A stretch of 64,000 bases of DNA. Origin: Moritella sp. 24. Its GTDB lineage: Bacteria; Pseudomonadota; Gammaproteobacteria; Enterobacterales; Moritellaceae. Made by a program: the position numbers and the translations under genes. The DNA lies in NCBI RefSeq assembly GCF_018219155.1, contig NZ_CP056123.1:2055505-2119504 (forward strand), written 5' to 3'. Position 1 is the first letter of the stretch. Each line of letters starts with the position of its first letter. The notes under the pieces were generated by a model that saw only the letters and a program-made list of their open reading frames with translations, searched no databases and was not told the DNA's origin. Of this stretch, positions 1 through 64,000 are shown piece after piece.

Positions 1-482
1 TGTCTGATTTAGATATGAGCAAAACGATTGTAATTCGACCGCTACCTGGTTTACCAGTGGTCCGAGATCTCGTTATTGATATGTCGCAGTTTTATGATAA
101 TTATGCGCGTATTAAACCGTTCTTAATTACAGACGATAGTGCTATTCCACCAGCTCGCGAGAACCTTCAGTCACCTGAAGAACGTGAAAAGTTAGATGGA
201 CTATATGAGTGTATCTTATGTGCATGTTGTTCAACATCATGCCCATCATTCTGGTGGAACCCTGACAAGTTCGTTGGTCCTGCAGGCTTATTAGCGGCTT
301 ACCGTTTCTTAGTCGATAGTCGTGACTCAGCAACTGATCAACGCTTATCAGAATTAGACGATGCGTTTAGTGTATTCCGTTGTCACGGTATTATGAACTG
401 TGTAAACGTGTGTCCTAAAGGTCTAAATCCTACAAAAGCAATCGGTAATATTAAATCTATGTTACTACAACGTGCGGTGTAG
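1..482 (+). CDS. sdhB: Succinate dehydrogenase iron-sulfur subunit, C-terminal part (cut by window edge)
   Basis: The reading frame is open from base 3, so the gene starts upstream of the window; about 159 residues of a protein normally near 235 residues remain. The visible part holds the second half of the subunit: the [12 protein letters not shown] cluster followed by [14 protein letters not shown], which together bind the [4Fe-4S] and [3Fe-4S] centres that pass electrons from the flavoprotein SdhA to the quinone site. The plant-type 2Fe-2S domain lies outside the window. It is followed directly by sucA, the usual sdhCDAB-sucABCD order. Identification rests on near residue-by-residue similarity to the enteric protein from [11 protein letters not shown] to the C-terminus. 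Confidence 0.96.
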
Positions 483-511
483 CAATGTTTTTTGTTAGTT
501 TTTAGTTACAA

Positions 512-535
512 TGGTCATTCCGTTGGGAATGGCCA
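512..535 (+). other. Intra-operon hairpin between sdhB and sucA
   Basis: A 10-bp stem (512-521 with 526-535, one G-U pair) closes a GTTG loop. No U-run follows, so it does not look like a rho-independent terminator. It may protect the 3' end of the sdh part of the message or mark a processing point; that role is inference. Confidence 0.5.
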
Positions 536-599
536 AGTAATTTGAAATCTTTGCTACCATCTCTGGCGCGGTGGACATTTAAAGTAAAAAGGGCAGAGA

Positions 600-3413
600 A
601 TGCAGAATAACGTCATGAAAGCCTGGTTAGAATCCTCTCATCTAGCCGGTGCGAACCAGACATATATTGAAGATCTATATGAGCAATTTTTGGCAGATCC
701 AGATTCAGTTGGCGAAGAATGGCAAACTGTATTTTTAGGTTTACCTAAAATTGATAATACGAAGGAAGTTCCACACGGTCCTGTAAAGGATTATTTCATT
801 CGCCTTGCGAAAGATACCTCTCGTTATGCAGCTCAAGTAAGTGACCCGCATAATGATTCGAAACAAGTTAAAGTATTACAGTTAATTAATGCTTTCCGTT
901 TTCGTGGTCACCAGCATGCGAACTTAGATCCATTAGGTATATGGGCACGTGACCGTGTACAAGACCTAGATCCTGCATATCACACACTTTCTGATGCTGA
1001 CTTTGACGCTAACTTTAATGTTGGTTCATACGCGATTGGCCAAGAAAGCATGAAATTAAGTGATCTTTATGCTTCGCTACAAAAAACTTACTGTGGTTCA
1101 ATTGCTGCTGAATATATGCACATTGTATCTACAGAAGAAAAACGCTGGATTCAAAGTCGTTTAGAGTCTGTTGAAAGCAGTCCAGAGTTTGAAAAACAAG
1201 ATAAATTAAGATTTTTGGAAAGCTTAACTGCTGCCGAAGGTCTAGAAAAGTATTTAGGTGCTAAGTTCCCTGGTGCAAAACGTTTCTCCCTCGAAGGTGG
1301 CGATGCACTAATTCCAATGATGAAAGAATTAATTCGTCGTAGTGGTGAACAAGGTATTAAAGAAGCAGTTATTGGTATGGCGCATCGCGGCAGACTGAAT
1401 ATGCTGGTTAACGTACTTGGCAAAAAACCGGCTGACCTGTTTGATGAATTCGCAGGAAAACACAGTGATGTATGGGGAGCGGGTGACGTTAAGTATCACC
1501 AAGGTTTCAGCTCTGATTTCAATACACCTGGCGGTAACGTACATTTAGCACTTGCTTTTAATCCATCGCATTTAGAAATTGTTAACCCAGTAGTAATGGG
1601 ATCTGTTCGTGCACGTCAAGAACGTCTTGGTAGCACAAATGGTGATGAAGTACTGGCGATCACAATTCATGGTGATTCTGCAATTGCTGGTCAAGGCGTC
1701 GTAGCTGAGACATTTAATATGTCACAAACACGTGCTTATGGCATTGGTGGTACGGTACGTATTGTTGTTAATAACCAAGTTGGTTTCACAACATCAAATC
1801 CAAAAGATATGCGTTCGACAGAATATTGTACGGATATCGCAAAAATGGTTCAGGCACCGATCTTCCATGTAAATGCAGATGATCCTGAAGCTGTTGTATT
1901 GGTAACTCAAATTGCGCTTGATTTCCGTAATACATTCAAACGCGATGTTGTTATCGATTTAGTTTGTTATCGCCGTCATGGTCATAATGAAGCTGATGAA
2001 CCAAGTGCAACACAGCCTTTAATGTACAAGAAAATTAAAAAACACCCAACACCACGTAAGATTTATGCAGATCAGCTTGTGAATGAAGCTGTCATTGATG
2101 CTGCTGAAGCGACAGGTTTCATTAACGAATATCGTGACTTGCTCGATGATGGTGAATGTGTTGTTAAAGAATGGCGTCCAATGCAACAACATTCTGTTGA
2201 TTGGAACCCGTACTTAAAACACGAATGGGATATGCCTTATCAGTCACAAGTTCCTCAAGAGACATTGTCTGATCTTGCGTTGAAAATGACAGTTGTACCT
2301 GAAGGACACAAGATCCAATCTCGTGTACAGAAAATTTACAACGATCGTGTTGCAATGGCAAATGGTGAGAAACCTTGTGATTGGGGCTTTGCTGAAACAC
2401 TGGCATATGCAACATTACTTGACGACAACTATAAAGTACGTATTACTGGACAAGATGTTGGCCGTGGTACTTTCTTCCATCGTCATGCTGTTGTTCATAA
2501 TCAAGATAATGCAAGCACGTATACACCATTAGCTAATTTAAAACCTGACCAAGGTGAGCTAACGATCCACGATTCAGTATTGTCTGAAGAAGCGGTATTA
2601 GCATTTGAATATGGTTATGCGACAACTGAGCCAAGTGGTTTAACTATTTGGGAAGCACAATTTGGTGATTTCGCCAATGGTGCTCAAGTTGTATTTGATC
2701 AATTCCTTTCTTCTGGTGAGCAGAAATGGGGCCGTATGTGTGGTCTAACAGTAATGTTACCACATGGTTATGAAGGACAGGGTCCTGAGCATTCATCTGC
2801 ACGCTTAGAGCGTTATATGCAAATGTGTGCTGAGCATAACTGGCAAGTATGTGTACCGAGTACACCTGCGCAAGTTTACCATATGCTTCGTCGCCAAACT
2901 GTACGTCCTATGCGTCGTCCACTTATCGTAATGACACCTAAATCATTGTTACGTCACCCATTAGCGATTTCTGATTTGTCTGAATTAGCGGAAGGTACGT
3001 TCCAGAATATTATCGGTGAAATTGACGAGCTTGATCCAACACAAGTTAAACGTGTTGTTATGTGTAGCGGTAAGGTTTATTTCGATTTACTCGAAACACG
3101 CCGTAAAACTGGCCAGACTGATGTTGCTATTGTACGTATTGAACAGCTTTATCCTTTCCCACATGCGGAAATTGCAGCTGTCTTTGCACAATATCAACAT
3201 GTAGAACAGTTTGTTTGGTGTCAAGAAGAGCCTCAGAATCAGGGCGCTTGGTACTCAAGTCAGCATCACTTCTGGGAATCAATCCCGCAAGGTTCGAAAC
3301 TAAGTTACGCTGGACGTGCTGCATCAGCATCACCAGCAGTCGGTTATATGTCTGTACATACAAAACAACAGTTAGCACTTATTGAAGATGCACTTACTGT
3401 TGCGCAGAAATAG
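600..3413 (+). CDS. sucA: 2-oxoglutarate dehydrogenase E1 component (thiamine-dependent)
   Basis: The 937-residue protein matches the usual length of E1o. It decarboxylates 2-oxoglutarate and transfers the succinyl group to the lipoyl arm of SucB in the TCA cycle. The N-terminal MKAWLESSHLAGANQTYIEDLYE segment is the helix family members use for binding the E2/E3 core; the thiamine diphosphate region with GMAHRGRLNMLVNVLGK and the transketolase-like HGDSAIAGQGVVAETFNMS block are clear. AGGGCAGAGA ahead of the ATG serves as ribosome binding site. It lies 117 nt after sdhB and 21 nt before sucB, so it belongs to the same transcription unit. Confidence 0.97.
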   Translation: MQNNVMKAWLESSHLAGANQTYIEDLYEQFLADPDSVGEEWQTVFLGLPKIDNTKEVPHGPVKDYFIRLAKDTSRYAAQVSDPHNDSKQVKVLQLINAFRFRGHQHANLDPLGIWARDRVQDLDPAYHTLSDADFDANFNVGSYAIGQESMKLSDLYASLQKTYCGSIAAEYMHIVSTEEKRWIQSRLESVESSPEFEKQDKLRFLESLTAAEGLEKYLGAKFPGAKRFSLEGGDALIPMMKELIRRSGEQGIKEAVIGMAHRGRLNMLVNVLGKKPADLFDEFAGKHSDVWGAGDVKYHQGFSSDFNTPGGNVHLALAFNPSHLEIVNPVVMGSVRARQERLGSTNGDEVLAITIHGDSAIAGQGVVAETFNMSQTRAYGIGGTVRIVVNNQVGFTTSNPKDMRSTEYCTDIAKMVQAPIFHVNADDPEAVVLVTQIALDFRNTFKRDVVIDLVCYRRHGHNEADEPSATQPLMYKKIKKHPTPRKIYADQLVNEAVIDAAEATGFINEYRDLLDDGECVVKEWRPMQQHSVDWNPYLKHEWDMPYQSQVPQETLSDLALKMTVVPEGHKIQSRVQKIYNDRVAMANGEKPCDWGFAETLAYATLLDDNYKVRITGQDVGRGTFFHRHAVVHNQDNASTYTPLANLKPDQGELTIHDSVLSEEAVLAFEYGYATTEPSGLTIWEAQFGDFANGAQVVFDQFLSSGEQKWGRMCGLTVMLPHGYEGQGPEHSSARLERYMQMCAEHNWQVCVPSTPAQVYHMLRRQTVRPMRRPLIVMTPKSLLRHPLAISDLSELAEGTFQNIIGEIDELDPTQVKRVVMCSGKVYFDLLETRRKTGQTDVAIVRIEQLYPFPHAEIAAVFAQYQHVEQFVWCQEEPQNQGAWYSSQHHFWESIPQGSKLSYAGRAASASPAVGYMSVHTKQQLALIEDALTVAQK

Positions 3414-3434
3414 TTTATTAAAGGAATTATGAAA

Positions 3435-4610
3435 ATGACAATTGAAATTGTGGTACCTGTACTACCAGAATCAGTAGCTGACGCAGCGGTAGCAACTTGG
3501 CATAAAAGCCCAGGTGATGCTGTTGAACGTGACGAAATAATTGTAGAAATTGAAACCGACAAAGTTATTTTAGAAGTTCCAGCAGTTGAATCTGGTGTTC
3601 TTGTTGAAATTCTAGAAGAAGAAGGCGCAACGGTTCTTGGCCAACAAGTTATTGGTCGTTTGAAAGCGGGCGCTGTTGCTGGTGAAGAAACAAAAGATAA
3701 GCCAGCAGAAGTAAGCGAAGAAAGTGTTGACGCAAGTCCAGCTGTTCGTCGTCTTATTGCAGAAAAAGGTTTAGATGCATCTAAGATTGCTGGCACTGGT
3801 AAAAATGGCTTAATCACAAAAGAAGATGTTGAGAAAGCATTAGCTCCAGCACCTGTAGCAAAAGCGGCTGCACCAGCTCCGGCTGTTGCTCCAGTAGAGC
3901 TGCAAGCGGGCCGTAGCGAAAAACGTGTTGCGATGACGCGTCTTCGTAAGCGTATAGCTGAACGTCTATTAGAAGCTAAAAACTCAACTGCAATGCTAAC
4001 AACGTTTAACGAAATCAACATGAAACCTATCATGGATATTCGTAAACAATATAAAGACGTATTTGAAGAACGTCACGGTATTCGTTTAGGCTTTATGTCT
4101 TTCTACGTGAAAGCGGTTGTTGAAGCACTAAAACGTTACCCTGAAGTGAACGCTTCAATCGATGGTACAGACATCGTTTACCACAACTACTTTGATGTGA
4201 GCATTGCTATTTCAACGCCACGTGGTCTAGTAACTCCGGTACTACGTGATTGCGATACAATGAGTCTTGCTGATATCGAGAAGAACATCCGTGAACTAGC
4301 GCTTAAAGGTCGTGACGGTAAACTGTCAATCGAAGACTTAACTGGCGGTAACTTCACTGTTACAAATGGCGGTGTATTTGGTTCATTAATGTCAACTCCA
4401 ATCATTAACCCACCACAAAGCGCAATCTTGGGTATGCATAAAATCCAAGATCGCCCAATGGCTGTTGATGGTAAAGTTGAAATTCTACCTATGATGTACC
4501 TAGCATTATCTTACGATCACCGTTTAGTTGATGGTAAAGAATCAGTAGGTTTCTTGGTAACTGTAAAAGAATTATTAGAAGACCCAACTCGTCTTCTTTT
4601 AGATGTGTAA
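3435..4610 (+). CDS. sucB: 2-oxoglutarate dehydrogenase E2 component (dihydrolipoyl succinyltransferase)
   Basis: Domains in order: lipoyl domain (about 1-75) with lipoylated lysine in [12 protein letters not shown]; an E3/E1-binding domain near 100-135 ([18 protein letters not shown]); an Ala/Pro linker; and the catalytic domain with [11 protein letters not shown] near the C-terminus, whose His and Asp are catalytic in the family. The start at 3435 is preferred over the ATG at 3429 because the AAGGA at 3421-3425 is then 9 nt away rather than 3; the longer form would add two residues. It assembles the 24-mer core of the complex with SucA and Lpd. Confidence 0.96.
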
Positions 4611-4633
4611 TATTTAGTTAATTTATTTAGTTG

Positions 4634-4658
4634 CTTACGCCTCATGTCGGGGCGTAAG
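4634..4658 (+). other. Intra-operon hairpin between sucB and sucC
   Basis: An 8-bp GC-rich stem (4634-4641 with 4651-4658) with a 9-nt loop lies in the 92-nt sucB-sucC gap. A U-run is missing, so transcription probably continues; a role in setting the ratio of sucAB to sucCD message is inferred only. Confidence 0.5.
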
Positions 4659-4702
4659 TTCTCGGGACAAGCCCTAGTGGCTAATAACATGGATATACGA
4701 GC

Positions 4703-5869
4703 ATGAATCTGCATGAGTATCAGGCAAAACAACTTTTTGCTGAATATGGTTTGCCAGTTCCTGAAGGTTACGCGACAAACGTACCTCACGAAGCGGCAGC
4801 TTTCGCTGACAAAATTGGTGGCGATAAATGGGTTGTTAAGTGTCAAGTACACGCAGGCGGCCGTGGTAAAGCAGGTGGCGTTAAGCTTGTAACATCTAAA
4901 GATGAAATTACCGCATTTGCTGAACATTGGTTAGGTAAGAACTTAGTTACTTATCAAACGGATGAAAACGGTCAACCAGTATCACAAATTTTAGTTGAAG
5001 CTGCTGGCGATATCGCAAATGAACTTTATCTAGGTGCGGTTATTGACCGTGGTTCACGTAAAGTTGTATTTATGGCATCAACTGAAGGTGGTGTTGATAT
5101 TGAGACTGTTGCTGAACAAACTCCTGAGTTAATTCACAAAGCAACAATTGATCCGCTTGTTGGTGCACAGCCTTATCAAGCACGTGAACTTGCATTCAAA
5201 CTTGGTTTACAAGGTACGCAAATCAAACAGTTTACACAGATCTTTATGGGTCTAGCTAAAATGTTCACTGATTCTGATATGGCGCTTCTTGAAATCAACC
5301 CACTTATCATTACTGGTGCGGGTGATCTTGTTTGTTTAGATGGTAAAATTACTATTGATTCAAATGCACTGTATCGCCAACCTAAATTACGCTTAATGCA
5401 AGATGTTACTCAAGAAGATGCACGTGAAGCTCACGCTGCTAAATTTGAATTAAACTATGTTGCATTAGACGGTAGTATTGGTTGCATGGTTAACGGTGCT
5501 GGTCTAGCAATGGGCACGATGGATATTGTTAACATCCATGGTGGCAAGCCTGCTAACTTCCTTGATGTAGGCGGCGGCGCAACAAAAGAACGTGTTGCTG
5601 AAGCATTCAAAATCATTCTTTCTGATGACAATGTTAAAGCCGTACTAGTTAATATCTTTGGTGGTATCGTGCGTTGTGACATGATCGCTGAAGGTATTAT
5701 TGGTGCAGTACAAGAAGTGGGTGTTCAGGTACCTGTAGTTGTACGCCTTGAAGGTAACAATGCAGAATTAGGTCGTGAAGTACTGGCTAAATCTGATTTA
5801 AATATTATTGCAGCGTCTAGCCTAACAGATGCAGCGCAGCAAGTTGTTGCAGCAGCGGAGGGCAAATAA
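4703..5869 (+). CDS. sucC: Succinyl-CoA synthetase beta subunit (ADP-forming)
   Basis: The 388-residue protein begins [20 protein letters not shown] and has the ATP-grasp fold expected for the nucleotide-binding beta subunit, with the [11 protein letters not shown] nucleotide loop near 50-60 and the [15 protein letters not shown] and IFGGIVRCD segments of the CoA-ligase-like half. It works with SucD to turn succinyl-CoA into succinate with ATP formation. The stop codon abuts the sucD ATG, which suggests translational coupling for equal subunit amounts. Confidence 0.97.
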
Positions 5870-6739
5870 ATGAGCGTTTTAATTAATAAAGATACTAAAG
5901 TAATCTGTCAAGGTTTCACAGGTGGTCAAGGTACTTTCCATTCTGAGCAAGCTATTGATTACGGAACGCAAATGGTTGGTGGTGTTTCTCCTGGTAAAGG
6001 CGGCACGACACATTTAGGTCTTCCTGTATTTAATACAGTACGTGATGCGGTAGAAACAACGGGCGCAACAGCATCTGTAATCTATGTTCCAGCACCGTTC
6101 TGTAAAGATGCTATTTTAGAAGCTATTGATGCTGGTATCGAGCTTATCGTTTGTATTACAGAAGGTATTCCGACTGTTGATATGATTGAAGTTAAAGTTA
6201 AACTTGATCAACAAAATGTACGTATGATCGGTCCTAACTGTCCGGGTGTTATCACTCCGGGTGAATGTAAGATTGGTATTATGCCTGGTCACATTCATAA
6301 ACCAGGTAAAATTGGTATTGTTTCACGCTCTGGTACACTTACGTACGAAGCAGTAAAACAAACAACTGATGAAGGTTACGGCCAATCGACTTGTGTTGGT
6401 ATTGGTGGTGATCCAATCCCAGGTACAAACTTTATTGACGTACTTGAATTATTCGAAAAAGATCCACAAACAGAAGCAATCGTAATGATTGGTGAAATTG
6501 GTGGTACAGCAGAAGAAGAAGCTGCTGCTTATATTAAAGCGAATGTAACTAAACCTGTTGTTTCTTACATTGCGGGTGTTACTGCGCCTGCTGGTAAGCG
6601 TATGGGTCATGCTGGTGCAATTATCGCTGGCGGTAAAGGTACTGCAGATGAGAAATTTGCTGCACTAGAAGATGCTGGTGTATCAACAGTACGTTCACTT
6701 GCTGATATTGGTTCCGCTTTACGTGCAAAATTAGGTTAA
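5870..6739 (+). CDS. sucD: Succinyl-CoA synthetase alpha subunit
   Basis: The 289-residue alpha subunit carries the CoA-binding Rossmann domain ([14 protein letters not shown], residues about 16-29) and the C-terminal half with [17 protein letters not shown]; the histidine in GHAGAI is the one phosphorylated during catalysis in this family. The start codon immediately follows the sucC stop. It is the last gene of the sdh-suc unit, being followed by a clear terminator. Confidence 0.97.
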
Positions 6740-6758
6740 TACCTGTTTTGTTTATAAT

Positions 6759-6783
6759 AAAACCACCTTCGGGTGGTTTTTTT
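6759..6783 (+). terminator. Rho-independent terminator of the sdh-suc operon
   Basis: A 9-bp stem (AAAACCACC with GGTGGTTTT) around a TTCG tetraloop runs into a T-run of seven. It lies 19 nt after sucD and separates the TCA operon from the STAS-led operon. Confidence 0.92.
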
Positions 6784-6906
6784 ATGTGTGCATTATCTAC
6801 TTTCAGAGTCTATATTATTAATCATGGGGTCGAATAAATATTAATGTTTTATTTACGTTAATTCTCTCCCTCTGAGCTAATTTTGTATTCTTTAGGAGTA
6901 ATAATA

Positions 6907-7242
6907 ATGGAAATGTCACGACCTCATGATGGAATAATTATTTTACAGCTTGCTACGGACCTAGATACCGAGCACGTAGTCAGTATTCAACCAAAATTAG
7001 AGGCATTGGTTGATGAGTATGCAGAGAATATCATCTTAGACTTCACCCGTGTCAACTTTATCGATTCAACTGGTATTGGCGCTATTGTTTTTTTATTCAA
7101 AAGATTAACGTCTCAACGCCGTACACTTTCTCTTCTTAAAGTCTCAGGTCAGCCGTATAAATTAATGACGATGCTACGTGTTGAAAATGCAATTCCTTTT
7201 ATTGAAAATGTAGCTGAATGTGATGCAAGTCGCTCGGCATAA
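6907..7242 (+). CDS. STAS-domain anti-sigma-factor-antagonist-like protein (SypA/SpoIIAA type)
   Basis: A single STAS domain fills this 111-residue protein. The phosphorylation loop reads NFIDSTGIGAI, with Ser54 in the position that is phosphorylated in SpoIIAA and in Vibrio fischeri SypA. The ATG at 6907 is chosen because AGGAG at 6894-6898 stands 8 nt ahead; a second ATG at 6913 is possible. It heads an operon whose fifth gene encodes a kinase-receiver-phosphatase protein that fits as its modifying enzyme, an arrangement known from sypA/sypE. In that system unphosphorylated SypA promotes biofilm formation. Function here is inferred from domain and context; homology to SypA specifically (rather than to any STAS protein) is not proven. 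Confidence 0.88.
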   Translation: MEMSRPHDGIIILQLATDLDTEHVVSIQPKLEALVDEYAENIILDFTRVNFIDSTGIGAIVFLFKRLTSQRRTLSLLKVSGQPYKLMTMLRVENAIPFIENVAECDASRSA

Positions 7243-7263
7243 GTAACAGCCGTAAGGTATTGA

Positions 7264-8391
7264 ATGAATAAATTATTGCTATGGATAGCTATATGCGTTT
7301 CTCTTTCTGCTTGTACAAATTGGCCTCGAGAAGGCTATTTTGAAAATACAACATTGGAAACTGAGAAACGAATCCAATTTAAAAAACATTATGAGTATTT
7401 AAATTTACATCTTTCTGTCGCTAATCTACGGGGCGCTGAAACCTGTACACCAGCTTATGTGAACGTTGTTAATAATATTAATAGCCGTGTTGAAAAAGCA
7501 ATTGCTGTTGAAGATTCTCAAGATATAAATGTTGAGATGGCGATCTTAGAAAGCAATATTACCGATTTAATTGTTAATTTAAACCGAGTAAGTGCTAATA
7601 CCAATTGCGCACAGCCACCTCGTTTACTTACATCAACGTTTGTTCACCCCTTAACATATCAACTTGACCTGCTACTTTACTGTGCTCCTCAGTTTCAAGA
7701 AGGACAGGCTGTGATGACTGAATTGTATAAGGTATGCCTTCGCCAAGTTAGCTTCCTGCTTTTAGATAATCCTGATGTTGTGATTGAATATACAAAATAT
7801 AAGCTGTTTGAACCTGTAAAAAACGCTGATCTTGAAGATTCAGATATTAATTATAATCAAGAGATTGTTATACATGACGTTGTGACTATTACCGATGTTA
7901 ATCGTGATCTAGCTGTCAACGCTGACAGTAATGACGATTATAATGACGTTATGCGTAAATACTTGGTATTTGATCAAATACCAAGTGTTGATGTAGAACA
8001 GCTATCACCAATAGAATTAAATATTACTCAAGTACATACACCTGTTCAAGTTCAAGAATTTCAAGTAGTAAATAAAGATAGTGCATTGTTTCAACCTGAT
8101 TCAGATGTGAATTATGCAATAGACCTTAAGGATGTTGAATTACTTAACTTACGCACTGATGCAATTTTTAACTATGTATCAAGTTTAATTTCAGATGATC
8201 AAAAGAATAGTATCATTTATGAAGACCTTAAGTTCAATGATAAACCGCCTTCAGACCCCGTTATTACAACACTTATGTGGAAATTAAAGAGCAATAAAGT
8301 TGTCGATCACAAAGTAAAAAATTGGCGTTTTTTACTTTCAGAAGGTGAGCAGTTTAGTGATGCGGCATTGCCGAAAGGAATCGCTTTATGA
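7264..8391 (+). CDS. Predicted outer-membrane lipoprotein of unknown function in the syp-like operon
   Basis: The 375-residue protein starts with a lipoprotein signal (MNKLLLWIAICVSLSACTNW) with lipobox LSAC and Cys17 as the predicted acylation site; the residues after Cys (TNW) do not give the Asp retention signal, so sorting to the outer membrane is likely. Three further Cys are scattered in the first half. I do not recognise the family. It begins 21 nt after the STAS gene and overlaps the export gene by 4 nt (ATGA), so it is co-translated with it and may act as an accessory of the export channel, in the position that sypB takes in the Vibrio locus; sequence similarity to SypB (OmpA-like) is not evident. 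Confidence 0.85.
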   Translation: MNKLLLWIAICVSLSACTNWPREGYFENTTLETEKRIQFKKHYEYLNLHLSVANLRGAETCTPAYVNVVNNINSRVEKAIAVEDSQDINVEMAILESNITDLIVNLNRVSANTNCAQPPRLLTSTFVHPLTYQLDLLLYCAPQFQEGQAVMTELYKVCLRQVSFLLLDNPDVVIEYTKYKLFEPVKNADLEDSDINYNQEIVIHDVVTITDVNRDLAVNADSNDDYNDVMRKYLVFDQIPSVDVEQLSPIELNITQVHTPVQVQEFQVVNKDSALFQPDSDVNYAIDLKDVELLNLRTDAIFNYVSSLISDDQKNSIIYEDLKFNDKPPSDPVITTLMWKLKSNKVVDHKVKNWRFLLSEGEQFSDAALPKGIAL

Positions 8392-10484
8392 AACTAACAT
8401 TATTTTTTTTGGTTTTTTTATTTTCATCCTCTATGGCTTTAGCGGAAAATAAAATAATTGATTCTGGAGATCAATTATTTATTTTTATGCCGGGTGAGAA
8501 AGACTTTGAAAAACCCTTTCAAGTCAACTCGAGTGGTTTTATACAGCTTCCTGAAGTGGGGAAGATACACGTAAAAGGTAAAACTTTACCTATCGTACTC
8601 GAAGAATTAAAGCAGTCCCTCAGTGTCGTTTTTCGTGATATATCAAAATTATATATAGAATTCAGAGCGCGTGAAAAACTCGTTACAGTATTGGGGTATG
8701 TTAATAACCCACGTGAAGTCGTATTACCAGAACTTGGTAACGTCCAAATGGCATTGAATAAAGCTGGAGGGATGTTAGCGGGTGCTCAACTCGATAATAT
8801 GCAGCTACAGCGTGGTGGTGAAGTTATTATATTTAACTTTAAACGTTATTTAGAAACGGGTGATGATAACGAACTACCGACGCTAAAATCTGGAGACATC
8901 ATATTTGTACCATCATCGCCATTAACGGGCAATGTGCAGATGTTATTTGATGCGACGTCCTTAAAATCAGGTGGTGATGCCAGTGACACTCAAAGAGCTG
9001 TGACTGTTTTTGGTGAAGTAAATGCGCCAGGAACATTCTCTTATGTGTCTGGAATGACGATTATTGAAAGTTTAATGAAAGCCAATGGTGTAACTCGTTA
9101 TGCCAATGTTGGAAAAATAAGAGTAATGGGGACGAAGGAACCGCAAATTTTTGATTTGAAGTTATACCTAGATACTGGCGACGTGTCTAAGTTACCGAAG
9201 ATAAGACCTGGTACGACTATCTTTGTTCCTATTCAGGTTGAAGATATTAAAGTGGGTTTACAAGTAGTCTATGTCATGGGGCAAGTTAATAAACCCGGTG
9301 CATTTGAAGGTCGTGAGGGTATTACCTTTATGGATATGCTTGCAAATGCCGGTGGACCGAACAGATATGCTGATACCCAGCAAATCAGAGTATTGAAAGT
9401 TTCTGGTGAAACATTCCGTTTTGATTTGAAAAAATATTCCGATGATCCTGAAAATAACCCCTTTCCTGTTATTGAAGGTGGGGATGTGATTTTTGTACCT
9501 GAAAAAGCAGATATGATTGAAAAATCATGGCTAATTGAGTCTCACAATGAGGCGATTAAAATCATTGGTGCGGTTAAAAATCCAGGACGTTACCAGTGGG
9601 ATGATGGCATGACATTCCTCGATTTACTTGGCCATGCAGAAGGACCAACTGAAAAAGCTGATTTATCAAAAGTAATGGTGATTGGTAATGATGGATTAGG
9701 TGAACGTCAATTTTTTGATTTAGAAAAATTCATGAAAGTTGGTGGTGACTACCTCACGTTACCACAGCTATCCGCTGGTGATACTGTTATGTTTACCGAA
9801 TTACCCGATGACCCTACAGATAATAAGTCAAAGTGGATAAAGCAAGAATCAGAATCTTCGATTTATATTCTAGGCTCTGTTGGTGCACCTGGTCGTTATG
9901 CGTTTAATAGTCGATTAGACTTTTTAGATTTACTTTCTGCTGCAGATGGTCCAACTAATGATGCAGATATTAAACATATAAAAGTCACACACCGTAATAA
10001 CCATTATGCTAAATCATCAACATTAGATTTAGATATGTACTTTGAGACGGGAGATGAAAGCCTTTTACCACAAGTATTGCCTGGTGATACGATCTATATA
10101 CCAGCGAAGAGTGATCAAGGGGAGTTAAATAATACGGTTAATATTGTACAAGTATTAGGTGCTGTGCATAACCCCGGTCGTTATAAGTACGATTCTTCAC
10201 TTGATGTCGTTGGTATATTGACAATGGCAGGTGGGCCAACATCAGAGGCTTATATAGATCGAATTGTGATTGTTACAAAACGTGGAGAAATGAAGCACAC
10301 TGCGCGCACGTTTAATATGAAGCATTACTTTACTCAACCTGATTATCGAGATATTCCAATTATTCATGCTGGGGACACTATATATATTCCTAATGAAAAA
10401 GAATCTAATTGGAGCCAGTTGCTGGATATACTCGGTAGTGCGTTAAGTGTTGTCACACTCTTTATTGTTGGGTCTTCGTTATGA
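8388..10484 (+). CDS. Polysaccharide export protein with six SLBB modules
   Basis: A type I signal peptide (cleavage near ALA-EN, residue 20) is followed by a polysaccharide-export domain (about 22-95) and six SLBB modules, opening at about residues 99, 206, 293, 390, 492 and 587 with patterns such as VLGYVNNP, VFGEVNAP, VMGQVNKP, IIGAVKNP, ILGSVGAP and VLGAVHNP; most end in GD-x-I-F/Y-V/I-P. The C-terminus has a hydrophobic stretch (about 677-698). Wza-type exporters usually have two or three SLBB modules and a lipidated Cys, so at 698 residues with no lipobox this is an enlarged non-lipidated relative. The probable role is a periplasmic/outer-membrane conduit for a polysaccharide, as SypC is. 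It overlaps both neighbouring genes by 4 nt. Confidence 0.88.
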   Translation: MKLTLFFLVFLFSSSMALAENKIIDSGDQLFIFMPGEKDFEKPFQVNSSGFIQLPEVGKIHVKGKTLPIVLEELKQSLSVVFRDISKLYIEFRAREKLVTVLGYVNNPREVVLPELGNVQMALNKAGGMLAGAQLDNMQLQRGGEVIIFNFKRYLETGDDNELPTLKSGDIIFVPSSPLTGNVQMLFDATSLKSGGDASDTQRAVTVFGEVNAPGTFSYVSGMTIIESLMKANGVTRYANVGKIRVMGTKEPQIFDLKLYLDTGDVSKLPKIRPGTTIFVPIQVEDIKVGLQVVYVMGQVNKPGAFEGREGITFMDMLANAGGPNRYADTQQIRVLKVSGETFRFDLKKYSDDPENNPFPVIEGGDVIFVPEKADMIEKSWLIESHNEAIKIIGAVKNPGRYQWDDGMTFLDLLGHAEGPTEKADLSKVMVIGNDGLGERQFFDLEKFMKVGGDYLTLPQLSAGDTVMFTELPDDPTDNKSKWIKQESESSIYILGSVGAPGRYAFNSRLDFLDLLSAADGPTNDADIKHIKVTHRNNHYAKSSTLDLDMYFETGDESLLPQVLPGDTIYIPAKSDQGELNNTVNIVQVLGAVHNPGRYKYDSSLDVVGILTMAGGPTSEAYIDRIVIVTKRGEMKHTARTFNMKHYFTQPDYRDIPIIHAGDTIYIPNEKESNWSQLLDILGSALSVVTLFIVGSSL

Positions 10485-11200
10485 ATATATTACCGGAAAC
10501 GTTTGTAGAGATTGAGCAGGTCTATCAGGTAATCGCGAATGAAAATATTAAATCACTAGCGGTTAATTGTTCTCAAGGGAAAGAAGGTGCAACAGAGCTT
10601 GTTTTAGCGTTAGCTCGACGTCATAAAGTCGCTGGAAGTAAGGTATTAATTGTAGATCTTAATACCTTCAAACCAGCAATAACGAATGAATATATTAAGG
10701 GTAAGCAATCATGGTCGCTTGATGATGCAGATTCGCAAACGGCGTGTATTACTCCATTTTCAGATATGATTGATATATTACCAGCACCGCAGAGTGAACA
10801 AGATCAAAATATTAGCTTCCGAGATGAAAAAAACCTCAAAAATGCGATCCAGTTTTGGCGACAACACTATAATTTTATTATATTTGATACATGTGCAATA
10901 ACGCGTACTAACTTTTCAAATATACCGGGTGAAGTTATTGCTAGGGGGTGTGATGCAAGTTTATTTGTCGTTGCGCCGGGTGTTTCGCTAGAGAGTAATG
11001 TATTGAAAGCAATTAAAATATTTAAATATAACAATGTTAAATTGCTTGGGACTGTTATTAATGATGTAAATTGTCCGCCGCTTGATATGCAATTTAGGAA
11101 TTCAGTTCGTCGACGGTTAAAGCGGTTTCCCATTTTTAAACAGTGGCTACTTAATCGCATCTCTAGCGTCGAACTCTTAAAGGGTAAATTTGGACGATAA
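10481..11200 (+). CDS. CpsD/CapB-like ParA-family protein with degenerate P-loop
   Basis: The 239-residue protein has the fold markers of the cytoplasmic half of bacterial tyrosine kinases: a P-loop-like segment at 29-39 (NCSQGKEGATE), a Walker A'-like strand KVLIVDLNTFKP (Asp59) and a Walker B-like strand NFIIFDTCA (Asp136). The lysine that normally precedes Ser/Thr in the EGKS/T motif is Ala37, and the C-terminus lacks the tyrosine cluster of BY-kinases. It may therefore be a non-catalytic scaffold for the export machinery rather than a kinase. No membrane segment is present. Position matches sypD. The stop overlaps the next start by one nucleotide (TAATG). Confidence 0.78.
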   Translation: MNILPETFVEIEQVYQVIANENIKSLAVNCSQGKEGATELVLALARRHKVAGSKVLIVDLNTFKPAITNEYIKGKQSWSLDDADSQTACITPFSDMIDILPAPQSEQDQNISFRDEKNLKNAIQFWRQHYNFIIFDTCAITRTNFSNIPGEVIARGCDASLFVVAPGVSLESNVLKAIKIFKYNNVKLLGTVINDVNCPPLDMQFRNSVRRRLKRFPIFKQWLLNRISSVELLKGKFGR

Positions 11201-12705
11201 TGAAAACACAACTTTTTGCTAAGCAATACCCACTAAAACTTGACTCCATTAGTGAAGTAAGGCGTCTTCTAACGACATTATGTCATCAATTGACGCTTGA
11301 ACAAGCTGAAGTCGATCGGGTTGCGTTAGTATTAGCTGAGTACCTTTCGAACCTTTATTTTCATAATAAAGGTTCAATTAATTGGTTTAGTATTGAGTTA
11401 ACAGGAAGCAAGGGAAATTGGTATTTTGCTGTGTCTGATAGCGGTAATAGTTTTGATCCTTATGCCGTTAATGTGAATGATATATTTAATGGCGAATTAC
11501 TGACTGGTGGTATGGGCATCGCGCTCATACAAAAGAATAACCCTGACGGCAGTTATGTGAGTAATAATGGGGTTAACCAATTCTCTTGTCCATTAAAGGA
11601 ACAGAGTAATAAATTAAAAGTGGTGATTGTTGATGATGACCAAATTCTATTATGGGCATATAGGGGTTATTTTCAGCATGATTTTGTAGTTCATATTTTC
11701 TCGAGTGCACAAATAGCGCTTAAATTTATTGAGCATGAAGGCTGTGATCTGATTATTGCAGATATTCATATGCCGGAAATGTCAGGGTTCGAGTTTAGGC
11801 TTAAAGTTGAATCTTTTGACCGAGGGCTATTAACGCCGTTTGTATTTTTAACGGGAGACGATAACTTATCAGTGCAAGAGCAAGCAGCAGAGGTCTCTAT
11901 TGATGCTTACTTGATTAAACCGATAACTAAAACCTCATTATTAACGGTTTGTAATCGCGTGATACGGAGGACTAATCAACTTGCATTACATTATCAACAA
12001 CGGGTTGTGGAATCGCTTAGTCGCCCATTTAAACCATCATTACCATCACATGCGGATGATTGGAATTTATCATTAGCACATACTCCAGCCAGTGAAGGCG
12101 GAGGGGATTTTGTATTTTTCCATGATTATGGAGAAAGTAAGCTTCTGATTTTAGGTGATATTATGGGGCATGGGCCTGTTGCTAAATTTCATAGTTTTGC
12201 AATAATGGGCTATCTAGAAGGACTGATAACATCTACGGCAATATGCCCGGCTAAGTTGCTCGCGGGCTTGTCACAACGGTTATATCTAAATCAGCTTTTA
12301 GAAACCAGTATGTTAACTTGCATTGTTATAAAGCTAACGGGAGAGGAATGTGAAATTGCGACAGCAGGACATCCTCAGCCTTACCTGTTACATGAAACGG
12401 GTTACGACGCAATTGATTGTAAGGGGACTGTTTTAGGGCTATTACCAAATGAACAATATTCCGCTGTTCGCGTGTCTTTAAATGCAGGAGAAAAGCTTTT
12501 TTTCTATTCAGATGGGATTTTCGAAAATATTGATAGAAATTGTGATTGTATTGACAATATACTAACTGGTATTAAAGGTACTACAGCGCAATGTGTGCTA
12601 GACCAATTATGGTTACGTTTCGAATCACTTTTATCGGAACAATTACAGGATGATGCGACTGCAATAGTCATTGATCTAAATAATAAGTTTAAATTAAAAA
12701 TATGA
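11200..12705 (+). CDS. SypE-like regulator: RsbW-type kinase, receiver and PP2C/SpoIIE phosphatase
   Basis: Three domains in 501 residues. Residues 1-135 form an RsbW/SpoIIAB-type HATPase (N-box E47..N51, DSG at 80-82, GGMGIALI at 103-110). Residues 138-258 form a receiver with acidic D145-D147, phospho-acceptor D188 in IADIHMPEMSG, T218 and K240. Residues 290-497 form a PP2C/SpoIIE phosphatase with metal ligands GGD (303), LGDIMGHG (320), YSDG (438) and DDAT (484-487). This order is that of V. fischeri SypE, which phosphorylates and dephosphorylates the STAS protein SypA under control of its receiver. All catalytic residues look intact in each domain. The STAS gene four places upstream is the obvious substrate, and the Hpt protein downstream the probable phosphodonor. 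Confidence 0.9.
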   Translation: MKTQLFAKQYPLKLDSISEVRRLLTTLCHQLTLEQAEVDRVALVLAEYLSNLYFHNKGSINWFSIELTGSKGNWYFAVSDSGNSFDPYAVNVNDIFNGELLTGGMGIALIQKNNPDGSYVSNNGVNQFSCPLKEQSNKLKVVIVDDDQILLWAYRGYFQHDFVVHIFSSAQIALKFIEHEGCDLIIADIHMPEMSGFEFRLKVESFDRGLLTPFVFLTGDDNLSVQEQAAEVSIDAYLIKPITKTSLLTVCNRVIRRTNQLALHYQQRVVESLSRPFKPSLPSHADDWNLSLAHTPASEGGGDFVFFHDYGESKLLILGDIMGHGPVAKFHSFAIMGYLEGLITSTAICPAKLLAGLSQRLYLNQLLETSMLTCIVIKLTGEECEIATAGHPQPYLLHETGYDAIDCKGTVLGLLPNEQYSAVRVSLNAGEKLFFYSDGIFENIDRNCDCIDNILTGIKGTTAQCVLDQLWLRFESLLSEQLQDDATAIVIDLNNKFKLKI

Positions 12706-12715
12706 GGTAAAAGAG

Positions 12716-13060
12716 ATGGAAAACACAGCTATAAATGAAACGGTATTCTCTCAATTGTTAGTTGATGTAGGTGAAGAAATGTTACCTGCATTAGTTGCTG
12801 TTTTTAATGAAGAAACAACAGAACGTATTTCTGAATTAGAGTTGTTGGTTGTCAATGTTGATAACCATAAAGTGGCTCAAAATTGTCACAGTATAAAAAG
12901 TAGTGCTGGTACGTATGGTGCACTCGTTGTGCAACAACATGCTGAAGAGTTAGAAATTATGGCAAAGTCAAATCATACGGATGAAGTACAAGAGAAATTG
13001 CCATTACTGATCGGTAGTCTACAAGACGCAATTAACGAACTGTCGTTAAGATGTGATTAA
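12716..13060 (+). CDS. Stand-alone histidine phosphotransfer (Hpt) protein
   Basis: The 114-residue protein is one four-helix Hpt domain with NCHSIKSSAGTYGA, placing the phospho-histidine at His58. It starts 10 nt after the SypE-like gene (GAGGTAAAAG as ribosome binding site), so it is co-transcribed with it. In the Vibrio system the Hpt domain of the hybrid kinase SypF supplies phosphate to SypE; here the domain is a separate protein and no sensor kinase is adjacent. Its 3' end overlaps the convergent YvcK-like gene by 29 nt. Confidence 0.9.
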   Translation: MENTAINETVFSQLLVDVGEEMLPALVAVFNEETTERISELELLVVNVDNHKVAQNCHSIKSSAGTYGALVVQQHAEELEIMAKSNHTDEVQEKLPLLIGSLQDAINELSLRCD

Positions 13061-13943
13061 CAACAGACTCAATGGCCTCTTTTAATTTTACTCGGTCATG
13101 ATAGTTTTTGTTCATATCTTCACGCAAGTCATGGATATAGGTAGAGTAACTCAGCTCTGATTGCTTATCTATATCCTGTATAACAGCATTGATAAATGGA
13201 AAACCGACCGTATTTTCACACCACTGTAAACGTTCCTGTAGAGGCCGCTTAGAAGCTGGGCCAATTTCATGTTGTAAATTACCCAAATAAATCACTTTTG
13301 CGTTTGTTCTGCGTAGGGCTTTTTGTATATCACTCAGTAGAAGGGGAGGCATGATACTGGTTAAAAATGATCCCGGCCCTAATAATATCAATTCAGCTTT
13401 TTCGATGGCTTGTACCGCTTCTAATGTAGCAGATACATTGGGTTGAACAGTTAATTGATGTGGAAACTCATGCATCTTATCTACAGATACTTCACCGTGA
13501 ACATCATTACCACTAGGTGTGACAGCAATTAAATCACTTGGGTGCTCAGACATGGGAATCAACTGACATTCGACATGGAGCATATTGCGAATAAGGTTAA
13601 CAGCATCTAAAGGGCGCACACAGAGATTATCTAGCGCAACCAGCATCAGATTACCTAAGTTGTGATTTTTTAGCTCCCCTTCGTTTTGAAAGCGATATTC
13701 AAACAATAAAGAACCAATATCAGGCTGAGTGACTAATTGGTTAATACAATTACGAACATCTCCCCAGGCAATACAGTTTTCAGAATGTCTCAACCGTCCT
13801 GTTGAGCCACCATTATCTGTAGTTGTTACTATGCCTGTTAATCTTGAACCTAAAAAGGAAAGAGAAGAGAGTACACGGCCTAAACCATGACCACCGCCAA
13901 TAGCGACAACCTTATCGAGATCTGAAAGTGATTTTTGTAACAT
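13032..13943 (-). CDS. YvcK/CofD-like protein (YbhK type)
   Basis: The 303-residue protein opens with KVVAIGGGHGLGRVLSSLSFL and carries TTDNGGSTGRLR, the nucleotide-sugar/phosphate-binding motifs of the CofD-like family called gluconeogenesis factor (YvcK) in Gram-positives and YbhK in E. coli. In Bacillus, YvcK binds UDP-sugars and affects carbon metabolism and wall synthesis; the gammaproteobacterial role is unsettled. It is convergent with the Hpt gene, overlapping its last 29 nt. In E. coli ybhK neighbours moaA; here narQP and a LON-domain gene lie between the two. Confidence 0.85.
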   Translation of the reverse strand: MLQKSLSDLDKVVAIGGGHGLGRVLSSLSFLGSRLTGIVTTTDNGGSTGRLRHSENCIAWGDVRNCINQLVTQPDIGSLLFEYRFQNEGELKNHNLGNLMLVALDNLCVRPLDAVNLIRNMLHVECQLIPMSEHPSDLIAVTPSGNDVHGEVSVDKMHEFPHQLTVQPNVSATLEAVQAIEKAELILLGPGSFLTSIMPPLLLSDIQKALRRTNAKVIYLGNLQHEIGPASKRPLQERLQWCENTVGFPFINAVIQDIDKQSELSYSTYIHDLREDMNKNYHDRVKLKEAIESVVNHILTTVR

Positions 13944-14097
13944 ATCTAAATACTAAATTAAGTGAATAATATAATGTCATCATATCCTGAAATAAATTGT
14001 TTTGATAATTATGTTCGCTTTATTTGCTGGAATAATAAACAAATCACTGATGAAATTAACTATTTTGAGCTATGAAAACAGTGATTATAAAAGATGA

Positions 14098-14685
14098 CTA
14101 CATTGGAATTAGTTCTTTTATGACTTGTAGCGTGCGAGCGCAATTAGGTTGCTGCAATAACTGTTGCTTTTGCTCAACAGGTATCGGCAATAGCTCTAAC
14201 CAACGCTGTGATATCCAGCTCGCATTATCCATTTCTTTTGATGTGTAGAGTTCATTTAATTCTGGATGTTGCTCGAAAATGTCAGTTAACTTGTCAGTTA
14301 AATATCTATCTTGCTCTATAATGTCTTGGGCGGGCCAATTTGAAATGTAATGTATATCAGCTACTTTCAACCCATCTTCTTCGATTATGATAGCATCGAT
14401 AACAAACCGATCTATGCCTTCTATAATAATCCCTAGAAAGCCATCATCAAGGGAATAGAAGTCAACAATTTTCACATGAGTACCAATAGGGGAAATACGT
14501 CCAAATGGACCACTCTTTTGGTTATCAATCATGGCAATCCCAAATCCAGTCATCGCTTTCGCACTTTCTTTGATCATGCGTATATAACGTTCTTCAATAA
14601 TGCGTAAAGGGAGTTTACCGTCAGGTAAAATATGTGATGGTAATGGATAAAGTGCAAGTTGAGTTGATTGCAAGAGTATGCTCAT
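14098..14685 (-). CDS. LON substrate-binding-domain protein (no protease domain)
   Basis: The 195-residue protein resembles only the N-terminal domain of Lon: LALYPLPSHILPDGKLPLRIIEERYIRMI matches the typical opening, with LFPLxxxVLFPGxxLPLxIFEPRY as the family pattern. There is no AAA or peptidase domain, so it cannot degrade protein on its own. Such free-standing LON-domain proteins are common in gammaproteobacteria and have no firmly assigned function; substrate or peptide binding is an inference. Confidence 0.82.
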   Translation of the reverse strand: MSILLQSTQLALYPLPSHILPDGKLPLRIIEERYIRMIKESAKAMTGFGIAMIDNQKSGPFGRISPIGTHVKIVDFYSLDDGFLGIIIEGIDRFVIDAIIIEEDGLKVADIHYISNWPAQDIIEQDRYLTDKLTDIFEQHPELNELYTSKEMDNASWISQRWLELLPIPVEQKQQLLQQPNCARTLQVIKELIPM

Positions 14686-14749
14686 TCGTCATTGGATATA
14701 TGATTAAGGATAGTCTTGTTTGAATGGTTTGCTTTTTTGAGGAAAAAAT

Positions 14750-14787
14750 AGAGATAAAAACATAAACGAGTCTACATTTTTATCTCT
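14750..14787 (-). terminator. Possible terminator downstream of narP
   Basis: An 11-bp stem (14750-14760 with 14777-14787) lies just after the narP stop on the minus strand and is followed in that direction by a T-rich stretch. The stem is AT-rich, so strength is doubtful. Confidence 0.45.
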
Positions 14788-14796
14788 AATATTTGA

Positions 14797-15444
14797 TTAT
14801 GCGCTAGTTTTATTAAACTCAAGATACATAACAGCAGCTTCAACACGTGAACTTGCTTCTAGTTTCTTTAATAAACTCTTAACGTGAACTTTTACAGTAC
14901 CTTCAGAAATATGTAGGTTACTTGCAACGTGTTTATTGCTGTAGCCTTTTGAAATTTCAAGTAGGATTTGATTTTCACGTTTCGTTAGCTTCGCTAATTT
15001 TTCTTCAAAATTGTTATCTTCATGAAGACAATCTAAATAGCCCAATAAGCTTTCAGAAAGTGCCTGCTGGCCAGATAACACATCTTGAAGTTGTGCTAGC
15101 AATAGATCCGGTTCTGAATCTTTTAGTAAATAACCATCTGCACCCGCATTAATTAAGCGGATCACGTCTTGTTTGTTATCAGAAACTGTTAAAATAACAA
15201 CACGTGAACTTAACTCTTCAGAGCGAAGTGCTTTTAATGTGTCTAACCCTGACATGCCTTTCATGTTCAAATCAAGTAAAACAAGATCTGGTTCATGCTG
15301 TTTGGCAAGAGTGATAGCTTCCACGCCATCGCTGGCTTCACCAATAACATTAAATTTTTCTTCTAATGTAAGAAGTTGGACAATCCCTTTACGCATTAGT
15401 GGATGATCATCTACAACTAAAATTGTGTAACTATTCTCAAGCAT
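14797..15444 (-). CDS. narP: Nitrate/nitrite response regulator NarP
   Basis: A receiver (about 8-122; VDDHPLMRKG, phospho-acceptor Asp58 in LLDLNMKGMSG, YLLKDSEP) is followed by a LuxR/NarL-type helix-turn-helix (about 148-210; LTKRENQILLEISKGYSNKHVA). The sequence runs very close to enteric NarP. It is the output partner of NarQ, encoded immediately upstream with an 8-nt overlap. NarP binds 7-2-7 inverted heptamers, and one such site stands ahead of the nearby napF gene at 18670-18685, so nap is the most likely target. Confidence 0.9.
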   Translation of the reverse strand: MLENSYTILVVDDHPLMRKGIVQLLTLEEKFNVIGEASDGVEAITLAKQHEPDLVLLDLNMKGMSGLDTLKALRSEELSSRVVILTVSDNKQDVIRLINAGADGYLLKDSEPDLLLAQLQDVLSGQQALSESLLGYLDCLHEDNNFEEKLAKLTKRENQILLEISKGYSNKHVASNLHISEGTVKVHVKSLLKKLEASSRVEAAVMYLEFNKTSA

Positions 15445-17161
15445 GTTTGTTTTCCCTATCGAAGGTAAGTAATACCAAGGTGCCTTGTATTATATTGTTT
15501 TTTATTTCTAATTTAGCGCCTAGTTTCGAAGCGCGTTCACCCATTATATTTAGGCCGTAATGATTAGATTTAGTTGGATTTGCTGGAATTCCATCACCAT
15601 CATCCGAAATAGATACTTTTATAGTACCATTTTTATTCATCCCACAGTCAATCATTATTTCGTTTGAGTTCGCATGTTTGATGGAATTTAATACAGCTTC
15701 TCTAATTATTTGCAATATATGGATGTGTTGGTTGGGTTTAAATAAATGTTCCTCTAATTCGTAGCTTAGATGAATTTTCGATTTTGTGCGTTGGCGAAGC
15801 TGTGCAAGCATGATTGAAATGGCTTCTGAAAGGTTCGCATCATCAAGTGTTAAACGGAATGTATTTAATAATTCCCTAAGTTGTGTGTAAGATAATTTTA
15901 AGTTTGTATCGATCTCTTCCACAATTTCATTCGTGGTGGGTGTTATTTCTTGATTTTTTAAATGACGTTTTAATAACGCGACTTGAATTTTTAGATAAGA
16001 AAGTGCTTGTGCGAGTGAATCATGTAGTTCACGGGCAATAACTGCACGTTCTTCCATTAGAAGCGAACGCTGTGCTTCTAGGTTACTTTGAGAGCGATGT
16101 TGTGCTCGAGAAAGAATTCGGCAGTAGCTTTGTATGTGCTCTTGATCTTTTAATTCACGTTTTAATACTGTGAATGTACCAAAAGATTGCTCTTCGAGTT
16201 CCAGTTTTAAATCAACGGTTTCTTCGCCGTTATTAGAGCCTGCGTTTAGATAAATAGTTTCAACTTCAGAACCCGTTAATACCAGTCTGTAAAAGTTTAA
16301 ACCATTGAGTTCAGAGACATTTTGTAAGGTTTGTTCAAGCATGTCAGCGTTAAGATGGGTAACGTGTAGTTTTTGTGACGTCGTGTATAAGAAATTGATT
16401 TTATCTTTAGCTTCTTTTAATTGCTTTGTTTTAGCGTCAACTTGTTGCTCTAGCGTACTGTATAGCTTGTTTAAATCTTTGGCCATATGCGAAATGTTGC
16501 TCGCCAGTGAACCAATTTCATTCTCATAGAAAAAATCAAATGAAACATCAAATTCACCTTTTCTAATTTGGTTCGATGCCGCAAATATCTGTTGTAAGGG
16601 TTTTAACACCTGAACTTGCATAAGACGAATAGTGATAATACAGACAGCAAAAATAAGTCCGATACCAAGGCCCTTTATTAATGTAATAATTTTAACTTTG
16701 TATTCAGAATGATTTTGTAAATTCTGTACAAAATTATCAATTTCTAATACAAAATCGTCGACTTCCTCTAAGAATAGCTTGGGGTTATCACTGTATAAGA
16801 TATCTAATTGAGTTTGCCACTGGGTATCGACATCCATGAATTCTTTTTTCAGTTTTGATGTGATATCCCAATTATCGACAATATTATTTTTAATGTGTGC
16901 GAGTGATTGGTTAAAGGTATCAATATGATTTTGACGTAATATCTCGGAATCGTCTCTGGATAAATTGTAAGCGATTTGATAGCTTTGCATTCTTAATGCG
17001 CCGGCTTTATTAATCGATGAGGCGTCGGAAAGACTTAGTGATAACGCAACTAAGGAAATAAACGTTAGCATTGACGCAAGAGCCAGTATGCTGAACATTC
17101 CGCGACCGATTAAAATGATAATAGACTGATGAGAGGGGATTATATTTTTTATCATGTTCAC
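15437..17161 (-). CDS. narQ: Nitrate/nitrite sensor histidine kinase NarQ
   Basis: Topology: transmembrane helix near 20-44, periplasmic sensor region beginning with the P-box (INKAGALRMQSYQI, about 50-63) that binds nitrate or nitrite, a second transmembrane helix near 164-186, HAMP, a coiled-coil/GAF-like linker, then the HisKA_3 dimerisation helix with ARELHDSLAQALSYLKIQV (phospho-His380) and an HATPase ending near 570 (DDGDGIP, YGLNIMGERA). At 574 residues it has the usual NarQ length. It forms an operon with narP and is divergent from moaA. Confidence 0.92.
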   Translation of the reverse strand: MNMIKNIIPSHQSIIILIGRGMFSILALASMLTFISLVALSLSLSDASSINKAGALRMQSYQIAYNLSRDDSEILRQNHIDTFNQSLAHIKNNIVDNWDITSKLKKEFMDVDTQWQTQLDILYSDNPKLFLEEVDDFVLEIDNFVQNLQNHSEYKVKIITLIKGLGIGLIFAVCIITIRLMQVQVLKPLQQIFAASNQIRKGEFDVSFDFFYENEIGSLASNISHMAKDLNKLYSTLEQQVDAKTKQLKEAKDKINFLYTTSQKLHVTHLNADMLEQTLQNVSELNGLNFYRLVLTGSEVETIYLNAGSNNGEETVDLKLELEEQSFGTFTVLKRELKDQEHIQSYCRILSRAQHRSQSNLEAQRSLLMEERAVIARELHDSLAQALSYLKIQVALLKRHLKNQEITPTTNEIVEEIDTNLKLSYTQLRELLNTFRLTLDDANLSEAISIMLAQLRQRTKSKIHLSYELEEHLFKPNQHIHILQIIREAVLNSIKHANSNEIMIDCGMNKNGTIKVSISDDGDGIPANPTKSNHYGLNIMGERASKLGAKLEIKNNIIQGTLVLLTFDRENKHA

Positions 17162-17335
17162 TTTATGATTAATTGAGCGTTAAGTAGTCCAATAATTTAC
17201 CCTGCAATTTAACTTCGATCAATGATTTCTCATTTTCTACTATAATTACTTGGATCTATCTCTTTAAATTATTTTAAAAATAGTTTAACTTTAGCGACAA
17301 TTAACATTTATTATAAATTCATTATTATAAATAAA

Positions 17336-17459
17336 ACTCCGATCCTTATGATCTAAATTTATTTTTCAATAGATATGATCCTAAGGACTCATAGCAGATG
17401 CATTTGCTATAAGGGTTTAATCAGAAATGGTTAGGCCTCCCGTATTTGGAAAGGTGTTT
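17336..17459 (+). promoter_or_regulatory. Molybdenum cofactor (Moco) riboswitch-like leader of moaA
   Basis: The segment ahead of moaA carries CTCCGATCC at 17337-17345, a long stem pairing CCTTA/TAAGG regions (about 17341-17348 with 17370-17376), a hairpin ATAGCA..TGCTAT (17391-17410), and then GGCCTCCCGTATTTGGAAAGG (17434-17454) directly before the start codon. That last block is, as I recall it, nearly identical to the end of the E. coli moaA leader (GCCTCCCGTATCTGGAAAGG), the best known Moco RNA motif. The GGAAAGG also acts as ribosome binding site, so ligand binding could hide it. I could not run a covariance search; the 5' boundary is approximate. Confidence 0.78.
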
Positions 17460-18437
17460 ATGCAACTTCAAGATCAGTTTTCGCGTAAATTTTATTATTT
17501 ACGCTTATCAATTACAGACGTTTGTAATTTCAAATGTAACTACTGCTTACCAGATGGTTATAAAGCCGAAGGTAAACCTGAATTTTTAGGACGTGATGAA
17601 TTACGTCGTATTGTCACTGGCTTTGCTGAAATGGGTACTGAAAAGGTCCGTATCACAGGTGGTGAACCTTCACTAAGAAAAGATTTTACTGATATTATTT
17701 CAGATATTTCTTCAATTCCTAAAATCAATAAAGTCGCGACAACCACAAATGGGTTTAATCTTGACAAGTATGCACAAGATTGGCGTGATGCAGGCCTTGA
17801 TGCGCTGAATGTCAGCATTGATAGTCTTGACCCTCGTATGTTTCGTCAGATCACCGGCAAAAATATGTTCCATAAAGTAATGGCTGGCCTTGATGCTGCT
17901 TTTACTGCTGGCTTTGAAACGGTGAAAGTGAATACCGTATTAATGCGTAATCTGAATGATATTGAACTTGGTGATTTTTTAAATTGGATCAAAACAAGGC
18001 CAATTCAATTACGCTTTATTGAGTTGATGCAGACGGGGGATAATCAAGCGTTGTTTGATAAACACCATGTTTCAGGTTCAAGCATCCGAGATAAATTGAT
18101 GCTACAAGGTTGGGTAAGTAAAGTCAGAGGCAAGGCCGATGGTCCTGCTCAAGTTTTTGTTCATCCTGATTTTGTTGGTGAGATTGGTTTGATCATGCCG
18201 TACGAAAAGAACTTTTGTTCAACATGTAACCGTTTACGTGTTTCAACAAAAGGACGTTTACACTTGTGTTTATTTGGTGAAGATGGTGTTGAATTACGTG
18301 ATTTGCTCCAAGAAGACAGCCAGCAGCCTGAATTAATTTCTCGTGTTGTTGAACATATGTCTGATAAAAAATCGACTCACTTCCTTCAGCAAGGCATTAC
18401 AGCAAATACACCTCACCTTGCTTCAATCGGCGGTTAA
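17460..18437 (+). CDS. moaA: GTP 3',8-cyclase MoaA (radical SAM)
   Basis: MoaA converts GTP to 3',8-cyclo-GTP, the first step of molybdenum cofactor synthesis. The radical-SAM cluster motif CNFKCNYC gives Cys22, Cys26 and Cys29; the second cluster ligands are in [23 protein letters not shown]; the C-terminus ends in GG as MoaA proteins do. The ATG at 17460 is preferred over an upstream in-frame start at 17427 because GGAAAGG lies 5 nt ahead and because the upstream bases belong to the riboswitch-like leader. Unlike in E. coli it is not followed by moaBCDE, which lie almost 10 kb downstream. Confidence 0.95.
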
Positions 18438-18498
18438 TTTACCGCTATTTCAATATCTAAGCCTGTCGTGACTAGGTATTTATTCTTCTTTATCCCAA

Positions 18499-18535
18499 AA
18501 TTATAGCGTAGAACTTATTTACGCTATAATTATTC
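18499..18535 (+). terminator. Hairpin downstream of moaA, possible terminator
   Basis: A perfect 12-bp stem (18499-18510 with 18520-18531) with a 9-nt loop follows moaA by about 60 nt. Only a short T-rich tail (TATT) follows, so termination is plausible rather than certain. Confidence 0.45.
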
Positions 18536-18577
18536 ATGCATATCGTTCTCTATTGTCTATAATTTATTAATTTATTT

Positions 18578-18596
18578 ATCAATATTAAATATTGAT
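18578..18596. repeat. Perfect 9-1-9 palindrome in the napF upstream region
   Basis: ATCAATATT and its exact inverse flank a single A. It is AT-only apart from one C/G pair per arm, does not match CRP, NarP or the FNR spacing, and sits 12 nt before the CRP site. It could be an operator or simply a fortuitous AT palindrome. Confidence 0.4.
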
Positions 18597-18615
18597 AATA
18601 TTAACCCCACACTTA

Positions 18616-18637
18616 AAGTGTGACGCAGGTCACACTT
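18616..18637 (+). promoter_or_regulatory. CRP binding site upstream of napF
   Basis: The core TGTGACGCAGGTCACA (18619-18634) matches the CRP consensus TGTGA-N6-TCACA at every conserved base, and the palindrome extends by three further matching bases on each side to an 8-6-8 repeat. Its centre is about 157 nt before the inferred napF transcription start, too far for simple class I or II activation, so it would need looping, a second promoter or co-activators. CRP control of anaerobic respiration genes is well established in Shewanella. Confidence 0.75.
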
Positions 18638-18669
18638 GTTTTTTGATCTGGAATAACATTTTATTGAGT

Positions 18670-18685
18670 TACCCACTAGTGAGTA
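18670..18685. promoter_or_regulatory. NarP-type 7-2-7 site upstream of napF
   Basis: TACCCAC-TA-GTGAGTA is an inverted pair of heptamers separated by two bases, the arrangement NarP requires. Against TACYYMT each half differs only at the innermost base. The encoded NarQ/NarP pair lies 1.5-4 kb upstream, and nap genes are the classic NarP target. Confidence 0.68.
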
Positions 18686-18736
18686 TTTTATGGGTAGGGG
18701 ATATATTATTAAATGGATATTCACATTTGGCTATAT

Positions 18737-18777
18737 TTAATGTGAATCAAAGTACATTACGTAACGTTTACTATAAT
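18737..18777 (+). promoter_or_regulatory. FNR box and -10 element of the nap operon
   Basis: TTAATGTGAATCAA (18737-18750) matches the FNR consensus TTGAT-N4-ATCAA at nine of ten positions. TATAAT follows at 18772-18777, leaving 21 nt, which puts the box near -41 of a start around 18784: a class II FNR-activated promoter. The resulting leader before the napF ATG is only about 13 nt and shows no strong Shine-Dalgarno, the one awkward point. Confidence 0.65.
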
Positions 18778-18796
18778 TTTTAATTTGGTTGTTCTT

Positions 18797-19279
18797 ATGA
18801 GTATTAATTTAGCGCGACGTTCTTTTTTCCGTCGTAAAGAACAAGATAATGTTATACGTCTACCTTGGCTAAAAGCAAATTTAGAATTTACAGACAAATG
18901 CACTCGCTGTGGGGATTGCCAGACTGCTTGTCCAGAAAGCGTGATTATTTTGGGGGATGGAGGATTTCCTGAAATTGATTTTAGCGCATCTGAATGCAAT
19001 TTTTGTAAAGAGTGTGTAAATCACTGTAAAGAAGATTTGTTTGATTTAACTCAGGTTCAAGCTTGGAATAATAAAGCGACTATTTCAAATGGCTGCTTGA
19101 ATATTGAATCTGTATATTGTCGAAGTTGTGCGGAATCTTGTGAATCCGAAGCTTTGAAATTTAATTTTACTAATACAACTTTTGTCAGCCCTGATGTTGT
19201 ATTAGATGATTGTAATGGTTGTGGTGCTTGTGTTTCAGTTTGCCCTGTTAATGCAATCGCTGTGAAGCTCAACCGTTAA
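18797..19279 (+). CDS. napF: Ferredoxin-type protein NapF
   Basis: The 160-residue cytoplasmic iron-sulfur protein holds four cysteine clusters: CTRCGDCQTACP, CNFCKECVNHC, CRSCAESC and CNGCGACVSVCP. The N-terminal SINLARRSFFRRKEQ segment is typical of NapF. In E. coli NapF interacts with NapA before its export and is thought to help its maturation. The ATG at 18797 is used rather than a TTG at 18785. It is the first gene of the nap operon; only one copy exists although napABC are doubled. Confidence 0.9.
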   Translation: MSINLARRSFFRRKEQDNVIRLPWLKANLEFTDKCTRCGDCQTACPESVIILGDGGFPEIDFSASECNFCKECVNHCKEDLFDLTQVQAWNNKATISNGCLNIESVYCRSCAESCESEALKFNFTNTTFVSPDVVLDDCNGCGACVSVCPVNAIAVKLNR

Positions 19280-19325
19280 ATTTAGTTATTAAGAATACGT
19301 TTTATAATAATTATAAGGTCATAAA

Positions 19326-19598
19326 ATGGCAGAACAAGAAATTCATATATCGAGTTTAATTATTCACGTAAAACCAGAGTCATTGCTGGACGTGAAGAAT
19401 AAAATCGCTGCAATACCAGAAGCTGAAATCTACGGTGATAGTGAAGAGGGAAAAATTATCGTCGTATTGGAAACAGCTAATCAGAAATTTGTGACTGACA
19501 TTATTGATAACATTAATAATCTCGAACATGTCTTAAGTACTTCTCTTGTTTTTCATCAAATTGAAACTATCGATCTATCATGTGAGGATGATCTATGA
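19326..19598 (+). CDS. napD: NapD chaperone for the NapA Tat signal
   Basis: This 90-residue protein matches the NapD family ([15 protein letters not shown] at the start, GKIIVVLE in the middle). NapD binds the twin-arginine signal of NapA and holds it back until the cofactor is inserted. Its last four nucleotides overlap the napA start (ATGA), coupling chaperone and client synthesis. Only this copy is intact; a short scar resembling its 3' end precedes the second napA. Confidence 0.92.
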
Positions 19599-22081
19599 AA
19601 TTAACCAGACGTGCGTTTGTTAAAGCAAATGCTGCAGTCTCTGCGGCTGCAATTGCTGGCGTTACACTTCCTACTAGTGCAACTAATCTTATTGCAAGTA
19701 GTGATGAGACTAAAATTAAGTGGGACAAAGCGCCATGTCGTTTCTGCGGAACAGGTTGCTCTGTACTTGTAGGTACACAAGGCGGTAAAGTTGTTGCGAC
19801 TCAAGGCGATCCTGAAGCGCCTGTGAACAAAGGTCTTAACTGTGTTAAAGGCTATTTCTTATCTAAAATCATGTATGGTAAAGATCGTTTAACGACTCCT
19901 CTATTACGTATGAGAGACGGTAAATTTGCTAAAGACGGCGAATTCGCACCGATTTCATGGGATCAAGCTTTTGATATCATGGCAGAGAAGTGGAAAGCAT
20001 CATTAAAAGCAAACGGTCCAACATCTGTTGGTATGTTCGGTTCTGGTCAATGGACTGTAATGGAAGGTTATGCTGCTGTTAAATTGATGAAAGCTGGTTT
20101 CCGTTCAAATAATATCGATCCTAACGCGCGTCACTGTATGGCTTCTGCGGTTGGTGGTTTCATGCGTACGTTCGGTATCGATGAGCCAATGGGTTGTTAT
20201 GATGACTTCGAAAATGCAGACTCGTTTGTACTTTGGGGTTCAAACATGGCTGAGATGCATCCAATCCTATGGACGCGTATTACAGACCGTCGTTTAAGTA
20301 ATCCACATGTAAAAGTAAACGTATTATCAACGTATAAGCATCGTTCATTTGAACTTGCTGATACTGGTGTTGTTTTCAATCCACAATCAGATCTAGCAAT
20401 GGCTAACTTTATTGCTAACTACATCATCCAAAACGATGCTGTAAACTGGGATTTTGTTAACAAACATACTCATTTCAAACGTACTGCAACCGATATCGGT
20501 TATGGTCTACGTGACGAACATCCACTACAACAGAAAGCGAAAAATCCTAACTCAGGTAAATTGTCAGCAATGACATTTGAAGAATACAAAGCATCTGTTG
20601 CAGAATACACAATTGAAAAAGCATCTGAATTATCAGGTGTATCAGAAGAAAAACTACTGATTCTAGCGAAGCAGTACGCGGATCCAAACACGAAAGTAAT
20701 GTCGTTATGGACAATGGGTATGAATCAACATACTCGTGGCGTATGGATGAATAGCCTTGTTTACAATATCCATTTACTTGTAGGTAAAATCTCACAGCCT
20801 GGTAACGGTCCGTTCTCACTGACTGGTCAACCATCAGCATGTGGTACTGCACGTGAAGTGGGTACATTCTCACACCGTCTACCTGCAGATATGATGGTTG
20901 CGAATCCGAAGCATCGTGCAACTGCTGAAAAAATTTGGAAATTACCTGAAGGTACTATTCCACCGAAACCAGGTCTGCATGCTGTTGCACAAAACCGTGC
21001 ATTAAAAGACGGTACGTTAAATGCGTATTGGACTATGTGTAATAACAACATGCAAGCAGCTCCAAACATGATGGAAGAAGGTTTACCGGGTTACCGTAAT
21101 CCAGCTAACTTCATCGTTTGTTCTGACCCGTACCCAACAGTAACTGCACAAGCATCTGACCTTATTTTACCAACAGCAATGTGGGTAGAGAAAGAAGGCG
21201 CATACGGTAACGCTGAACGTCGTACGCAAGCTTGGTATCAACAAGTTAAATCTGTTGAAGGTGCAAAATCAGATTTATGGCAGTTAATGGAATTCTCTAA
21301 ACGCTTCAAGATTGAAGAAGTGTGGGGCGAAGATCTAATCGCTAAAATGCCTGAAGTTCGTGGTAAAACGATGTATGACGTACTGTATAAAAACGGTAAC
21401 GTTGACGCATTCCCACTAAGTGAAGCGCAAGAGCTAAATGATGATGCTAATGATCAAGGCTTCTATGTACAAAAAGGTCTATTCGAAGAATACGCTACCT
21501 TTGGTCGTGGCCATGGTCATGATTTAGCACCATACGATGTTTACCATACAGTACGTGGTTTGCGTTGGCCTGTTGTAAATGGCGTTGAAACGAAATGGCG
21601 TTTTGCAGAAGGCAGTGATCCTTACGTAGGTAAAGGTAAAGGTTTTGAGTTCTATGGTAAGCCAGATGGTAAAGCAAACATCATCTTCGCACCGTATGAA
21701 GCGCCACCAGAAATGCCAAATGAAGAATATGACATGTGGCTATGTACTGGTCGTGTATTAGAACATTGGCATTCAGGTACAATGACGGCGCGTGTTCCTG
21801 AGCTATATCGTGCAATGCCAGATGCGCTTTGTTATATCCACCCTGACGATGCTAAAAAACGTAATGTACGTCGTGGTGATGAAGTTCTTATTGAATCAGT
21901 TCGTGGTGAAGTGCGTTGTCGTGTGGAAACACGTGGCCGTAACCGCCCACCAGTAGGCTTAGTATTTGTACCTTGGTTTGATGCGCGAGTATTAATTAAC
22001 AAAGTATGTCTAGATGCTACGGATCCGTTATCAAAACAAACGGATTATAAAAAATGTGCAATTAAAATTACCAAAGTGTAA
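19595..22081 (+). CDS. napA: Periplasmic nitrate reductase catalytic subunit NapA (copy 1)
   Basis: The 828-residue molybdoenzyme reduces nitrate to nitrite in the periplasm. It has a Tat signal ([11 protein letters not shown]), a [4Fe-4S] site formed by Cys48, Cys51, Cys55 and Cys83, and Cys181 in [11 protein letters not shown] as the probable molybdenum ligand; the bis-MGD binding folds follow. Electrons come from NapC through NapB. The gene overlaps napD by 4 nt and belongs to napFDABC. A second napA 1.6 kb downstream has the same length with 18 differences in the first 190 residues and fewer later on. Confidence 0.97.
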
Positions 22082-22169
22082 TTCAAACTGCATATCTTAC
22101 TGAATGAGTTTGCCAGTAAACGATACTGGCAAATAACGGACTTACTTGCCAATAGGCGGAGAACATAAT

Positions 22170-22637
22170 ATGAGAAAATTATTGGCTGTACTGCTAGCTG
22201 CAGGGACTTTATTCTCTGTATCAGCACAAAGTACAGAAACTGCTGAAATTGAGAATGTAAACAACGGTGGCGTTGCATCGCTGCGTGGTATCACTGAGTT
22301 AGATACAACACGTAAAGCGGATGAACTGAAACGCGTAATCAAAGATCGTAGCCCAATCGATCGTGATTATGTATATCAACCACCACTTGTTCCGCATCAA
22401 ACACGTCATTATGAAGTGTCTTTAAATGCGAACAAATGTTTGTCATGCCACAGCTGGAAATATGCTGGTGAAATGGGCGCGACTAAAATCAGTGTAACGC
22501 ATTACCAATCACGTGAAGGCGAAGTATTATCGGACGTATCACCACGTCGTTATTTCTGTCTACAGTGCCATGTTACACAAGCAGATGCAGCACCGTTAAT
22601 CGACAATGACTTTAAACGTGTAGATTCATTACGCTAA
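22170..22637 (+). CDS. napB: Periplasmic nitrate reductase dihaem cytochrome NapB (copy 1)
   Basis: A cleavable signal peptide (MRKLLAVLLAAGTLFSVSAQ) precedes a mature protein with two haem motifs, CLSCH and CLQCH. The ATG at 22170 follows AGGCGGAG at good distance; an upstream in-frame GTG/ATG-type extension would spoil the signal peptide. NapB takes electrons from NapC and feeds NapA. Its mature part is nearly the same as in copy 2, while the two signal peptides differ at many positions. Confidence 0.95.
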   Translation: MRKLLAVLLAAGTLFSVSAQSTETAEIENVNNGGVASLRGITELDTTRKADELKRVIKDRSPIDRDYVYQPPLVPHQTRHYEVSLNANKCLSCHSWKYAGEMGATKISVTHYQSREGEVLSDVSPRRYFCLQCHVTQADAAPLIDNDFKRVDSLR

Positions 22638-22655
22638 CGAAAAAGAGGCGGTAAA

Positions 22656-23228
22656 ATGAAATTTATTTTAAATTTTTGGCGAAAATTAACGGCACCAAGT
22701 AAAGCTGCTGTCGGTACTGTACTTGCTATGGGTTTCCTTGGCGGTATTATTTTCTGGGGTGCCTTTAACATGGGTATGGAAGCGACAAATACAGAAGAAT
22801 TCTGTTCTGCTTGTCACGCGCCTATTGTTAAAGAATTAAAAGAAACAATTCACTATTCGAATCGTTCTGGTGTGCGCGCAATCTGTTCTGATTGTCACGT
22901 ACCACATAACTGGACAGATAAAATTGTACGTAAAGTACAAGCGAGTAATGAAATTGTGGCATTCTTGATGGGTAAGATCTCGACTCAAGAAAAGTTCGAA
23001 GCACGTCGTAAACATCTAGCTGTACGTGAATGGCAACGTATGAAAGAAAATGATTCACAGGAATGTCGTAACTGCCATAACTTTGAATACATGGACTTCT
23101 CAGAGCAAGGCCCGCGTAGTAGAAAACAACACTCTACAGCATTAGCGAGTGGCGAAAAAACATGTGTAGATTGCCATAAAGGTATTGCCCATCAACTACC
23201 AGATATGTCAGATGTACCTGGTTGGTAG
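22656..23228 (+). CDS. napC: NapC/NirT-family tetrahaem quinol dehydrogenase (copy 1)
   Basis: One N-terminal membrane anchor (about 18-38, VGTVLAMGFLGGIIFWGAF) holds a periplasmic domain with four CXXCH motifs (CSACH, CSDCH, CRNCH, CVDCH). It oxidises quinol and passes electrons to NapB. No napG or napH is present, so this is the only quinol route in the cluster. It differs from copy 2 at only seven of 190 residues. Confidence 0.95.
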   Translation: MKFILNFWRKLTAPSKAAVGTVLAMGFLGGIIFWGAFNMGMEATNTEEFCSACHAPIVKELKETIHYSNRSGVRAICSDCHVPHNWTDKIVRKVQASNEIVAFLMGKISTQEKFEARRKHLAVREWQRMKENDSQECRNCHNFEYMDFSEQGPRSRKQHSTALASGEKTCVDCHKGIAHQLPDMSDVPGW

Positions 23229-23249
23229 ATTGAATAAGGAAACACGATT

Positions 23250-23384
23250 ATGAGTACGTTAGAATACGTTATTTGGCATATTTTAGGATATGCAGCGATA
23301 CCAACTATTTTAATCGCAGGATTTGTTGGCGTAGCTGGATTCTCGGTATGGGCGTTGTCGCTCACTGTAGATAAAAAGCAATAA
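23250..23384 (+). CDS. Single-span nap-associated microprotein, TIGR02808 type (copy 1)
   Basis: A 44-residue open frame begins at ATG 23250 behind AAGGAAA, 21 nt after napC. It encodes MSTLEYVIWHILGYAAIPT, then a hydrophobic helix of about 20 residues, and ends SLTVDKKQ. Short one-span proteins of this pattern (TIGR02808) are recorded beside nap genes in Vibrio and Photobacterium; their function is unknown. A matching 44-residue gene occupies the same place after the second napC, which strongly supports it being real. It is not NapE by sequence. Confidence 0.85.
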   Translation: MSTLEYVIWHILGYAAIPTILIAGFVGVAGFSVWALSLTVDKKQ

Positions 23385-23412
23385 TAACAGCGTAAACTAA
23401 ATAAGTAATGTT

Positions 23413-23443
23413 AAGGCCGCATTTGTATCATGCGGCCTTTTTA
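23413..23443 (+). terminator. Terminator of the first nap operon
   Basis: AAGGCCGCA pairs perfectly with TGCGGCCTT across a 9-nt loop and runs into TTTT. It closes napFDABC and the microprotein gene, so the second napA needs its own promoter. A near-copy ends the second cluster. Confidence 0.9.
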
Positions 23444-23558
23444 TTGCCTGAAATTCATGATTTTAGTTATTAAGATTAATCATATTTATCATAAGTTACT
23501 CGCACTCCCTTGGTGGTATCACATAAGTGGTAAAAGCATGGTTGTGAAGAAACACTAT

Positions 23559-23601
23559 TTGATTTAGCACAAAGTGTATAACAAAAGTAAAACGTTAATA
23601 T
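23559..23601 (+). promoter_or_regulatory. Weak FNR-like box and possible -10 before the second napA
   Basis: TTGATTTAGCACAA (23559-23572) has one perfect FNR half and a partial one (eight of ten positions). TAATAT at 23596-23601 could serve as -10 with 23 nt between. Because a terminator separates this cluster from the first, some promoter must lie here; this is the best candidate I see. No CRP palindrome or clear NarP 7-2-7 site is present. Confidence 0.4.
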
Positions 23602-23648
23602 GGAGGTAATTATTAAATATAGCGTATCAGCTAAATGTTAAATCTACG

Positions 23649-23662
23649 TGTGAGGGTGATCT
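23649..23662 (+). pseudogene. Scar of napD 3' end before the second napA
   Basis: TGTGAGGGTGATCT directly before the napA2 start repeats the last codons of napD (TGTGAGGATGATCT) with one change; including the start region, 19 of 20 bases agree (19581-19600 against 23649-23668). The frame would read Cys-Glu-Gly-Asp-Leu-stop as in napD (Cys-Glu-Asp-Asp-Leu-stop). Further upstream the similarity fades, so the remnant marks the left end of the duplicated unit. Confidence 0.55.
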
Positions 23663-26149
23663 ATGAAACTGACCAGACGGGCATTTGTTAAAGCAAACGC
23701 AGCGGTATCTGCAGCGGCAATCGCGGGAGTGACACTTCCTGCGACAGCGACTAACCTGATTGCAAGTTCGAGTGAAACTAAGATTAAATGGGATAAAGCG
23801 GCTTGCCGTTTTTGTGGCACTGGCTGTTCAGTTTTAGTCGGTACAAAAGGAGGGAAAGTCGTTGCGACACAAGGTGATCCTGAATCACCTGTAAATAAGG
23901 GGTTAAAATGTGTTAAAGGCTACTTCCTTTCTAAAATCATGTACGGTAAAGATCGATTAACTACGCCCTTATTACGAATGAAAGACGGTAAGTATGCCAA
24001 AGATGGTGAATTTATGCCGGTTTCATGGGATCACGCTTTTGATGTGATGGCAGATAAATGGAAAACATCGTTAAAAGAAAAAGGACCGACATCTGTTGGT
24101 ATGTTCGGTTCTGGCCAGTGGACTGTCATGGAAGGCTATGCGGCGGTTAAATTAATGAAGGCTGGTTTCCGCTCTAACAACATTGATCCGAATGCGCGTC
24201 ATTGTATGGCCTCTGCTGTTGGCGCTTTCATGCGTACGTTTGGTATTGACGAACCGATGGGCTGTTATGATGATTTCGAGCATGCAGACTCATTTGTACT
24301 TTGGGGTTCAAACATGGCTGAAATGCATCCTATATTATGGACGCGTATTACAGACCGTCGTTTAAGTAATCCACATGTAAAAGTAAACGTATTATCAACC
24401 TATAAACATCGTTCATTTGAGCTCGCTGATACGGGAATTGTGTTTAACCCACAATCTGATCTAGCAATGGCGAACTTCATTGCTAACTACATTATTCAAA
24501 ATGATGCAGTTAATTGGGACTTTGTTAATAAGCATACTCATTTTAAACGTACTGCGACGGATATCGGTTACGGACTACGTAACGAACATCCGTTACAGCA
24601 GAAAGCGAAAAACCCTAATTCAGGTAAATTATCAGCAATGACGTTCGAGGAGTACAAAGCCTCTGTTGCTGAATATACGGTTGAAAAAGCCGCAGAGATT
24701 TCTGGTGTATCAGAAGATAAATTACTTATTTTAGCTAAGCAATATGCAGATCCAAACACTAAAATAATGTCATTATGGACGATGGGGATGAATCAGCATA
24801 CACGCGGTGTATGGATGAATAGCCTTATTTATAATATCCACTTATTAGTCGGTAAAATATCTCAACCGGGTAATGGACCGTTTTCACTGACAGGCCAGCC
24901 ATCAGCCTGTGGTACTGCGCGTGAAGTGGGTACTTTCTCACACCGTCTACCTGCCGATATGGTTGTTAAGAACCCGAAGCATCGCGCTATTTCTGAAAAA
25001 ATATGGAAGCTACCAGAGGGCACTATCCCTGCTAAACCTGGGTTGCATGCTGTTGCACAAAACAGAGCTTTAAAAGATGGATCGTTAAATGCGTATTGGA
25101 TCATGTGTACGAACAATATGCAGGCAGCTCCAAATATGATGGAAGAAAGCTTACCGGGCTACCGTAACCCAGATAATTTTATTGTTTGTTCTGACCCATA
25201 CCCAACGGTTACAGCGCAAGCATCCGATCTTATTTTACCAACTGCGATGTGGGTAGAAAAAGAGGGCGCTTATGGTAATGCTGAACGACGAACGCAAACC
25301 TGGTATCAGCAAGTAAAACCCATTGACGGTGCAAAATCAGATTTATGGCAGTTAATGGAGTTCTCTAAGCGTTTTAATATTGAAGAAGTATGGGACGAAG
25401 AACTGATCGCTAAAATGCCTGACGTCCGTGGTAAAACGATGTTTGATGTGTTGTTTAAAAATGGCCAAGTTGATGCTTTCCCAATTGAAGAGGCACAAGC
25501 ATTAAATGATGAATCTCATGACTTTGGCTTTTATGTTCAAAAAGGCTTATTTGAAGAATATGCAACGTTTGGCCGTGGTCATGCCCATGATTTAGCCCCT
25601 TATGATACTTATCATCAAGTACGCGGTTTACGTTGGCCTGTCGTAAATGGTGTTGAAACGAAATGGCGCTTTGCTGAAGGCAGTGATCCTTACGTAGGTA
25701 AAGGTAAAGGTTTTGAGTTTTATGGTAAGCCAGATGGTAAAGCAAACATCATCTTTGCACCTTATGAAGCGCCACCTGAAGTGCCAAATGATGAATATAA
25801 CATGTGGCTATGTACTGGTCGTGTACTCGAACATTGGCATTCAGGCAGCATGACGGCACGTGTACCAGAGCTTTACCGTGCGATGCCGGATGCACTTTGT
25901 TATATCCATCCAGATGATGCAAAAAAACATAATGTACGTCGTGGCGATGAAGTCTTGATTGAATCTATTCGTGGTGGAGTTCGTTGTCGCGTTGAAACTC
26001 GTGGGCGTAATAGACCTCCAGTTGGTTTAGTATTTGTTCCTTGGTTTGATGCAAGAGTACTGATCAACAAGGTTATTCTAGATGCAACAGACCCATTATC
26101 AAAGCAAACTGATTTCAAAAAATGCCCAATTAAAATAACCAAAGTGTAA
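23663..26149 (+). CDS. napA: Periplasmic nitrate reductase catalytic subunit NapA (copy 2)
   Basis: The 828 residues align without gaps to copy 1, keeping the Tat motif LTRRAFVK, cluster ligands Cys48/51/55/83 and Mo ligand Cys181, so it should be active. Codon choice differs widely at silent positions while the protein is conserved, showing long purifying selection; two patches are nearly identical in DNA, as treated under findings. No napD or napF accompanies it; it must share the NapD of the first cluster. It heads napABC plus microprotein in a second transcription unit. Confidence 0.96.
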
Positions 26150-26236
26150 GGACAATTGTGCATTTTGAACATCTCTTTTGTCAGCTGTGATGGCTGGCAG
26201 AAAATAGATTATTGGCCACTAGGCGGAGAATAGATA

Positions 26237-26704
26237 ATGAAGAAAATAATCGGAGTATTACTGACTGCAGGGGCATTGCTTTCTGCAAGTGTGATCGCAA
26301 CAGAGGCAACTCATATTGAAAACGTAAATAGCGGAGGTGTTGAATCGATGCGCGGAATAACCGAGCTTGATGATACCCGTAAAGCAGATGAGTTAAAGCG
26401 TGTGATTAAAGATCGTGGGCCCATAGATCGTGATTATGTGTACCAGCCACCATTAGTGCCGCATCAAACCAGAGGCTATGAAGTATCGTTAAATGCCAAC
26501 AAATGTTTGTCATGCCACAGTTGGAAATACGCAGGTGAAATGGGCGCGACTAAGATCAGTGTTACGCATTATCAATCACGTGAAGGGCAAGTCCTTGCTG
26601 ATGTATCACCGAGTCGCTATTTCTGCTTGCAATGTCATGTGACTCAAGTTGATGCCAAGCCATTAATTGAGAATGACTTTAAACGTGTAGATTCATTACG
26701 TTGA
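26237..26704 (+). CDS. napB: Periplasmic nitrate reductase dihaem cytochrome NapB (copy 2)
   Basis: The 155-residue protein has a signal peptide different from copy 1 (MKKIIGVLLTAGALLSASVIA) but an almost unchanged mature part with CLSCH and CLQCH haem sites. The ribosome binding site AGGCGGAG matches that of copy 1. Its partner enzyme is presumably NapA copy 2, though exchange between clusters is likely given the similarity. Confidence 0.95.
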   Translation: MKKIIGVLLTAGALLSASVIATEATHIENVNSGGVESMRGITELDDTRKADELKRVIKDRGPIDRDYVYQPPLVPHQTRGYEVSLNANKCLSCHSWKYAGEMGATKISVTHYQSREGQVLADVSPSRYFCLQCHVTQVDAKPLIENDFKRVDSLR

Positions 26705-26748
26705 TTCATCTCAAATGACCGTAGCCTAAACGAAAAAGAGGCGATTAA

Positions 26749-27321
26749 ATGAAATTAATTTTAAATTTTTGGCGTAAGCTGACCACACCGAGTAAAGCGG
26801 CTGTTGGTACTATTTTAGCAATGGGCTTTCTCGGAGGTATTATTTTCTGGGGTGCCTTTAATATGGGAATGGAGGCGACAAATACGGAGGAGTTTTGTTC
26901 TGCTTGTCATGCTCCCATTGTTAAAGAACTAAAGGAAACGATTCATTACTCTAATCGTTCAGGTGTACGTGCTATTTGTTCTGATTGTCACGTCCCCCAC
27001 AAATGGACAGATAAGATTGTGCGTAAAGTACAAGCGAGTAATGAAATTGTCGCATTCTTGATGGGAACCATTTCGACTCAAGAAAAATTTGAAGCGCGTC
27101 GTAAGCACTTAGCTGTTCGTGAATGGCAACGCATGAAAGAAAATGATTCACAGGAATGTCGTAACTGCCATAACTTTGAATATATGGACTTTTCGGAGCA
27201 AGGTCCGCGTAGTAAGAAGCAACACTCTACAGCACTCGCAAGTGGCGAAAAAACGTGTGTTGATTGTCACAAAGGTATTGCGCACAAGCTACCGGATATG
27301 TCAGATGTACCAGGTTGGTAA
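26749..27321 (+). CDS. napC: NapC/NirT-family tetrahaem quinol dehydrogenase (copy 2)
   Basis: One N-terminal membrane anchor and four CXXCH motifs, identical to copy 1 except for seven substitutions (for example N-to-K before WTDK, K-to-T before ISTQ). The flanking leader CGAAAAAGAGGCG is also shared with copy 1. It supplies quinol electrons to NapB. Confidence 0.95.
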   Translation: MKLILNFWRKLTTPSKAAVGTILAMGFLGGIIFWGAFNMGMEATNTEEFCSACHAPIVKELKETIHYSNRSGVRAICSDCHVPHKWTDKIVRKVQASNEIVAFLMGTISTQEKFEARRKHLAVREWQRMKENDSQECRNCHNFEYMDFSEQGPRSKKQHSTALASGEKTCVDCHKGIAHKLPDMSDVPGW

Positions 27322-27337
27322 ATAAGGAAATGCAATT

Positions 27338-27472
27338 ATGAGTTCTTTAGAAAGTGCCGTTTGGCATGTGTTAGGTTATACCGCTATGCCGGTTATTTTC
27401 CTCGTTGGTTTTCTTGGCGTAGCTGGATGTTCAATATGGGCATTGTCTATCACTGTAGACAAAAATGAATAA
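27338..27472 (+). CDS. Single-span nap-associated microprotein, TIGR02808 type (copy 2)
   Basis: A 44-residue frame beginning at ATG 27338 behind AAGGAAA encodes MSSLESAVWHVLGYTAMP, one hydrophobic helix, then SITVDKNE. Length, order of residues W-H-x-L-G-Y, the V-A-G-x-S-x-W-A-L-S turn into the tail, and location after napC match copy 1. Conserved residues despite many silent and conservative changes show that it is under selection. Function unknown; a membrane helper of the NapC/NapAB complex is a guess. Confidence 0.85.
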   Translation: MSSLESAVWHVLGYTAMPVIFLVGFLGVAGCSIWALSITVDKNE

Positions 27473-27502
27473 TAGTAACGTAAAATGAAATAAGTAATGT
27501 TG

Positions 27503-27532
27503 AGGCTGCATTTGTATAATGCGGCCTTTTTA
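27503..27532 (+). terminator. Terminator of the second nap operon
   Basis: AGGCTGCA pairs with TGCGGCCT (one G-U) across a 9-nt loop, followed by TTTTT. Sequence and layout mirror the terminator of the first cluster, so the terminator was part of the duplicated unit. Confidence 0.85.
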
Positions 27533-27624
27533 TTCTCTATCTTACGACCTTGAGGTAGCCCCCATATCCCTGTATTATAGCCGCATACACAATCCCGTTT
27601 ATTATCGATAAAATAAAGCATTGA

Positions 27625-28137
27625 ATGAAAAATAAAAATGTATCAATTGGATTAACGAATCCTAAAAGTCCCACGAATGTTGGCGCTGTTATGCGTGCTG
27701 CAGGTTGTTATCAAGCAGATGCTGTTTACTATACTGGCGTTAGATATGACCGTGCATCTGCCTTTCAAACTGATACGCAAAATGTTGCAGCTAAAACCCC
27801 ATTGACGGGTGTCGATAATTGGCTCGACAGTATTCCAGAAACAACAAATATTGTTTGTGTTGAATTAGCGGAAGGGGCAATCCCATTACCTGAATTCAAA
27901 CATCCTGATAGTGTGATTTACATATTTGGTCCTGAAGACGGCACTATTGATCAGAAAGTGATTAATCGTGCATCTGCAGTTGTTTATGTACCGACTGTCG
28001 GTTGCATGAACCTTGCCGCAACAGTGAATGTTTTGCTATATGATCGCCTTGCAAAGTCTGAGAGTACGGTTGCGAATGATGAACTTATTCGTGAAAGTCG
28101 CGATAATAACAACAAAGTGAAAGTGACGAGTAAATAA
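27625..28137 (+). CDS. SpoU/TrmH-family RNA methyltransferase
   Basis: The 170-residue SAM-dependent enzyme shows the knotted SPOUT motifs: NPKSPTNVGAVMRAAGCYQ near the N-terminus (motif 1), IYIFGPEDGTID (motif 2) and VPTVGCMNLAATVNVLLYDRL (motif 3). It lacks an extra RNA-binding domain. A 2'-O-ribose methyl transfer to tRNA or rRNA is expected; the target nucleotide cannot be told from sequence. It stands alone between the nap and moa units. Confidence 0.85.
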   Translation: MKNKNVSIGLTNPKSPTNVGAVMRAAGCYQADAVYYTGVRYDRASAFQTDTQNVAAKTPLTGVDNWLDSIPETTNIVCVELAEGAIPLPEFKHPDSVIYIFGPEDGTIDQKVINRASAVVYVPTVGCMNLAATVNVLLYDRLAKSESTVANDELIRESRDNNNKVKVTSK

Positions 28138-28171
28138 TAAATAATAACGACGCGTGATCGTTATTTACTAG

Positions 28172-28212
28172 CTGATCAAGATCAACGACTGATAAGCTAA
28201 ATCTCTTATAAT
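28172..28212 (+). promoter_or_regulatory. FNR box and -10 element of moaBCDE
   Basis: CTGATCAAGATCAA (28172-28185) agrees with TTGAT-N4-ATCAA at nine of ten positions, and TATAAT follows at 28207-28212 with 21 nt between, exactly the spacing seen before napF. This is the layout of a class II FNR-dependent promoter with the box near -41. It predicts that moaBCDE rises under oxygen limitation together with nap. Confidence 0.7.
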
Positions 28213-28249
28213 TGTTTAATAAACATGACCGAATTAAAAAGGAAGAATA

Positions 28250-28756
28250 ATGAGCCATGCTGAATCAGGGTTTAAAGCTGCAAAACTTGCCGTATTAACC
28301 GTATCAGATACCCGTAATGAAGACACAGATACTTCAGGACGCTTTCTTGCAGAAGCACTTGTTGCCGACGGTCATATTTTAGTTGATAAAAAGATCGTAA
28401 TTGATGACAAATACAAGATCCGTGCAATTGTCTCTCAGTGGATTGCCGATGAAGATATTCAAGGCGTATTAATTACCGGCGGTACTGGTTTTACTGCTCG
28501 TGATACCACGCCTGAAGCGGTCCAGCCATTATTTGATAAAGCGATTGAAGGCTTTGGCGAATTATTCCGTGCTGTCTCGTATGATGAAATTGGTACATCA
28601 ACTATCCAAAGTCGTGCGGTTGGTGGCTTTGCAAATAAAACCGTTATTTTCTGTATGCCTGGTTCAACAGGTGCATGTAAAACGGGTTGGAATAAGATCT
28701 TACGTGAACAGCTTAATAATTCACATCGTCCATGCAACTTTATGCCACATATCTAA
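28250..28756 (+). CDS. moaB: Molybdenum cofactor biosynthesis protein MoaB
   Basis: The 168-residue MogA/MoaB-type protein shows [10 protein letters not shown] and the molybdopterin-binding [19 protein letters not shown] motif, with a conserved [11 protein letters not shown] near the C-terminus. It belongs to the family that adenylylates molybdopterin, although the role of MoaB in E. coli is not settled. GGAAG serves as ribosome binding site. First gene of moaBCDE. Confidence 0.93.
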
Positions 28757-28772
28757 GTAATAGGAATTATTA

Positions 28773-29249
28773 ATGTCTCAAGAATTTACGCACGTTAATG
28801 CTTCTGGTGAAGCAAATATGGTTGATGTAACTGAAAAAACAGTAACACAACGTGAAGCAAGAGCGGAAGCAATCGTTCACATGTCAGCAGAAACATTGAC
28901 TCTTATAATGTCAGGTGATCATCACAAAGGTGATGTATTTGCGACAGCACGTATTGCTGGTATTCAAGCCGCAAAGAAAACATCTGATATTATTCCACTT
29001 TGTCATCCACTTATGTTGACAAAAGTAACGGTTGAATTAACGCCTGAACCTGAACATAACCTTGTACGTATCGAAACGTGTTGTAAGCTTTCGGGTAAAA
29101 CAGGTGTTGAAATGGAAGCATTAACAGCCGCATCAGTTGCAGCGTTAACCATCTACGATATGTGTAAAGCCGTTCAAAAAGACATCATCATTGATGGTGT
29201 TAAGCTACTTGAGAAGACTGGTGGCAAGTCAGGCCACTTCAAAGTTTAG
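28773..29249 (+). CDS. moaC: Cyclic pyranopterin monophosphate synthase MoaC
   Basis: MoaC converts 3',8-cyclo-GTP from MoaA into cyclic pyranopterin monophosphate. The 158-residue protein has all familiar blocks: [43 protein letters not shown], and [26 protein letters not shown]. It starts 16 nt after moaB in the same operon. Confidence 0.96.
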
Positions 29250-29267
29250 ATCGCTCAGGATATTATT

Positions 29268-29513
29268 ATGATTAAAGTATTATTTTTTGCTCAAATTAGA
29301 GAGTTAGTGGGTTGTGCAGAGTTAGAAATTTCAGGTCAATTTGAATCTGTAAATGCCTTACGTGCAGAGCTTGCGGCTAAAGGCAATAAATGGGCCCTTG
29401 CACTTGATTCAGACAAGTTATTAGTGGCTATCAATCAAGAAATTTGCAGTTTAGATTCACCACTTGAAGATGGTGTTGAAGTTGCATTTTTCCCACCCGT
29501 TACCGGAGGCTAA
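29268..29513 (+). CDS. moaD: Molybdopterin synthase sulfur carrier MoaD
   Basis: The 81-residue ubiquitin-like protein ends in PPVTGG, whose terminal glycine becomes a thiocarboxylate that donates sulfur to the pterin. It forms molybdopterin synthase with MoaE, whose ATG follows its stop codon at once. Confidence 0.95.
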   Translation: MIKVLFFAQIRELVGCAELEISGQFESVNALRAELAAKGNKWALALDSDKLLVAINQEICSLDSPLEDGVEVAFFPPVTGG

Positions 29514-29969
29514 ATGAATTCAGATATGATTAAGATTCAAACTGAGGATTTTGACTTAGCAGCAGAATATGCAGCGTTAGGAAAAAGTCACAGTACCGGT
29601 GCCGTTGTTACTTTTATTGGTAAAGTGCGTGATTTCAACCAAGGTGATAACGTATCGGGTTTAACACTTGAACATTATCCAGGGATGACTGAAAAGTCAC
29701 TTTCGAAAATATTGGTTGAAGCTGAAACCCGTTGGTCAATCCAAGGTGTTAAGGTAATTCATCGTGTTGGTGAGTTAGCGCTAGGTGATCAGATCGTATT
29801 CGTTGGCGTAGCAAGTATGCACCGCGGTGATGCTTTTCAAGCGTGTGAATTCATAATGGACTACTTAAAAACACAAGCGCCATTTTGGAAGAAAGAAGCA
29901 ACTGAAGACGGTTCTCATTGGGTCGATGCCCGAGAAACTGATACGACAGCAGCCGATCGCTGGAAATAA
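29514..29969 (+). CDS. moaE: Molybdopterin synthase catalytic subunit MoaE
   Basis: The 151-residue protein has GAVVTFIGKVRDFNQGDNVSGLTLEHYPGMTEK, the HRVGELALGDQIVFVGVAS stretch and the catalytic lysine region QAPFWKKE. With MoaD it inserts two sulfurs into cyclic pyranopterin monophosphate. Last gene of moaBCDE; both NapA enzymes depend on the cofactor made. Confidence 0.95.
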   Translation: MNSDMIKIQTEDFDLAAEYAALGKSHSTGAVVTFIGKVRDFNQGDNVSGLTLEHYPGMTEKSLSKILVEAETRWSIQGVKVIHRVGELALGDQIVFVGVASMHRGDAFQACEFIMDYLKTQAPFWKKEATEDGSHWVDARETDTTAADRWK

Positions 29970-30020
29970 CGACTGGTCAAAAGTAATTACTGATCATTAG
30001 TATCGTTATGTAACAGGTAT

Positions 30021-30067
30021 AAAAAAGACCTTATTAGACAATCCAAAGCTGGTTATCTAATAAGGCC
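30021..30067 (-). terminator. Terminator downstream of the DEAD-box helicase gene
   Basis: A perfect 10-bp stem (30029-30038 with 30056-30065) is followed on the minus strand by a run of six T, right after the helicase stop. It may also stop moaE readthrough coming from the other side. Confidence 0.75.
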
Positions 30068-30113
30068 TTCTACTAGCTAAACGATAGTAGCTTGCTTATG
30101 AAGCAGTATTACC

Positions 30114-31451
30114 TTACTTTGAAGGTGCTGCAACATTACCTTTACGGTGAAGCTTAGCACTTGTTTTACGGTGCTTACCTTTGCTTGCTTTTTTCGTTGG
30201 TGCTGTTGTTTTTGGCTTATACTCAACTTTTTCTTCACCAACCGCTTTGTTACGACGTGGTTGACGACGTTCATGAGAAGCACGGCCGCTAATATCTGCA
30301 ATTAGACGGTCACGGTTACTTACTTCATAGCCTTTAACTACTTCACGTTCAATCTTATGACCAATCATCATTTCGATATCTGCAAGACCATGCTCTTCTT
30401 CACGACATACAAATGATACTGCATTACCAGCTTCACCAGCACGACCAGTACGACCAATACGGTGAACGTAATCTTCAGCTAGGAATGGTAAATCAAAGTT
30501 AACAACGAATTTAAGACCTTGAACATCAAGACCACGAGCAGCTACGTCTGTCGCTACTAATGCGCGGATTTTACCTTCTTTAAATTCAGCTAAAGCACGA
30601 CGACGTGCGCCTTGACCTTTATCACCATGACAAACATCAGCTCTAATACCATCAAGTTTTAATTCTTTAACGATGTTATTAGCGGCTTCTTTAGTGTTAA
30701 CAAATACTAATACTTGTTTCCAGTTATTCTTACCGATTAACTCAGACAGTAATTCTTGTTTACGGCGTTGTTCAACTGGGTGAATTACGTGTTTAATTGT
30801 TGTTGCTGTTGAGTTTTCTTTTGATGCAGACACAATCACAGGTTGAGACAGTAGCTCATTTGCTAAATGCTTCATTTGTTGTGATAGGGTTGCAGAGAAC
30901 AGCATTGTTTGGAAATCGTTAGAGATTGACTCTAAGATCTTACGGATATCGGTAATGAAACCCATATCTAGCATACGGTCGGCTTCATCAAGCACTAAGT
31001 GTTCAACGTTAGCAAGATTCGTATTGCAAAGTTGTAGGTGCTCTAATAAACGACCTGGTGTTGCAACTAAAACGTCAACGCCTTGTTTAAGCTGTTTAGT
31101 TTGCGTTTCCATTTTAACGCCACCATATACACTAACAACATTAAGTGTCATGAATTGGCTGTACGCTTTAATGTTGTCTGTTACTTGTGCTGCAAGTTCA
31201 CGTGTTGGTACTAAAATTAATGCACGCACGTTTCCAGAATGAATTTCTTTTGGAGTATCTGCGATTTGTTGCAAAATAGGTAAAGCAAAAGCAGCTGTTT
31301 TACCTGTACCTGTTTGTGCGTTCGCTAGAATATCTTTCCCGCGACCGGCAGCAGGGATTGCTTGCTGTTGTACAGGCGTCATTTGGTCGTAATTACAAGC
31401 ATCTAGCGCGCGTAAAATCTCGGGAGTAAAACTATATGATGAAAATTTCAT
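30114..31451 (-). CDS. rhlE: DEAD-box ATP-dependent RNA helicase, RhlE-like
   Basis: The two RecA-like domains carry Q-motif TPVQQQAIP, motif I AQTGTGKTAAF, DEAD box VLDEADRMLDMGF, SAT, and HRIGRTGRAG; a basic Lys/Arg-rich tail (about 385-445) follows, probably for RNA binding. The N-terminus FSSYSFTPEILRALDACNY resembles RhlE more than RhlB, SrmB or DeaD. Such helicases help ribosome assembly and RNA decay in the cold. The exact subfamily is less certain than the family. Confidence 0.82.
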   Translation of the reverse strand: MKFSSYSFTPEILRALDACNYDQMTPVQQQAIPAAGRGKDILANAQTGTGKTAAFALPILQQIADTPKEIHSGNVRALILVPTRELAAQVTDNIKAYSQFMTLNVVSVYGGVKMETQTKQLKQGVDVLVATPGRLLEHLQLCNTNLANVEHLVLDEADRMLDMGFITDIRKILESISNDFQTMLFSATLSQQMKHLANELLSQPVIVSASKENSTATTIKHVIHPVEQRRKQELLSELIGKNNWKQVLVFVNTKEAANNIVKELKLDGIRADVCHGDKGQGARRRALAEFKEGKIRALVATDVAARGLDVQGLKFVVNFDLPFLAEDYVHRIGRTGRAGEAGNAVSFVCREEEHGLADIEMMIGHKIEREVVKGYEVSNRDRLIADISGRASHERRQPRRNKAVGEEKVEYKPKTTAPTKKASKGKHRKTSAKLHRKGNVAAPSK

Positions 31452-31598
31452 TGAATATCCTAGCAGTAGGGTTTGTACCTTAATTAGGCGAGGTATTCTA
31501 CAGTAATAAATGCCTTAGGTGAATTTATCATTTGTGTTAATAGCTAAAATTAATCAGTTAAATTGTTTTGAGTGATTAGATGTTAAACAAACTTAGAC

Positions 31599-31626
31599 TT
31601 GGATAGTGTTGTCATTATGCTATAAT
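31599..31626 (+). promoter_or_regulatory. Sigma-70 promoter for the deoxynucleoside kinase gene
   Basis: TTGGAT (31599-31604) and TATAAT (31621-31626) are separated by 16 nt and lie 33 nt before the ATG. The -10 is perfect and the -35 is moderate. Confidence 0.55.
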
Positions 31627-31658
31627 CCGCCGCTTATATTAGCATCATAGGTTTTATA

Positions 31659-32297
31659 ATGAGTACTGAGCAAACGTTTAAACTAGTCGCAATTGAAGGT
31701 AACATCGGTGTTGGTAAGTCAACATTACTGCCTTTATTGGCTGCAGAGTTAACAGAACATGATAATGCCAAGTGGCAGTTAATTTTAGAAGACGTTGATT
31801 CAGACCCTGAATTTCAGCGCTTGTTACAAGCGTTTACGGTTGATACTACACGCCGTATCGAGTTTCAGCGCTACATTACGAATAAAAGAGCTGATATCTG
31901 TAAAGATTTAGATCCAGCATTTAATTATATTATTGAGCGTTCATTATTTTCAGATCTTGTATTTTGCCAAGCTAACTTAGCTGAAGCATGCCGCCCAGAT
32001 GGGAAAGATCTAGACTATTATTATGATATTCAAACTAAATTAAAAGATTACCCACGTGTATCAGCAGTTGTTTACCTGCGCTCTGACGCTGAAACAGCAT
32101 ATACACGTATGCTTTCACGTGCACGTGATGCTGAACAAGGTACACCTCGTGACTACCTACAGTTAATTTCTGATTGTCATGATACATTTTTACCGCATAT
32201 CTGCCGTAAATATAATACGGTGTTATTAACTGAAGATTGGACACACTTTGGTTGTCCGACTACATTAGCTAAGCGTATTATTAGCGAAGGTATTTAG
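31659..32297 (+). CDS. Deoxynucleoside kinase (dNK family)
   Basis: The 212-residue protein has the P-loop EGNIGVGKSTLL at its start, the conserved ERSLFSDLVF (DRS-like) motif around residue 90, and an Arg-rich lid region (YTRMLSRARDAEQ). It phosphorylates deoxynucleosides in nucleotide salvage; which base it prefers cannot be read from the sequence. It sits alone between its own promoter and terminator. The family is commoner in Gram-positives and animals than in gammaproteobacteria, where Tdk is the usual salvage kinase. Confidence 0.83.
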   Translation: MSTEQTFKLVAIEGNIGVGKSTLLPLLAAELTEHDNAKWQLILEDVDSDPEFQRLLQAFTVDTTRRIEFQRYITNKRADICKDLDPAFNYIIERSLFSDLVFCQANLAEACRPDGKDLDYYYDIQTKLKDYPRVSAVVYLRSDAETAYTRMLSRARDAEQGTPRDYLQLISDCHDTFLPHICRKYNTVLLTEDWTHFGCPTTLAKRIISEGI

Positions 32298-32302
32298 TTA
32301 AT

Positions 32303-32340
32303 TACAATGACGTAGAAGGTTCTGCGTCATTGTACTTTTA
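32303..32340 (+). terminator. Terminator of the deoxynucleoside kinase gene
   Basis: A stem of about 15 bp (TACAATGACG with CGTCATTGTA, extended by AGAA/TTCT) precedes CTTTTATT just after the stop codon. Confidence 0.65.
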
Positions 32341-32431
32341 TTATAATTAGACTAACCTGCTATTCATCATTTTATTTTACATGGAAAGTGCGATTCATCA
32401 TTTGAACTGTGCTAAGTAAGGTACTCAGTTA

Positions 32432-34165
32432 GTGAAAATACCAGCTATATTCGCGTTCGTTCTATTTTTATCTTCTTCGGTTTTCTCTTCTTCCGCGTTT
32501 GCTATTTCCAGTGTTGATTTCGATATTGAGGGTGTCTCTGGTGACATCGAAGATAACGTCAATTCATATCTATCGACTATTTCTATTCCGAAAGGAAATA
32601 ATTACAGCTACTTCGAGTCTAAAGTTCGTCAGAGTATTATCGAATCTATTCAAGTTTTTGGCTTCTATCGTCCAGATATAACAATCAACCTCACTCTTGA
32701 CGATGACGAACTCATTACATTTATTAAAATAAAGTTGGGAGAAAGGGTTAAGCTTTCAGCTGTGAATGTAGCGATTAATGGTGAGGCGAAACACGATCCA
32801 AGTTTTGTTAAACTGTTACGTGAAATGCCACTGCAATCTGGAGGTAATTTATCACATGCTAACTATGACAAATTTAAGGCCGATATAAGTAAACTTGCAT
32901 TAGCACGAGGTTATTTTGATGGTAAGTGGGTAAAAAGCGAAGTACGCGTGAGTGTAAAAAAGAGTAGCGCTGATATTGATCTTATTTTTGATAGTAAACA
33001 ACGTTATGTATTTGGTGAGTCCGTACTATCTAACCCGACAAAATCTGAATCTGTTGTGTCAGAGTTGACTACATTCAGCGTTGGGCAAGAATATGAATCT
33101 CATTTGGTTGCGGAATACAGTTTAGCACTTTTTAACAGTCGATATTTTCAATCAGCTTCCGTTATTCCTGATATCAATGGTAGATCAGATGGTAAAATAC
33201 CGATTATCATTACTGTTATTAATCATCCAAGTAATACCTATGAAGTTGGTGTTGGTTATTTAAGTGATGTCGGGTTTAGGGGGACTTTAGGTTGGAAGAA
33301 ACCCTGGATTAATAGCCGAGGTGATAGTGTCTCTGCTGAATTTGAATACTCAACAGTGCAGCAAGAGTTCACGTTTGATTATGATATTCCTATTGAGGAT
33401 CCCATTACTAATATTGCAAAGATCCAATTTGGTTTTCAACGTAAAGATAATGAAGATACCGAAAGTAAACTATTTACGTTACAGCTGCAGCGTCAATTCG
33501 AACTTGAATCAAAATGGTTACGTACTTGGTTTATAAAACTGGAAAAAGAGAATTTCGTACAGGGTAGCCAAGTCGGTAGTAGCATTATGGTATTACCGGG
33601 TGTGAGCTTTGCAAAAACAACGCAGCGAGGTGGTGTCGATCCCTACTGGGGCAATCAACAACTCTTCAGCTTCGAGGCTGCAAGCCCTTATTGGGGAGCT
33701 GATATCAATATGGCTAAGTTCCAGAGTAGAACAAAGTACTTACGCTCCATTGATAGGACCCACTTTTTTACAACGCGTGTTGATTTAGGCGCTATCTATG
33801 TCGATGAAATCGAAAGTGTTCCTGCGTCAATGCGTTTTTTCGCTGGTGGTAGTCAGAGCATTCGTGGTTATCAATACGAAACGGTGACACCTGTTGATGC
33901 GGATAATGCGTATATTGGTGGGCGGTATTTAACAGCGGGTTCATTTGAATACGGCTATCAAGTCGCAGAGAAATGGCGTGTTGGTGTTTTTGCTGATGCT
34001 GGTACATCAACGAATGATTTTTCTGAACCTGTCAGTATCGGTGTGGGAACGGGTATCCGCTGGATGACACCTATTGGTCCAGTAAAAGTTGATTTTGCAG
34101 TGCCTGTTAACTCAGATACAGATACGAAGTATACCTTTCATTTATATATCGGGCCTGAATTGTAA
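32432..34165 (+). CDS. tamA: Translocation and assembly module outer-membrane protein TamA
   Basis: A signal peptide (about 1-24, ending SSSAFA) is followed by three POTRA-like domains (about 26-260) and an Omp85 beta-barrel (about 270-577) including the conserved RFFAGGSQSIRGYQYE motif of the barrel loop. TamA works with inner-membrane-anchored TamB to insert outer-membrane proteins or move phospholipids. The start is GTG, preceded by TAAGG; no ATG fits the signal peptide. The stop codon overlaps the tamB start by one base. Confidence 0.92.
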   Translation: MKIPAIFAFVLFLSSSVFSSSAFAISSVDFDIEGVSGDIEDNVNSYLSTISIPKGNNYSYFESKVRQSIIESIQVFGFYRPDITINLTLDDDELITFIKIKLGERVKLSAVNVAINGEAKHDPSFVKLLREMPLQSGGNLSHANYDKFKADISKLALARGYFDGKWVKSEVRVSVKKSSADIDLIFDSKQRYVFGESVLSNPTKSESVVSELTTFSVGQEYESHLVAEYSLALFNSRYFQSASVIPDINGRSDGKIPIIITVINHPSNTYEVGVGYLSDVGFRGTLGWKKPWINSRGDSVSAEFEYSTVQQEFTFDYDIPIEDPITNIAKIQFGFQRKDNEDTESKLFTLQLQRQFELESKWLRTWFIKLEKENFVQGSQVGSSIMVLPGVSFAKTTQRGGVDPYWGNQQLFSFEAASPYWGADINMAKFQSRTKYLRSIDRTHFFTTRVDLGAIYVDEIESVPASMRFFAGGSQSIRGYQYETVTPVDADNAYIGGRYLTAGSFEYGYQVAEKWRVGVFADAGTSTNDFSEPVSIGVGTGIRWMTPIGPVKVDFAVPVNSDTDTKYTFHLYIGPEL

Positions 34166-37100
34166 TGCGGTTTATTCAATATTTCTTTATTTTCCTTATC
34201 CTTATTATAGGATCATTAACCGCTTTACTTGGTAGTCACTCTGGCAATCAATATATTATTGAGCAACTCAAAAAAACGGAATTACCTTTACGTCTAGTGC
34301 TAACAGAAGGCTCGTTATTACACCAGGCTCGCTGGCAAACAATTGATTGGCAAGGGGAGTTATTTCAATTTTCGATTACTGAGTTAGACTATGATATTGA
34401 TTTAAGTTGTTTATTAAGTGCCGAGATCTGTGTTGATAACATAGATGCAGATACAGTCAGCTATTCAATGGCGTTAGCTAAAGAGTCAAATACGCTTTTA
34501 GGCGTAGATTTAGGTGATGCACTAACACGCATTGCTCATATTGATGATGAAATGATGAATAATGATTGGCAATTGAACATCCCGTTGCTAATTAGCGTGA
34601 AAAGTATAGATATTCGTAATATCAATGTTGATGTCGCAAACACCAAGGTAACGGCCGATAGATTAGAGGGCGCAGTTGATTTACACGGTAGAGATATCAC
34701 AGTCACTAAGTTGTTCACGAACAATGTATTTGTACAAGTATTAACTGAATCATCAACAGCGCAAGCCACTAACAATATTCTCACCCCGACATCTTCTGCG
34801 TATATTAATGAAGCGAATAAACAATTAGATATCGTTACTGAAATATTGAATGAATTTCAACTTTATCAGGTATCAATCCCATTACGCGTCGATGTTTATC
34901 AAGCAAAACTTAACCAATCTCAGGTTCAAATTAATGAATTATTTTTAGATTTTAATTCAATTGATTTAATTGGGTTCATTGATTCCGGCGAAGTTAACAT
35001 TGAGACATTAGTTGTTGATATGCCACAGGCTGATACCAGTGTGAGTGGTGAGATCTTGTTACAGAAAGATTATCCCGTGTTTGCAAACGTCAGTACCGTA
35101 CTTAAGCAACCGGAATTACTCAATCAACTTACTATAGATGTGAAAGCTGGTGGCAGCCTAGAAAAAATAAGCTTAGCAATTAATACGTCGGGCGCTATAA
35201 ATACACATGTTGATGCATCCCTCGCATTATTTGAGCCTCGTTTACCGTTTATTATTGATGCCACTTGGCTGGAATTAGGCTGGCCCTTAATCACACCTGC
35301 TTATATCAAAACACTGGACGGAGAATTATCTTTAAAAGGTAATTTGGATGATTATGCAATTGATATATCGGGATTGTTAGACATCGACCATGCGCCACCA
35401 TTAGACCTCAAAGCTCAAGGCCGGGGCACGCTAAAAGGATTATCACTATCAAAAGTGAATGCTCAAACGCTTGGTGGGAAAGCAATCGCGTCAGGTGTTG
35501 TTAATTGGTCTGATGGCATCACTGTTAATAGCAACATTCGCGCTGAAGGTGTGCAGTTAGAAAAGTACTGGCCGGATGTTAAATTGCAACCGAATGGTAA
35601 AGCTGTGGTTGATTTTAAACTTAGTCCTGCTTCAGATAACGATTGGCGACTTAATATTCATGGCATTGATATTACTGCAGACGTGGAAGGTTACCCGTTA
35701 ATATTGGAAGGGGCACTCACGCTAAACCAAGATTTATATTGGAACTTAAATGGCTTTTCTCTTTCGCGCGGAGAGGATTCGGTTAGGCTTGATGGCATTA
35801 TTAATGAGCAGTTTAAATTAGGTGGTGAAATAGATGTTAAATCTTTTACGCCTTATCTAGCGGACGCTAAAGGGGCTGCATTTGGTTATTTTACTGTCAT
35901 CGGTAAAAAGGATAAACCTTGGTTCAACTTTGATCTTTTTACCGACAATGTATTATTTAAAGATAATAAATTAAAACGTGCGGATCTAACGGGAAAAATA
36001 AGTTTGGCTGAGCGCCCTGAAGGGATGATATCTCTTACTGGTGAAACGCTTACTATTGGTGAGCAGGTTATTAATAAAATCGAGCTTGATTATACCGCGG
36101 AAAAAAACACTAACGGACTTCGCGTAAGTGTTGAGAATGAAAAAAATGATGCAGTATTGGCGATTAATGGTTTTTGGTTGGGTGATATTTGGCAGGGTAA
36201 GGTAAGTAAAGGACGAATTAACTCTGAATACGGCAATTGGATCATTGATCCGGATGTAAACTTTACCTTCTCTAATAAAGATTATTACCTCTCTGTCGCA
36301 GAGCATTGTTGGAATGAAAAAACAGCAAAATTTTGTTTAGGCTTTGATGGGAAACTTGATGAAGCTGATAAGCTCGAATTTGAGTTGCATAATTACGATA
36401 TTAATAAGCTGGGCTTAGACACTGCACGTAACCTTGAAATTGAAGGTTTGTTGAATATCAGTAGTACCATTACTTGGCGTAAGGAAGTCTTACAACTGAC
36501 TTCTAAAATCGACATTACGGATGGTTCATTACTTATATATAATGAAGAAGAAAGCAGTATTGCAAACTTTGAAGCTTTGACAATGGATGTTGGCTTAGAT
36601 AAATCGACTCTTACGACGAAGATCAATGTCAGTTCCCATGAATTAGGCGGGGTGACGGGTAACATTCGTATGGATGATATCTTTGGTCAACGAGCACTAA
36701 GTGGTGATGTTAATATAATTGATATCGATCTTGCGTTCATTGAACCTCTTATCTACCAAGTCGACGTGCTTAATGGCGTTTTATCCGGTGCCGGTATTGT
36801 TGATGGTACCCTCGATAACCCAGAAATAATTGGGCAGTTTAATATTAATAATGGCTATTTGTCAGGGGATGAATTGCCTGTCACGTTAGAAAATTTTCAA
36901 TTTAATATTGAATCAAGTGGTCAAAAGGCAAGTATTACGGGGAGTGCAAATTCAGGTAAGGGTACCGCTAGTGTGATAGGCAGTCTTGCTTGGGGGGATG
37001 GATTTAATTATGAAATGCTGTTGAACGGTGATAATTTTGAGTTTGATGATAACAAAGGAGTGAAGTTACATTTCAGTCCTAAAATAAAAATTACCGGAAA

Positions 37101-37959
37101 TGAAAGCGGCGCGAAAGTGACTGGTGACATTATTATACCTTATGCGTTAATTAAAGTTGAGCAACTGCCCCAAACTGCAATCCAAGTCTCTAATGATGTC
37201 ATTATTATTGATGCAGATAATGTCAATGAACAACAGGACTATCCACTCGATGTAGAAGTGAATATTAAGTTATTAGATGATGTTAAAATTGACTCATTTG
37301 GGCTTGAATCTCGTATTACAGGTGGCGTTAGTATTATTTTAGATGAAGACGGTAACTTGTTTTCTGATGGTATGTTACAGCTCGAAGATGGTCGCTATCG
37401 ATCGTTTGGACAAGACCTTTATATACGAAAAGGACAAATTGTATTTTCAGGTTCAGTGGATAATCCTTATATTAATGTTGAGGCAATCCGTAATACAGAG
37501 CTGACCGAAGATAATGTTATTGTTGGTGTTCGATTGATCGGGCCGGTAAAAAAACCTGTATTTACGATATTCTCAGAACCAGAAATGCAGCAAACTCGCA
37601 TGATTTCTTACTTGCTACGTGGGCGAGATGTGAACTCTGAAGATGAGACGAGTCAAGATGTTGTCATTACAACAATGCTGGTGGGTTCTAGTCTTGGACA
37701 GGGTAAAGATGTGATCAGTTTCTTAGGCGATACACTCGGTGTAAAAGACTTTGCTATTGATACTCGAGGGCAGGGGAATGATACGCGTGTTGAAGTAAGT
37801 GGTTATGTATTACCTGGCGTGCAAATTCGTTATGGTATCGGTTTGTTTTCTGCGTTAAGTGAAGTTGTAGTGCGCTATGAAATCATACCAAAGCTTTATA
37901 TTGAACTTGTGAGTGGTGTTGATAGTGCAGTGGATTTGTATTACAAATTTAGCCGTTAA
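34165..37959 (+). CDS. tamB: Translocation and assembly module inner-membrane protein TamB
   Basis: The 1264-residue AsmA-like protein begins with a signal anchor (about 5-25, IQYFFIFLILIIGSLTALLG) and continues as a long periplasmic beta-rich repeat rod, ending in the conserved DUF490 domain (about 950-1264), with the late IRKGQIVFSGSVDNPYINVEA and RYEIIPKLYIELVSG segments. It spans the periplasm as a lipid/protein conduit and pairs with TamA. The tam pair overlap by one nucleotide (TAATG). Confidence 0.92.
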   Translation: MRFIQYFFIFLILIIGSLTALLGSHSGNQYIIEQLKKTELPLRLVLTEGSLLHQARWQTIDWQGELFQFSITELDYDIDLSCLLSAEICVDNIDADTVSYSMALAKESNTLLGVDLGDALTRIAHIDDEMMNNDWQLNIPLLISVKSIDIRNINVDVANTKVTADRLEGAVDLHGRDITVTKLFTNNVFVQVLTESSTAQATNNILTPTSSAYINEANKQLDIVTEILNEFQLYQVSIPLRVDVYQAKLNQSQVQINELFLDFNSIDLIGFIDSGEVNIETLVVDMPQADTSVSGEILLQKDYPVFANVSTVLKQPELLNQLTIDVKAGGSLEKISLAINTSGAINTHVDASLALFEPRLPFIIDATWLELGWPLITPAYIKTLDGELSLKGNLDDYAIDISGLLDIDHAPPLDLKAQGRGTLKGLSLSKVNAQTLGGKAIASGVVNWSDGITVNSNIRAEGVQLEKYWPDVKLQPNGKAVVDFKLSPASDNDWRLNIHGIDITADVEGYPLILEGALTLNQDLYWNLNGFSLSRGEDSVRLDGIINEQFKLGGEIDVKSFTPYLADAKGAAFGYFTVIGKKDKPWFNFDLFTDNVLFKDNKLKRADLTGKISLAERPEGMISLTGETLTIGEQVINKIELDYTAEKNTNGLRVSVENEKNDAVLAINGFWLGDIWQGKVSKGRINSEYGNWIIDPDVNFTFSNKDYYLSVAEHCWNEKTAKFCLGFDGKLDEADKLEFELHNYDINKLGLDTARNLEIEGLLNISSTITWRKEVLQLTSKIDITDGSLLIYNEEESSIANFEALTMDVGLDKSTLTTKINVSSHELGGVTGNIRMDDIFGQRALSGDVNIIDIDLAFIEPLIYQVDVLNGVLSGAGIVDGTLDNPEIIGQFNINNGYLSGDELPVTLENFQFNIESSGQKASITGSANSGKGTASVIGSLAWGDGFNYEMLLNGDNFEFDDNKGVKLHFSPKIKITGNESGAKVTGDIIIPYALIKVEQLPQTAIQVSNDVIIIDADNVNEQQDYPLDVEVNIKLLDDVKIDSFGLESRITGGVSIILDEDGNLFSDGMLQLEDGRYRSFGQDLYIRKGQIVFSGSVDNPYINVEAIRNTELTEDNVIVGVRLIGPVKKPVFTIFSEPEMQQTRMISYLLRGRDVNSEDETSQDVVITTMLVGSSLGQGKDVISFLGDTLGVKDFAIDTRGQGNDTRVEVSGYVLPGVQIRYGIGLFSALSEVVVRYEIIPKLYIELVSGVDSAVDLYYKFSR

Positions 37960-37983
37960 ATAAAGTCGAATTATAGATAAAAT

Positions 37984-38006
37984 AAAAGCAGCTAGGCTGC
38001 TTTTTA
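37984..38006 (+). terminator. Terminator of tamAB
   Basis: AGCAGC and GCTGCT close a 3-nt loop, extended by A/T pairs, with TTTTT after it, 24 nt past the tamB stop. It may also serve the convergent cspD gene. Confidence 0.75.
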
Positions 38007-38024
38007 TCAAAATAGAACGATAAG

Positions 38025-38246
38025 CTATTTAATATCGCTTGCCTCGTGAGCTGAAATTGAAATAGCGTGAGATCCTTTTGGACCTTCATCAATCTCATAA
38101 TCAACGAGCTGTCCTGCTTTTAATGTACGATATCCGTCCATTTGTATAATAGAAAAATGAGCGAAAACATCATCACCACCCGCCTCAGGACAAATGAAAC
38201 CAAATCCTTTAGCGTTATTGAACCACTTAACCGTACCGGTTGCCAT
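38025..38246 (-). CDS. cspD: Cold-shock-domain protein CspD
   Basis: The 73-residue protein is one cold-shock domain with RNP1 KGFGFICPE and RNP2 DVFAHFSII. The start at 38246 gives the typical MATGTVKWFNNAKGFGF opening; a longer frame of nine residues upstream is not part of the family. Its place divergent from clpS and clpA is the classic cspD locus, which decides CspD over CspA-like paralogues. In E. coli CspD binds single-stranded DNA and inhibits replication in stationary phase. Confidence 0.88.
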   Translation of the reverse strand: MATGTVKWFNNAKGFGFICPEAGGDDVFAHFSIIQMDGYRTLKAGQLVDYEIDEGPKGSHAISISAHEASDIK

Positions 38247-38512
38247 ACCTCTGCATCCTTTCTTTTGTTGCAACGACCTTATTGCAAGTTGTTTGATAAC
38301 TAAACGTTATGTCCCCTTTTAATCGATGGGGAATAAGATGTATATAAAAAGATCATTAACTTGTTAATTAAATGATACATCTTGTTAATAAATTTAGTTT
38401 ATTCGCTACTATAGTCAAGTTAATATTCCTAAAAATGATTGAAATGAGGTAAACTTAGACGAAAGGTTGAAAGTTATTAGCCCAAATCTGTGATAGGTAC
38501 TAAGATATAATT

Positions 38513-38827
38513 ATGAGTAAGTTAGATGAACTGATTGATTTCAAAACAAGTATAGAAAGTGAGCTAGAGATAAAACCGCCTTCATTTTACAAAGTGTTTT
38601 TGAATAATGACGACTATACTCCAATGGACTTCGTTGTAGATGTGCTACAAAGGTTTTTTTCTATGGATATAGATAAGGCTAACCAAATCATGTTAACTGT
38701 TCATTATAGGGGCAGAGGGGTTTGTGGTGTATTTACGGCTGAGATAGCCGAGACAAAAGTATCACAGGTGATGCAATATGCAAAAGACAACGAACAGTCC
38801 TTATTATGTACCATGGAACAAGTATAA
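38513..38827 (+). CDS. clpS: ClpS adaptor for ClpAP
   Basis: The 104-residue adaptor has the [28 protein letters not shown] core, in which N-D-D and the hydrophobic pocket bind N-terminal Leu, Phe, Tyr or Trp of N-degron substrates, and [20 protein letters not shown]. It delivers these to ClpA, encoded next. Confidence 0.96.
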
Positions 38828-38875
38828 GTGTAATGATGACAATATTACGCAACACGTAGTTATAGGGAGATGCCT

Positions 38876-41149
38876 ATGTTAAGCAAAGATCTAGAAGTTA
38901 CGCTCAATGAAGCGTTCAAAACTGCACGTGAGAATCGTCATGAGTTTATGACGGTCGAACATCTATTAGTTTCACTATTAAGTAATAAATCGGCTTGTGA
39001 AGCAATCAAAGGTTGCTCTGGTGATGTCGATGCCATTCGCGATGAACTGCTTCTCTTTTTAGAACAAACGACACCTATTCTGCCTGAATCTGATGAAGAT
39101 AGAGAAACTCAGCCGACACTTGGCTTCCAGCGAGTGTTACAGCGTGCTGTATTCCATGTTCAATCTTCAGGAAATAACGAAGTAACAGGTGCAAATGTAC
39201 TTGTTGCAATCTTCAGTGAGCAAGAGTCGCAAGCCGCTTATATTCTGAAAAAATCAGGCATGAGCCGTTTAGACGTTATCAACTTCATTTCACACGGTAT
39301 TCGTAAAAACGATGAAGAACCGGGGATTGAAGATAGCCATGATTCGTCAGAACAAGCGATTAATGATACTGAAGATCAATCAACTAAACTTGAAAACTTC
39401 TCAACAAACCTCAATAAGCTTGTTGTTGAAGGGCGTATTGACCCTCTCATCGGGCGTGAAGAAGAGTTAAATCGCACGATTCAAATCTTGTGTCGTCGCC
39501 GTAAAAATAACCCATTACTTGTAGGTGAAGCAGGTGTAGGTAAAACTGCGATTGCAGAAGGCCTAGCATACCGAATCGTTAATGAAGAAGTGCCTGACGT
39601 CATGAAGAATACGCAAGTGTTCTCTCTGGATTTAGGCGCATTACTTGCAGGTACTAAATACCGTGGTGATTTCGAAAAACGGTTTAAATCGTTATTGAAA
39701 CAGCTACAAAAGCATGATGATGCAATTTTATTTATTGATGAAATTCATACTATTGTTGGTGCTGGTGCCGCATCGGGTGGACAACTTGATGCTGCAAATT
39801 TAATTAAGCCTTTATTGAGTAATGGTACGTTACGCTGTATTGGTTCTACGACATACTCGGAATACAGCCAGATTTTTGAGAAAGACAGTGCACTTGCTCG
39901 TCGTTTCCAAAAAGTAGATGTTGTTGAACCATCGATTGATGATACGGTTAAAATCCTACAAGGGTTGAAATCTCGTTACGAAGATCACCATGATGTACGT
40001 TATACAACGAAAGCTTTACGTGCAGCAACAGAGCTATCAGCTAAATATATTAATGAACGTCAACTACCTGATAAAGCAATTGATGTCATGGATGAAGCGG
40101 GTGCAAAACAACGTTTATTACCTATGTCTAAACGTAAGAAAACGATTGGTGTTGGTGAGATTGAGTCTATTGTGGCTAAAATGGCACGTATTCCAGAGAA
40201 ATCAGTTTCTTCAAACGACCGCGATGTACTTAAAAACTTAGAACGTAACCTGAAAATGGTTGTGTTCGGGCAAGATCCTGCGATCGAAGTGCTTACCGAT
40301 GCAATTCGTTTATCTCGTTCAGGTTTAGGTGCTGAAGCAAAACCAATTGGTTCTTTCCTATTTGCAGGCCCAACGGGTGTTGGTAAAACAGAAGTGACGC
40401 AGCGATTAGCTAAAATCATGGGTGTTGATCTTATCCGTTTTGATATGTCTGAATACATGGAACGTCATACGGTATCTCGTTTGATTGGTGCACCTCCTGG
40501 TTATGTTGGCTATGATCAAGGTGGTTTATTAACAGACGCTGTGATTAAGCAGCCTCACGCTGTTGTATTGCTTGATGAAATTGAAAAAGCACATCCAGAT
40601 GTATTTAACCTGTTATTACAAGTGATGGATAACGGTACACTAACGGATAACAATGGCCGTAAAGCTGATTTCCGTAATATTATTCTTGTTATGACAACGA
40701 ATGCTGGTGCGACTGAAACAGTTCGTCAATCGATTGGTTTTAAAGAGCAAGATAATAACAGCGACGCACTAGGTGAAGTGAACAAATTATTTGCTCCTGA
40801 GTTCCGAAATCGTCTTGATAACATCATCTGGTTTAATCACCTTGACTTGGATGTTATCCATATGGTCGTTGACAAATTCTTAGTCGAACTAGAAGCGCAG
40901 CTGGATGATAAACAAGTAACCTTACATGTATCAAACGAAGCACGTAAATGGTTGGCTGATAAGGGTTACGATAAAACGATGGGTGCACGACCAATGGCGC
41001 GTGTTATTCAAGATAAAATTAAGCGTAATCTTGCTAATGAAATTTTATTTGGCAAGTTAGCTGGTGGTGGCGCTGTTGATATTCAGCTTGGTGATGATGA
41101 GTTAAAATTCACATTCACGGATGTAAAAGTGACTGCAACAGAAACATAA
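38876..41149 (+). CDS. clpA: ATP-dependent protease ATPase subunit ClpA
   Basis: The Clp N-domain (about 1-145) is followed by two AAA+ modules with Walker [14 protein letters not shown] and [12 protein letters not shown] and a ClpP-binding region at the second module. It unfolds substrates for ClpP. The ATG at 38876 is chosen over that at 38870 because GGGAGA would otherwise touch the start codon, and because the family begins ML-x-x-D/E-LE. Length 757 residues matches. Confidence 0.96.
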
Positions 41150-41238
41150 TTAGTTAATTTTTGAATCTGCTATAAGGTTGTTTTTTTTCAAATTAGTGTT
41201 ACTTTGTACCTAGGCTTGACTTAAAGAGGGAATGCAAA

Positions 41239-41604
41239 ATGGATATTTCCGCATTAACTAGAGTCGAAATTAGTATCCCAGATGGGATCAGTTTTGATTC
41301 ATTAGGACTTGAACTTGACGATGATGGCAGCATTTCCTTTGATATCGAAACATTGGAAGCGGTAGCATTAGAAAGTGGTATTGATGTGGCCTTATTAGAT
41401 GAAGGCTACGTATTACAAGTATTGCTCATTAGTTTTTATCAATGGCATCGCGTGCATAATGGTGAGGTAAACTCTGTCATGGAAGATATTATTGAGCAAG
41501 CAAACGATTTATCTGCTTATTCTGATGATGAGTTAATAATGATATTGGGTTCTGCTGAAATGGATAAACAGGCTAATGTCGCCATTTCACAAATTGTTCA
41601 CTAG
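41239..41604 (+). CDS. Acidic protein of unknown function
   Basis: The 121-residue protein is strongly acidic (for example GLELDDDGSISFDIETLEAVALESGIDVALLDEGY), has no signal peptide or membrane segment, and is predicted mostly helical in the second half (VLQVLLISFYQWHRVHNGEVNSVMEDIIEQANDL). A good ribosome binding site (AGAGGGA) precedes the ATG. I do not recognise the family. It has its own unit between clpA and a bidirectional terminator. Confidence 0.7.
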   Translation: MDISALTRVEISIPDGISFDSLGLELDDDGSISFDIETLEAVALESGIDVALLDEGYVLQVLLISFYQWHRVHNGEVNSVMEDIIEQANDLSAYSDDELIMILGSAEMDKQANVAISQIVH

Positions 41605-41637
41605 TTATTAATGTTATCTTGATAAAGCAACCTAAAC

Positions 41638-41669
41638 GAAAAATGGAAGCCAATTGGCTTCCATTTTTA
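41638..41669. terminator. Bidirectional terminator between convergent genes
   Basis: An 11-bp stem (AAATGGAAGCC with GGCTTCCATTT) around AATT is flanked by A's on the left and T's on the right, so it can end transcription from the acidic-protein gene and from the CvfB-like gene. Confidence 0.88.
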
Positions 41670-41728
41670 TTATGCGCTTTTAGTGCAATCTATTTTTACT
41701 GATAGTATGCAACTATGTATAGCGTATA

Positions 41729-42577
41729 TTATTCACTGTCTTTAACTTGTAAGCCAACGTTACCCGTCTTAACGATATCAATGATACCTTTCTTGAATAA
41801 TTGACCTACAGCGCTTTTGAATGTCTTTTTACTTACACCAAATAAACGAGAGATTGTTTCTGGGTCTGTTTTATCAGTAACAGCCATGAAGCCGCCATGC
41901 TTGTTTAACTCTGATAATAACACTTGGCTAAAATCAGATACTTTGCCGTGGCCAGGTTCATTGAGTAAGATATCAATTTTACCGTCTTCACGTACTTTTT
42001 GAATGTAGCCTTTTTGTTTTTCGCCACGGTTTAATTTCTTAAACATTTCATTCTTGTACACAACGCCCCAGTGGCTATTATTTACAATAACTTTATAGCC
42101 AAGGTCAGTTGGATCAACAGGCGTAATTTCAACTTCTTCATGTAATTTGTATCGTGCTGGCGTATTGTCAACATGACGATCTAGCTTTGTTGTTGCTGTG
42201 ATACGACCATGAATGCGATCAAGGTAGATAGCAACAAGGTATTCACGACCCACTTGTAATGGAATGCGTTGTTCGCTGTATGGAACTAAAAGATCTTTGT
42301 CTAAGCCCCAATCAAGGAATGCACCCACATTGTTTACTTGTTTTACTTTTAGCATGACAAATTCGCCAACTGCGCCAAGTACTTTTTGAGTGGTTGCAAT
42401 GATACGGTCTTCTGAATCAAGGTAGATAAATACCTCAAGATCATCACCGATATCTGCATTTATTGGTGCATTTGTAAAAGGTAAAAGAATTTCACCCAAT
42501 ACTCCGCCGTCCAGATAGAAACCTGAACCAGTTTCTTTGATAATTTCTAAGGTATTTAACTTACCTAATTCTGCCAT
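41729..42577 (-). CDS. CvfB/YitL-family S1 RNA-binding protein
   Basis: The 282-residue protein contains tandem S1-like OB folds (about 5-65, 75-130, 145-205) and a C-terminal winged helix (about 225-280, RLFGVSKKTFKSAVGQLFKKGII). This is the layout of CvfB (S. aureus virulence regulator) and B. subtilis YitL. RNA binding is the expected activity. The start MAELGKLNTLEI is used because the upstream extension is not family-like. Confidence 0.83.
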   Translation of the reverse strand: MAELGKLNTLEIIKETGSGFYLDGGVLGEILLPFTNAPINADIGDDLEVFIYLDSEDRIIATTQKVLGAVGEFVMLKVKQVNNVGAFLDWGLDKDLLVPYSEQRIPLQVGREYLVAIYLDRIHGRITATTKLDRHVDNTPARYKLHEEVEITPVDPTDLGYKVIVNNSHWGVVYKNEMFKKLNRGEKQKGYIQKVREDGKIDILLNEPGHGKVSDFSQVLLSELNKHGGFMAVTDKTDPETISRLFGVSKKTFKSAVGQLFKKGIIDIVKTGNVGLQVKDSE

Positions 42578-42721
42578 AGTGCTATGCTCTGTATTGAAAT
42601 AATGAGGGTTATAGTAGATCACCCAATAATGCGGGCAATGTACCATGAAGCGCGAAAAAAGCCCAATATTTGAAGCTGAATTAATATTAATAACTTGAAA
42701 GGTTAAATTTATGCACTAATA

Positions 42722-42751
42722 TTGCCTGATAATAATGCCTTCTGTTATACT
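42722..42751 (+). promoter_or_regulatory. Possible sigma-70 promoter for rluF
   Basis: TTGCCT and TATACT are spaced by 18 nt, about 90 nt ahead of the rluF start. Moderate match only. Confidence 0.45.
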
Positions 42752-42839
42752 TCGCGCACTTAATTGCGGTATTTCTGAAGTTCTCATTATCAAAACCTTT
42801 TCGCAATTCCTAATTCCCTTAATATTAGTATAAATTATC

Positions 42840-44039
42840 ATGACGCAACAAGACATTAAACAGACTCGACTTAATAAATACATCAGCGACACGGGTTATT
42901 GTTCTCGTCGTGAAGCAGACCGCTTAATTGAGCAAGGTCGTGTAACCATTAACGGAAAAATCCCTGAAATGGGGACTAAAGTGTCAGATGGCGACATGGT
43001 TTCAGTAAACGGTAAACCAGTAAAAGCCAAGCAAAAGCGTATCTACATTGCGTTAAACAAGCCAGCGGGTATTACCTGTACAACTGAGCGCCATATTCAA
43101 GGTAATGTAATTGATTTAATTGATTACAGTACACGTATCTTCCCAATCGGTCGTCTTGATAAACCTTCTGAAGGTCTTATCTTTTTGACTAATGATGGTG
43201 ATATCGTTAATAAAATTCTGCGTGCAGGTAATGCACATGAAAAAGAATATATTGTTAAAGTAGATAGTACGGTTACAGATAAGTTTATAACGGGTATGTC
43301 TCGTGGCGTTCCAATCTTAGATACAGTCACTAAGCCATGTAAAGTGACACGTGAAGGTCGTTTTGAATTCAAAATTATTTTAACACAAGGCTTAAATCAA
43401 CAGATTCGTCGTATGTGTGAACATTTTGGCTTCCAAGTTAAGTCGCTAACACGAACGCGTATCATGAATATTGATATGAAAGGCTTAGCGACAGGTCAGT
43501 GGCGTTTACTGACAGATAAAGAAATGGCAGAAATCAACAATATGGTTGAAGGTTCAAGCAGTACTGAAGAAGCGTCTGATTATGGCCAAGCGAAACCAAA
43601 AACAAAAGGTGTACATTCTAAACGTGGTGTAAACAGTGCAGCACGCCAGAAACGTTTTGGTTATGGCGATTATGCAGCAACACCTGGCCAAGTTTTGAAT
43701 GATGAAACGAGTTCTGATTATTGGCAGCAAGATGAAACAGCTGCTGCTCTAGATAAGAGCGACGAATCAACATCTAATTTCTGGACGCAAAATGCAGCAT
43801 CGTCTGATGTTTCATCTGATGTGTCTTCAGATATAGTTAAGCAAGATAAACCAACCTCTTTTTCTGATGAACAAATTGCATCAAGAGCGCGTTTTGAGTC
43901 AGCAGGGAAGAGAAAAGAGCGAAAACCAGCTACGCGCCTGAGTATTATTGCTGAACGTGAGAAAGCGAAGTTGGCTAATGCTAAAGCGAGTCCAGCAGCA
44001 CCACGTGTTAAAGGCACGTTGTCGTTGAAAAAGAAGTAA
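42840..44039 (+). CDS. rluF: 23S rRNA pseudouridine synthase RluF with long C-terminal tail
   Basis: An S4 RNA-binding domain (about 9-65, [19 protein letters not shown]) precedes the RsuA-type catalytic domain with [21 protein letters not shown] (catalytic Asp) and [16 protein letters not shown]. These read closely like E. coli RluF, which modifies U2604 of 23S rRNA. From about residue 240 to 399 the protein continues in a polar tail rich in Ser, Asp, Lys and Gln, with near repeats such as SSDYWQQDE and TSNFWTQNA and a basic end; E. coli RluF is about 110 residues shorter. Confidence 0.9.
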
Positions 44040-44048
44040 CGCTGTATA

Positions 44049-44711
44049 ATGTCAGTCGATAAGTATCCTGAAATTGACATTCCGTTTGATGTTCGCTACA
44101 CATGTTTATTTTGTGGCGAACCATCGGATGAAACAGTCAACATTCCTTTTTCAGTGGATGATATAAACAAAACCTCTCATTCTCCTTTATCAGTCCCTGT
44201 TTGTATTGAATGTCAGTCCTTTGTCAAAAAAGCACGATGTCATTCAGTTTATCAATATCAAAAGGCTGTTAAAGCAGCGTTAACGCGAAAATATCAAAAA
44301 GCGTTAAGTATTGGTTCAAATTGGACAGAGCAAGAACTGCAGGAATCAGAATTCGAAGGCGCTGCATTTGAAGGTTTCAAGCGTAGTGCTTGGATGATGT
44401 ACACGATTGCAAAAGAAAGGATTAACTATACTGGATGGACGTTATGTTTAGATGGTATCCCTTTGGTTGCAGATGACGAAAATAGTGGCTTTGAATTCGA
44501 TGGAACTCGTTTTGTAAGTGTTGACCATGCGGTTGAGCACTATATCAAAACATTCCACCTTGATGCTTTACTATTACCTGAACTCGTTAAACTGCTTGGT
44601 GAAGAAAAGTTCAGTTATGCAATCAGAGTAAGTCGTCTTTATCTTAGTATATCTGCCGTTGAGCGGGCTGAAATTTTGGCTGATATCGCAGAAAGTCTAT
44701 CGGAAGTATAA
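44049..44711 (+). CDS. Conserved-looking protein of unknown function with CxxC pairs
   Basis: The 220-residue protein has an N-terminal possible zinc site formed by Cys19/Cys22 (CLFC) and Cys52/Cys55 (CIEC), perhaps with Cys64-His65. The rest is mixed, with an acidic patch and a helical C-terminus; no signal peptide. It starts 9 nt after rluF, so both are likely co-transcribed. I do not recognise a named family; zinc binding is inference. Confidence 0.72.
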   Translation: MSVDKYPEIDIPFDVRYTCLFCGEPSDETVNIPFSVDDINKTSHSPLSVPVCIECQSFVKKARCHSVYQYQKAVKAALTRKYQKALSIGSNWTEQELQESEFEGAAFEGFKRSAWMMYTIAKERINYTGWTLCLDGIPLVADDENSGFEFDGTRFVSVDHAVEHYIKTFHLDALLLPELVKLLGEEKFSYAIRVSRLYLSISAVERAEILADIAESLSEV

Positions 44712-44753
44712 CCAGCACGAATAGACGTTCGTCATCGAATTCGTTGTGATGAG

Positions 44754-44793
44754 TTGAATAACTCAGAGTCGTTAAATACTTTGAGTTATTCAA
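44754..44793. terminator. Hairpin between convergent genes
   Basis: A 12-bp perfect stem (TTGAATAACTCA with TGAGTTATTCAA) with a 16-nt loop lies between the CxxC protein gene and the porin gene. It could end transcription in both directions, although T-runs are short. Confidence 0.5.
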
Positions 44794-44815
44794 TAATACT
44801 TGCTGGGCGTCATAC

Positions 44816-45868
44816 CTAAAAAATAAAATTAACCATCAAGCTATATAATTGAGCATCGGTATCCCCATCAGCTGGATTAGAAATTAACTCACCATTACTG
44901 CCATTGTTTGCATCTGTATATTTCCATTCTGCATTTAATGACACCGTTGTCGTTAAGTCATAACGAACCCCGACTAAAAGCGAGTTATTTTTTTGGCTAT
45001 GGTGTGATTCGGCATAGGTTACATAGGGCGTGAATTTATCCATATTATAAGCCAAGCTTGTATACCAATTGAAATGCATCGTATCTATCAGCACCTCTGA
45101 AGTGAGAACTAATTGATCAAATGAATATTCAGCCCCTATCGTATAAATATTGATATTATCAGCAGGGTATTGCTGAGTACCTAGTGGCGTTGTTACATCG
45201 ACTGCGTATTTGAAGTGAGCGTAATTGAACATGATTCGATAATCAAACCCACTTAACTCAGTGTGTAAGCCTATCGTTTTTTCGACGTTAAAATCGTACA
45301 GCAATGCACCAATGTTAACTTCACTGTTACTTTCTATCCCAACATAAGGCGTGATGGTTAAATAACTCTCATCATTTACCTCAATATCCCAAGTGCCAGA
45401 AATACCATCGTAAGATGTAATCCCGAGAATGGAGTTATATACTTCTTGCGGAGGTCGCGCAGAGGTATATGCCTGTCCTACGTAATAATATTCAGAGCTT
45501 AAAAATAAAGGCAAGCGTAAGCGACCAACTTTCAAGTTCAAATCCGATACGTTGTAACCAAGGTATGCCCATTCTAAGACAGGTGATGACCATTCATCTT
45601 GAGGACGCTTAACAACTTGCACAGAAGCATTGAAATTATTTGTAAATCGAATATCGCCTTGTAAGCCAAAGGTCGTGTCACAATCGTAACAAGTCTCATC
45701 CGTTATTTCACGGTTTACATATAATGCAGTCGCATTATTAGATTTTGTTATCGAAGTTGAACCAAAGCCACTTAACGAAATGTCATCCGTAAGGTTAATT
45801 TTAGCATTTGCGCTGAATACGCTCATTGATAGTGTTGTAGCTATAAAGCAGGCTTGTGATGTATTCAT
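44816..45868 (-). CDS. Porin-like outer-membrane beta-barrel protein
   Basis: A signal peptide (about 1-22, ending SANA) precedes alternating amphipathic strands, and the chain ends in LYSLMVNFIF with terminal Phe, the typical outer-membrane insertion signal. It has a CYDC pair near residue 60. The barrel resembles general or substrate-specific porins without showing which. It starts 3 nt after the stop of the small binding-like protein, so both form an operon divergent from a hybrid histidine kinase. Confidence 0.78.
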   Translation of the reverse strand: MNTSQACFIATTLSMSVFSANAKINLTDDISLSGFGSTSITKSNNATALYVNREITDETCYDCDTTFGLQGDIRFTNNFNASVQVVKRPQDEWSSPVLEWAYLGYNVSDLNLKVGRLRLPLFLSSEYYYVGQAYTSARPPQEVYNSILGITSYDGISGTWDIEVNDESYLTITPYVGIESNSEVNIGALLYDFNVEKTIGLHTELSGFDYRIMFNYAHFKYAVDVTTPLGTQQYPADNINIYTIGAEYSFDQLVLTSEVLIDTMHFNWYTSLAYNMDKFTPYVTYAESHHSQKNNSLLVGVRYDLTTTVSLNAEWKYTDANNGSNGELISNPADGDTDAQLYSLMVNFIF

Positions 45869-45871
45869 GCT

Positions 45872-46351
45872 TTATTCCTCCGGAGTTAAAACGAATAAAA
45901 CATTAACATCTTCTGGTAAAGACTTTATCGTGGCGTATGCAATGCCATTTGGATTCTCTTCTAACCAATCGAGTATGGATGCAATATCATTATCTGATAT
46001 TGTCACAGGTAAGTTCCCTTTTCCTGAAAAGGCCAAACTTGCTCTATAACCATTCATTTGTGATAACGATTTCCCAAGTAAATCCTGGTAAAAATCGGCT
46101 TTGTCATTGGTGTCATCGGTTAAATCAACAAGGTTAATGTTTTTCTTGTTAATACGTTTAACCTTTCCTTTATAGATCATCCTTACCTTGCTTTTACTTA
46201 GCTCGGGAAAAGAGTTGTTTAATGAAAAGACTGCAAAACTCCGTCCCTCATCTTCCTTGATTTCTTCTTTAGCGAAGACAGAAAAAGAGATCGAGAGTGA
46301 AAAAGTGAGTAGTGTGACGCAAAAATTGCGTAAGTTTAATCCTTTAAACAT
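45872..46351 (-). CDS. Small periplasmic protein resembling part of a phosphate-binding (PstS-like) domain
   Basis: The 159-residue exported protein (signal peptide about 1-27, ending SVFA) has NSFPELSKSKVRMIYKGKVKRI, near in form to the region after the hinge of PBP-like domains, and ends SLPEDVNVLFVLTPEE. At this length it would cover only one lobe of a typical binding protein. Similar small proteins occur next to porins and sensor kinases in marine gammaproteobacteria. A sensing or delivery role for the neighbouring kinase and porin is inference. Confidence 0.65.
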   Translation of the reverse strand: MFKGLNLRNFCVTLLTFSLSISFSVFAKEEIKEDEGRSFAVFSLNNSFPELSKSKVRMIYKGKVKRINKKNINLVDLTDDTNDKADFYQDLLGKSLSQMNGYRASLAFSGKGNLPVTISDNDIASILDWLEENPNGIAYATIKSLPEDVNVLFVLTPEE

Positions 46352-46446
46352 GTTTACCTGCTAATTTCAATTCTGTTACCTATCATTTAAGTTAGTAAGA
46401 AAAAGACTAAATAACAAATTAATTTTCACATGGAAGTCAAAAACTT

Positions 46447-49134
46447 ATGCTTAATACGCTATCGATCAAAAAACGGCTAATAATATTATTATTATGCCCA
46501 TTATTGTTACTCACGTTGTTGATTGGCGATCGAGTCAGTGAGTCTATGTTTACATTAAATCAACTGAATAAGCTCAAATACAGGATTGAACTCCTTACTG
46601 AGTCATTGCATTTAAATTCATTGTTGCATAGCTTAAGAGTAAGCAAACTATCGAATGATTCCGTTATCGATAAAGAGGAACTCAGTGCATTCACGACATC
46701 GATTAATAAACTAAAGCAACTCGCGCCTTTAGCGTTACAAGATGGCAGCCTCGCTGTTGAGTTATTATCTGACCTTGAAGGTGTTGAAGATGAGCTCACT
46801 TACCTTGATGCAGTTGATGTGAATGATTGGTCTAGTTGGATATCTGATTCAACAAGCCAATTACTGCTTATATTAGAAAAAAACAAATTAGATATTAATG
46901 ACGAGACAATAGAAAGCAATATTGAGGTTTTATATCAACTCCAGTGGTTGTACTTTTGGGCAAATGAAGAGAACTGGTATATCAACCTGATTGTTCGTGA
47001 TGCTGGTGTGGATATAAAGTCTTTATTGCAGCCAATTGTTGAAAGGCAGCAACTTTTTATCGAACGCTTTATAACAATTAGCGCGGATAGCGATCAAATT
47101 TCATTATTACAGAGTACATTTTCTGATAAGGCATTTATCGATAGTTATGCATTACGTAACTTAATTCAAAACGACCACTTTAAAGCAACAGCAAGTGATT
47201 ATGATATTTCTGCGTTAGATAAACGTTTAGCCTTAATTAATCAGGTTGTCTCAAATGTAGGTGCAAACTTATCAATCAAGATTAAAACCAAAGTAGCTGA
47301 AGCTAAAATGCATGTTGTTGCCTTTTCCATTTTCATTACAGCATTACTCTTGTGTGCTTCTTACCTCGGTTGGATGTTAATACAACGTATTTTGGGAAAT
47401 TTGAAAGAAATTATTACAACACTGACGCATATTGAAAATACACATGACTATTCATTAAAAATCAAGATTGATGGTAACGATGAGTTTAGTGCGTTCGCAA
47501 AAATGTTAAATAAACTTATTGAGGAACGTTACACTAACGAAAGACAGATAATTAAAGCGAAGGAGTCAGCAGAACAAGCAAATGTCGCGAAGAGCTCATT
47601 CCTCGCTAATATGTCACATGAAATTAGAACACCGTTAAATGGCGTGATTGGCATGTCTAACATTTTGTCTAGCACCAAGTTAACACCGACACAGCAAGAC
47701 CATCTTGCGATCATCGAAAACTCGTCGCAAACCCTGCTTATATTAATTAATGATATTCTTGATTTTTCTAAAATTGAATCAGGGCACCTTGCTATCTCAC
47801 ATCATAACTGTAATTTGCGTGAAGTTATCTACGATACTGTCGCGATTGTGATTCCGAGTGCAGCAGCCAAAAATCTCGATCTCGTTGTTAATATAGCGGC
47901 TGATTTACCGAATGATTTATTACTTGATGAGCATAGGTTACGTCAGGTATTGATGAACTTATTGTCTAACGCGGTCAAGTTTACCGAGAGTGGCCAAGTC
48001 TGTATTACATTAAATTGTACAGTGCTTGAAGATAATCGATGTGAATTATACTTCTCCGTCGCAGACACAGGTACGGGCATTGAAGAAGATAAGCAGCAGA
48101 AAATATTTGAACCCTTTACTCAAGAAGATGGATCGATTACCCGTGAGTTTGGCGGAACAGGCCTTGGTTTAGCGATTAGTACGCAGTTGGTCGAGTTAAT
48201 GGGAGGGAAAATTGATATTACCTCAGAGAAAGGCAAAGGCAGTGATTTTTACTTTACTATATCAGCAGATTTTGTAATTGATACTCGGGTTCAACAAATT
48301 GTAGCTACCAACACCAAAGTAACCGTGATTGCGAATGAAATGGAGTTTAGTGATGAAATATGCGCAGAGCTATCGCGTAATAATATCTCTGATATAACGA
48401 CTGTGCCGTATATGCAAGATTTGTCGAGTCTGATTACGGTGAATAAGGGTGATGAGCACCTGATTATGTATTGTCAAAACAGTATTAATTTAACCTTAAA
48501 AGACATCGACCTTTTGAATAAACTAAGACTTAACAATACGTTTGTTTTGGTGCAGTCACATGCCGATGAGCAGTATGATTTTGATAATCGAATTGATGGC
48601 TTAATTACAATGCCATTGCTTGGTAATCGTTTATTAAAAACAATTAGTGCGGCATTAATCAATAAGAAAGAGTCACAACAGTCAGTGCAACAGAAGACGA
48701 CTATTGGTGAAAAACATGATCAAGCCGACATTGAGGCTCGCACGACAGTTAACCCTTTAATCCTTATTGTAGAAGATAATTTAATTAACCAAAAAGTAGC
48801 GACGCTATTATTGAAACAATGTGGTTACGACAGCCATATTGCCAATAATGGTGAGGAGGCTGTTACTCAAGTATCTTCGGGCGAGCACAAATATAAAGCG
48901 ATCTTGATGGATTGTATGATGCCGGTTATGGATGGTTTCACAGCGACAGAGCATATTAGAGAATGGGAAAAGACTTCTGCAACGCCACAAACGCCAATAA
49001 TTGCTTTAACGGCGAGTGTGCTTGATGCTGATATTCAACGTTGCTTCGATGTTGGGATGAATGACTATGTACCTAAACCGTTTAAGAAAGATGTGTTAAT
49101 CGAAAAAATAGAACGACTAGCCAGTGTTGCTTAA
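46447..49134 (+). CDS. Hybrid sensor histidine kinase with terminal receiver
   Basis: Two transmembrane helices (about 9-27 and 288-312) enclose a periplasmic sensor region. HAMP (about 312-365), HisKA with NMSHEIRTPLNGV (phospho-His391), HATPase (about 490-605; NLLSNAVKF, DTGTGI, GGTGLGLAI), a middle region (about 618-735) that looks like a receiver without an acceptor Asp, and a C-terminal receiver (about 770-890; phospho-acceptor Asp822 in LMDCMMPVMDG) follow. No Hpt domain is present, so phosphate must go to a separate Hpt protein. It is divergent from the porin and binding-like genes, whose product it may monitor. Confidence 0.9.
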   Translation: MLNTLSIKKRLIILLLCPLLLLTLLIGDRVSESMFTLNQLNKLKYRIELLTESLHLNSLLHSLRVSKLSNDSVIDKEELSAFTTSINKLKQLAPLALQDGSLAVELLSDLEGVEDELTYLDAVDVNDWSSWISDSTSQLLLILEKNKLDINDETIESNIEVLYQLQWLYFWANEENWYINLIVRDAGVDIKSLLQPIVERQQLFIERFITISADSDQISLLQSTFSDKAFIDSYALRNLIQNDHFKATASDYDISALDKRLALINQVVSNVGANLSIKIKTKVAEAKMHVVAFSIFITALLLCASYLGWMLIQRILGNLKEIITTLTHIENTHDYSLKIKIDGNDEFSAFAKMLNKLIEERYTNERQIIKAKESAEQANVAKSSFLANMSHEIRTPLNGVIGMSNILSSTKLTPTQQDHLAIIENSSQTLLILINDILDFSKIESGHLAISHHNCNLREVIYDTVAIVIPSAAAKNLDLVVNIAADLPNDLLLDEHRLRQVLMNLLSNAVKFTESGQVCITLNCTVLEDNRCELYFSVADTGTGIEEDKQQKIFEPFTQEDGSITREFGGTGLGLAISTQLVELMGGKIDITSEKGKGSDFYFTISADFVIDTRVQQIVATNTKVTVIANEMEFSDEICAELSRNNISDITTVPYMQDLSSLITVNKGDEHLIMYCQNSINLTLKDIDLLNKLRLNNTFVLVQSHADEQYDFDNRIDGLITMPLLGNRLLKTISAALINKKESQQSVQQKTTIGEKHDQADIEARTTVNPLILIVEDNLINQKVATLLLKQCGYDSHIANNGEEAVTQVSSGEHKYKAILMDCMMPVMDGFTATEHIREWEKTSATPQTPIIALTASVLDADIQRCFDVGMNDYVPKPFKKDVLIEKIERLASVA

Positions 49135-49141
49135 CACAATG

Positions 49142-49924
49142 TTAGGTTTCTTTTTTAGAGGATAAAAGTTGGGATTGCTGATTTATTAGTTCTTTTAAGT
49201 CAGCAATATCCTGCTTTAAATCCGTAATGTCATTCTGGAGTGTGTCCGCATTCGGAATTTGTTTTTGTTTCGCGTCTTCGCCACCGTCGACAAACCATGA
49301 TGAAATAAAACCGGTGAATGTACCGAATAGTCCTACACCAGCTGTCATTAATAATGCGGCAATGATACGACCGCCAGTTGTCACAGGGTAGTAGTCACCA
49401 TAACCGACAGTTGTGATTGTGACAAATGACCACCATAGCGCGTCTATGCCATTGTTAATATTACTTCCCACTTCACCTTGCTCTAATAATAAAATCCCGA
49501 TAGCGCCTAGCGTAACAAGTACAAATGATATTGCGGAAACTAAAGAGAATGTGGCTTTAAATCGATGTTCAAATATCATTTTGAACATGATTTTAGAGGA
49601 GCTAATATGTTTTATGGCTTTGAGTATTCTCGCAATACGAATAATTCGGATAAATTGGAGCTGCTCTACCATTGGAATACTGGAGAGCAAGTCAATCCAA
49701 CCCCATTTCATAAATTGTAATTTATTCTCTGCTTGGTAAAAGCGAATGACGAAGTCAGTAAAAAAGAATAAACAAATGATGTTATCCACACTCGTTAATA
49801 TTTCAACCACATTAGGTGAAAGTGTAAATATGAGTTGCATGAGTGATGAGGCTACAACATGGAGTGATAAGATCAGCATGAAGATTTGAAATGGATTAAC
49901 ATCGCTATTGTGGTTACTATTCAT
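49142..49924 (-). CDS. Voltage-gated-type potassium channel protein
   Basis: Six hydrophobic segments with an Arg-rich S4-like helix (FIRIIRIARILKAIKH), a pore with selectivity filter TITTVGYGDYYP, and a final inner helix identify a Kv-like channel, followed by a short coiled coil (LQNDITDLKQDIADLKELI). The ATG at 49924 is used; a TTG start at 49996 would add 24 residues and cannot be excluded because neither has a clear ribosome binding site. It is convergent with the hybrid kinase, with 7 nt between stop codons. Confidence 0.8.
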   Translation of the reverse strand: MNSNHNSDVNPFQIFMLILSLHVVASSLMQLIFTLSPNVVEILTSVDNIICLFFFTDFVIRFYQAENKLQFMKWGWIDLLSSIPMVEQLQFIRIIRIARILKAIKHISSSKIMFKMIFEHRFKATFSLVSAISFVLVTLGAIGILLLEQGEVGSNINNGIDALWWSFVTITTVGYGDYYPVTTGGRIIAALLMTAGVGLFGTFTGFISSWFVDGGEDAKQKQIPNADTLQNDITDLKQDIADLKELINQQSQLLSSKKET

Positions 49925-50030
49925 TGTTGTTTGCACAGGGTCGCAGCCTTCGTTTATTGATTTTGTTAATATAAACCTTAGTGTGTCGCAAAACAAAATA
50001 TTTTTCTTAAATCGTTAGTAGGTTATTTTT

Positions 50031-50354
50031 ATGTTTGTTGTTATTTTTTATGTTCCAAAAGAAAGTGTGGAAGAGGTTAAACAAGCCCTTTTCAATGTTG
50101 GCGCCGGAACGATAGGGGATTATGATAGTTGTGCTTGGCAATGTTTAGGCACGGGTCAGTTTAGACCTTTACTTGGTAGTCAGCCGCATATTGGGTCGTT
50201 AGATAAAATTGAGTTAGTCGATGAGTTTAGAGTCGAAATGGTTTGTACAGCAGGTAATATAAGGGCAGCAGTTAATGCGTTAATATCTGCACACCCTTAT
50301 GAAGAGCCAGCTTATCATATACTTCAAACACTAAGCATAGATGATTTACCTTAG
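50031..50354 (+). CDS. Small NIF3/YqfO-like domain protein
   Basis: The 107-residue protein corresponds to the PII/CutA-like domain inserted in NIF3-family proteins, with FYVPKESVEEVKQALFNVGAG, GQFRPLLGSQPHIG and the signature HPYEEPAYHI. Stand-alone versions are frequent in gammaproteobacteria and have no proven function; metal binding has been suggested for NIF3 relatives. Confidence 0.78.
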   Translation: MFVVIFYVPKESVEEVKQALFNVGAGTIGDYDSCAWQCLGTGQFRPLLGSQPHIGSLDKIELVDEFRVEMVCTAGNIRAAVNALISAHPYEEPAYHILQTLSIDDLP

Positions 50355-50371
50355 CTCTGTATTGTTCGTGG

Positions 50372-51109
50372 TCAGTTGTTAATTGCGCTGACTAGATCTG
50401 AAATTGTTTTGGCACAAGTGATAGAGATTAAATTATCGGCCTCTTGGTTTGACCCCATCTGAACCGCTGCATGTGGGTTCATCGCACTTTTCCTTGTCGT
50501 TTTGCCTGATAAGTGTAATTCTTTCGCGTGTGTTTGCGTTATTATTTGTTTTGCATTCTCGGGAGTAACACCTGCGCCAGGCATAATACTGATTCTATCG
50601 CCAGCTTGAGTGATTAATTCTTTTATCAGCTCACAGCCTTGGGCCGCACTTTCTTGCTGTCCCGATGTTAATAAACGATCACATCCTGCATTGATCAGGA
50701 TCTCTAACGCTTGCTTTGGCTCGTTGCATAAATCAAATGCACGATGGAAAGTGACCTCTAGATCGCGTGATGCTGCCATCAAACGCTTCAGTGTAACCTC
50801 ATCAATATCACCATCAGGTGTTAATGCACCAATAGCAACACCTTGAATACCAAGTAACTTCATAAATTTGATATCTGAAACCATGATGTCAACTTCGCGT
50901 TCACTATATACAAAGTCCCCAGCTCGTGGGCGAATGATAGTGACTAGGGGGATGGTTGCTAGATCAAGAGACTTTTGTACAAACCCTGCATTTGCGGTCA
51001 AACCGCCTAATGCTAACGCTGAACATAACTCAATACGGTCTGCGCCAGCTTGTTGCGCAGTCTCAAGTGACTCTATGTTATCTACACATACCTCTATTGT
51101 AATTGTCAT
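50372..51109 (-). CDS. cutC: CutC family protein (copper homeostasis)
   Basis: The 245-residue TIM-barrel protein shows IEVCVDNIESLETAQQAGADRIELCSALALGGLTAN, IRPRAGDFVYS and TFHRAFDLCNEP, all typical of CutC, and matches the family in length. A copper role was proposed in E. coli but is disputed. It is convergent with the NIF3-like gene. Confidence 0.92.
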   Translation of the reverse strand: MTITIEVCVDNIESLETAQQAGADRIELCSALALGGLTANAGFVQKSLDLATIPLVTIIRPRAGDFVYSEREVDIMVSDIKFMKLLGIQGVAIGALTPDGDIDEVTLKRLMAASRDLEVTFHRAFDLCNEPKQALEILINAGCDRLLTSGQQESAAQGCELIKELITQAGDRISIMPGAGVTPENAKQIITQTHAKELHLSGKTTRKSAMNPHAAVQMGSNQEADNLISITCAKTISDLVSAINN

Positions 51110-51170
51110 ATGTTTCTCTTTATCAAAAATAATAGGATAAGGATAGGCAGTTTTAGATTATATGAAAGGG

Positions 51171-51195
51171 TAAAAGGCGACTAAGGTCGCCTAGA
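51171..51195 (-). terminator. Terminator of the acyl-CoA synthetase operon
   Basis: AGGCGAC and GTCGCCT flank a TAAG loop; read on the minus strand the stem is followed by TTTTACCC just after the synthetase gene. Confidence 0.65.
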
Positions 51196-51229
51196 TCAAT
51201 GATTATGGCAAAAAATTATACGTTTACGA

Positions 51230-53041
51230 CTAGAAAGATAACTGTTTCTGTTCAATTGATACTATAGAGGTACTATCTAAAAGCGTATAACTGTTCTGAA
51301 GTGTATCTTTTATAAGAATAATTTCGTCAGAGGAATTAGGGTGATAGGATTCTTTTTTCAAATCTGTTTTCTTGTATTTGAACGTGCCTGTTATTTCTTG
51401 TTGGGCACGTAAACGTATGAATATAGGTTGCGCGTAGCTTGGTAGTGCCGCTGTTACATGCTTATAGAATTCAGATGCTGAAAATTCGAGAATAGGGCAG
51501 TTTAGAGTTAGCGCAACCATGCCTGCTCGACCATCATGATGGGGGAGTTCAACGCCATATGCGACGCTCTGATCAACCTGGTTAAAGTCATTTAGTTGGC
51601 CCTCGACTTGTGTTGTGGCGACATTTTCACCTTTCCATCTAAACGTATCACCTAACCTATCAACGAACGCGATATGTCTGAACCCTTGGTACCTAACCAG
51701 ATCACCTGTATCGAAATAACAATCGTCGTCTTTTAATACCGATTTGAATAGTTTTTTATTACTTTCTTTTTGATCGGTATAGCCATCAAAAGGTGAACGC
51801 TTGGTTATCTTTGTTAAGAGTAACCCTACGCCACCTGTTTTTACTTTGATCATTTTCCCTTGTTCATTATAAATGGGTTCATCATTATCAATATCATATT
51901 CAACAACAGTAAAGGCGAGGGGGGTTATTCCTGCTGTATGGGTTAAGTTCAATGCATTGGTGAATACGAGGTTACATTCACTTGCCCCGTAGAATTCATT
52001 AATATGTTCGATGCCAAAGCGTTGTTGAAATTCATCCCAAATTTCGGGGCGTAAGCCGTTACCAATAATTTTTTTAATGGCATGTTGCTTGTCGTTATCT
52101 TTTGGTGGCACGTTTAATAGGTAACGACATAGTTCGCCAATGTAGGTAAAGGCAGTGGCATTATGATCGCGTATTTCATTCCAAAATTGACTCGAGCTGA
52201 ATTTTTCAGATAGAGCAAGAGTTGCAGCGTTGCCAAATACAGCACTTAATGAAACGGTTAGTGCGTTATTATGATAAAGCGGCAATGCAAGATATAGCAC
52301 GTCGTCGGCAGTGAGGCGTAATGATGCCATTCCCATACCGGCCATTGATTTAAACCAACGGTGATGACTCATTTTTGCGGCTTTAGGAAGCCCTGTTGTA
52401 CCAGAAGTGAAAATATAAAAAGCAGAATGCTTAAGCTGTATTGTAGGTGTTGAATCTGGATTTAAGAGCGAATAATTTGAGACGAGTGTTGATAAATCTT
52501 CGAATTTAACTGGATTAACAGGTGTTTTTAAAGCTGGGATATAGAATATATGCTGTTGTAATACAGGAGATAGTTTCGGTTTTATATCATTAATAGTAGA
52601 TATATATAATTCATCTGCGATAAGTAATTTGGTATCTACAACAGCTAGGCTATGAGCGAGAATTGCGTTTTGTTGTGTTGTATTAATCATGCAAGCAATC
52701 GCACCTAGTTTCACCACGGCTAGGGCGATAATAATCGTTTCGGGGCGGTTATCTAGCATTATCGCGACTTTATCGTCATGACTGATACCTGATTCATGTA
52801 GAAAATGTGCATATTGATTGGCTTGCTGATTTAATTCTTCGTAGGTGTAACGCTGATCTTTAAACTGAATCGCGATGAGATCTGCATTTTTAACCGCTTG
52901 TTGTTCTAACAATAAACCTATCGACATAAAACGTTCTGGCTTTGCTTGCTGTAAATGCCACAGGCCTTTAATTATCGGCTTTGGTTTCTTTAATAAGTTA
53001 ATTGTATTTTTGAATAATTGTTTACCGTTTATAATAGTCAT
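51230..53041 (-). CDS. Long-chain acyl-CoA synthetase, FATP/FadD6-like
   Basis: The 603-residue AMP-forming enzyme shows the ATP signature YIFTSGTTGLPKAAKMSH (about 210), the adenylate-binding NEFYGASECN, and the FATP-type FDTGDLVRYQGF...VDRLGDTFRWKGENVATTQVE. It activates fatty acids to acyl-CoA. It begins 3 nt after the MaoC-like gene on the same strand and so forms an operon with it. Substrate length is unknown. Confidence 0.87.
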   Translation of the reverse strand: MTIINGKQLFKNTINLLKKPKPIIKGLWHLQQAKPERFMSIGLLLEQQAVKNADLIAIQFKDQRYTYEELNQQANQYAHFLHESGISHDDKVAIMLDNRPETIIIALAVVKLGAIACMINTTQQNAILAHSLAVVDTKLLIADELYISTINDIKPKLSPVLQQHIFYIPALKTPVNPVKFEDLSTLVSNYSLLNPDSTPTIQLKHSAFYIFTSGTTGLPKAAKMSHHRWFKSMAGMGMASLRLTADDVLYLALPLYHNNALTVSLSAVFGNAATLALSEKFSSSQFWNEIRDHNATAFTYIGELCRYLLNVPPKDNDKQHAIKKIIGNGLRPEIWDEFQQRFGIEHINEFYGASECNLVFTNALNLTHTAGITPLAFTVVEYDIDNDEPIYNEQGKMIKVKTGGVGLLLTKITKRSPFDGYTDQKESNKKLFKSVLKDDDCYFDTGDLVRYQGFRHIAFVDRLGDTFRWKGENVATTQVEGQLNDFNQVDQSVAYGVELPHHDGRAGMVALTLNCPILEFSASEFYKHVTAALPSYAQPIFIRLRAQQEITGTFKYKKTDLKKESYHPNSSDEIILIKDTLQNSYTLLDSTSIVSIEQKQLSF

Positions 53042-53044
53042 AAG

Positions 53045-53962
53045 TTAATTCATTCTATTAATGAGAGGGAGTATGACACCGGATAGATGGGTCATGCGTT
53101 TTTCTGAATTGATTAATTTAAATGTGCTGTTTTGCGGTGATAATGCGGCGTTCAAAGAAACTTCACCAGGTAAAAAAATAGCATTGTTAAATTGAACATC
53201 AATGCTAATTCTTTGGATATCAATGACATTTTCTAAGTTGGCAAGGACGTGAGCTTTAGCAAACATACCGTGTAATATGGAAGACTTAAACCCCATTAAT
53301 TTTGCTGGAATATAATGCAGATGGATCGGGTTTATATCTCTAGAAATATAAGCGTATCTAAGCGCATTAAATTTAGAGAACGTAAAGGGAGGCATGATTT
53401 CTATCATTTGTTCATCATGGCTCGAGAAGGCTGTATTAGAGTTATGAGAGTTATCGAGATATTGCTTTTTCTGACATTTATGTAAAAAGGTTGCGGTACA
53501 CTCCCACATTAATTTTTTATCTTCAAAAATATCAATATGAACTTGGATGAATCGACCTCGGTTAGAAGTGTGGTCCTGTTTAACCCGACATGTCACTGTC
53601 AATATGGCATTTTGTTTAATCGGGTAATGTTGAATTATTTGGTTTTTATAATGGATTAATCCGAGTATTGAAACGGGAAATTTTGTTGAGGTCATCAGTT
53701 TCATTAACAGTGGAAATGCGATAACGAATGGGTAGGTAATAGGTAGGTAGCCTGTATGATTGAAACCACAGCATTTAATGTATTGTTGTAAATGGCGTAA
53801 ATTTATTGATAACGCGTTGATACAGTATTGCTCAGAAATCAGGTTGTTTATCCTAGGTTTTATGATGGCTTTAATGACGGCATGACAGAGTGCTTTTATA
53901 TATAAAGGCATAATAAAAGGTGACTTGCTTACGTGCGTTGTTTGGACAATATTCATCTTCAA
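53045..53962 (-). CDS. MaoC-like acyl dehydratase (double hot-dog, HtdX type)
   Basis: The second half of this 305-residue protein carries SRDINPIHLHYIPAKLMGF followed by ILHGMFAKAHVL, the hydratase-2 motif with its Asp-x-N-P-x-H catalytic pair; the first half is a degenerate hot-dog fold, as in the double-fold HtdX and MFE-2 type enzymes. It would hydrate or dehydrate enoyl/3-hydroxyacyl thioesters of the R form. Together with the FabG4-like reductase and the thiolase nearby it completes three of the steps of fatty acyl elongation or breakdown. Confidence 0.82.
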   Translation of the reverse strand: MKMNIVQTTHVSKSPFIMPLYIKALCHAVIKAIIKPRINNLISEQYCINALSINLRHLQQYIKCCGFNHTGYLPITYPFVIAFPLLMKLMTSTKFPVSILGLIHYKNQIIQHYPIKQNAILTVTCRVKQDHTSNRGRFIQVHIDIFEDKKLMWECTATFLHKCQKKQYLDNSHNSNTAFSSHDEQMIEIMPPFTFSKFNALRYAYISRDINPIHLHYIPAKLMGFKSSILHGMFAKAHVLANLENVIDIQRISIDVQFNNAIFLPGEVSLNAALSPQNSTFKLINSEKRMTHLSGVILPLINRMN

Positions 53963-54144
53963 TAAATCGTGTAATAATATGTAGCAATTATGTTAAACTC
54001 TTTACTTGAAAGTTAAATTGGCGAATGAGTAATCGCTTTATGGCAGCTGGGTCAAATACTTCAGCTAAACTGTGTTACTCAATCGTTTGATAGTGTTAAA
54101 GTGAATATCTGAAATAAAGATGTAAATTAATAAGTGGAATAATT

Positions 54145-55146
54145 ATGCAAGATGCAGGTGCGTTGTTACGCGTTGCTTATGAGGCAATGAAAGAGTTAGA
54201 TATCGATGTACTCGAAGTACTTTCTCGTTGCAACATTAGTGAAGATGCATTGAATGATAAAGATCTGCGTACACCGAATAATGCGCAAACTCATTTCTGG
54301 CAGGTTCTCGAAGATATAACAAAAGATCCCAATATTGGTATTTCACTCGGTGAGCGTATGCCTGTGTTTACTGGTCAGGTCTTACAGTATCTTTTCTTAA
54401 GTAGCCCAACATTTGGAACGGGTTGGGAACGAGCAATAAAATATTTTCGATTAATCAGTGACGCTGCAAGTGTGTCAATTGATGTAGATGGTGATGTTGC
54501 TCGGTTATCAGTTAACTTAGATGGTATGACAAAAGATGCAAACCGTCATTTAAATGATTGCTTGATTATAGGTGCATTCAAATTTTGCCAATATGTAACC
54601 GATAATGAATTTAAGGCGATTAAACTGTCATTTGCACACTCAAGCCCTAAAGATGTTACGGCTTATACAAGTGCATTTTCGTGTCCTCTGGAATTTTCAG
54701 CTGCCGATAACTACATTTATTTTGATGCGGATTTACTTAATCGACCTTCTTCTCATGCTGAGCCAGAGCTATTTGTGCTACACGACCAACTAGCAAGTCG
54801 TAAGGTTGCGAAGTTAGAATTACAAGATATTGTTGATAAGGTGCGTAGTGTTATAGCGCAACAATTAGAGTCTGGTGTTGTTACTTTAGAAAGCATTGCG
54901 ACAGAGCTTGATATGAAGCCGCGTATGTTAAGGGCTAAGTTAGCTGAAATTGATTATAACTTTAATCAAATATTAGCTGATTTCAGATGTGAGTTGTCGA
55001 AGAAATTACTGGCTAATACAGATGAATCCATCGATCAGATTGTATATTTAACCGGGTTCTCAGAACCAAGTACTTTTTATCGTGCTTTTAAGCGTTGGGT
55101 TCAAATGACGCCAATTGAATATCGCCGTAGTAAATCAACGCATTAA
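54145..55146 (+). CDS. AraC-family transcriptional regulator
   Basis: The 333-residue protein has the N-terminal arabinose-binding-like domain of the OruR/ArgR-type subfamily (about 20-205) and a C-terminal AraC helix-turn-helix pair (about 240-330; IATELDMKPRMLRAKL, IDQIVYLTGFSEPSTFYRAFKRW). It is divergent from the maoC-ligase operon and precedes the reductase, so it probably regulates this lipid cluster. Effector unknown. Confidence 0.85.
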   Translation: MQDAGALLRVAYEAMKELDIDVLEVLSRCNISEDALNDKDLRTPNNAQTHFWQVLEDITKDPNIGISLGERMPVFTGQVLQYLFLSSPTFGTGWERAIKYFRLISDAASVSIDVDGDVARLSVNLDGMTKDANRHLNDCLIIGAFKFCQYVTDNEFKAIKLSFAHSSPKDVTAYTSAFSCPLEFSAADNYIYFDADLLNRPSSHAEPELFVLHDQLASRKVAKLELQDIVDKVRSVIAQQLESGVVTLESIATELDMKPRMLRAKLAEIDYNFNQILADFRCELSKKLLANTDESIDQIVYLTGFSEPSTFYRAFKRWVQMTPIEYRRSKSTH

Positions 55147-55164
55147 TATCCCTCTGATATATTA

Positions 55165-55196
55165 AATAGCAGGCCTTAATAAAGCCTGCATTATTG
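55165..55196 (+). terminator. Terminator of the AraC-family gene
   Basis: GCAGGC (55169-55174) pairs with GCCTGC (55184-55189) with further A/T pairing outside, followed by ATTATTGTT. T-run is imperfect. Confidence 0.55.
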
Positions 55197-55252
55197 TTCC
55201 AATACAGTTATAGAGTGTTAAACCTCTCTAGGGCTGTATCTTCTAGACTATA

Positions 55253-56668
55253 TTAAGCCCCTATTAATGACTGGCCACAAATACGAATTGTATTACCTGT
55301 CACACCTGCAGCTTGTGGTTGAGCAAAAAAGGCGATAGCTTCTGCAACATCAACAGGTTTACCCCCTTGCTTTAATGAGTTCATTCGACGACCGGCTTCT
55401 CGTACTGTAAATGGGATCGCGGCTGTCATTTTCGTTTCAATAAAACCGGGTGCAACGGCGTTAATTGTGATGTATTTATTGGCGAGTGGCTTTTGCATCG
55501 CATTTACGTAGCCGATAACTGCTGCTTTAGACGTTGCATAATTTGTTTGTCCAAAGTTTCCTGCAATACCGCTCATTGATGACACACAGATAATTCGACC
55601 ATGCTTATTTAATAGGTCTTCATCCAATAGTTGCTTGTTGATCCTCTCCATTGCCGACAAGTTAATATCCATGAGTATGTCCCAATGGTTATTTGTCATC
55701 CGAGCGAGCGTTTTATCTTTTGTTACGCCTGCGTTGTGCACGATGATATCGAGTGAACTTTCTCGTACAAAGTTTGCAATATGACGAGGAGCATCATCGG
55801 AGGTTATATCTGCAACAATAGCGCTGCCTTTTAAGCGATGCGCTATCTTTTCTAAGTCCGTTTTTAATGCTGGAATATCTAAGCAGATAACATGTGCGCC
55901 ATCACGGGCGAGTGTTTCGGCAATTGCAGCACCAATACCACGAGATGCACCTGTTACTAATGCTGTTTTTCCATGTAATGGTTTATCGATGTTAATTGAA
56001 CCCTGTAAGGTTCCCGGTTTTACAGTAATTACTTGTGCTGAAATATAAGCAGACTTCGCTGATGCGAGAAAACGAAGTGGGGCCTGTAATAATGATTCAC
56101 TGCCTGATTGTACGTACATAAGCTGGCATGTACTGCCATTCTTACCTATCTCTTTGGCTAAACTCCGGCTAAAACCTTCTAGCGAGCGTTGGGCTGTCGC
56201 ATAACTGATATCTTCAAGTTGATCACTTGGGCGTCCTAAAATAATCACTCTGCTACAGCCTGATAATTGCTTGATCACGGGCTGAAAAAATCGATGTAAC
56301 GCACTTAATTGCTCACTGGTTTTAATACCTGATGCATCAAATATAATACCGTTAAACTTATCCGACTTACCAATGGCGTTTAAACTAATTGATGTTGCAT
56401 TGAGAGATGTTGTATTAAATTGGTTATTAAGGTTAGCTAATTTCGATGTGCTATTAGGATAAGAAATACTGATATCTGCATCATTAAATGTATCTATAAT
56501 CGGCTTAATCAATTCGCTGTTAGTCGCTGCGCCAATAAGTAAGCGGCCAGAGATCAGGTCTGATCCTTGAGAAAAACGGGTTAACGTAACAGGCTGAGGA
56601 AGATTAAGGGCTTTGAATAAGCCTGATGTCCATTTTCCATTGGCGAGTTTTGTATAAGTATCCGTCAT
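55253..56668 (-). CDS. 3-oxoacyl-thioester reductase, FabG4-like two-domain SDR
   Basis: Residues 1-225 form a divergent flavodoxin-like/SDR-related domain with no full cofactor motif; residues 230-471 form a classical SDR with TGASRGIG (239-246), NAG (312-314), Ser363/364, Tyr377 and Lys381 (NYATSK). This is the layout of Mycobacterium tuberculosis FabG4 (HMwFabG), an NADH-dependent enzyme. It reduces 3-oxoacyl thioesters to R-3-hydroxyacyl thioesters. It is divergent from the thiolase gene with a 355-nt shared control region. Confidence 0.87.
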   Translation of the reverse strand: MTDTYTKLANGKWTSGLFKALNLPQPVTLTRFSQGSDLISGRLLIGAATNSELIKPIIDTFNDADISISYPNSTSKLANLNNQFNTTSLNATSISLNAIGKSDKFNGIIFDASGIKTSEQLSALHRFFQPVIKQLSGCSRVIILGRPSDQLEDISYATAQRSLEGFSRSLAKEIGKNGSTCQLMYVQSGSESLLQAPLRFLASAKSAYISAQVITVKPGTLQGSINIDKPLHGKTALVTGASRGIGAAIAETLARDGAHVICLDIPALKTDLEKIAHRLKGSAIVADITSDDAPRHIANFVRESSLDIIVHNAGVTKDKTLARMTNNHWDILMDINLSAMERINKQLLDEDLLNKHGRIICVSSMSGIAGNFGQTNYATSKAAVIGYVNAMQKPLANKYITINAVAPGFIETKMTAAIPFTVREAGRRMNSLKQGGKPVDVAEAIAFFAQPQAAGVTGNTIRICGQSLIGA

Positions 56669-57023
56669 TATTTAATCCTTGTGATGGTGAACAACGTTAA
56701 TAAATAAATGAAGCATGTGTTAGAAATTACTGTAATGCTATGACCTATTTGCCAAAAAGTCATGATAAATAGACCAGTTGTTTACGTTATAAATTGGTAT
56801 AGTATAACTAAATAATACTTGAATGATGATTTTGTAATCATTAAGTGTGAATAAATTAGCATTTAAATACCGCTGCATTAGATAGAAAGTGGTAAAGAAA
56901 TGGTGAACAAACAACCATGTTAGAGTTTTTATTTTAAACTTGTATCAACAATGTTACATTAATGTATCTAAAGTCTAATGTGCTGCGGGCATATATAAGT
57001 CATCTTAATTAAAGGAATAAACC
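56669..57023. other. Intergenic control region between reductase and thiolase genes
   Basis: The 355 nt between the divergent start codons are AT-rich. The only clear element is the thiolase ribosome binding site AAAGGAA near 57011. I find no confident promoter or operator; an AraC-family site is expected by context but has no recognisable consensus. Confidence 0.5.
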
Positions 57024-58304
57024 ATGACAGGTCAAACAGTAAGAAGAGTTGCAATTATCGGCGGTAACCGTATCCCGTTTGCACGCTCAAACACAGCATA
57101 TTCGAAATTAAGTAACCAAGATATGCTAACGGAAAGTATCCGTGGTTTAGTTGTAAAATATAACCTACGTGGTGAGCAGCTTGGTGAAGTTGTTGCTGGT
57201 GCAGTTATTAAGCATTCTCGAGATTTTAACTTAACGCGTGAATCTGTTTTAAGTGCAGGTCTTGCACCAGAAACACCATGTTATGATATCCAACAAGCGT
57301 GTGGTACTGGTCTTGCTGCTGCAATTCAAGTAGCAAATAAAATTGCACTTGGTCAAATTGAAGCGGGTATTGCTGGTGGCTCAGATACAACGTCTGACGC
57401 ACCAATTGCTGTGAGTGAAGGTATGCGTAGTATCTTGCTTGAGTTGAATCGTGCAAAAACAGGTAAGCAACGTTTGAGTGCTTTATCTCGCTTACGTCTT
57501 AAACATTTTGCACCATTAACACCTGCTAACAAAGAACCACGTACAAAAATGGCAATGGGCGATCACTGCCAAGTAACAGCGAAAGAGTGGAATATCTCAC
57601 GCGAAGCACAAGATGAACTAGCATGTGCAAGTCATCAAAAATTAGCTGCAGCTTATGAAGAAGGTTTCTTTGATACATTAGTATCACCTATGGCTGGCCT
57701 TACTAAAGATAACGTATTACGTGCAGACACTACGGTTGAAAAACTAGTTAAATTAAAGCCTTGTTTTGATAAAGTAAACGGTACTATGACTGCGGGTAAT
57801 AGTACTAACCTGACTGATGGTGCATCAGCAGTATTACTTGCAAGTGAAGAATGGGCTGCAGAACACAACTTACCAGTGCAAGCTTATCTAACATTTGGCG
57901 AGACGGCAGCAATCGACTTTGTAGATAAGAAAGAAGGCCTATTAATGGCGCCTGCTTATGCTGTACCAAAAATGCTTAAGCGTGCAGGTCTTACATTACA
58001 AGATTTTGATTACTATGAAATCCATGAAGCATTTGCAGCTCAGGTACTATCAACATTAGCAGCTTGGGAAGATGAGAAATTCTGTAAAGAGAAGTTAGGT
58101 CTTGATGGCGCACTAGGCTCAATTGATCTAACTAAGCTTAACGTGAAAGGCAGCAGCTTAGCAACGGGTCACCCATTTGCAGCTACTGGTGGCCGTGTTA
58201 TTGCTACATTAGCACAACTGCTTGATCAGAAAGGTTCTGGTCGTGGTTTAATCTCTATTTGTGCCGCTGGTGGTCAAGGTATCACCGCTATTCTAGAGAA
58301 ATAA
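57024..58304 (+). CDS. Acetyl-CoA acyltransferase (thiolase), FadA2/FadI-like
   Basis: The 426-residue thiolase has nucleophile Cys93 in QQACGTGLAAA, His383 in ATGHPFAATGG and Cys413 in ICAAGGQG, so all catalytic residues are in place. It condenses or cleaves 3-oxoacyl-CoA. The closest group by eye is the long FadI/FadA2 type rather than FadA. It pairs across a divergent region with the FabG4-like reductase, as fadA2 does with fabG4 in mycobacteria. Confidence 0.88.
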   Translation: MTGQTVRRVAIIGGNRIPFARSNTAYSKLSNQDMLTESIRGLVVKYNLRGEQLGEVVAGAVIKHSRDFNLTRESVLSAGLAPETPCYDIQQACGTGLAAAIQVANKIALGQIEAGIAGGSDTTSDAPIAVSEGMRSILLELNRAKTGKQRLSALSRLRLKHFAPLTPANKEPRTKMAMGDHCQVTAKEWNISREAQDELACASHQKLAAAYEEGFFDTLVSPMAGLTKDNVLRADTTVEKLVKLKPCFDKVNGTMTAGNSTNLTDGASAVLLASEEWAAEHNLPVQAYLTFGETAAIDFVDKKEGLLMAPAYAVPKMLKRAGLTLQDFDYYEIHEAFAAQVLSTLAAWEDEKFCKEKLGLDGALGSIDLTKLNVKGSSLATGHPFAATGGRVIATLAQLLDQKGSGRGLISICAAGGQGITAILEK

Positions 58305-58365
58305 ATACGACATTTATTTTCTATTGATAAATATCTCGTTTTAAATAGCGACGATCTTTATAAAT

Positions 58366-58400
58366 AAAAGCGCTAATACTGCAGAGTATTGGCGCTTTTT
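58366..58400 (+). terminator. Terminator of the thiolase gene
   Basis: A 15-bp stem (AAAAGCGCTAATACT with AGTATTGGCGCTTTT, one mismatch-free G-U) around GCAG ends in TTTTT. Confidence 0.88.
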
Positions 58401-58660
58401 GCATATGCAGTATTAATTATGCGTGAATTAAATTAATACCATGCTTCATGTCGAACGGAATTCAAGTGCGTACTTCCAATCATAAACTAGAGTGCGACAG
58501 ATGTAGAGGTCGTGATAATACTTGGAATGAAGAAGTGATGGTTAAGGCCAAATTATCAATAGATCTCTCGCTTATCCATACGCGTGTAAAAAATAAAGAA
58601 TATGAGTAGAAATAGGAAAGAGTTAAGTTGAGATAGGGATATGAGGAAGCTTAGTCAATT

Positions 58661-58689
58661 ATAAAAAAACAGCACCGAAGTGCTGTTCA
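58661..58689 (-). terminator. Terminator of asnB
   Basis: On the minus strand AACAGCAC and GTGCTGTT enclose a TTCG loop and run into seven T's, 36 nt after the asnB stop. Confidence 0.9.
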
Positions 58690-58724
58690 GGTTGAAGATA
58701 ATTTAACTTAAATTACAAGTTAGA

Positions 58725-60392
58725 TTAATCTTCGTATGCTTCGTTATGAACACCCGCAGCACGACCCGATGGATCTGCATTGTTTTGGAAGCTTTCATCC
58801 CAAGCTAATGCTTCTACAGTTGAACAGGCTACCGACTTACCAAATGGTACACATTTAGCTGCCGAGTCACCAGGGAAGTGATCTTCAAAGATGGCGCGAT
58901 AGTAGTAACCTTCTTTGGTATCTGGTGTATTGATTGGGAACTTAAATGCCGCGCTTGCTAACATTTGATCCGATACAGCTTCTTCAACGTGAACTTTAAG
59001 CTGGTCAATCCAAGAGTAGCCTACACCATCAGAGAACTGTTCTTTTTGACGCCATACAATTTCTTCTGGTAATAAATCTTCAAATGCTTCACGGATGATG
59101 TTTTTCTCAATGCGGTCGCCCGTGATCATTTTCAGTTCAGGGTTCAGACGCATTGACGCATCTACAAACTCTTTATCTAAGAAAGGTACACGTGCTTCAA
59201 TTCCCCAAGCAGCCATTGACTTGTTCGCTCGTAGGCAATCAAACATATGTAGTTTATTTACTTTACGTACCGTTTCTTCATGGAACTCTTTAGCATTTGG
59301 TGCTTTGTGGAAATACAAGTAACCACCGAATAGTTCATCAGCACCTTCACCAGAAAGTACCATCTTAATACCCATTGCTTTAATCTTACGGGCCATCAAG
59401 TACATAGGTGTTGATGCACGAATAGTCGTTACATCGTATGTTTCAATGTGGTAGATAACATCACGTAGTGCGTCGATACCTTCTTGTACTGAAAATTCGA
59501 TAGAGTGATGAATTGTACCTAAATGATCCGCTACTTTTTGCGCTGCGGCTAAATCAGGTGAACCGTTTAAGCCTACAGAGAAAGAGTGCAGTTGTGGCCA
59601 CCATGCTTCTGTTTTACCACCATCTTCAATACGACGTTTTGCATATTGTTGAGTGATTGCTGAAATAACAGATGAATCTAAGCCGCCTGACAGTAATACA
59701 CCATAAGGTACGTCACACATTAGTTGACGTTTAACCGCGTCTTCCAAGCCTTGTTTAACAACACTTTTGTCGCCGCCATTTTGAGCTACAGCATCAAACT
59801 CTTTCCAGTCACGTTGGTAGTATGGTGTTACTTTACCGTCTTTACTCCACAGGTAATGTCCTGCAGGGAACTCTTCAATTTGCGTACAAATAGGTACTAA
59901 TGCTTTCATTTCTGACGCAACGTAAAAGTTACCGTGTACATCATAACCAGTGTAAAGTGGGATAATACCAATATGATCACGGCCAATGAGGTAAGCATCC
60001 TCTGTTTCATCATATAATGCGAAAGCAAAAATACCGTTTAGATCGTCTAAGAACTGAGTGCCTTTTTCTTTATATAGCGCAAGAATAACTTCACAATCTG
60101 ATTCTGTTTGGAATTCAAAGTCTACGTTTAATGTTTTCTTTAAATCTTTGTGGTTATAGATCTCACCATTCACAGCAAGAACATTGGTTTTCTCTTCATT
60201 ATATAAAGGTTGTGCACCATTATTAACATCAACAATTGCAAGGCGTTCATGAACCAAAATAGCATTATCGTTAGTATAAATACCTGACCAATCAGGGCCA
60301 CGGTGACGTAACAGTTTTGATAGCTCTAATGCTTGTTCACGAAGAGGTTTAATGTCTGACTTGATGTCTAGAATTCCGAATATTGAGCACAT
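58725..60392 (-). CDS. asnB: Asparagine synthetase B (glutamine-hydrolysing)
   Basis: The 555-residue enzyme has the class II glutamine amidotransferase domain starting with the nucleophile Cys2 (MCSIFGILD) and LLRHRGPDWSG, and a synthetase domain with the pyrophosphatase loop VLLSGGLDSSVIS. It makes asparagine from aspartate with glutamine and ATP in the cytoplasm. Length and sequence fit E. coli AsnB. Confidence 0.97.
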   Translation of the reverse strand: MCSIFGILDIKSDIKPLREQALELSKLLRHRGPDWSGIYTNDNAILVHERLAIVDVNNGAQPLYNEEKTNVLAVNGEIYNHKDLKKTLNVDFEFQTESDCEVILALYKEKGTQFLDDLNGIFAFALYDETEDAYLIGRDHIGIIPLYTGYDVHGNFYVASEMKALVPICTQIEEFPAGHYLWSKDGKVTPYYQRDWKEFDAVAQNGGDKSVVKQGLEDAVKRQLMCDVPYGVLLSGGLDSSVISAITQQYAKRRIEDGGKTEAWWPQLHSFSVGLNGSPDLAAAQKVADHLGTIHHSIEFSVQEGIDALRDVIYHIETYDVTTIRASTPMYLMARKIKAMGIKMVLSGEGADELFGGYLYFHKAPNAKEFHEETVRKVNKLHMFDCLRANKSMAAWGIEARVPFLDKEFVDASMRLNPELKMITGDRIEKNIIREAFEDLLPEEIVWRQKEQFSDGVGYSWIDQLKVHVEEAVSDQMLASAAFKFPINTPDTKEGYYYRAIFEDHFPGDSAAKCVPFGKSVACSTVEALAWDESFQNNADPSGRAAGVHNEAYED

Positions 60393-60943
60393 AGCTAATT
60401 CCTTCTAATACTGCCTTTGCAGCTAACTTTCTAAATAGTGTGTCTAATTTGACAGATTCTAATTTAATTGCAATTAAAAATGACATAACTTTTATAAAAG
60501 TTGCAATAAGATGTGGAATCATCAAAATGACGTACATAAAAATGACGTTTCGATAATTTGTGCGAGGAGTTGGGATAAAGCAATATACATCTTAACTTAT
60601 AGAGGTAACTACGATTGAATCCATTCAACGCAATGTGATACTAAGTAAATAATTTCAAATACAATAATAATCCACATTAGGTAAATTTAGCATGATAATT
60701 GGCTATACCTCAATGGTAATTTAGGATAACAAGAAAATATAATGGATATTAAAAAATGGGAGGAGTCGCTTTGCTGTCTGTTTGGTGTAAATATGTATGA
60801 AATGTTGATTAATAAACAGTTAAAGCAGTAATAATATAATAGTAATTATAAAAAATAGTTGGTTTTGAAGACATAACTGCATAAACTATTTAGTTCATTA
60901 TCTCGTAACATTTTTGTGATTCAAACAGGTTTGATAAAATTAT
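60393..60943. other. AT-rich intergenic region between asnB and lpxM with no gene seen
   Basis: The 551 nt hold the divergent upstream regions of asnB and lpxM. I see no coding frame with a ribosome binding site, no RNA gene and no clear promoter boxes. Small A/T-rich inverted repeats are present but not beyond what such composition gives. Confidence 0.5.
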
Positions 60944-61885
60944 ATGTCTGATAAATATAAGCCGTACGATATTTCATTTAAAAAAGCATTTTTATTACCA
61001 AAATTTTGGCCGGTTTGGTTTGGTGTATTTGTATTATACCTGCTTGCTTTTATGCCAATAAAACTGCGTGATAAATTTGCACGTGCTATCGCAAGGAAAT
61101 TATTTAAGCTAAAAGCGATGAGTAAACGTAAGAAAGTGGCAAAAATCAATTTATCCATGTGTTTTCCAGAAATGGATGATGCAGAACAAGATCGTATCAT
61201 TATGGTTAACTTGGTTACGTTTTGCCAAACGATATTAAGCTATGCAGAGCCTAGTGCACGTAGCCTTGCTTATAATCGTAACCGCATGGTTGTTCATGGT
61301 GGGGAAAACCTGTTTCCTTTATTAGAGCAAGGTAAAGCATGTATTTTGTTAGTACCACATAGTTTTGCTATCGATTTTTCTGGTTTGCATATCGCTTCTT
61401 ATGGTGCACCATTTTGTACTATGTTCAATAACTCTAAAAATGAGCTGTTTGACTGGCTAATGACTCGCCAACGTGCGAAGTTTGGTAGTACGATCTATCA
61501 CCGTAAAGCAGGACTTGGCGCACTGGTAAAATCGCTTAGCAGCGGTGAAAGCTGTTATTATTTACCAGATGAAGACCATGGACCAAAGCGCAGCGTATTT
61601 GCACCTTTATTCTCGACTCAAAAAGCCACGTTACCAGTGTTGGGTAAATTAGCACAGAAGACATCTGCAGCGGTTGTACCTGTATATGCGGCTTATAATG
61701 AAGAGTTAGGTAAATTTGAAACCTTTATTAGACCAGCAATGCAGAATTTCCCGACAGAAAGTCCAGAGCAAGATGCTGTCATGATGAATAAAGAGATCGA
61801 AGCCTTGATTGAATGTGGTGTTGATCAGTACATGTGGACATTAAAATTGTTAAAAACACGTCCTGATGGTGAAAAAATTTATTAA
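60944..61885 (+). CDS. lpxM: Lipid A late acyltransferase LpxM-like
   Basis: The 313-residue membrane-bound acyltransferase has an N-terminal hydrophobic anchor (about 20-38), the catalytic HX4D pair His139/Asp144 (HSFAID) and the DEDHGPKRSVFAPLF block typical of LpxM rather than LpxL (which has DQ/RxP variants). It adds the second secondary acyl chain to Kdo2-lipid A. The opening KYKPYDISFKKAFLLPKFWPVW aligns well with LpxM. Confidence 0.85.
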   Translation: MSDKYKPYDISFKKAFLLPKFWPVWFGVFVLYLLAFMPIKLRDKFARAIARKLFKLKAMSKRKKVAKINLSMCFPEMDDAEQDRIIMVNLVTFCQTILSYAEPSARSLAYNRNRMVVHGGENLFPLLEQGKACILLVPHSFAIDFSGLHIASYGAPFCTMFNNSKNELFDWLMTRQRAKFGSTIYHRKAGLGALVKSLSSGESCYYLPDEDHGPKRSVFAPLFSTQKATLPVLGKLAQKTSAAVVPVYAAYNEELGKFETFIRPAMQNFPTESPEQDAVMMNKEIEALIECGVDQYMWTLKLLKTRPDGEKIY

Positions 61886-62249
61886 GTCATTTTTAATGAG
61901 CGCTATATGCTTATGTTGATATAGCGCTCATTTATCCTAGTATCGTTCCCCTTTATAATTCTCCGCTACTCAAATTAAATGATTAATTGACCTTTACTTG
62001 GTCTGTTTTTAGACGAATGATCTAAACAAATTTGATCTAGATAACTATTCTGTATTTCTTTATGTATATCTTTCTATGTTTTTCAATATATCCTGTTACA
62101 ATTGGTTTCATATGAAAGCGACATTGCTTCAATAAAAGAATATTTGTTTATAGTCACATTCACATAAAGCCAACGCTTTTTCTCATCTAGACTATAGATA
62201 GAGCACGAAATTTATAAGAATATAAAATATCCCATACGGAGCTATAAGA
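61886..62249. other. Region between lpxM and pykF
   Basis: The 364 nt hold the lpxM terminator and a long AT-rich pykF leader. The pykF ribosome binding site is ACGGAG near 62236. No other gene is visible and I could not fix a promoter. Confidence 0.5.
61895..61936 (+). terminator. Terminator of lpxM
   Basis: A 14-bp perfect stem (61895-61908 with 61919-61932) with a 10-nt loop follows lpxM by 10 nt and runs into TTTAT. Confidence 0.75.
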
Positions 62250-63662
62250 ATGAAAAAGACTAAAATTGTTTGTACAATTGGTCCAAAAACTGAATCAGTA
62301 GAGAAACTAACTGAGCTTGTTAACGCTGGCATGAATGTTATGCGTTTAAACTTCTCTCACGGTAACTTTGCTGAGCACTCAGGTCGAATTCAAAATATCC
62401 GTCAAGTAAGTGAAAACCTAAATAAAAAAATCGCAGTATTACTGGATACAAAAGGTCCAGAAATTCGCACAATTAAGCTAGAGAATGGTGAAGACGTTAT
62501 CTTGACCGTTGGTCAGTCATTTACTTTTACAACAGATATTAGTGTTGTCGGTAATAAAGATTGTGTTGCTGTAACTTATGCTGGTTTTGCTAAAGACCTT
62601 AATCCTGGCGCAATCATTCTTGTTGATGACGGCTTGATTGAAATGGAAGTAACTGAAACAACAGAAACTGAAGTTAAGTGTAAAGTCTTAAACACAGGTG
62701 CACTTGGTGAAAACAAAGGTGTTAACTTACCTAATATTAGCGTAGGTCTACCTGCATTATCTGAAAAAGATAAAGCTGACCTTGCATTTGGTTGTGAGCA
62801 AGAAGTTGACTTTGTTGCTGCATCATTCATTCGTAAAGCTGATGATGTCAGAGAAATTCGCGACGTATTATTTAATAATGGCGGCGAAAACATTCAAATT
62901 ATCTCTAAAATTGAAAACCAAGAAGGTGTAGATAATTTCGATGAGATTCTTGCTGAATCTGACGGTATCATGGTAGCTCGTGGCGATCTAGGTGTTGAGA
63001 TCCCTGTAGAAGAAGTGATCATGGCACAGAAGATGATGATCAAAAAATGTAATAAAGCAGGTAAAGTTGTAATTACTGCAACACAAATGCTTGATTCAAT
63101 GATCAGCAACCCACGCCCAACACGTGCAGAAGCAGGCGATGTAGCCAATGCTGTACTTGATGGCACTGATGCTGTAATGCTTTCTGGTGAAACTGCGAAA
63201 GGTAAATACCCAGTTGAAGCTGTATCTATCATGGCAAACATCTGTGAACGTACTGATAACTCAATGTCTTCTGACTTGGGTGCAAATATTGTTGCAAAAA
63301 GCATGCGTATTACAGAAGCTGTTTGTAAAGGTGCTGTAGAAACAACTGAAAAGTTATGTGCGCCACTGATTGTTGTTGCGACTCGTGGCGGTAAATCAGC
63401 TAAATCGGTACGTAAATACTTCCCGAAAGCAAATATCCTAGCGATTACAACTAACGAAAAAGCGGCACAACAGTTATGCTTAACGAAAGGTGTAAGCAGC
63501 TGTATCGTTGAACAGATTGATAGCACTGATGAGTTCTATCGTAAAGGTAAAGAACTTGCGTTAGCAACAGGGCTAGCAAAAGAAGGTGATATTGTTGTTA
63601 TGGTTTCAGGTGCGCTTGTTCCATCTGGTACAACAAATACATCGTCAGTTCACCAACTTTAA
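62250..63662 (+). CDS. pykF: Pyruvate kinase I (PykF type)
   Basis: The 470-residue protein equals E. coli PykF in length and follows it closely: [12 protein letters not shown] at the start, [10 protein letters not shown], the active-site segment [25 protein letters not shown] and ending [12 protein letters not shown]. It makes pyruvate and ATP from phosphoenolpyruvate; the PykF type is activated by fructose 1,6-bisphosphate. It stands as a single-gene unit. Confidence 0.96.
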
Positions 63663-63684
63663 GTTGTTAAATTGAAATTTATTT

Positions 63685-63710
63685 AAAGAGAGCGTATGCT
63701 CTCTTTTTTT
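63685..63710 (+). terminator. Terminator of pykF
   Basis: AGAGAGC and GCTCTCT flank a GTAT loop and a run of seven T follows, 22 nt after the stop codon. Confidence 0.92.
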
Positions 63711-63742
63711 ATGCCTATAATTTATAAGGATTAATAAGCTAT

Positions 63743-64000
63743 ATGGAGAGCACTCAACATAAAATTGGTCTGGTACTTTCTGGTGGCGGCGCTAAAGGGA
63801 TCGCGCACCTTGGTGTATTAAAGTACTTATTAGAGCAGGGGATTAAGCCTAACGTCATTGCTGGTACAAGCGCTGGTTCTATGGTCGGCGCACTTTATTG
63901 TTCTGGATTAGAAATTGAAGATATTCTACGATTCTTCATTGATGTTAAACCTTTTTCCTGGAAGTTTACTCGCGCTCGCGCAGGTTTTATTGATCCCGTT
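63743..64000 (+). CDS. Patatin-like phospholipase, N-terminal part (cut by window edge)
   Basis: Eighty-six residues from ATG 63743 are visible and the frame stays open to the end of the window. They contain the oxyanion-hole motif SGGGAKGIAHLGVL and the nucleophile elbow GTSAGSMVGAL (Ser44), which with a later Asp form the catalytic dyad of patatin-type acyl hydrolases (RssA-like). Lack of a signal peptide suggests a cytoplasmic member. Confidence 0.85.
   Translation, partial: MESTQHKIGLVLSGGGAKGIAHLGVLKYLLEQGIKPNVIAGTSAGSMVGALYCSGLEIEDILRFFIDVKPFSWKFTRARAGFIDPV

Follow-up and report, generated by a model that had tools for sequence, protein, structure and literature searches.

Layout of the operon

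The window analysed here, a 64,000-nucleotide stretch of Moritella sp. 24 (NZ_CP056123.1, positions 2,055,505 to 2,119,504), carries a six-ORF operon at 6907–13060 (Table 1), whose ORF listing and Pfam domains match the description given in an earlier note made from the letters alone. Of the five gene junctions, three are overlaps, of 4, 4 and 1 nt, and two are gaps, of 21 and 10 nt; the last gene does overlap a convergent YvcK gene, by 29 nt. Since a hairpin resembling an intrinsic terminator follows sucD, the six genes seem to form a transcription unit separate from it; sucCD lies upstream of the operon in 6/11 Moritella genomes. All six genes and YvcK are kept in all 11 (the genome of the window and ten more), which argues against a chance arrangement. 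YvcK also adjoins hpt in the intact loci of genomes G301 and G390, and stands one ORF away from it in G373. No glycosyltransferase, polymerase, flippase or sigma-54 regulator was found nearby downstream (the next two genes by Pfam and the following two, to 17161, by eye).

Table 1. Features of the sypA operon and its borders in the window.
Feature	Position	Strand	Remarks
sucD-sypA intergenic region	6740..6906	+	terminator-like hairpin at 6759-6783; no sigma-54 -24/-12-like element
STAS protein, SypA-like	6907..7242	+	Ser in DSTGIG; Lys-Arg at Ser+11/+12, cf. SypA K67/R68
Lipoprotein, N-terminal half of SypB	7264..8391	+	lipobox by eye; OmpA domain of relatives undetected
SypC-like outer-membrane polysaccharide exporter, 698 aa	8388..10484	+	Poly_export and SLBB repeats
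SypD-like CpsD/BY-kinase-related protein	10481..11200	+	Walker A lysine lacking; C-terminal Tyr cluster absent by eye
SypE-like HATPase (Ser kinase)-receiver (Asp188)-SpoIIE (PP2C) phosphatase	11200..12705	+	
Stand-alone Hpt protein, SypF position	12716..13060	+	
YvcK gene, convergent neighbour	13032..13943	-	no role in the syp system claimed

Proteins of the operon

The homology to sypA-F and the gene order that had been proposed are supported by domains and profiles, the order also matching that of the sypA-R functions tabulated for A. salmonicida (PMC6420764). When genomes were searched for the six-gene order it was found in 11/11 Moritella and, identically (A-B-C-D-E-Hpt), in G258, where the Hpt protein is named from a weak BLAST match (E 4e-4). 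The SypE homologue has the architecture first read from it, that is, HATPase, receiver and PP2C in one chain with the phospho-acceptor Asp188, and the features looked for in a SypE (the Asn of a HATPase kinase, the Asp of a receiver and a PP2C domain) are all present. Asp188, the kinase Asn51, the STAS Ser and the Asp residues that we take to be those of the PP2C motifs are invariant in the alignments A4 and A3.

In the lipoprotein, residues 1-174 alone align with SypB relatives; Pfam finds an OmpA domain in 3/3 of the non-Moritella relatives but has no match in either of the two Moritella proteins scanned, and the mean pLDDT of the AlphaFold model is 32.7. The Walker A lysine of the CpsD-like protein is missing in 11/11 Moritella. 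At the SypF position there is a bare Hpt, here as in G258, in place of the SypF hybrid kinase with its HPt.

A probably scattered polysaccharide locus

The earlier note had seen in this operon a minimal, compact module lacking glycosyltransferases. This absence holds at the operon site but not for the genome, since profile searches found most of the genes missing from the site, unlinked, in 11/11 Moritella. On the same chromosome, a sypM-N-O-P-Q/R operon lies at 2.357 Mb (~0.29 Mb from the sypA operon), sypL (Wzy) at 1.564 Mb, and a glycosyltransferase, Wzx (sypK) and a SypG-like sigma-54 regulator at 1.586 Mb, the last two sites being ~0.5 Mb from the operon. Unlinked M, N, O, P and Q/R genes occur in 11/11 genomes, SypO and SypQ/R sharing one site in each, as do sypL and a top sypG-like match. 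In the seven of these 11 genomes whose neighbourhoods were read, the regulator always adjoins Wzx, and a SypI-like glycosyltransferase is intact in five; in G010 the gene is split, and in G006 none was called. No clear sypH orthologue was found in Moritella (best matches ~128 bits). Tree-based tests of orthology cover the regulator and SypC; in its tree, the SypG-like protein, a candidate SypG, falls outside the Vibrio LuxO clade.

Elsewhere these genes are neighbours. Matches to the SLBB exporter profile occur in 70 genomes, including those of Moritella, out of 394 from the order, and in 52 of the 59 non-Moritella genomes carrying the exporter sypC and sypL are ≤40 kb apart; in Moritella they are separated by 500-684 kb in the five genomes that have both on one contig, and lie on different contigs in the remaining six. 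The same block occurs inside syp-type polysaccharide loci of other genera, and in G258 it is followed directly by sypG, sypH, sypL, M and N. Because the missing genes are unlinked in Moritella while sypC and sypL are close in most other carriers, and given the order in G258, an ancestral syp locus appears to have been scattered in this genus. With most of the synthesis genes and a SypG-like regulator found at other sites in the genome, the operon is better described as one fragment of a scattered locus than as minimal or compact. We therefore regard it, with a probability of roughly 0.8, as the portion for control and export (sypA-B-C-D-E-Hpt) of a biofilm polysaccharide locus of the syp/scv type that is no longer in one piece in Moritella.

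The main alternative is that the operon is a compact module switching the export of an unrelated polysaccharide, or another SLBB-dependent surface structure, a reading that fits the lack of a synthesis gene at the site and the other exopolysaccharide loci in the genome. That the polysaccharide is made elsewhere had been rightly anticipated, but the candidates for making it are genes related to those of syp synthesis, found unlinked in each of the 11 genomes; the exopolysaccharide locus at 2.33 Mb has a small exporter and a Wzc-like protein to itself, and in 19/19 comparison loci that were opened the block is with, or ≤~20 kb from, syp-type glycosyltransferase genes. We consider this alternative improbable. 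Loci with small exporters, at 2.33 and 4.44 Mb, were also considered as the real syp (with a SypC expected at ~170 aa) and rejected on the ~700 aa of SypC in intact loci; neither SypA nor SypE was recognised there by eye, and the genome yielded no further complete syp locus having a SypA and a SypE. There are other polysaccharide loci in Moritella, and another full-length Wzz-type protein, with which the SypC-like exporter of the operon could pair.

A probable syp-type partner switch

In RsbV/RsbW/RsbU and SpoIIAA/SpoIIAB switches, a STAS Ser is phosphorylated by a HATPase kinase and PP2C reverses this. The operon would share the STAS Ser/HATPase kinase/PP2C logic but joins its kinase to its phosphatase in a single chain gated by a receiver, with no sigma factor found beside it. 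Its STAS protein is SypA-type, the phosphorylatable Ser and the Lys-Arg pair being present in 11/11 Moritella (the pair also occurs in 21/22 STAS proteins from outside the genus), and is 42% and 39% identical to the STAS of two intact syp-type loci, against 23% to the other partner-switch STAS of the same genome, which carries Lys-Met where the operon protein has Lys-Arg. Three SpoIIE-type proteins are encoded in the genome: the SypE-like one of the operon, a receiver-PP2C adjoining the 23%-identical STAS, and a weak match (35.5 bits), beside which no receiver or STAS was recognised by eye in the ORF listing. It is very unlikely that a general stress-response RsbV/RsbW/RsbU switch stands beside the exporter by chance: the STAS, HATPase and PP2C domains are generic and the STAS matches the anti-sigma antagonist model TIGR00377 of NCBIfam (52.3 bits, just below the cut-off of 53.45) and that of SpoIIAA (41.2, cut-off 114.75), but the identities, the conserved Lys-Arg pair, the SypE-like chain and the absence of a sigma factor from the neighbouring genes that were read all speak for syp.

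Absence of a sigma-54-like promoter

A sigma-54-like element (at least 8 of 12 consensus bases, within 250 bp) lies upstream of sypA in 21/22 other loci but in 0/11 Moritella, and no V. fischeri SypG site motif was found near sypA in Moritella, while the motif is present there in G030, G053 and G155. The missing element, and the disappearance from the Moritella site of the genes found after hpt in G258, are what might be left if a syp locus had been lost and its remains were decaying, but this reading is very unlikely: the six genes are near-constant in length in 11/11 Moritella, median Ka/Ks values are 0.045-0.160 for the 16 genes measured, which look to be under purifying selection, and most other pathway genes are retained too.

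On the reading of a scattered locus, the absence of the element suggests that sypA transcription is probably no longer under SypG control in Moritella, and that the operon is probably expressed from another promoter, the partner switch (SypE/SypA/Hpt), which looks intact, carrying more of the control. More tentatively, and with less than even odds, scattering of the locus in the Moritella ancestor could have accompanied the loss of SypG/sigma-54 input at the operon; on and off would then be set mainly by the SypE/SypA/Hpt switch, with SypA acting after transcription, and the SypG-like regulator would now serve other promoters.

A working model

Our data on the operon concern gene content, domains, residues, linkage, conservation and selection; which way the switch works, the flow of phosphoryl groups from Hpt and the effect on biofilm are carried over from V. 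fischeri, and a joint action of the scattered genes with the operon is inferred from homology, co-occurrence and the same analogy. By this analogy, (i) the polysaccharide would be built by the genes away from the operon (sypM-N-O-P-Q/R at 2.357 Mb, Wzy at 1.564 Mb, glycosyltransferase and Wzx at 1.586 Mb), and the Wzx/Wzy/Wzz machinery of the inner membrane would hand it on to the operon's SLBB exporter in the outer membrane, (ii) without phosphoryl input, the HATPase of the SypE homologue would phosphorylate the STAS Ser, keeping the SypA homologue inactive, and (iii) phosphoryl flow via Hpt to Asp188 would turn the SypE homologue to a PP2C phosphatase, freeing the STAS protein and permitting polysaccharide production.

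Relation to known systems and outlook

The Moritella genes resemble syp of V. (Aliivibrio) fischeri and A. salmonicida in their STAS protein with Lys-Arg, N-terminal half of SypB, SLBB exporter, CpsD-like protein, SypE architecture with its phospho-Asp and HPt in the F position, and sypM-R, L, K and G-like genes exist as well, though elsewhere in the genome. They differ in being non-contiguous, in lacking a detectable sypH, an OmpA domain in SypB and a sigma-54-like promoter before sypA, and in the bare Hpt (shared with G258). PMC8941931 describes the scv locus in V. parahaemolyticus and 28 genera, defines scv-positive genomes by ScvC, ScvL and ScvO queries, lists scvB as absent in some genera and already reports scattered scv genes, ~15 to 1,612 kb apart, in V. 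comitans, V. panuliri and V. superstes. If, as we infer from the genes absent in that report, ScvL is SypO and ScvO is SypR, the defining orthologues are all present in Moritella (SypC in the window, SypO and SypQ/R elsewhere in the genome). Gene families and scattering are thus shared with scv, whereas Moritella, absent from the main text of PMC8941931, is scattered in all 11 genomes and keeps SypE; its sypA promoter change has no counterpart in the part of that report available. Named orthologues of BinK, a negative syp regulator, are given for two Moritella species in a figure legend of PMC5019070. Literature searches on Moritella biofilm and STAS domain, and on SypD and Walker motif, found nothing. 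Overall, we take the Moritella arrangement for a variant of a known system, genus-wide and probably rewired.

This has several implications. A caution is that an apparently orphan exporter operon can be a piece of a near-complete scattered pathway, visible only by whole-genome profile searches. The mode of action of SypA was still unknown as of 2015 (PMC4517449), and in Moritella the SypA/SypE/Hpt arm stands with a lipoprotein, an exporter and a CpsD-like protein only, apparently under its own promoter, which leaves fewer candidates for how SypA acts. The partner-switch arm would also be separable from the SypG arm for testing and, if the tentative regulatory reading is true, Moritella would be a natural case in which the two arms of the biofilm relay known from V. 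fischeri have come apart.

The six-gene operon in Moritella

The six ORFs reported in the earlier note, with their order, domains and overlaps, are all borne out by ORF and domain reading, the junctions being, in gene order, +21, -4, -4, -1 and +10 nt. A terminator-like hairpin follows sucD on its 3' side, so transcription of the operon probably starts independently. Scanning the named genomes for the SypE-like protein gave 28 loci, four of which are near matches (77-85% identity, every one Moritella), the remaining 24 being partial matches (23-32%) to single domains mostly. The window's genome groups in one genus with ten others, and all 11 carry the six genes together with convergent YvcK. 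The sucC and sucD genes lie immediately 5' of the operon in six of these 11 genomes, and neither was found within 6-7 kb of upstream sequence in G003, G004, G006, G008 and G009. Phage-like ORFs (identified by eye in the contig pieces L092, L093, L095, L097 and L098, respectively) occupy the sucCD position there and stop a few hundred bases short of sypA; in G008, the hairpin remains with the operon despite them.

Several neighbours were recorded in passing. Four non-Moritella genomes have YvcK adjacent or close to a syp-type locus; it may be a chance neighbour or may reflect a UDP-sugar link. The window's own genome has a second partner-switch set in L043, in which receiver-PP2C, STAS, sugar-nucleotide transferase and RsbW-like kinase genes are consecutive (some named by eye). 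In L037, genes for a 230-aa possible regulator, a Wzc-like protein and a small polysaccharide exporter, with a 399-aa ORF among them, adjoin UvrA-like and pilus-like genes (by eye); no glycosyltransferase was recognised by eye near this set, where 'export without synthesis' may hold. The window also carries a tandem pair of apparent nap (periplasmic nitrate reductase) gene sets, whose 828-aa and 190-aa proteins are 92% and 96% identical, respectively.

Locations of the operon, unlinked syp genes and neighbouring features (L, contig piece; G, genome)
Feature	Sequence	Position
sypA-Hpt operon	own genome	2.062 Mb
sypM-N-O-P-Q/R operon	own genome	2.357 Mb
sypL (Wzy)	own genome	1.564 Mb
Wzx and SypG-like regulator	own genome	1.586 Mb
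Terminator-like hairpin	window	6759-6783
YvcK	window	13032-13943
YvcK	L088	16271-17170
YvcK	L089	4406-5281
YvcK	L157 (G373)	
YvcK	L150 (G233)	15645-16538
nap-like set 1	window	19595-23228
nap-like set 2	window	23663-27321
Second partner-switch set	L043	5138-8395
Exporter set	L037	10653-15502

Intact syp-type loci outside Moritella

Searches covered 394 genomes of the order, 11 of them Moritella. The lipoprotein matched two non-Moritella genomes (E 5e-8 and 2e-4), in both of which the block sits within a Wzx/Wzy polysaccharide locus, and the SLBB protein profile matched 70 genomes in 15 of 115 genera, Moritella included (E <= 1e-60). The 24 non-Moritella loci opened comprise the two lipoprotein-matched ones, 17 SLBB loci and five added later. 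In three genomes of one family (G030, G053 and G155), for which a LuxO-type second match makes Vibrionaceae probable, the locus runs STAS, OmpA-lipoprotein, SLBB, CpsD, (regulators), sigma-54 regulator, glycosyltransferases, Wzx, Wzy, hexapeptide transferase, glycosyltransferase, Wzz and glycosyltransferases. This order is identical to that tabulated for A. salmonicida sypA-R in the part of PMC6420764 consulted (Table 4), and syp gene names are therefore applied here. G258 has a contiguous A-B-C-D-E-Hpt-G-H-L-M-N locus, in which the six-gene order is that of the window, bare Hpt in the SypF position included, but the genes absent from the window site come directly after.

Unlinked syp genes in Moritella

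The earlier note's 'no glycosyltransferases' holds at the operon site but not genome-wide. Profiles for the missing syp genes, built from non-Moritella genera, find SypQ/R, SypO, SypL and a SypG-like sigma-54 regulator in all 11 Moritella genomes, unlinked to the operon, which, on homology and co-occurrence, probably reflects a scattered syp locus. SypQ/R (glycosyltransferase plus Bac_transf) and SypO (Wzz) each have one strong match per genome (E below 1e-150), near each other in a sypM-N-(ORF of 157-212 aa)-O-P-Q/R neighbourhood common to all 11; each genome has, besides, another full-length Wzz-type protein that scores lower (309-348 bits). When the five named genes and the extra ORF of the window's own genome were Pfam-scanned, the extra ORF, between sypN and sypO, had no match and that of sypN fell under the Pfam cut-off. 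SypL (Wzy) was found in 11/11 genomes (E <= 7e-162), as was a best sigma-54 regulator (666-695 bits, runner-up about 400), which adjoins Wzx on its downstream side in the seven neighbourhoods read. For sypH, profile search gave no clear orthologue (best match 128 bits; E <= 1e-30 in 10/11). A SypI-like glycosyltransferase was not called in G006 and is in two ORFs, with a 392-aa ORF in between, in G010 (L206/L207).

Moritella sypC and sypL are 500-684 kb apart in the five genomes holding both on one contig and on separate contigs in the other six. Among 59 other carriers, they lie within 40 kb in 52 (at most 24.7 kb), 891 kb apart in G018 and on separate contigs in six, some close to contig ends. 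The portion of PMC8941931 consulted describes three Vibrio species whose scv genes are scattered over distances of about 15 to 1,612 kb; the main text of that paper makes no mention of Moritella. In trees, Moritella SypC forms a single clade (100/100) on a long branch, and the regulator falls outside LuxO, its grouping with SypG not being resolved (long rows included).

Median pairwise Ka/Ks in Moritella ranges from 0.045 (sypC) to 0.160 (sypB) for the six operon genes, is 0.048 for yvcK and 0.056-0.100 for nine scattered genes, against 0.031 for sucD as yardstick (n = 6); these values are rough because every gene except sucD approaches saturation in Ks (a pair was excluded where Ks was undefined). 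Eleven genomes were used for yvcK and the two operons (window and sypM-R), seven for Wzy, Wzx and the regulator, and six for the linked glycosyltransferase (one being the shortened G010 piece).

The sypA promoter region

Sigma-54-like elements (GG-N10-GC, consensus matches rather than mapped promoters) were scored on 12 consensus bases over the 250 bp preceding a shared anchor close to the start of sypA, leaving out G052 and G098, in which no STAS was called. At least eight bases match in 21 of the 22 other loci (all except G301) and at least nine in 18, 55-89 bp upstream in 20 and at 218 bp in G151. No GG-N10-GC of any score occurs in this interval in the 11 Moritella genomes. Random 250-bp windows reach eight in 13.5% (others) and 5.5% (Moritella) of cases. 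An element scoring 8-9 about 290 bp upstream in five Moritella genomes (G001, G002, G005, G007, G010) was not counted as a promoter because it is inside the sucD coding sequence in each case. For the remaining fragments, 400 bp of sequence 5' of each first gene (sypM in 11 genomes, sypL in seven, the Wzx-linked glycosyltransferase in the six where called) held a single match of at least eight, in G010; in G000, a match before Wzx falls within the preceding gene.

The partner switch and SypD

In V. fischeri, according to the sections of PMC4517449 and PMC3610818 consulted, the SypE N-terminal domain phosphorylates SypA on Ser56 (Asn52 being required), a phosphorelay signal makes SypE dephosphorylate SypA, and SypA without phosphate permits biofilm. 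SypA also needs its Lys-Arg pair, K67 and R68 (PMC4517449, in part). RscS is thought to signal via the HPt of SypF to SypG and SypE, restrained by BinK, whose orthologues are listed in M. dasanensis and M. marina (PMC5019070, in part). The STAS Ser, Lys-Arg pair, kinase Asn, receiver Asp (Asp188) and PP2C residues are all retained in the window proteins, and by analogy the stand-alone Hpt would pass phosphate to SypE.

Among the 24 outside loci, the STAS Ser is retained in all eight with a detected SypE and in ten in which SypE was not detected. SypE was likewise not detected in three loci (L132/L133 of G018, L164/L165 of G042, L148 of G088) with Ala at this position (DASG), which resembles non-phosphorylatable SypA S56A, nor in G151, whose STAS is diverged; two loci had no STAS call.

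SypD, judging from its sequence, looks like a pseudo-BY-kinase. The Walker A Lys of this CpsD-like protein is replaced by Thr, Gly, Ser or Ala in 11/11 Moritella and, in the 24 outside loci (G373 and G277 not read), by Val in 17, Thr in two, Ser in one and Ala or Ser in one, and is kept only in G233.

The N-terminal half of SypB is retained in Moritella (residues 1-174; hhalign probability 98.3), and no OmpA domain was detected in the protein. Compared with other loci, the sequences point to changes in Moritella in (i) linkage, (ii) the sypA promoter, (iii) SypB and (iv) the SypF position, which a bare Hpt occupies in G258 too.
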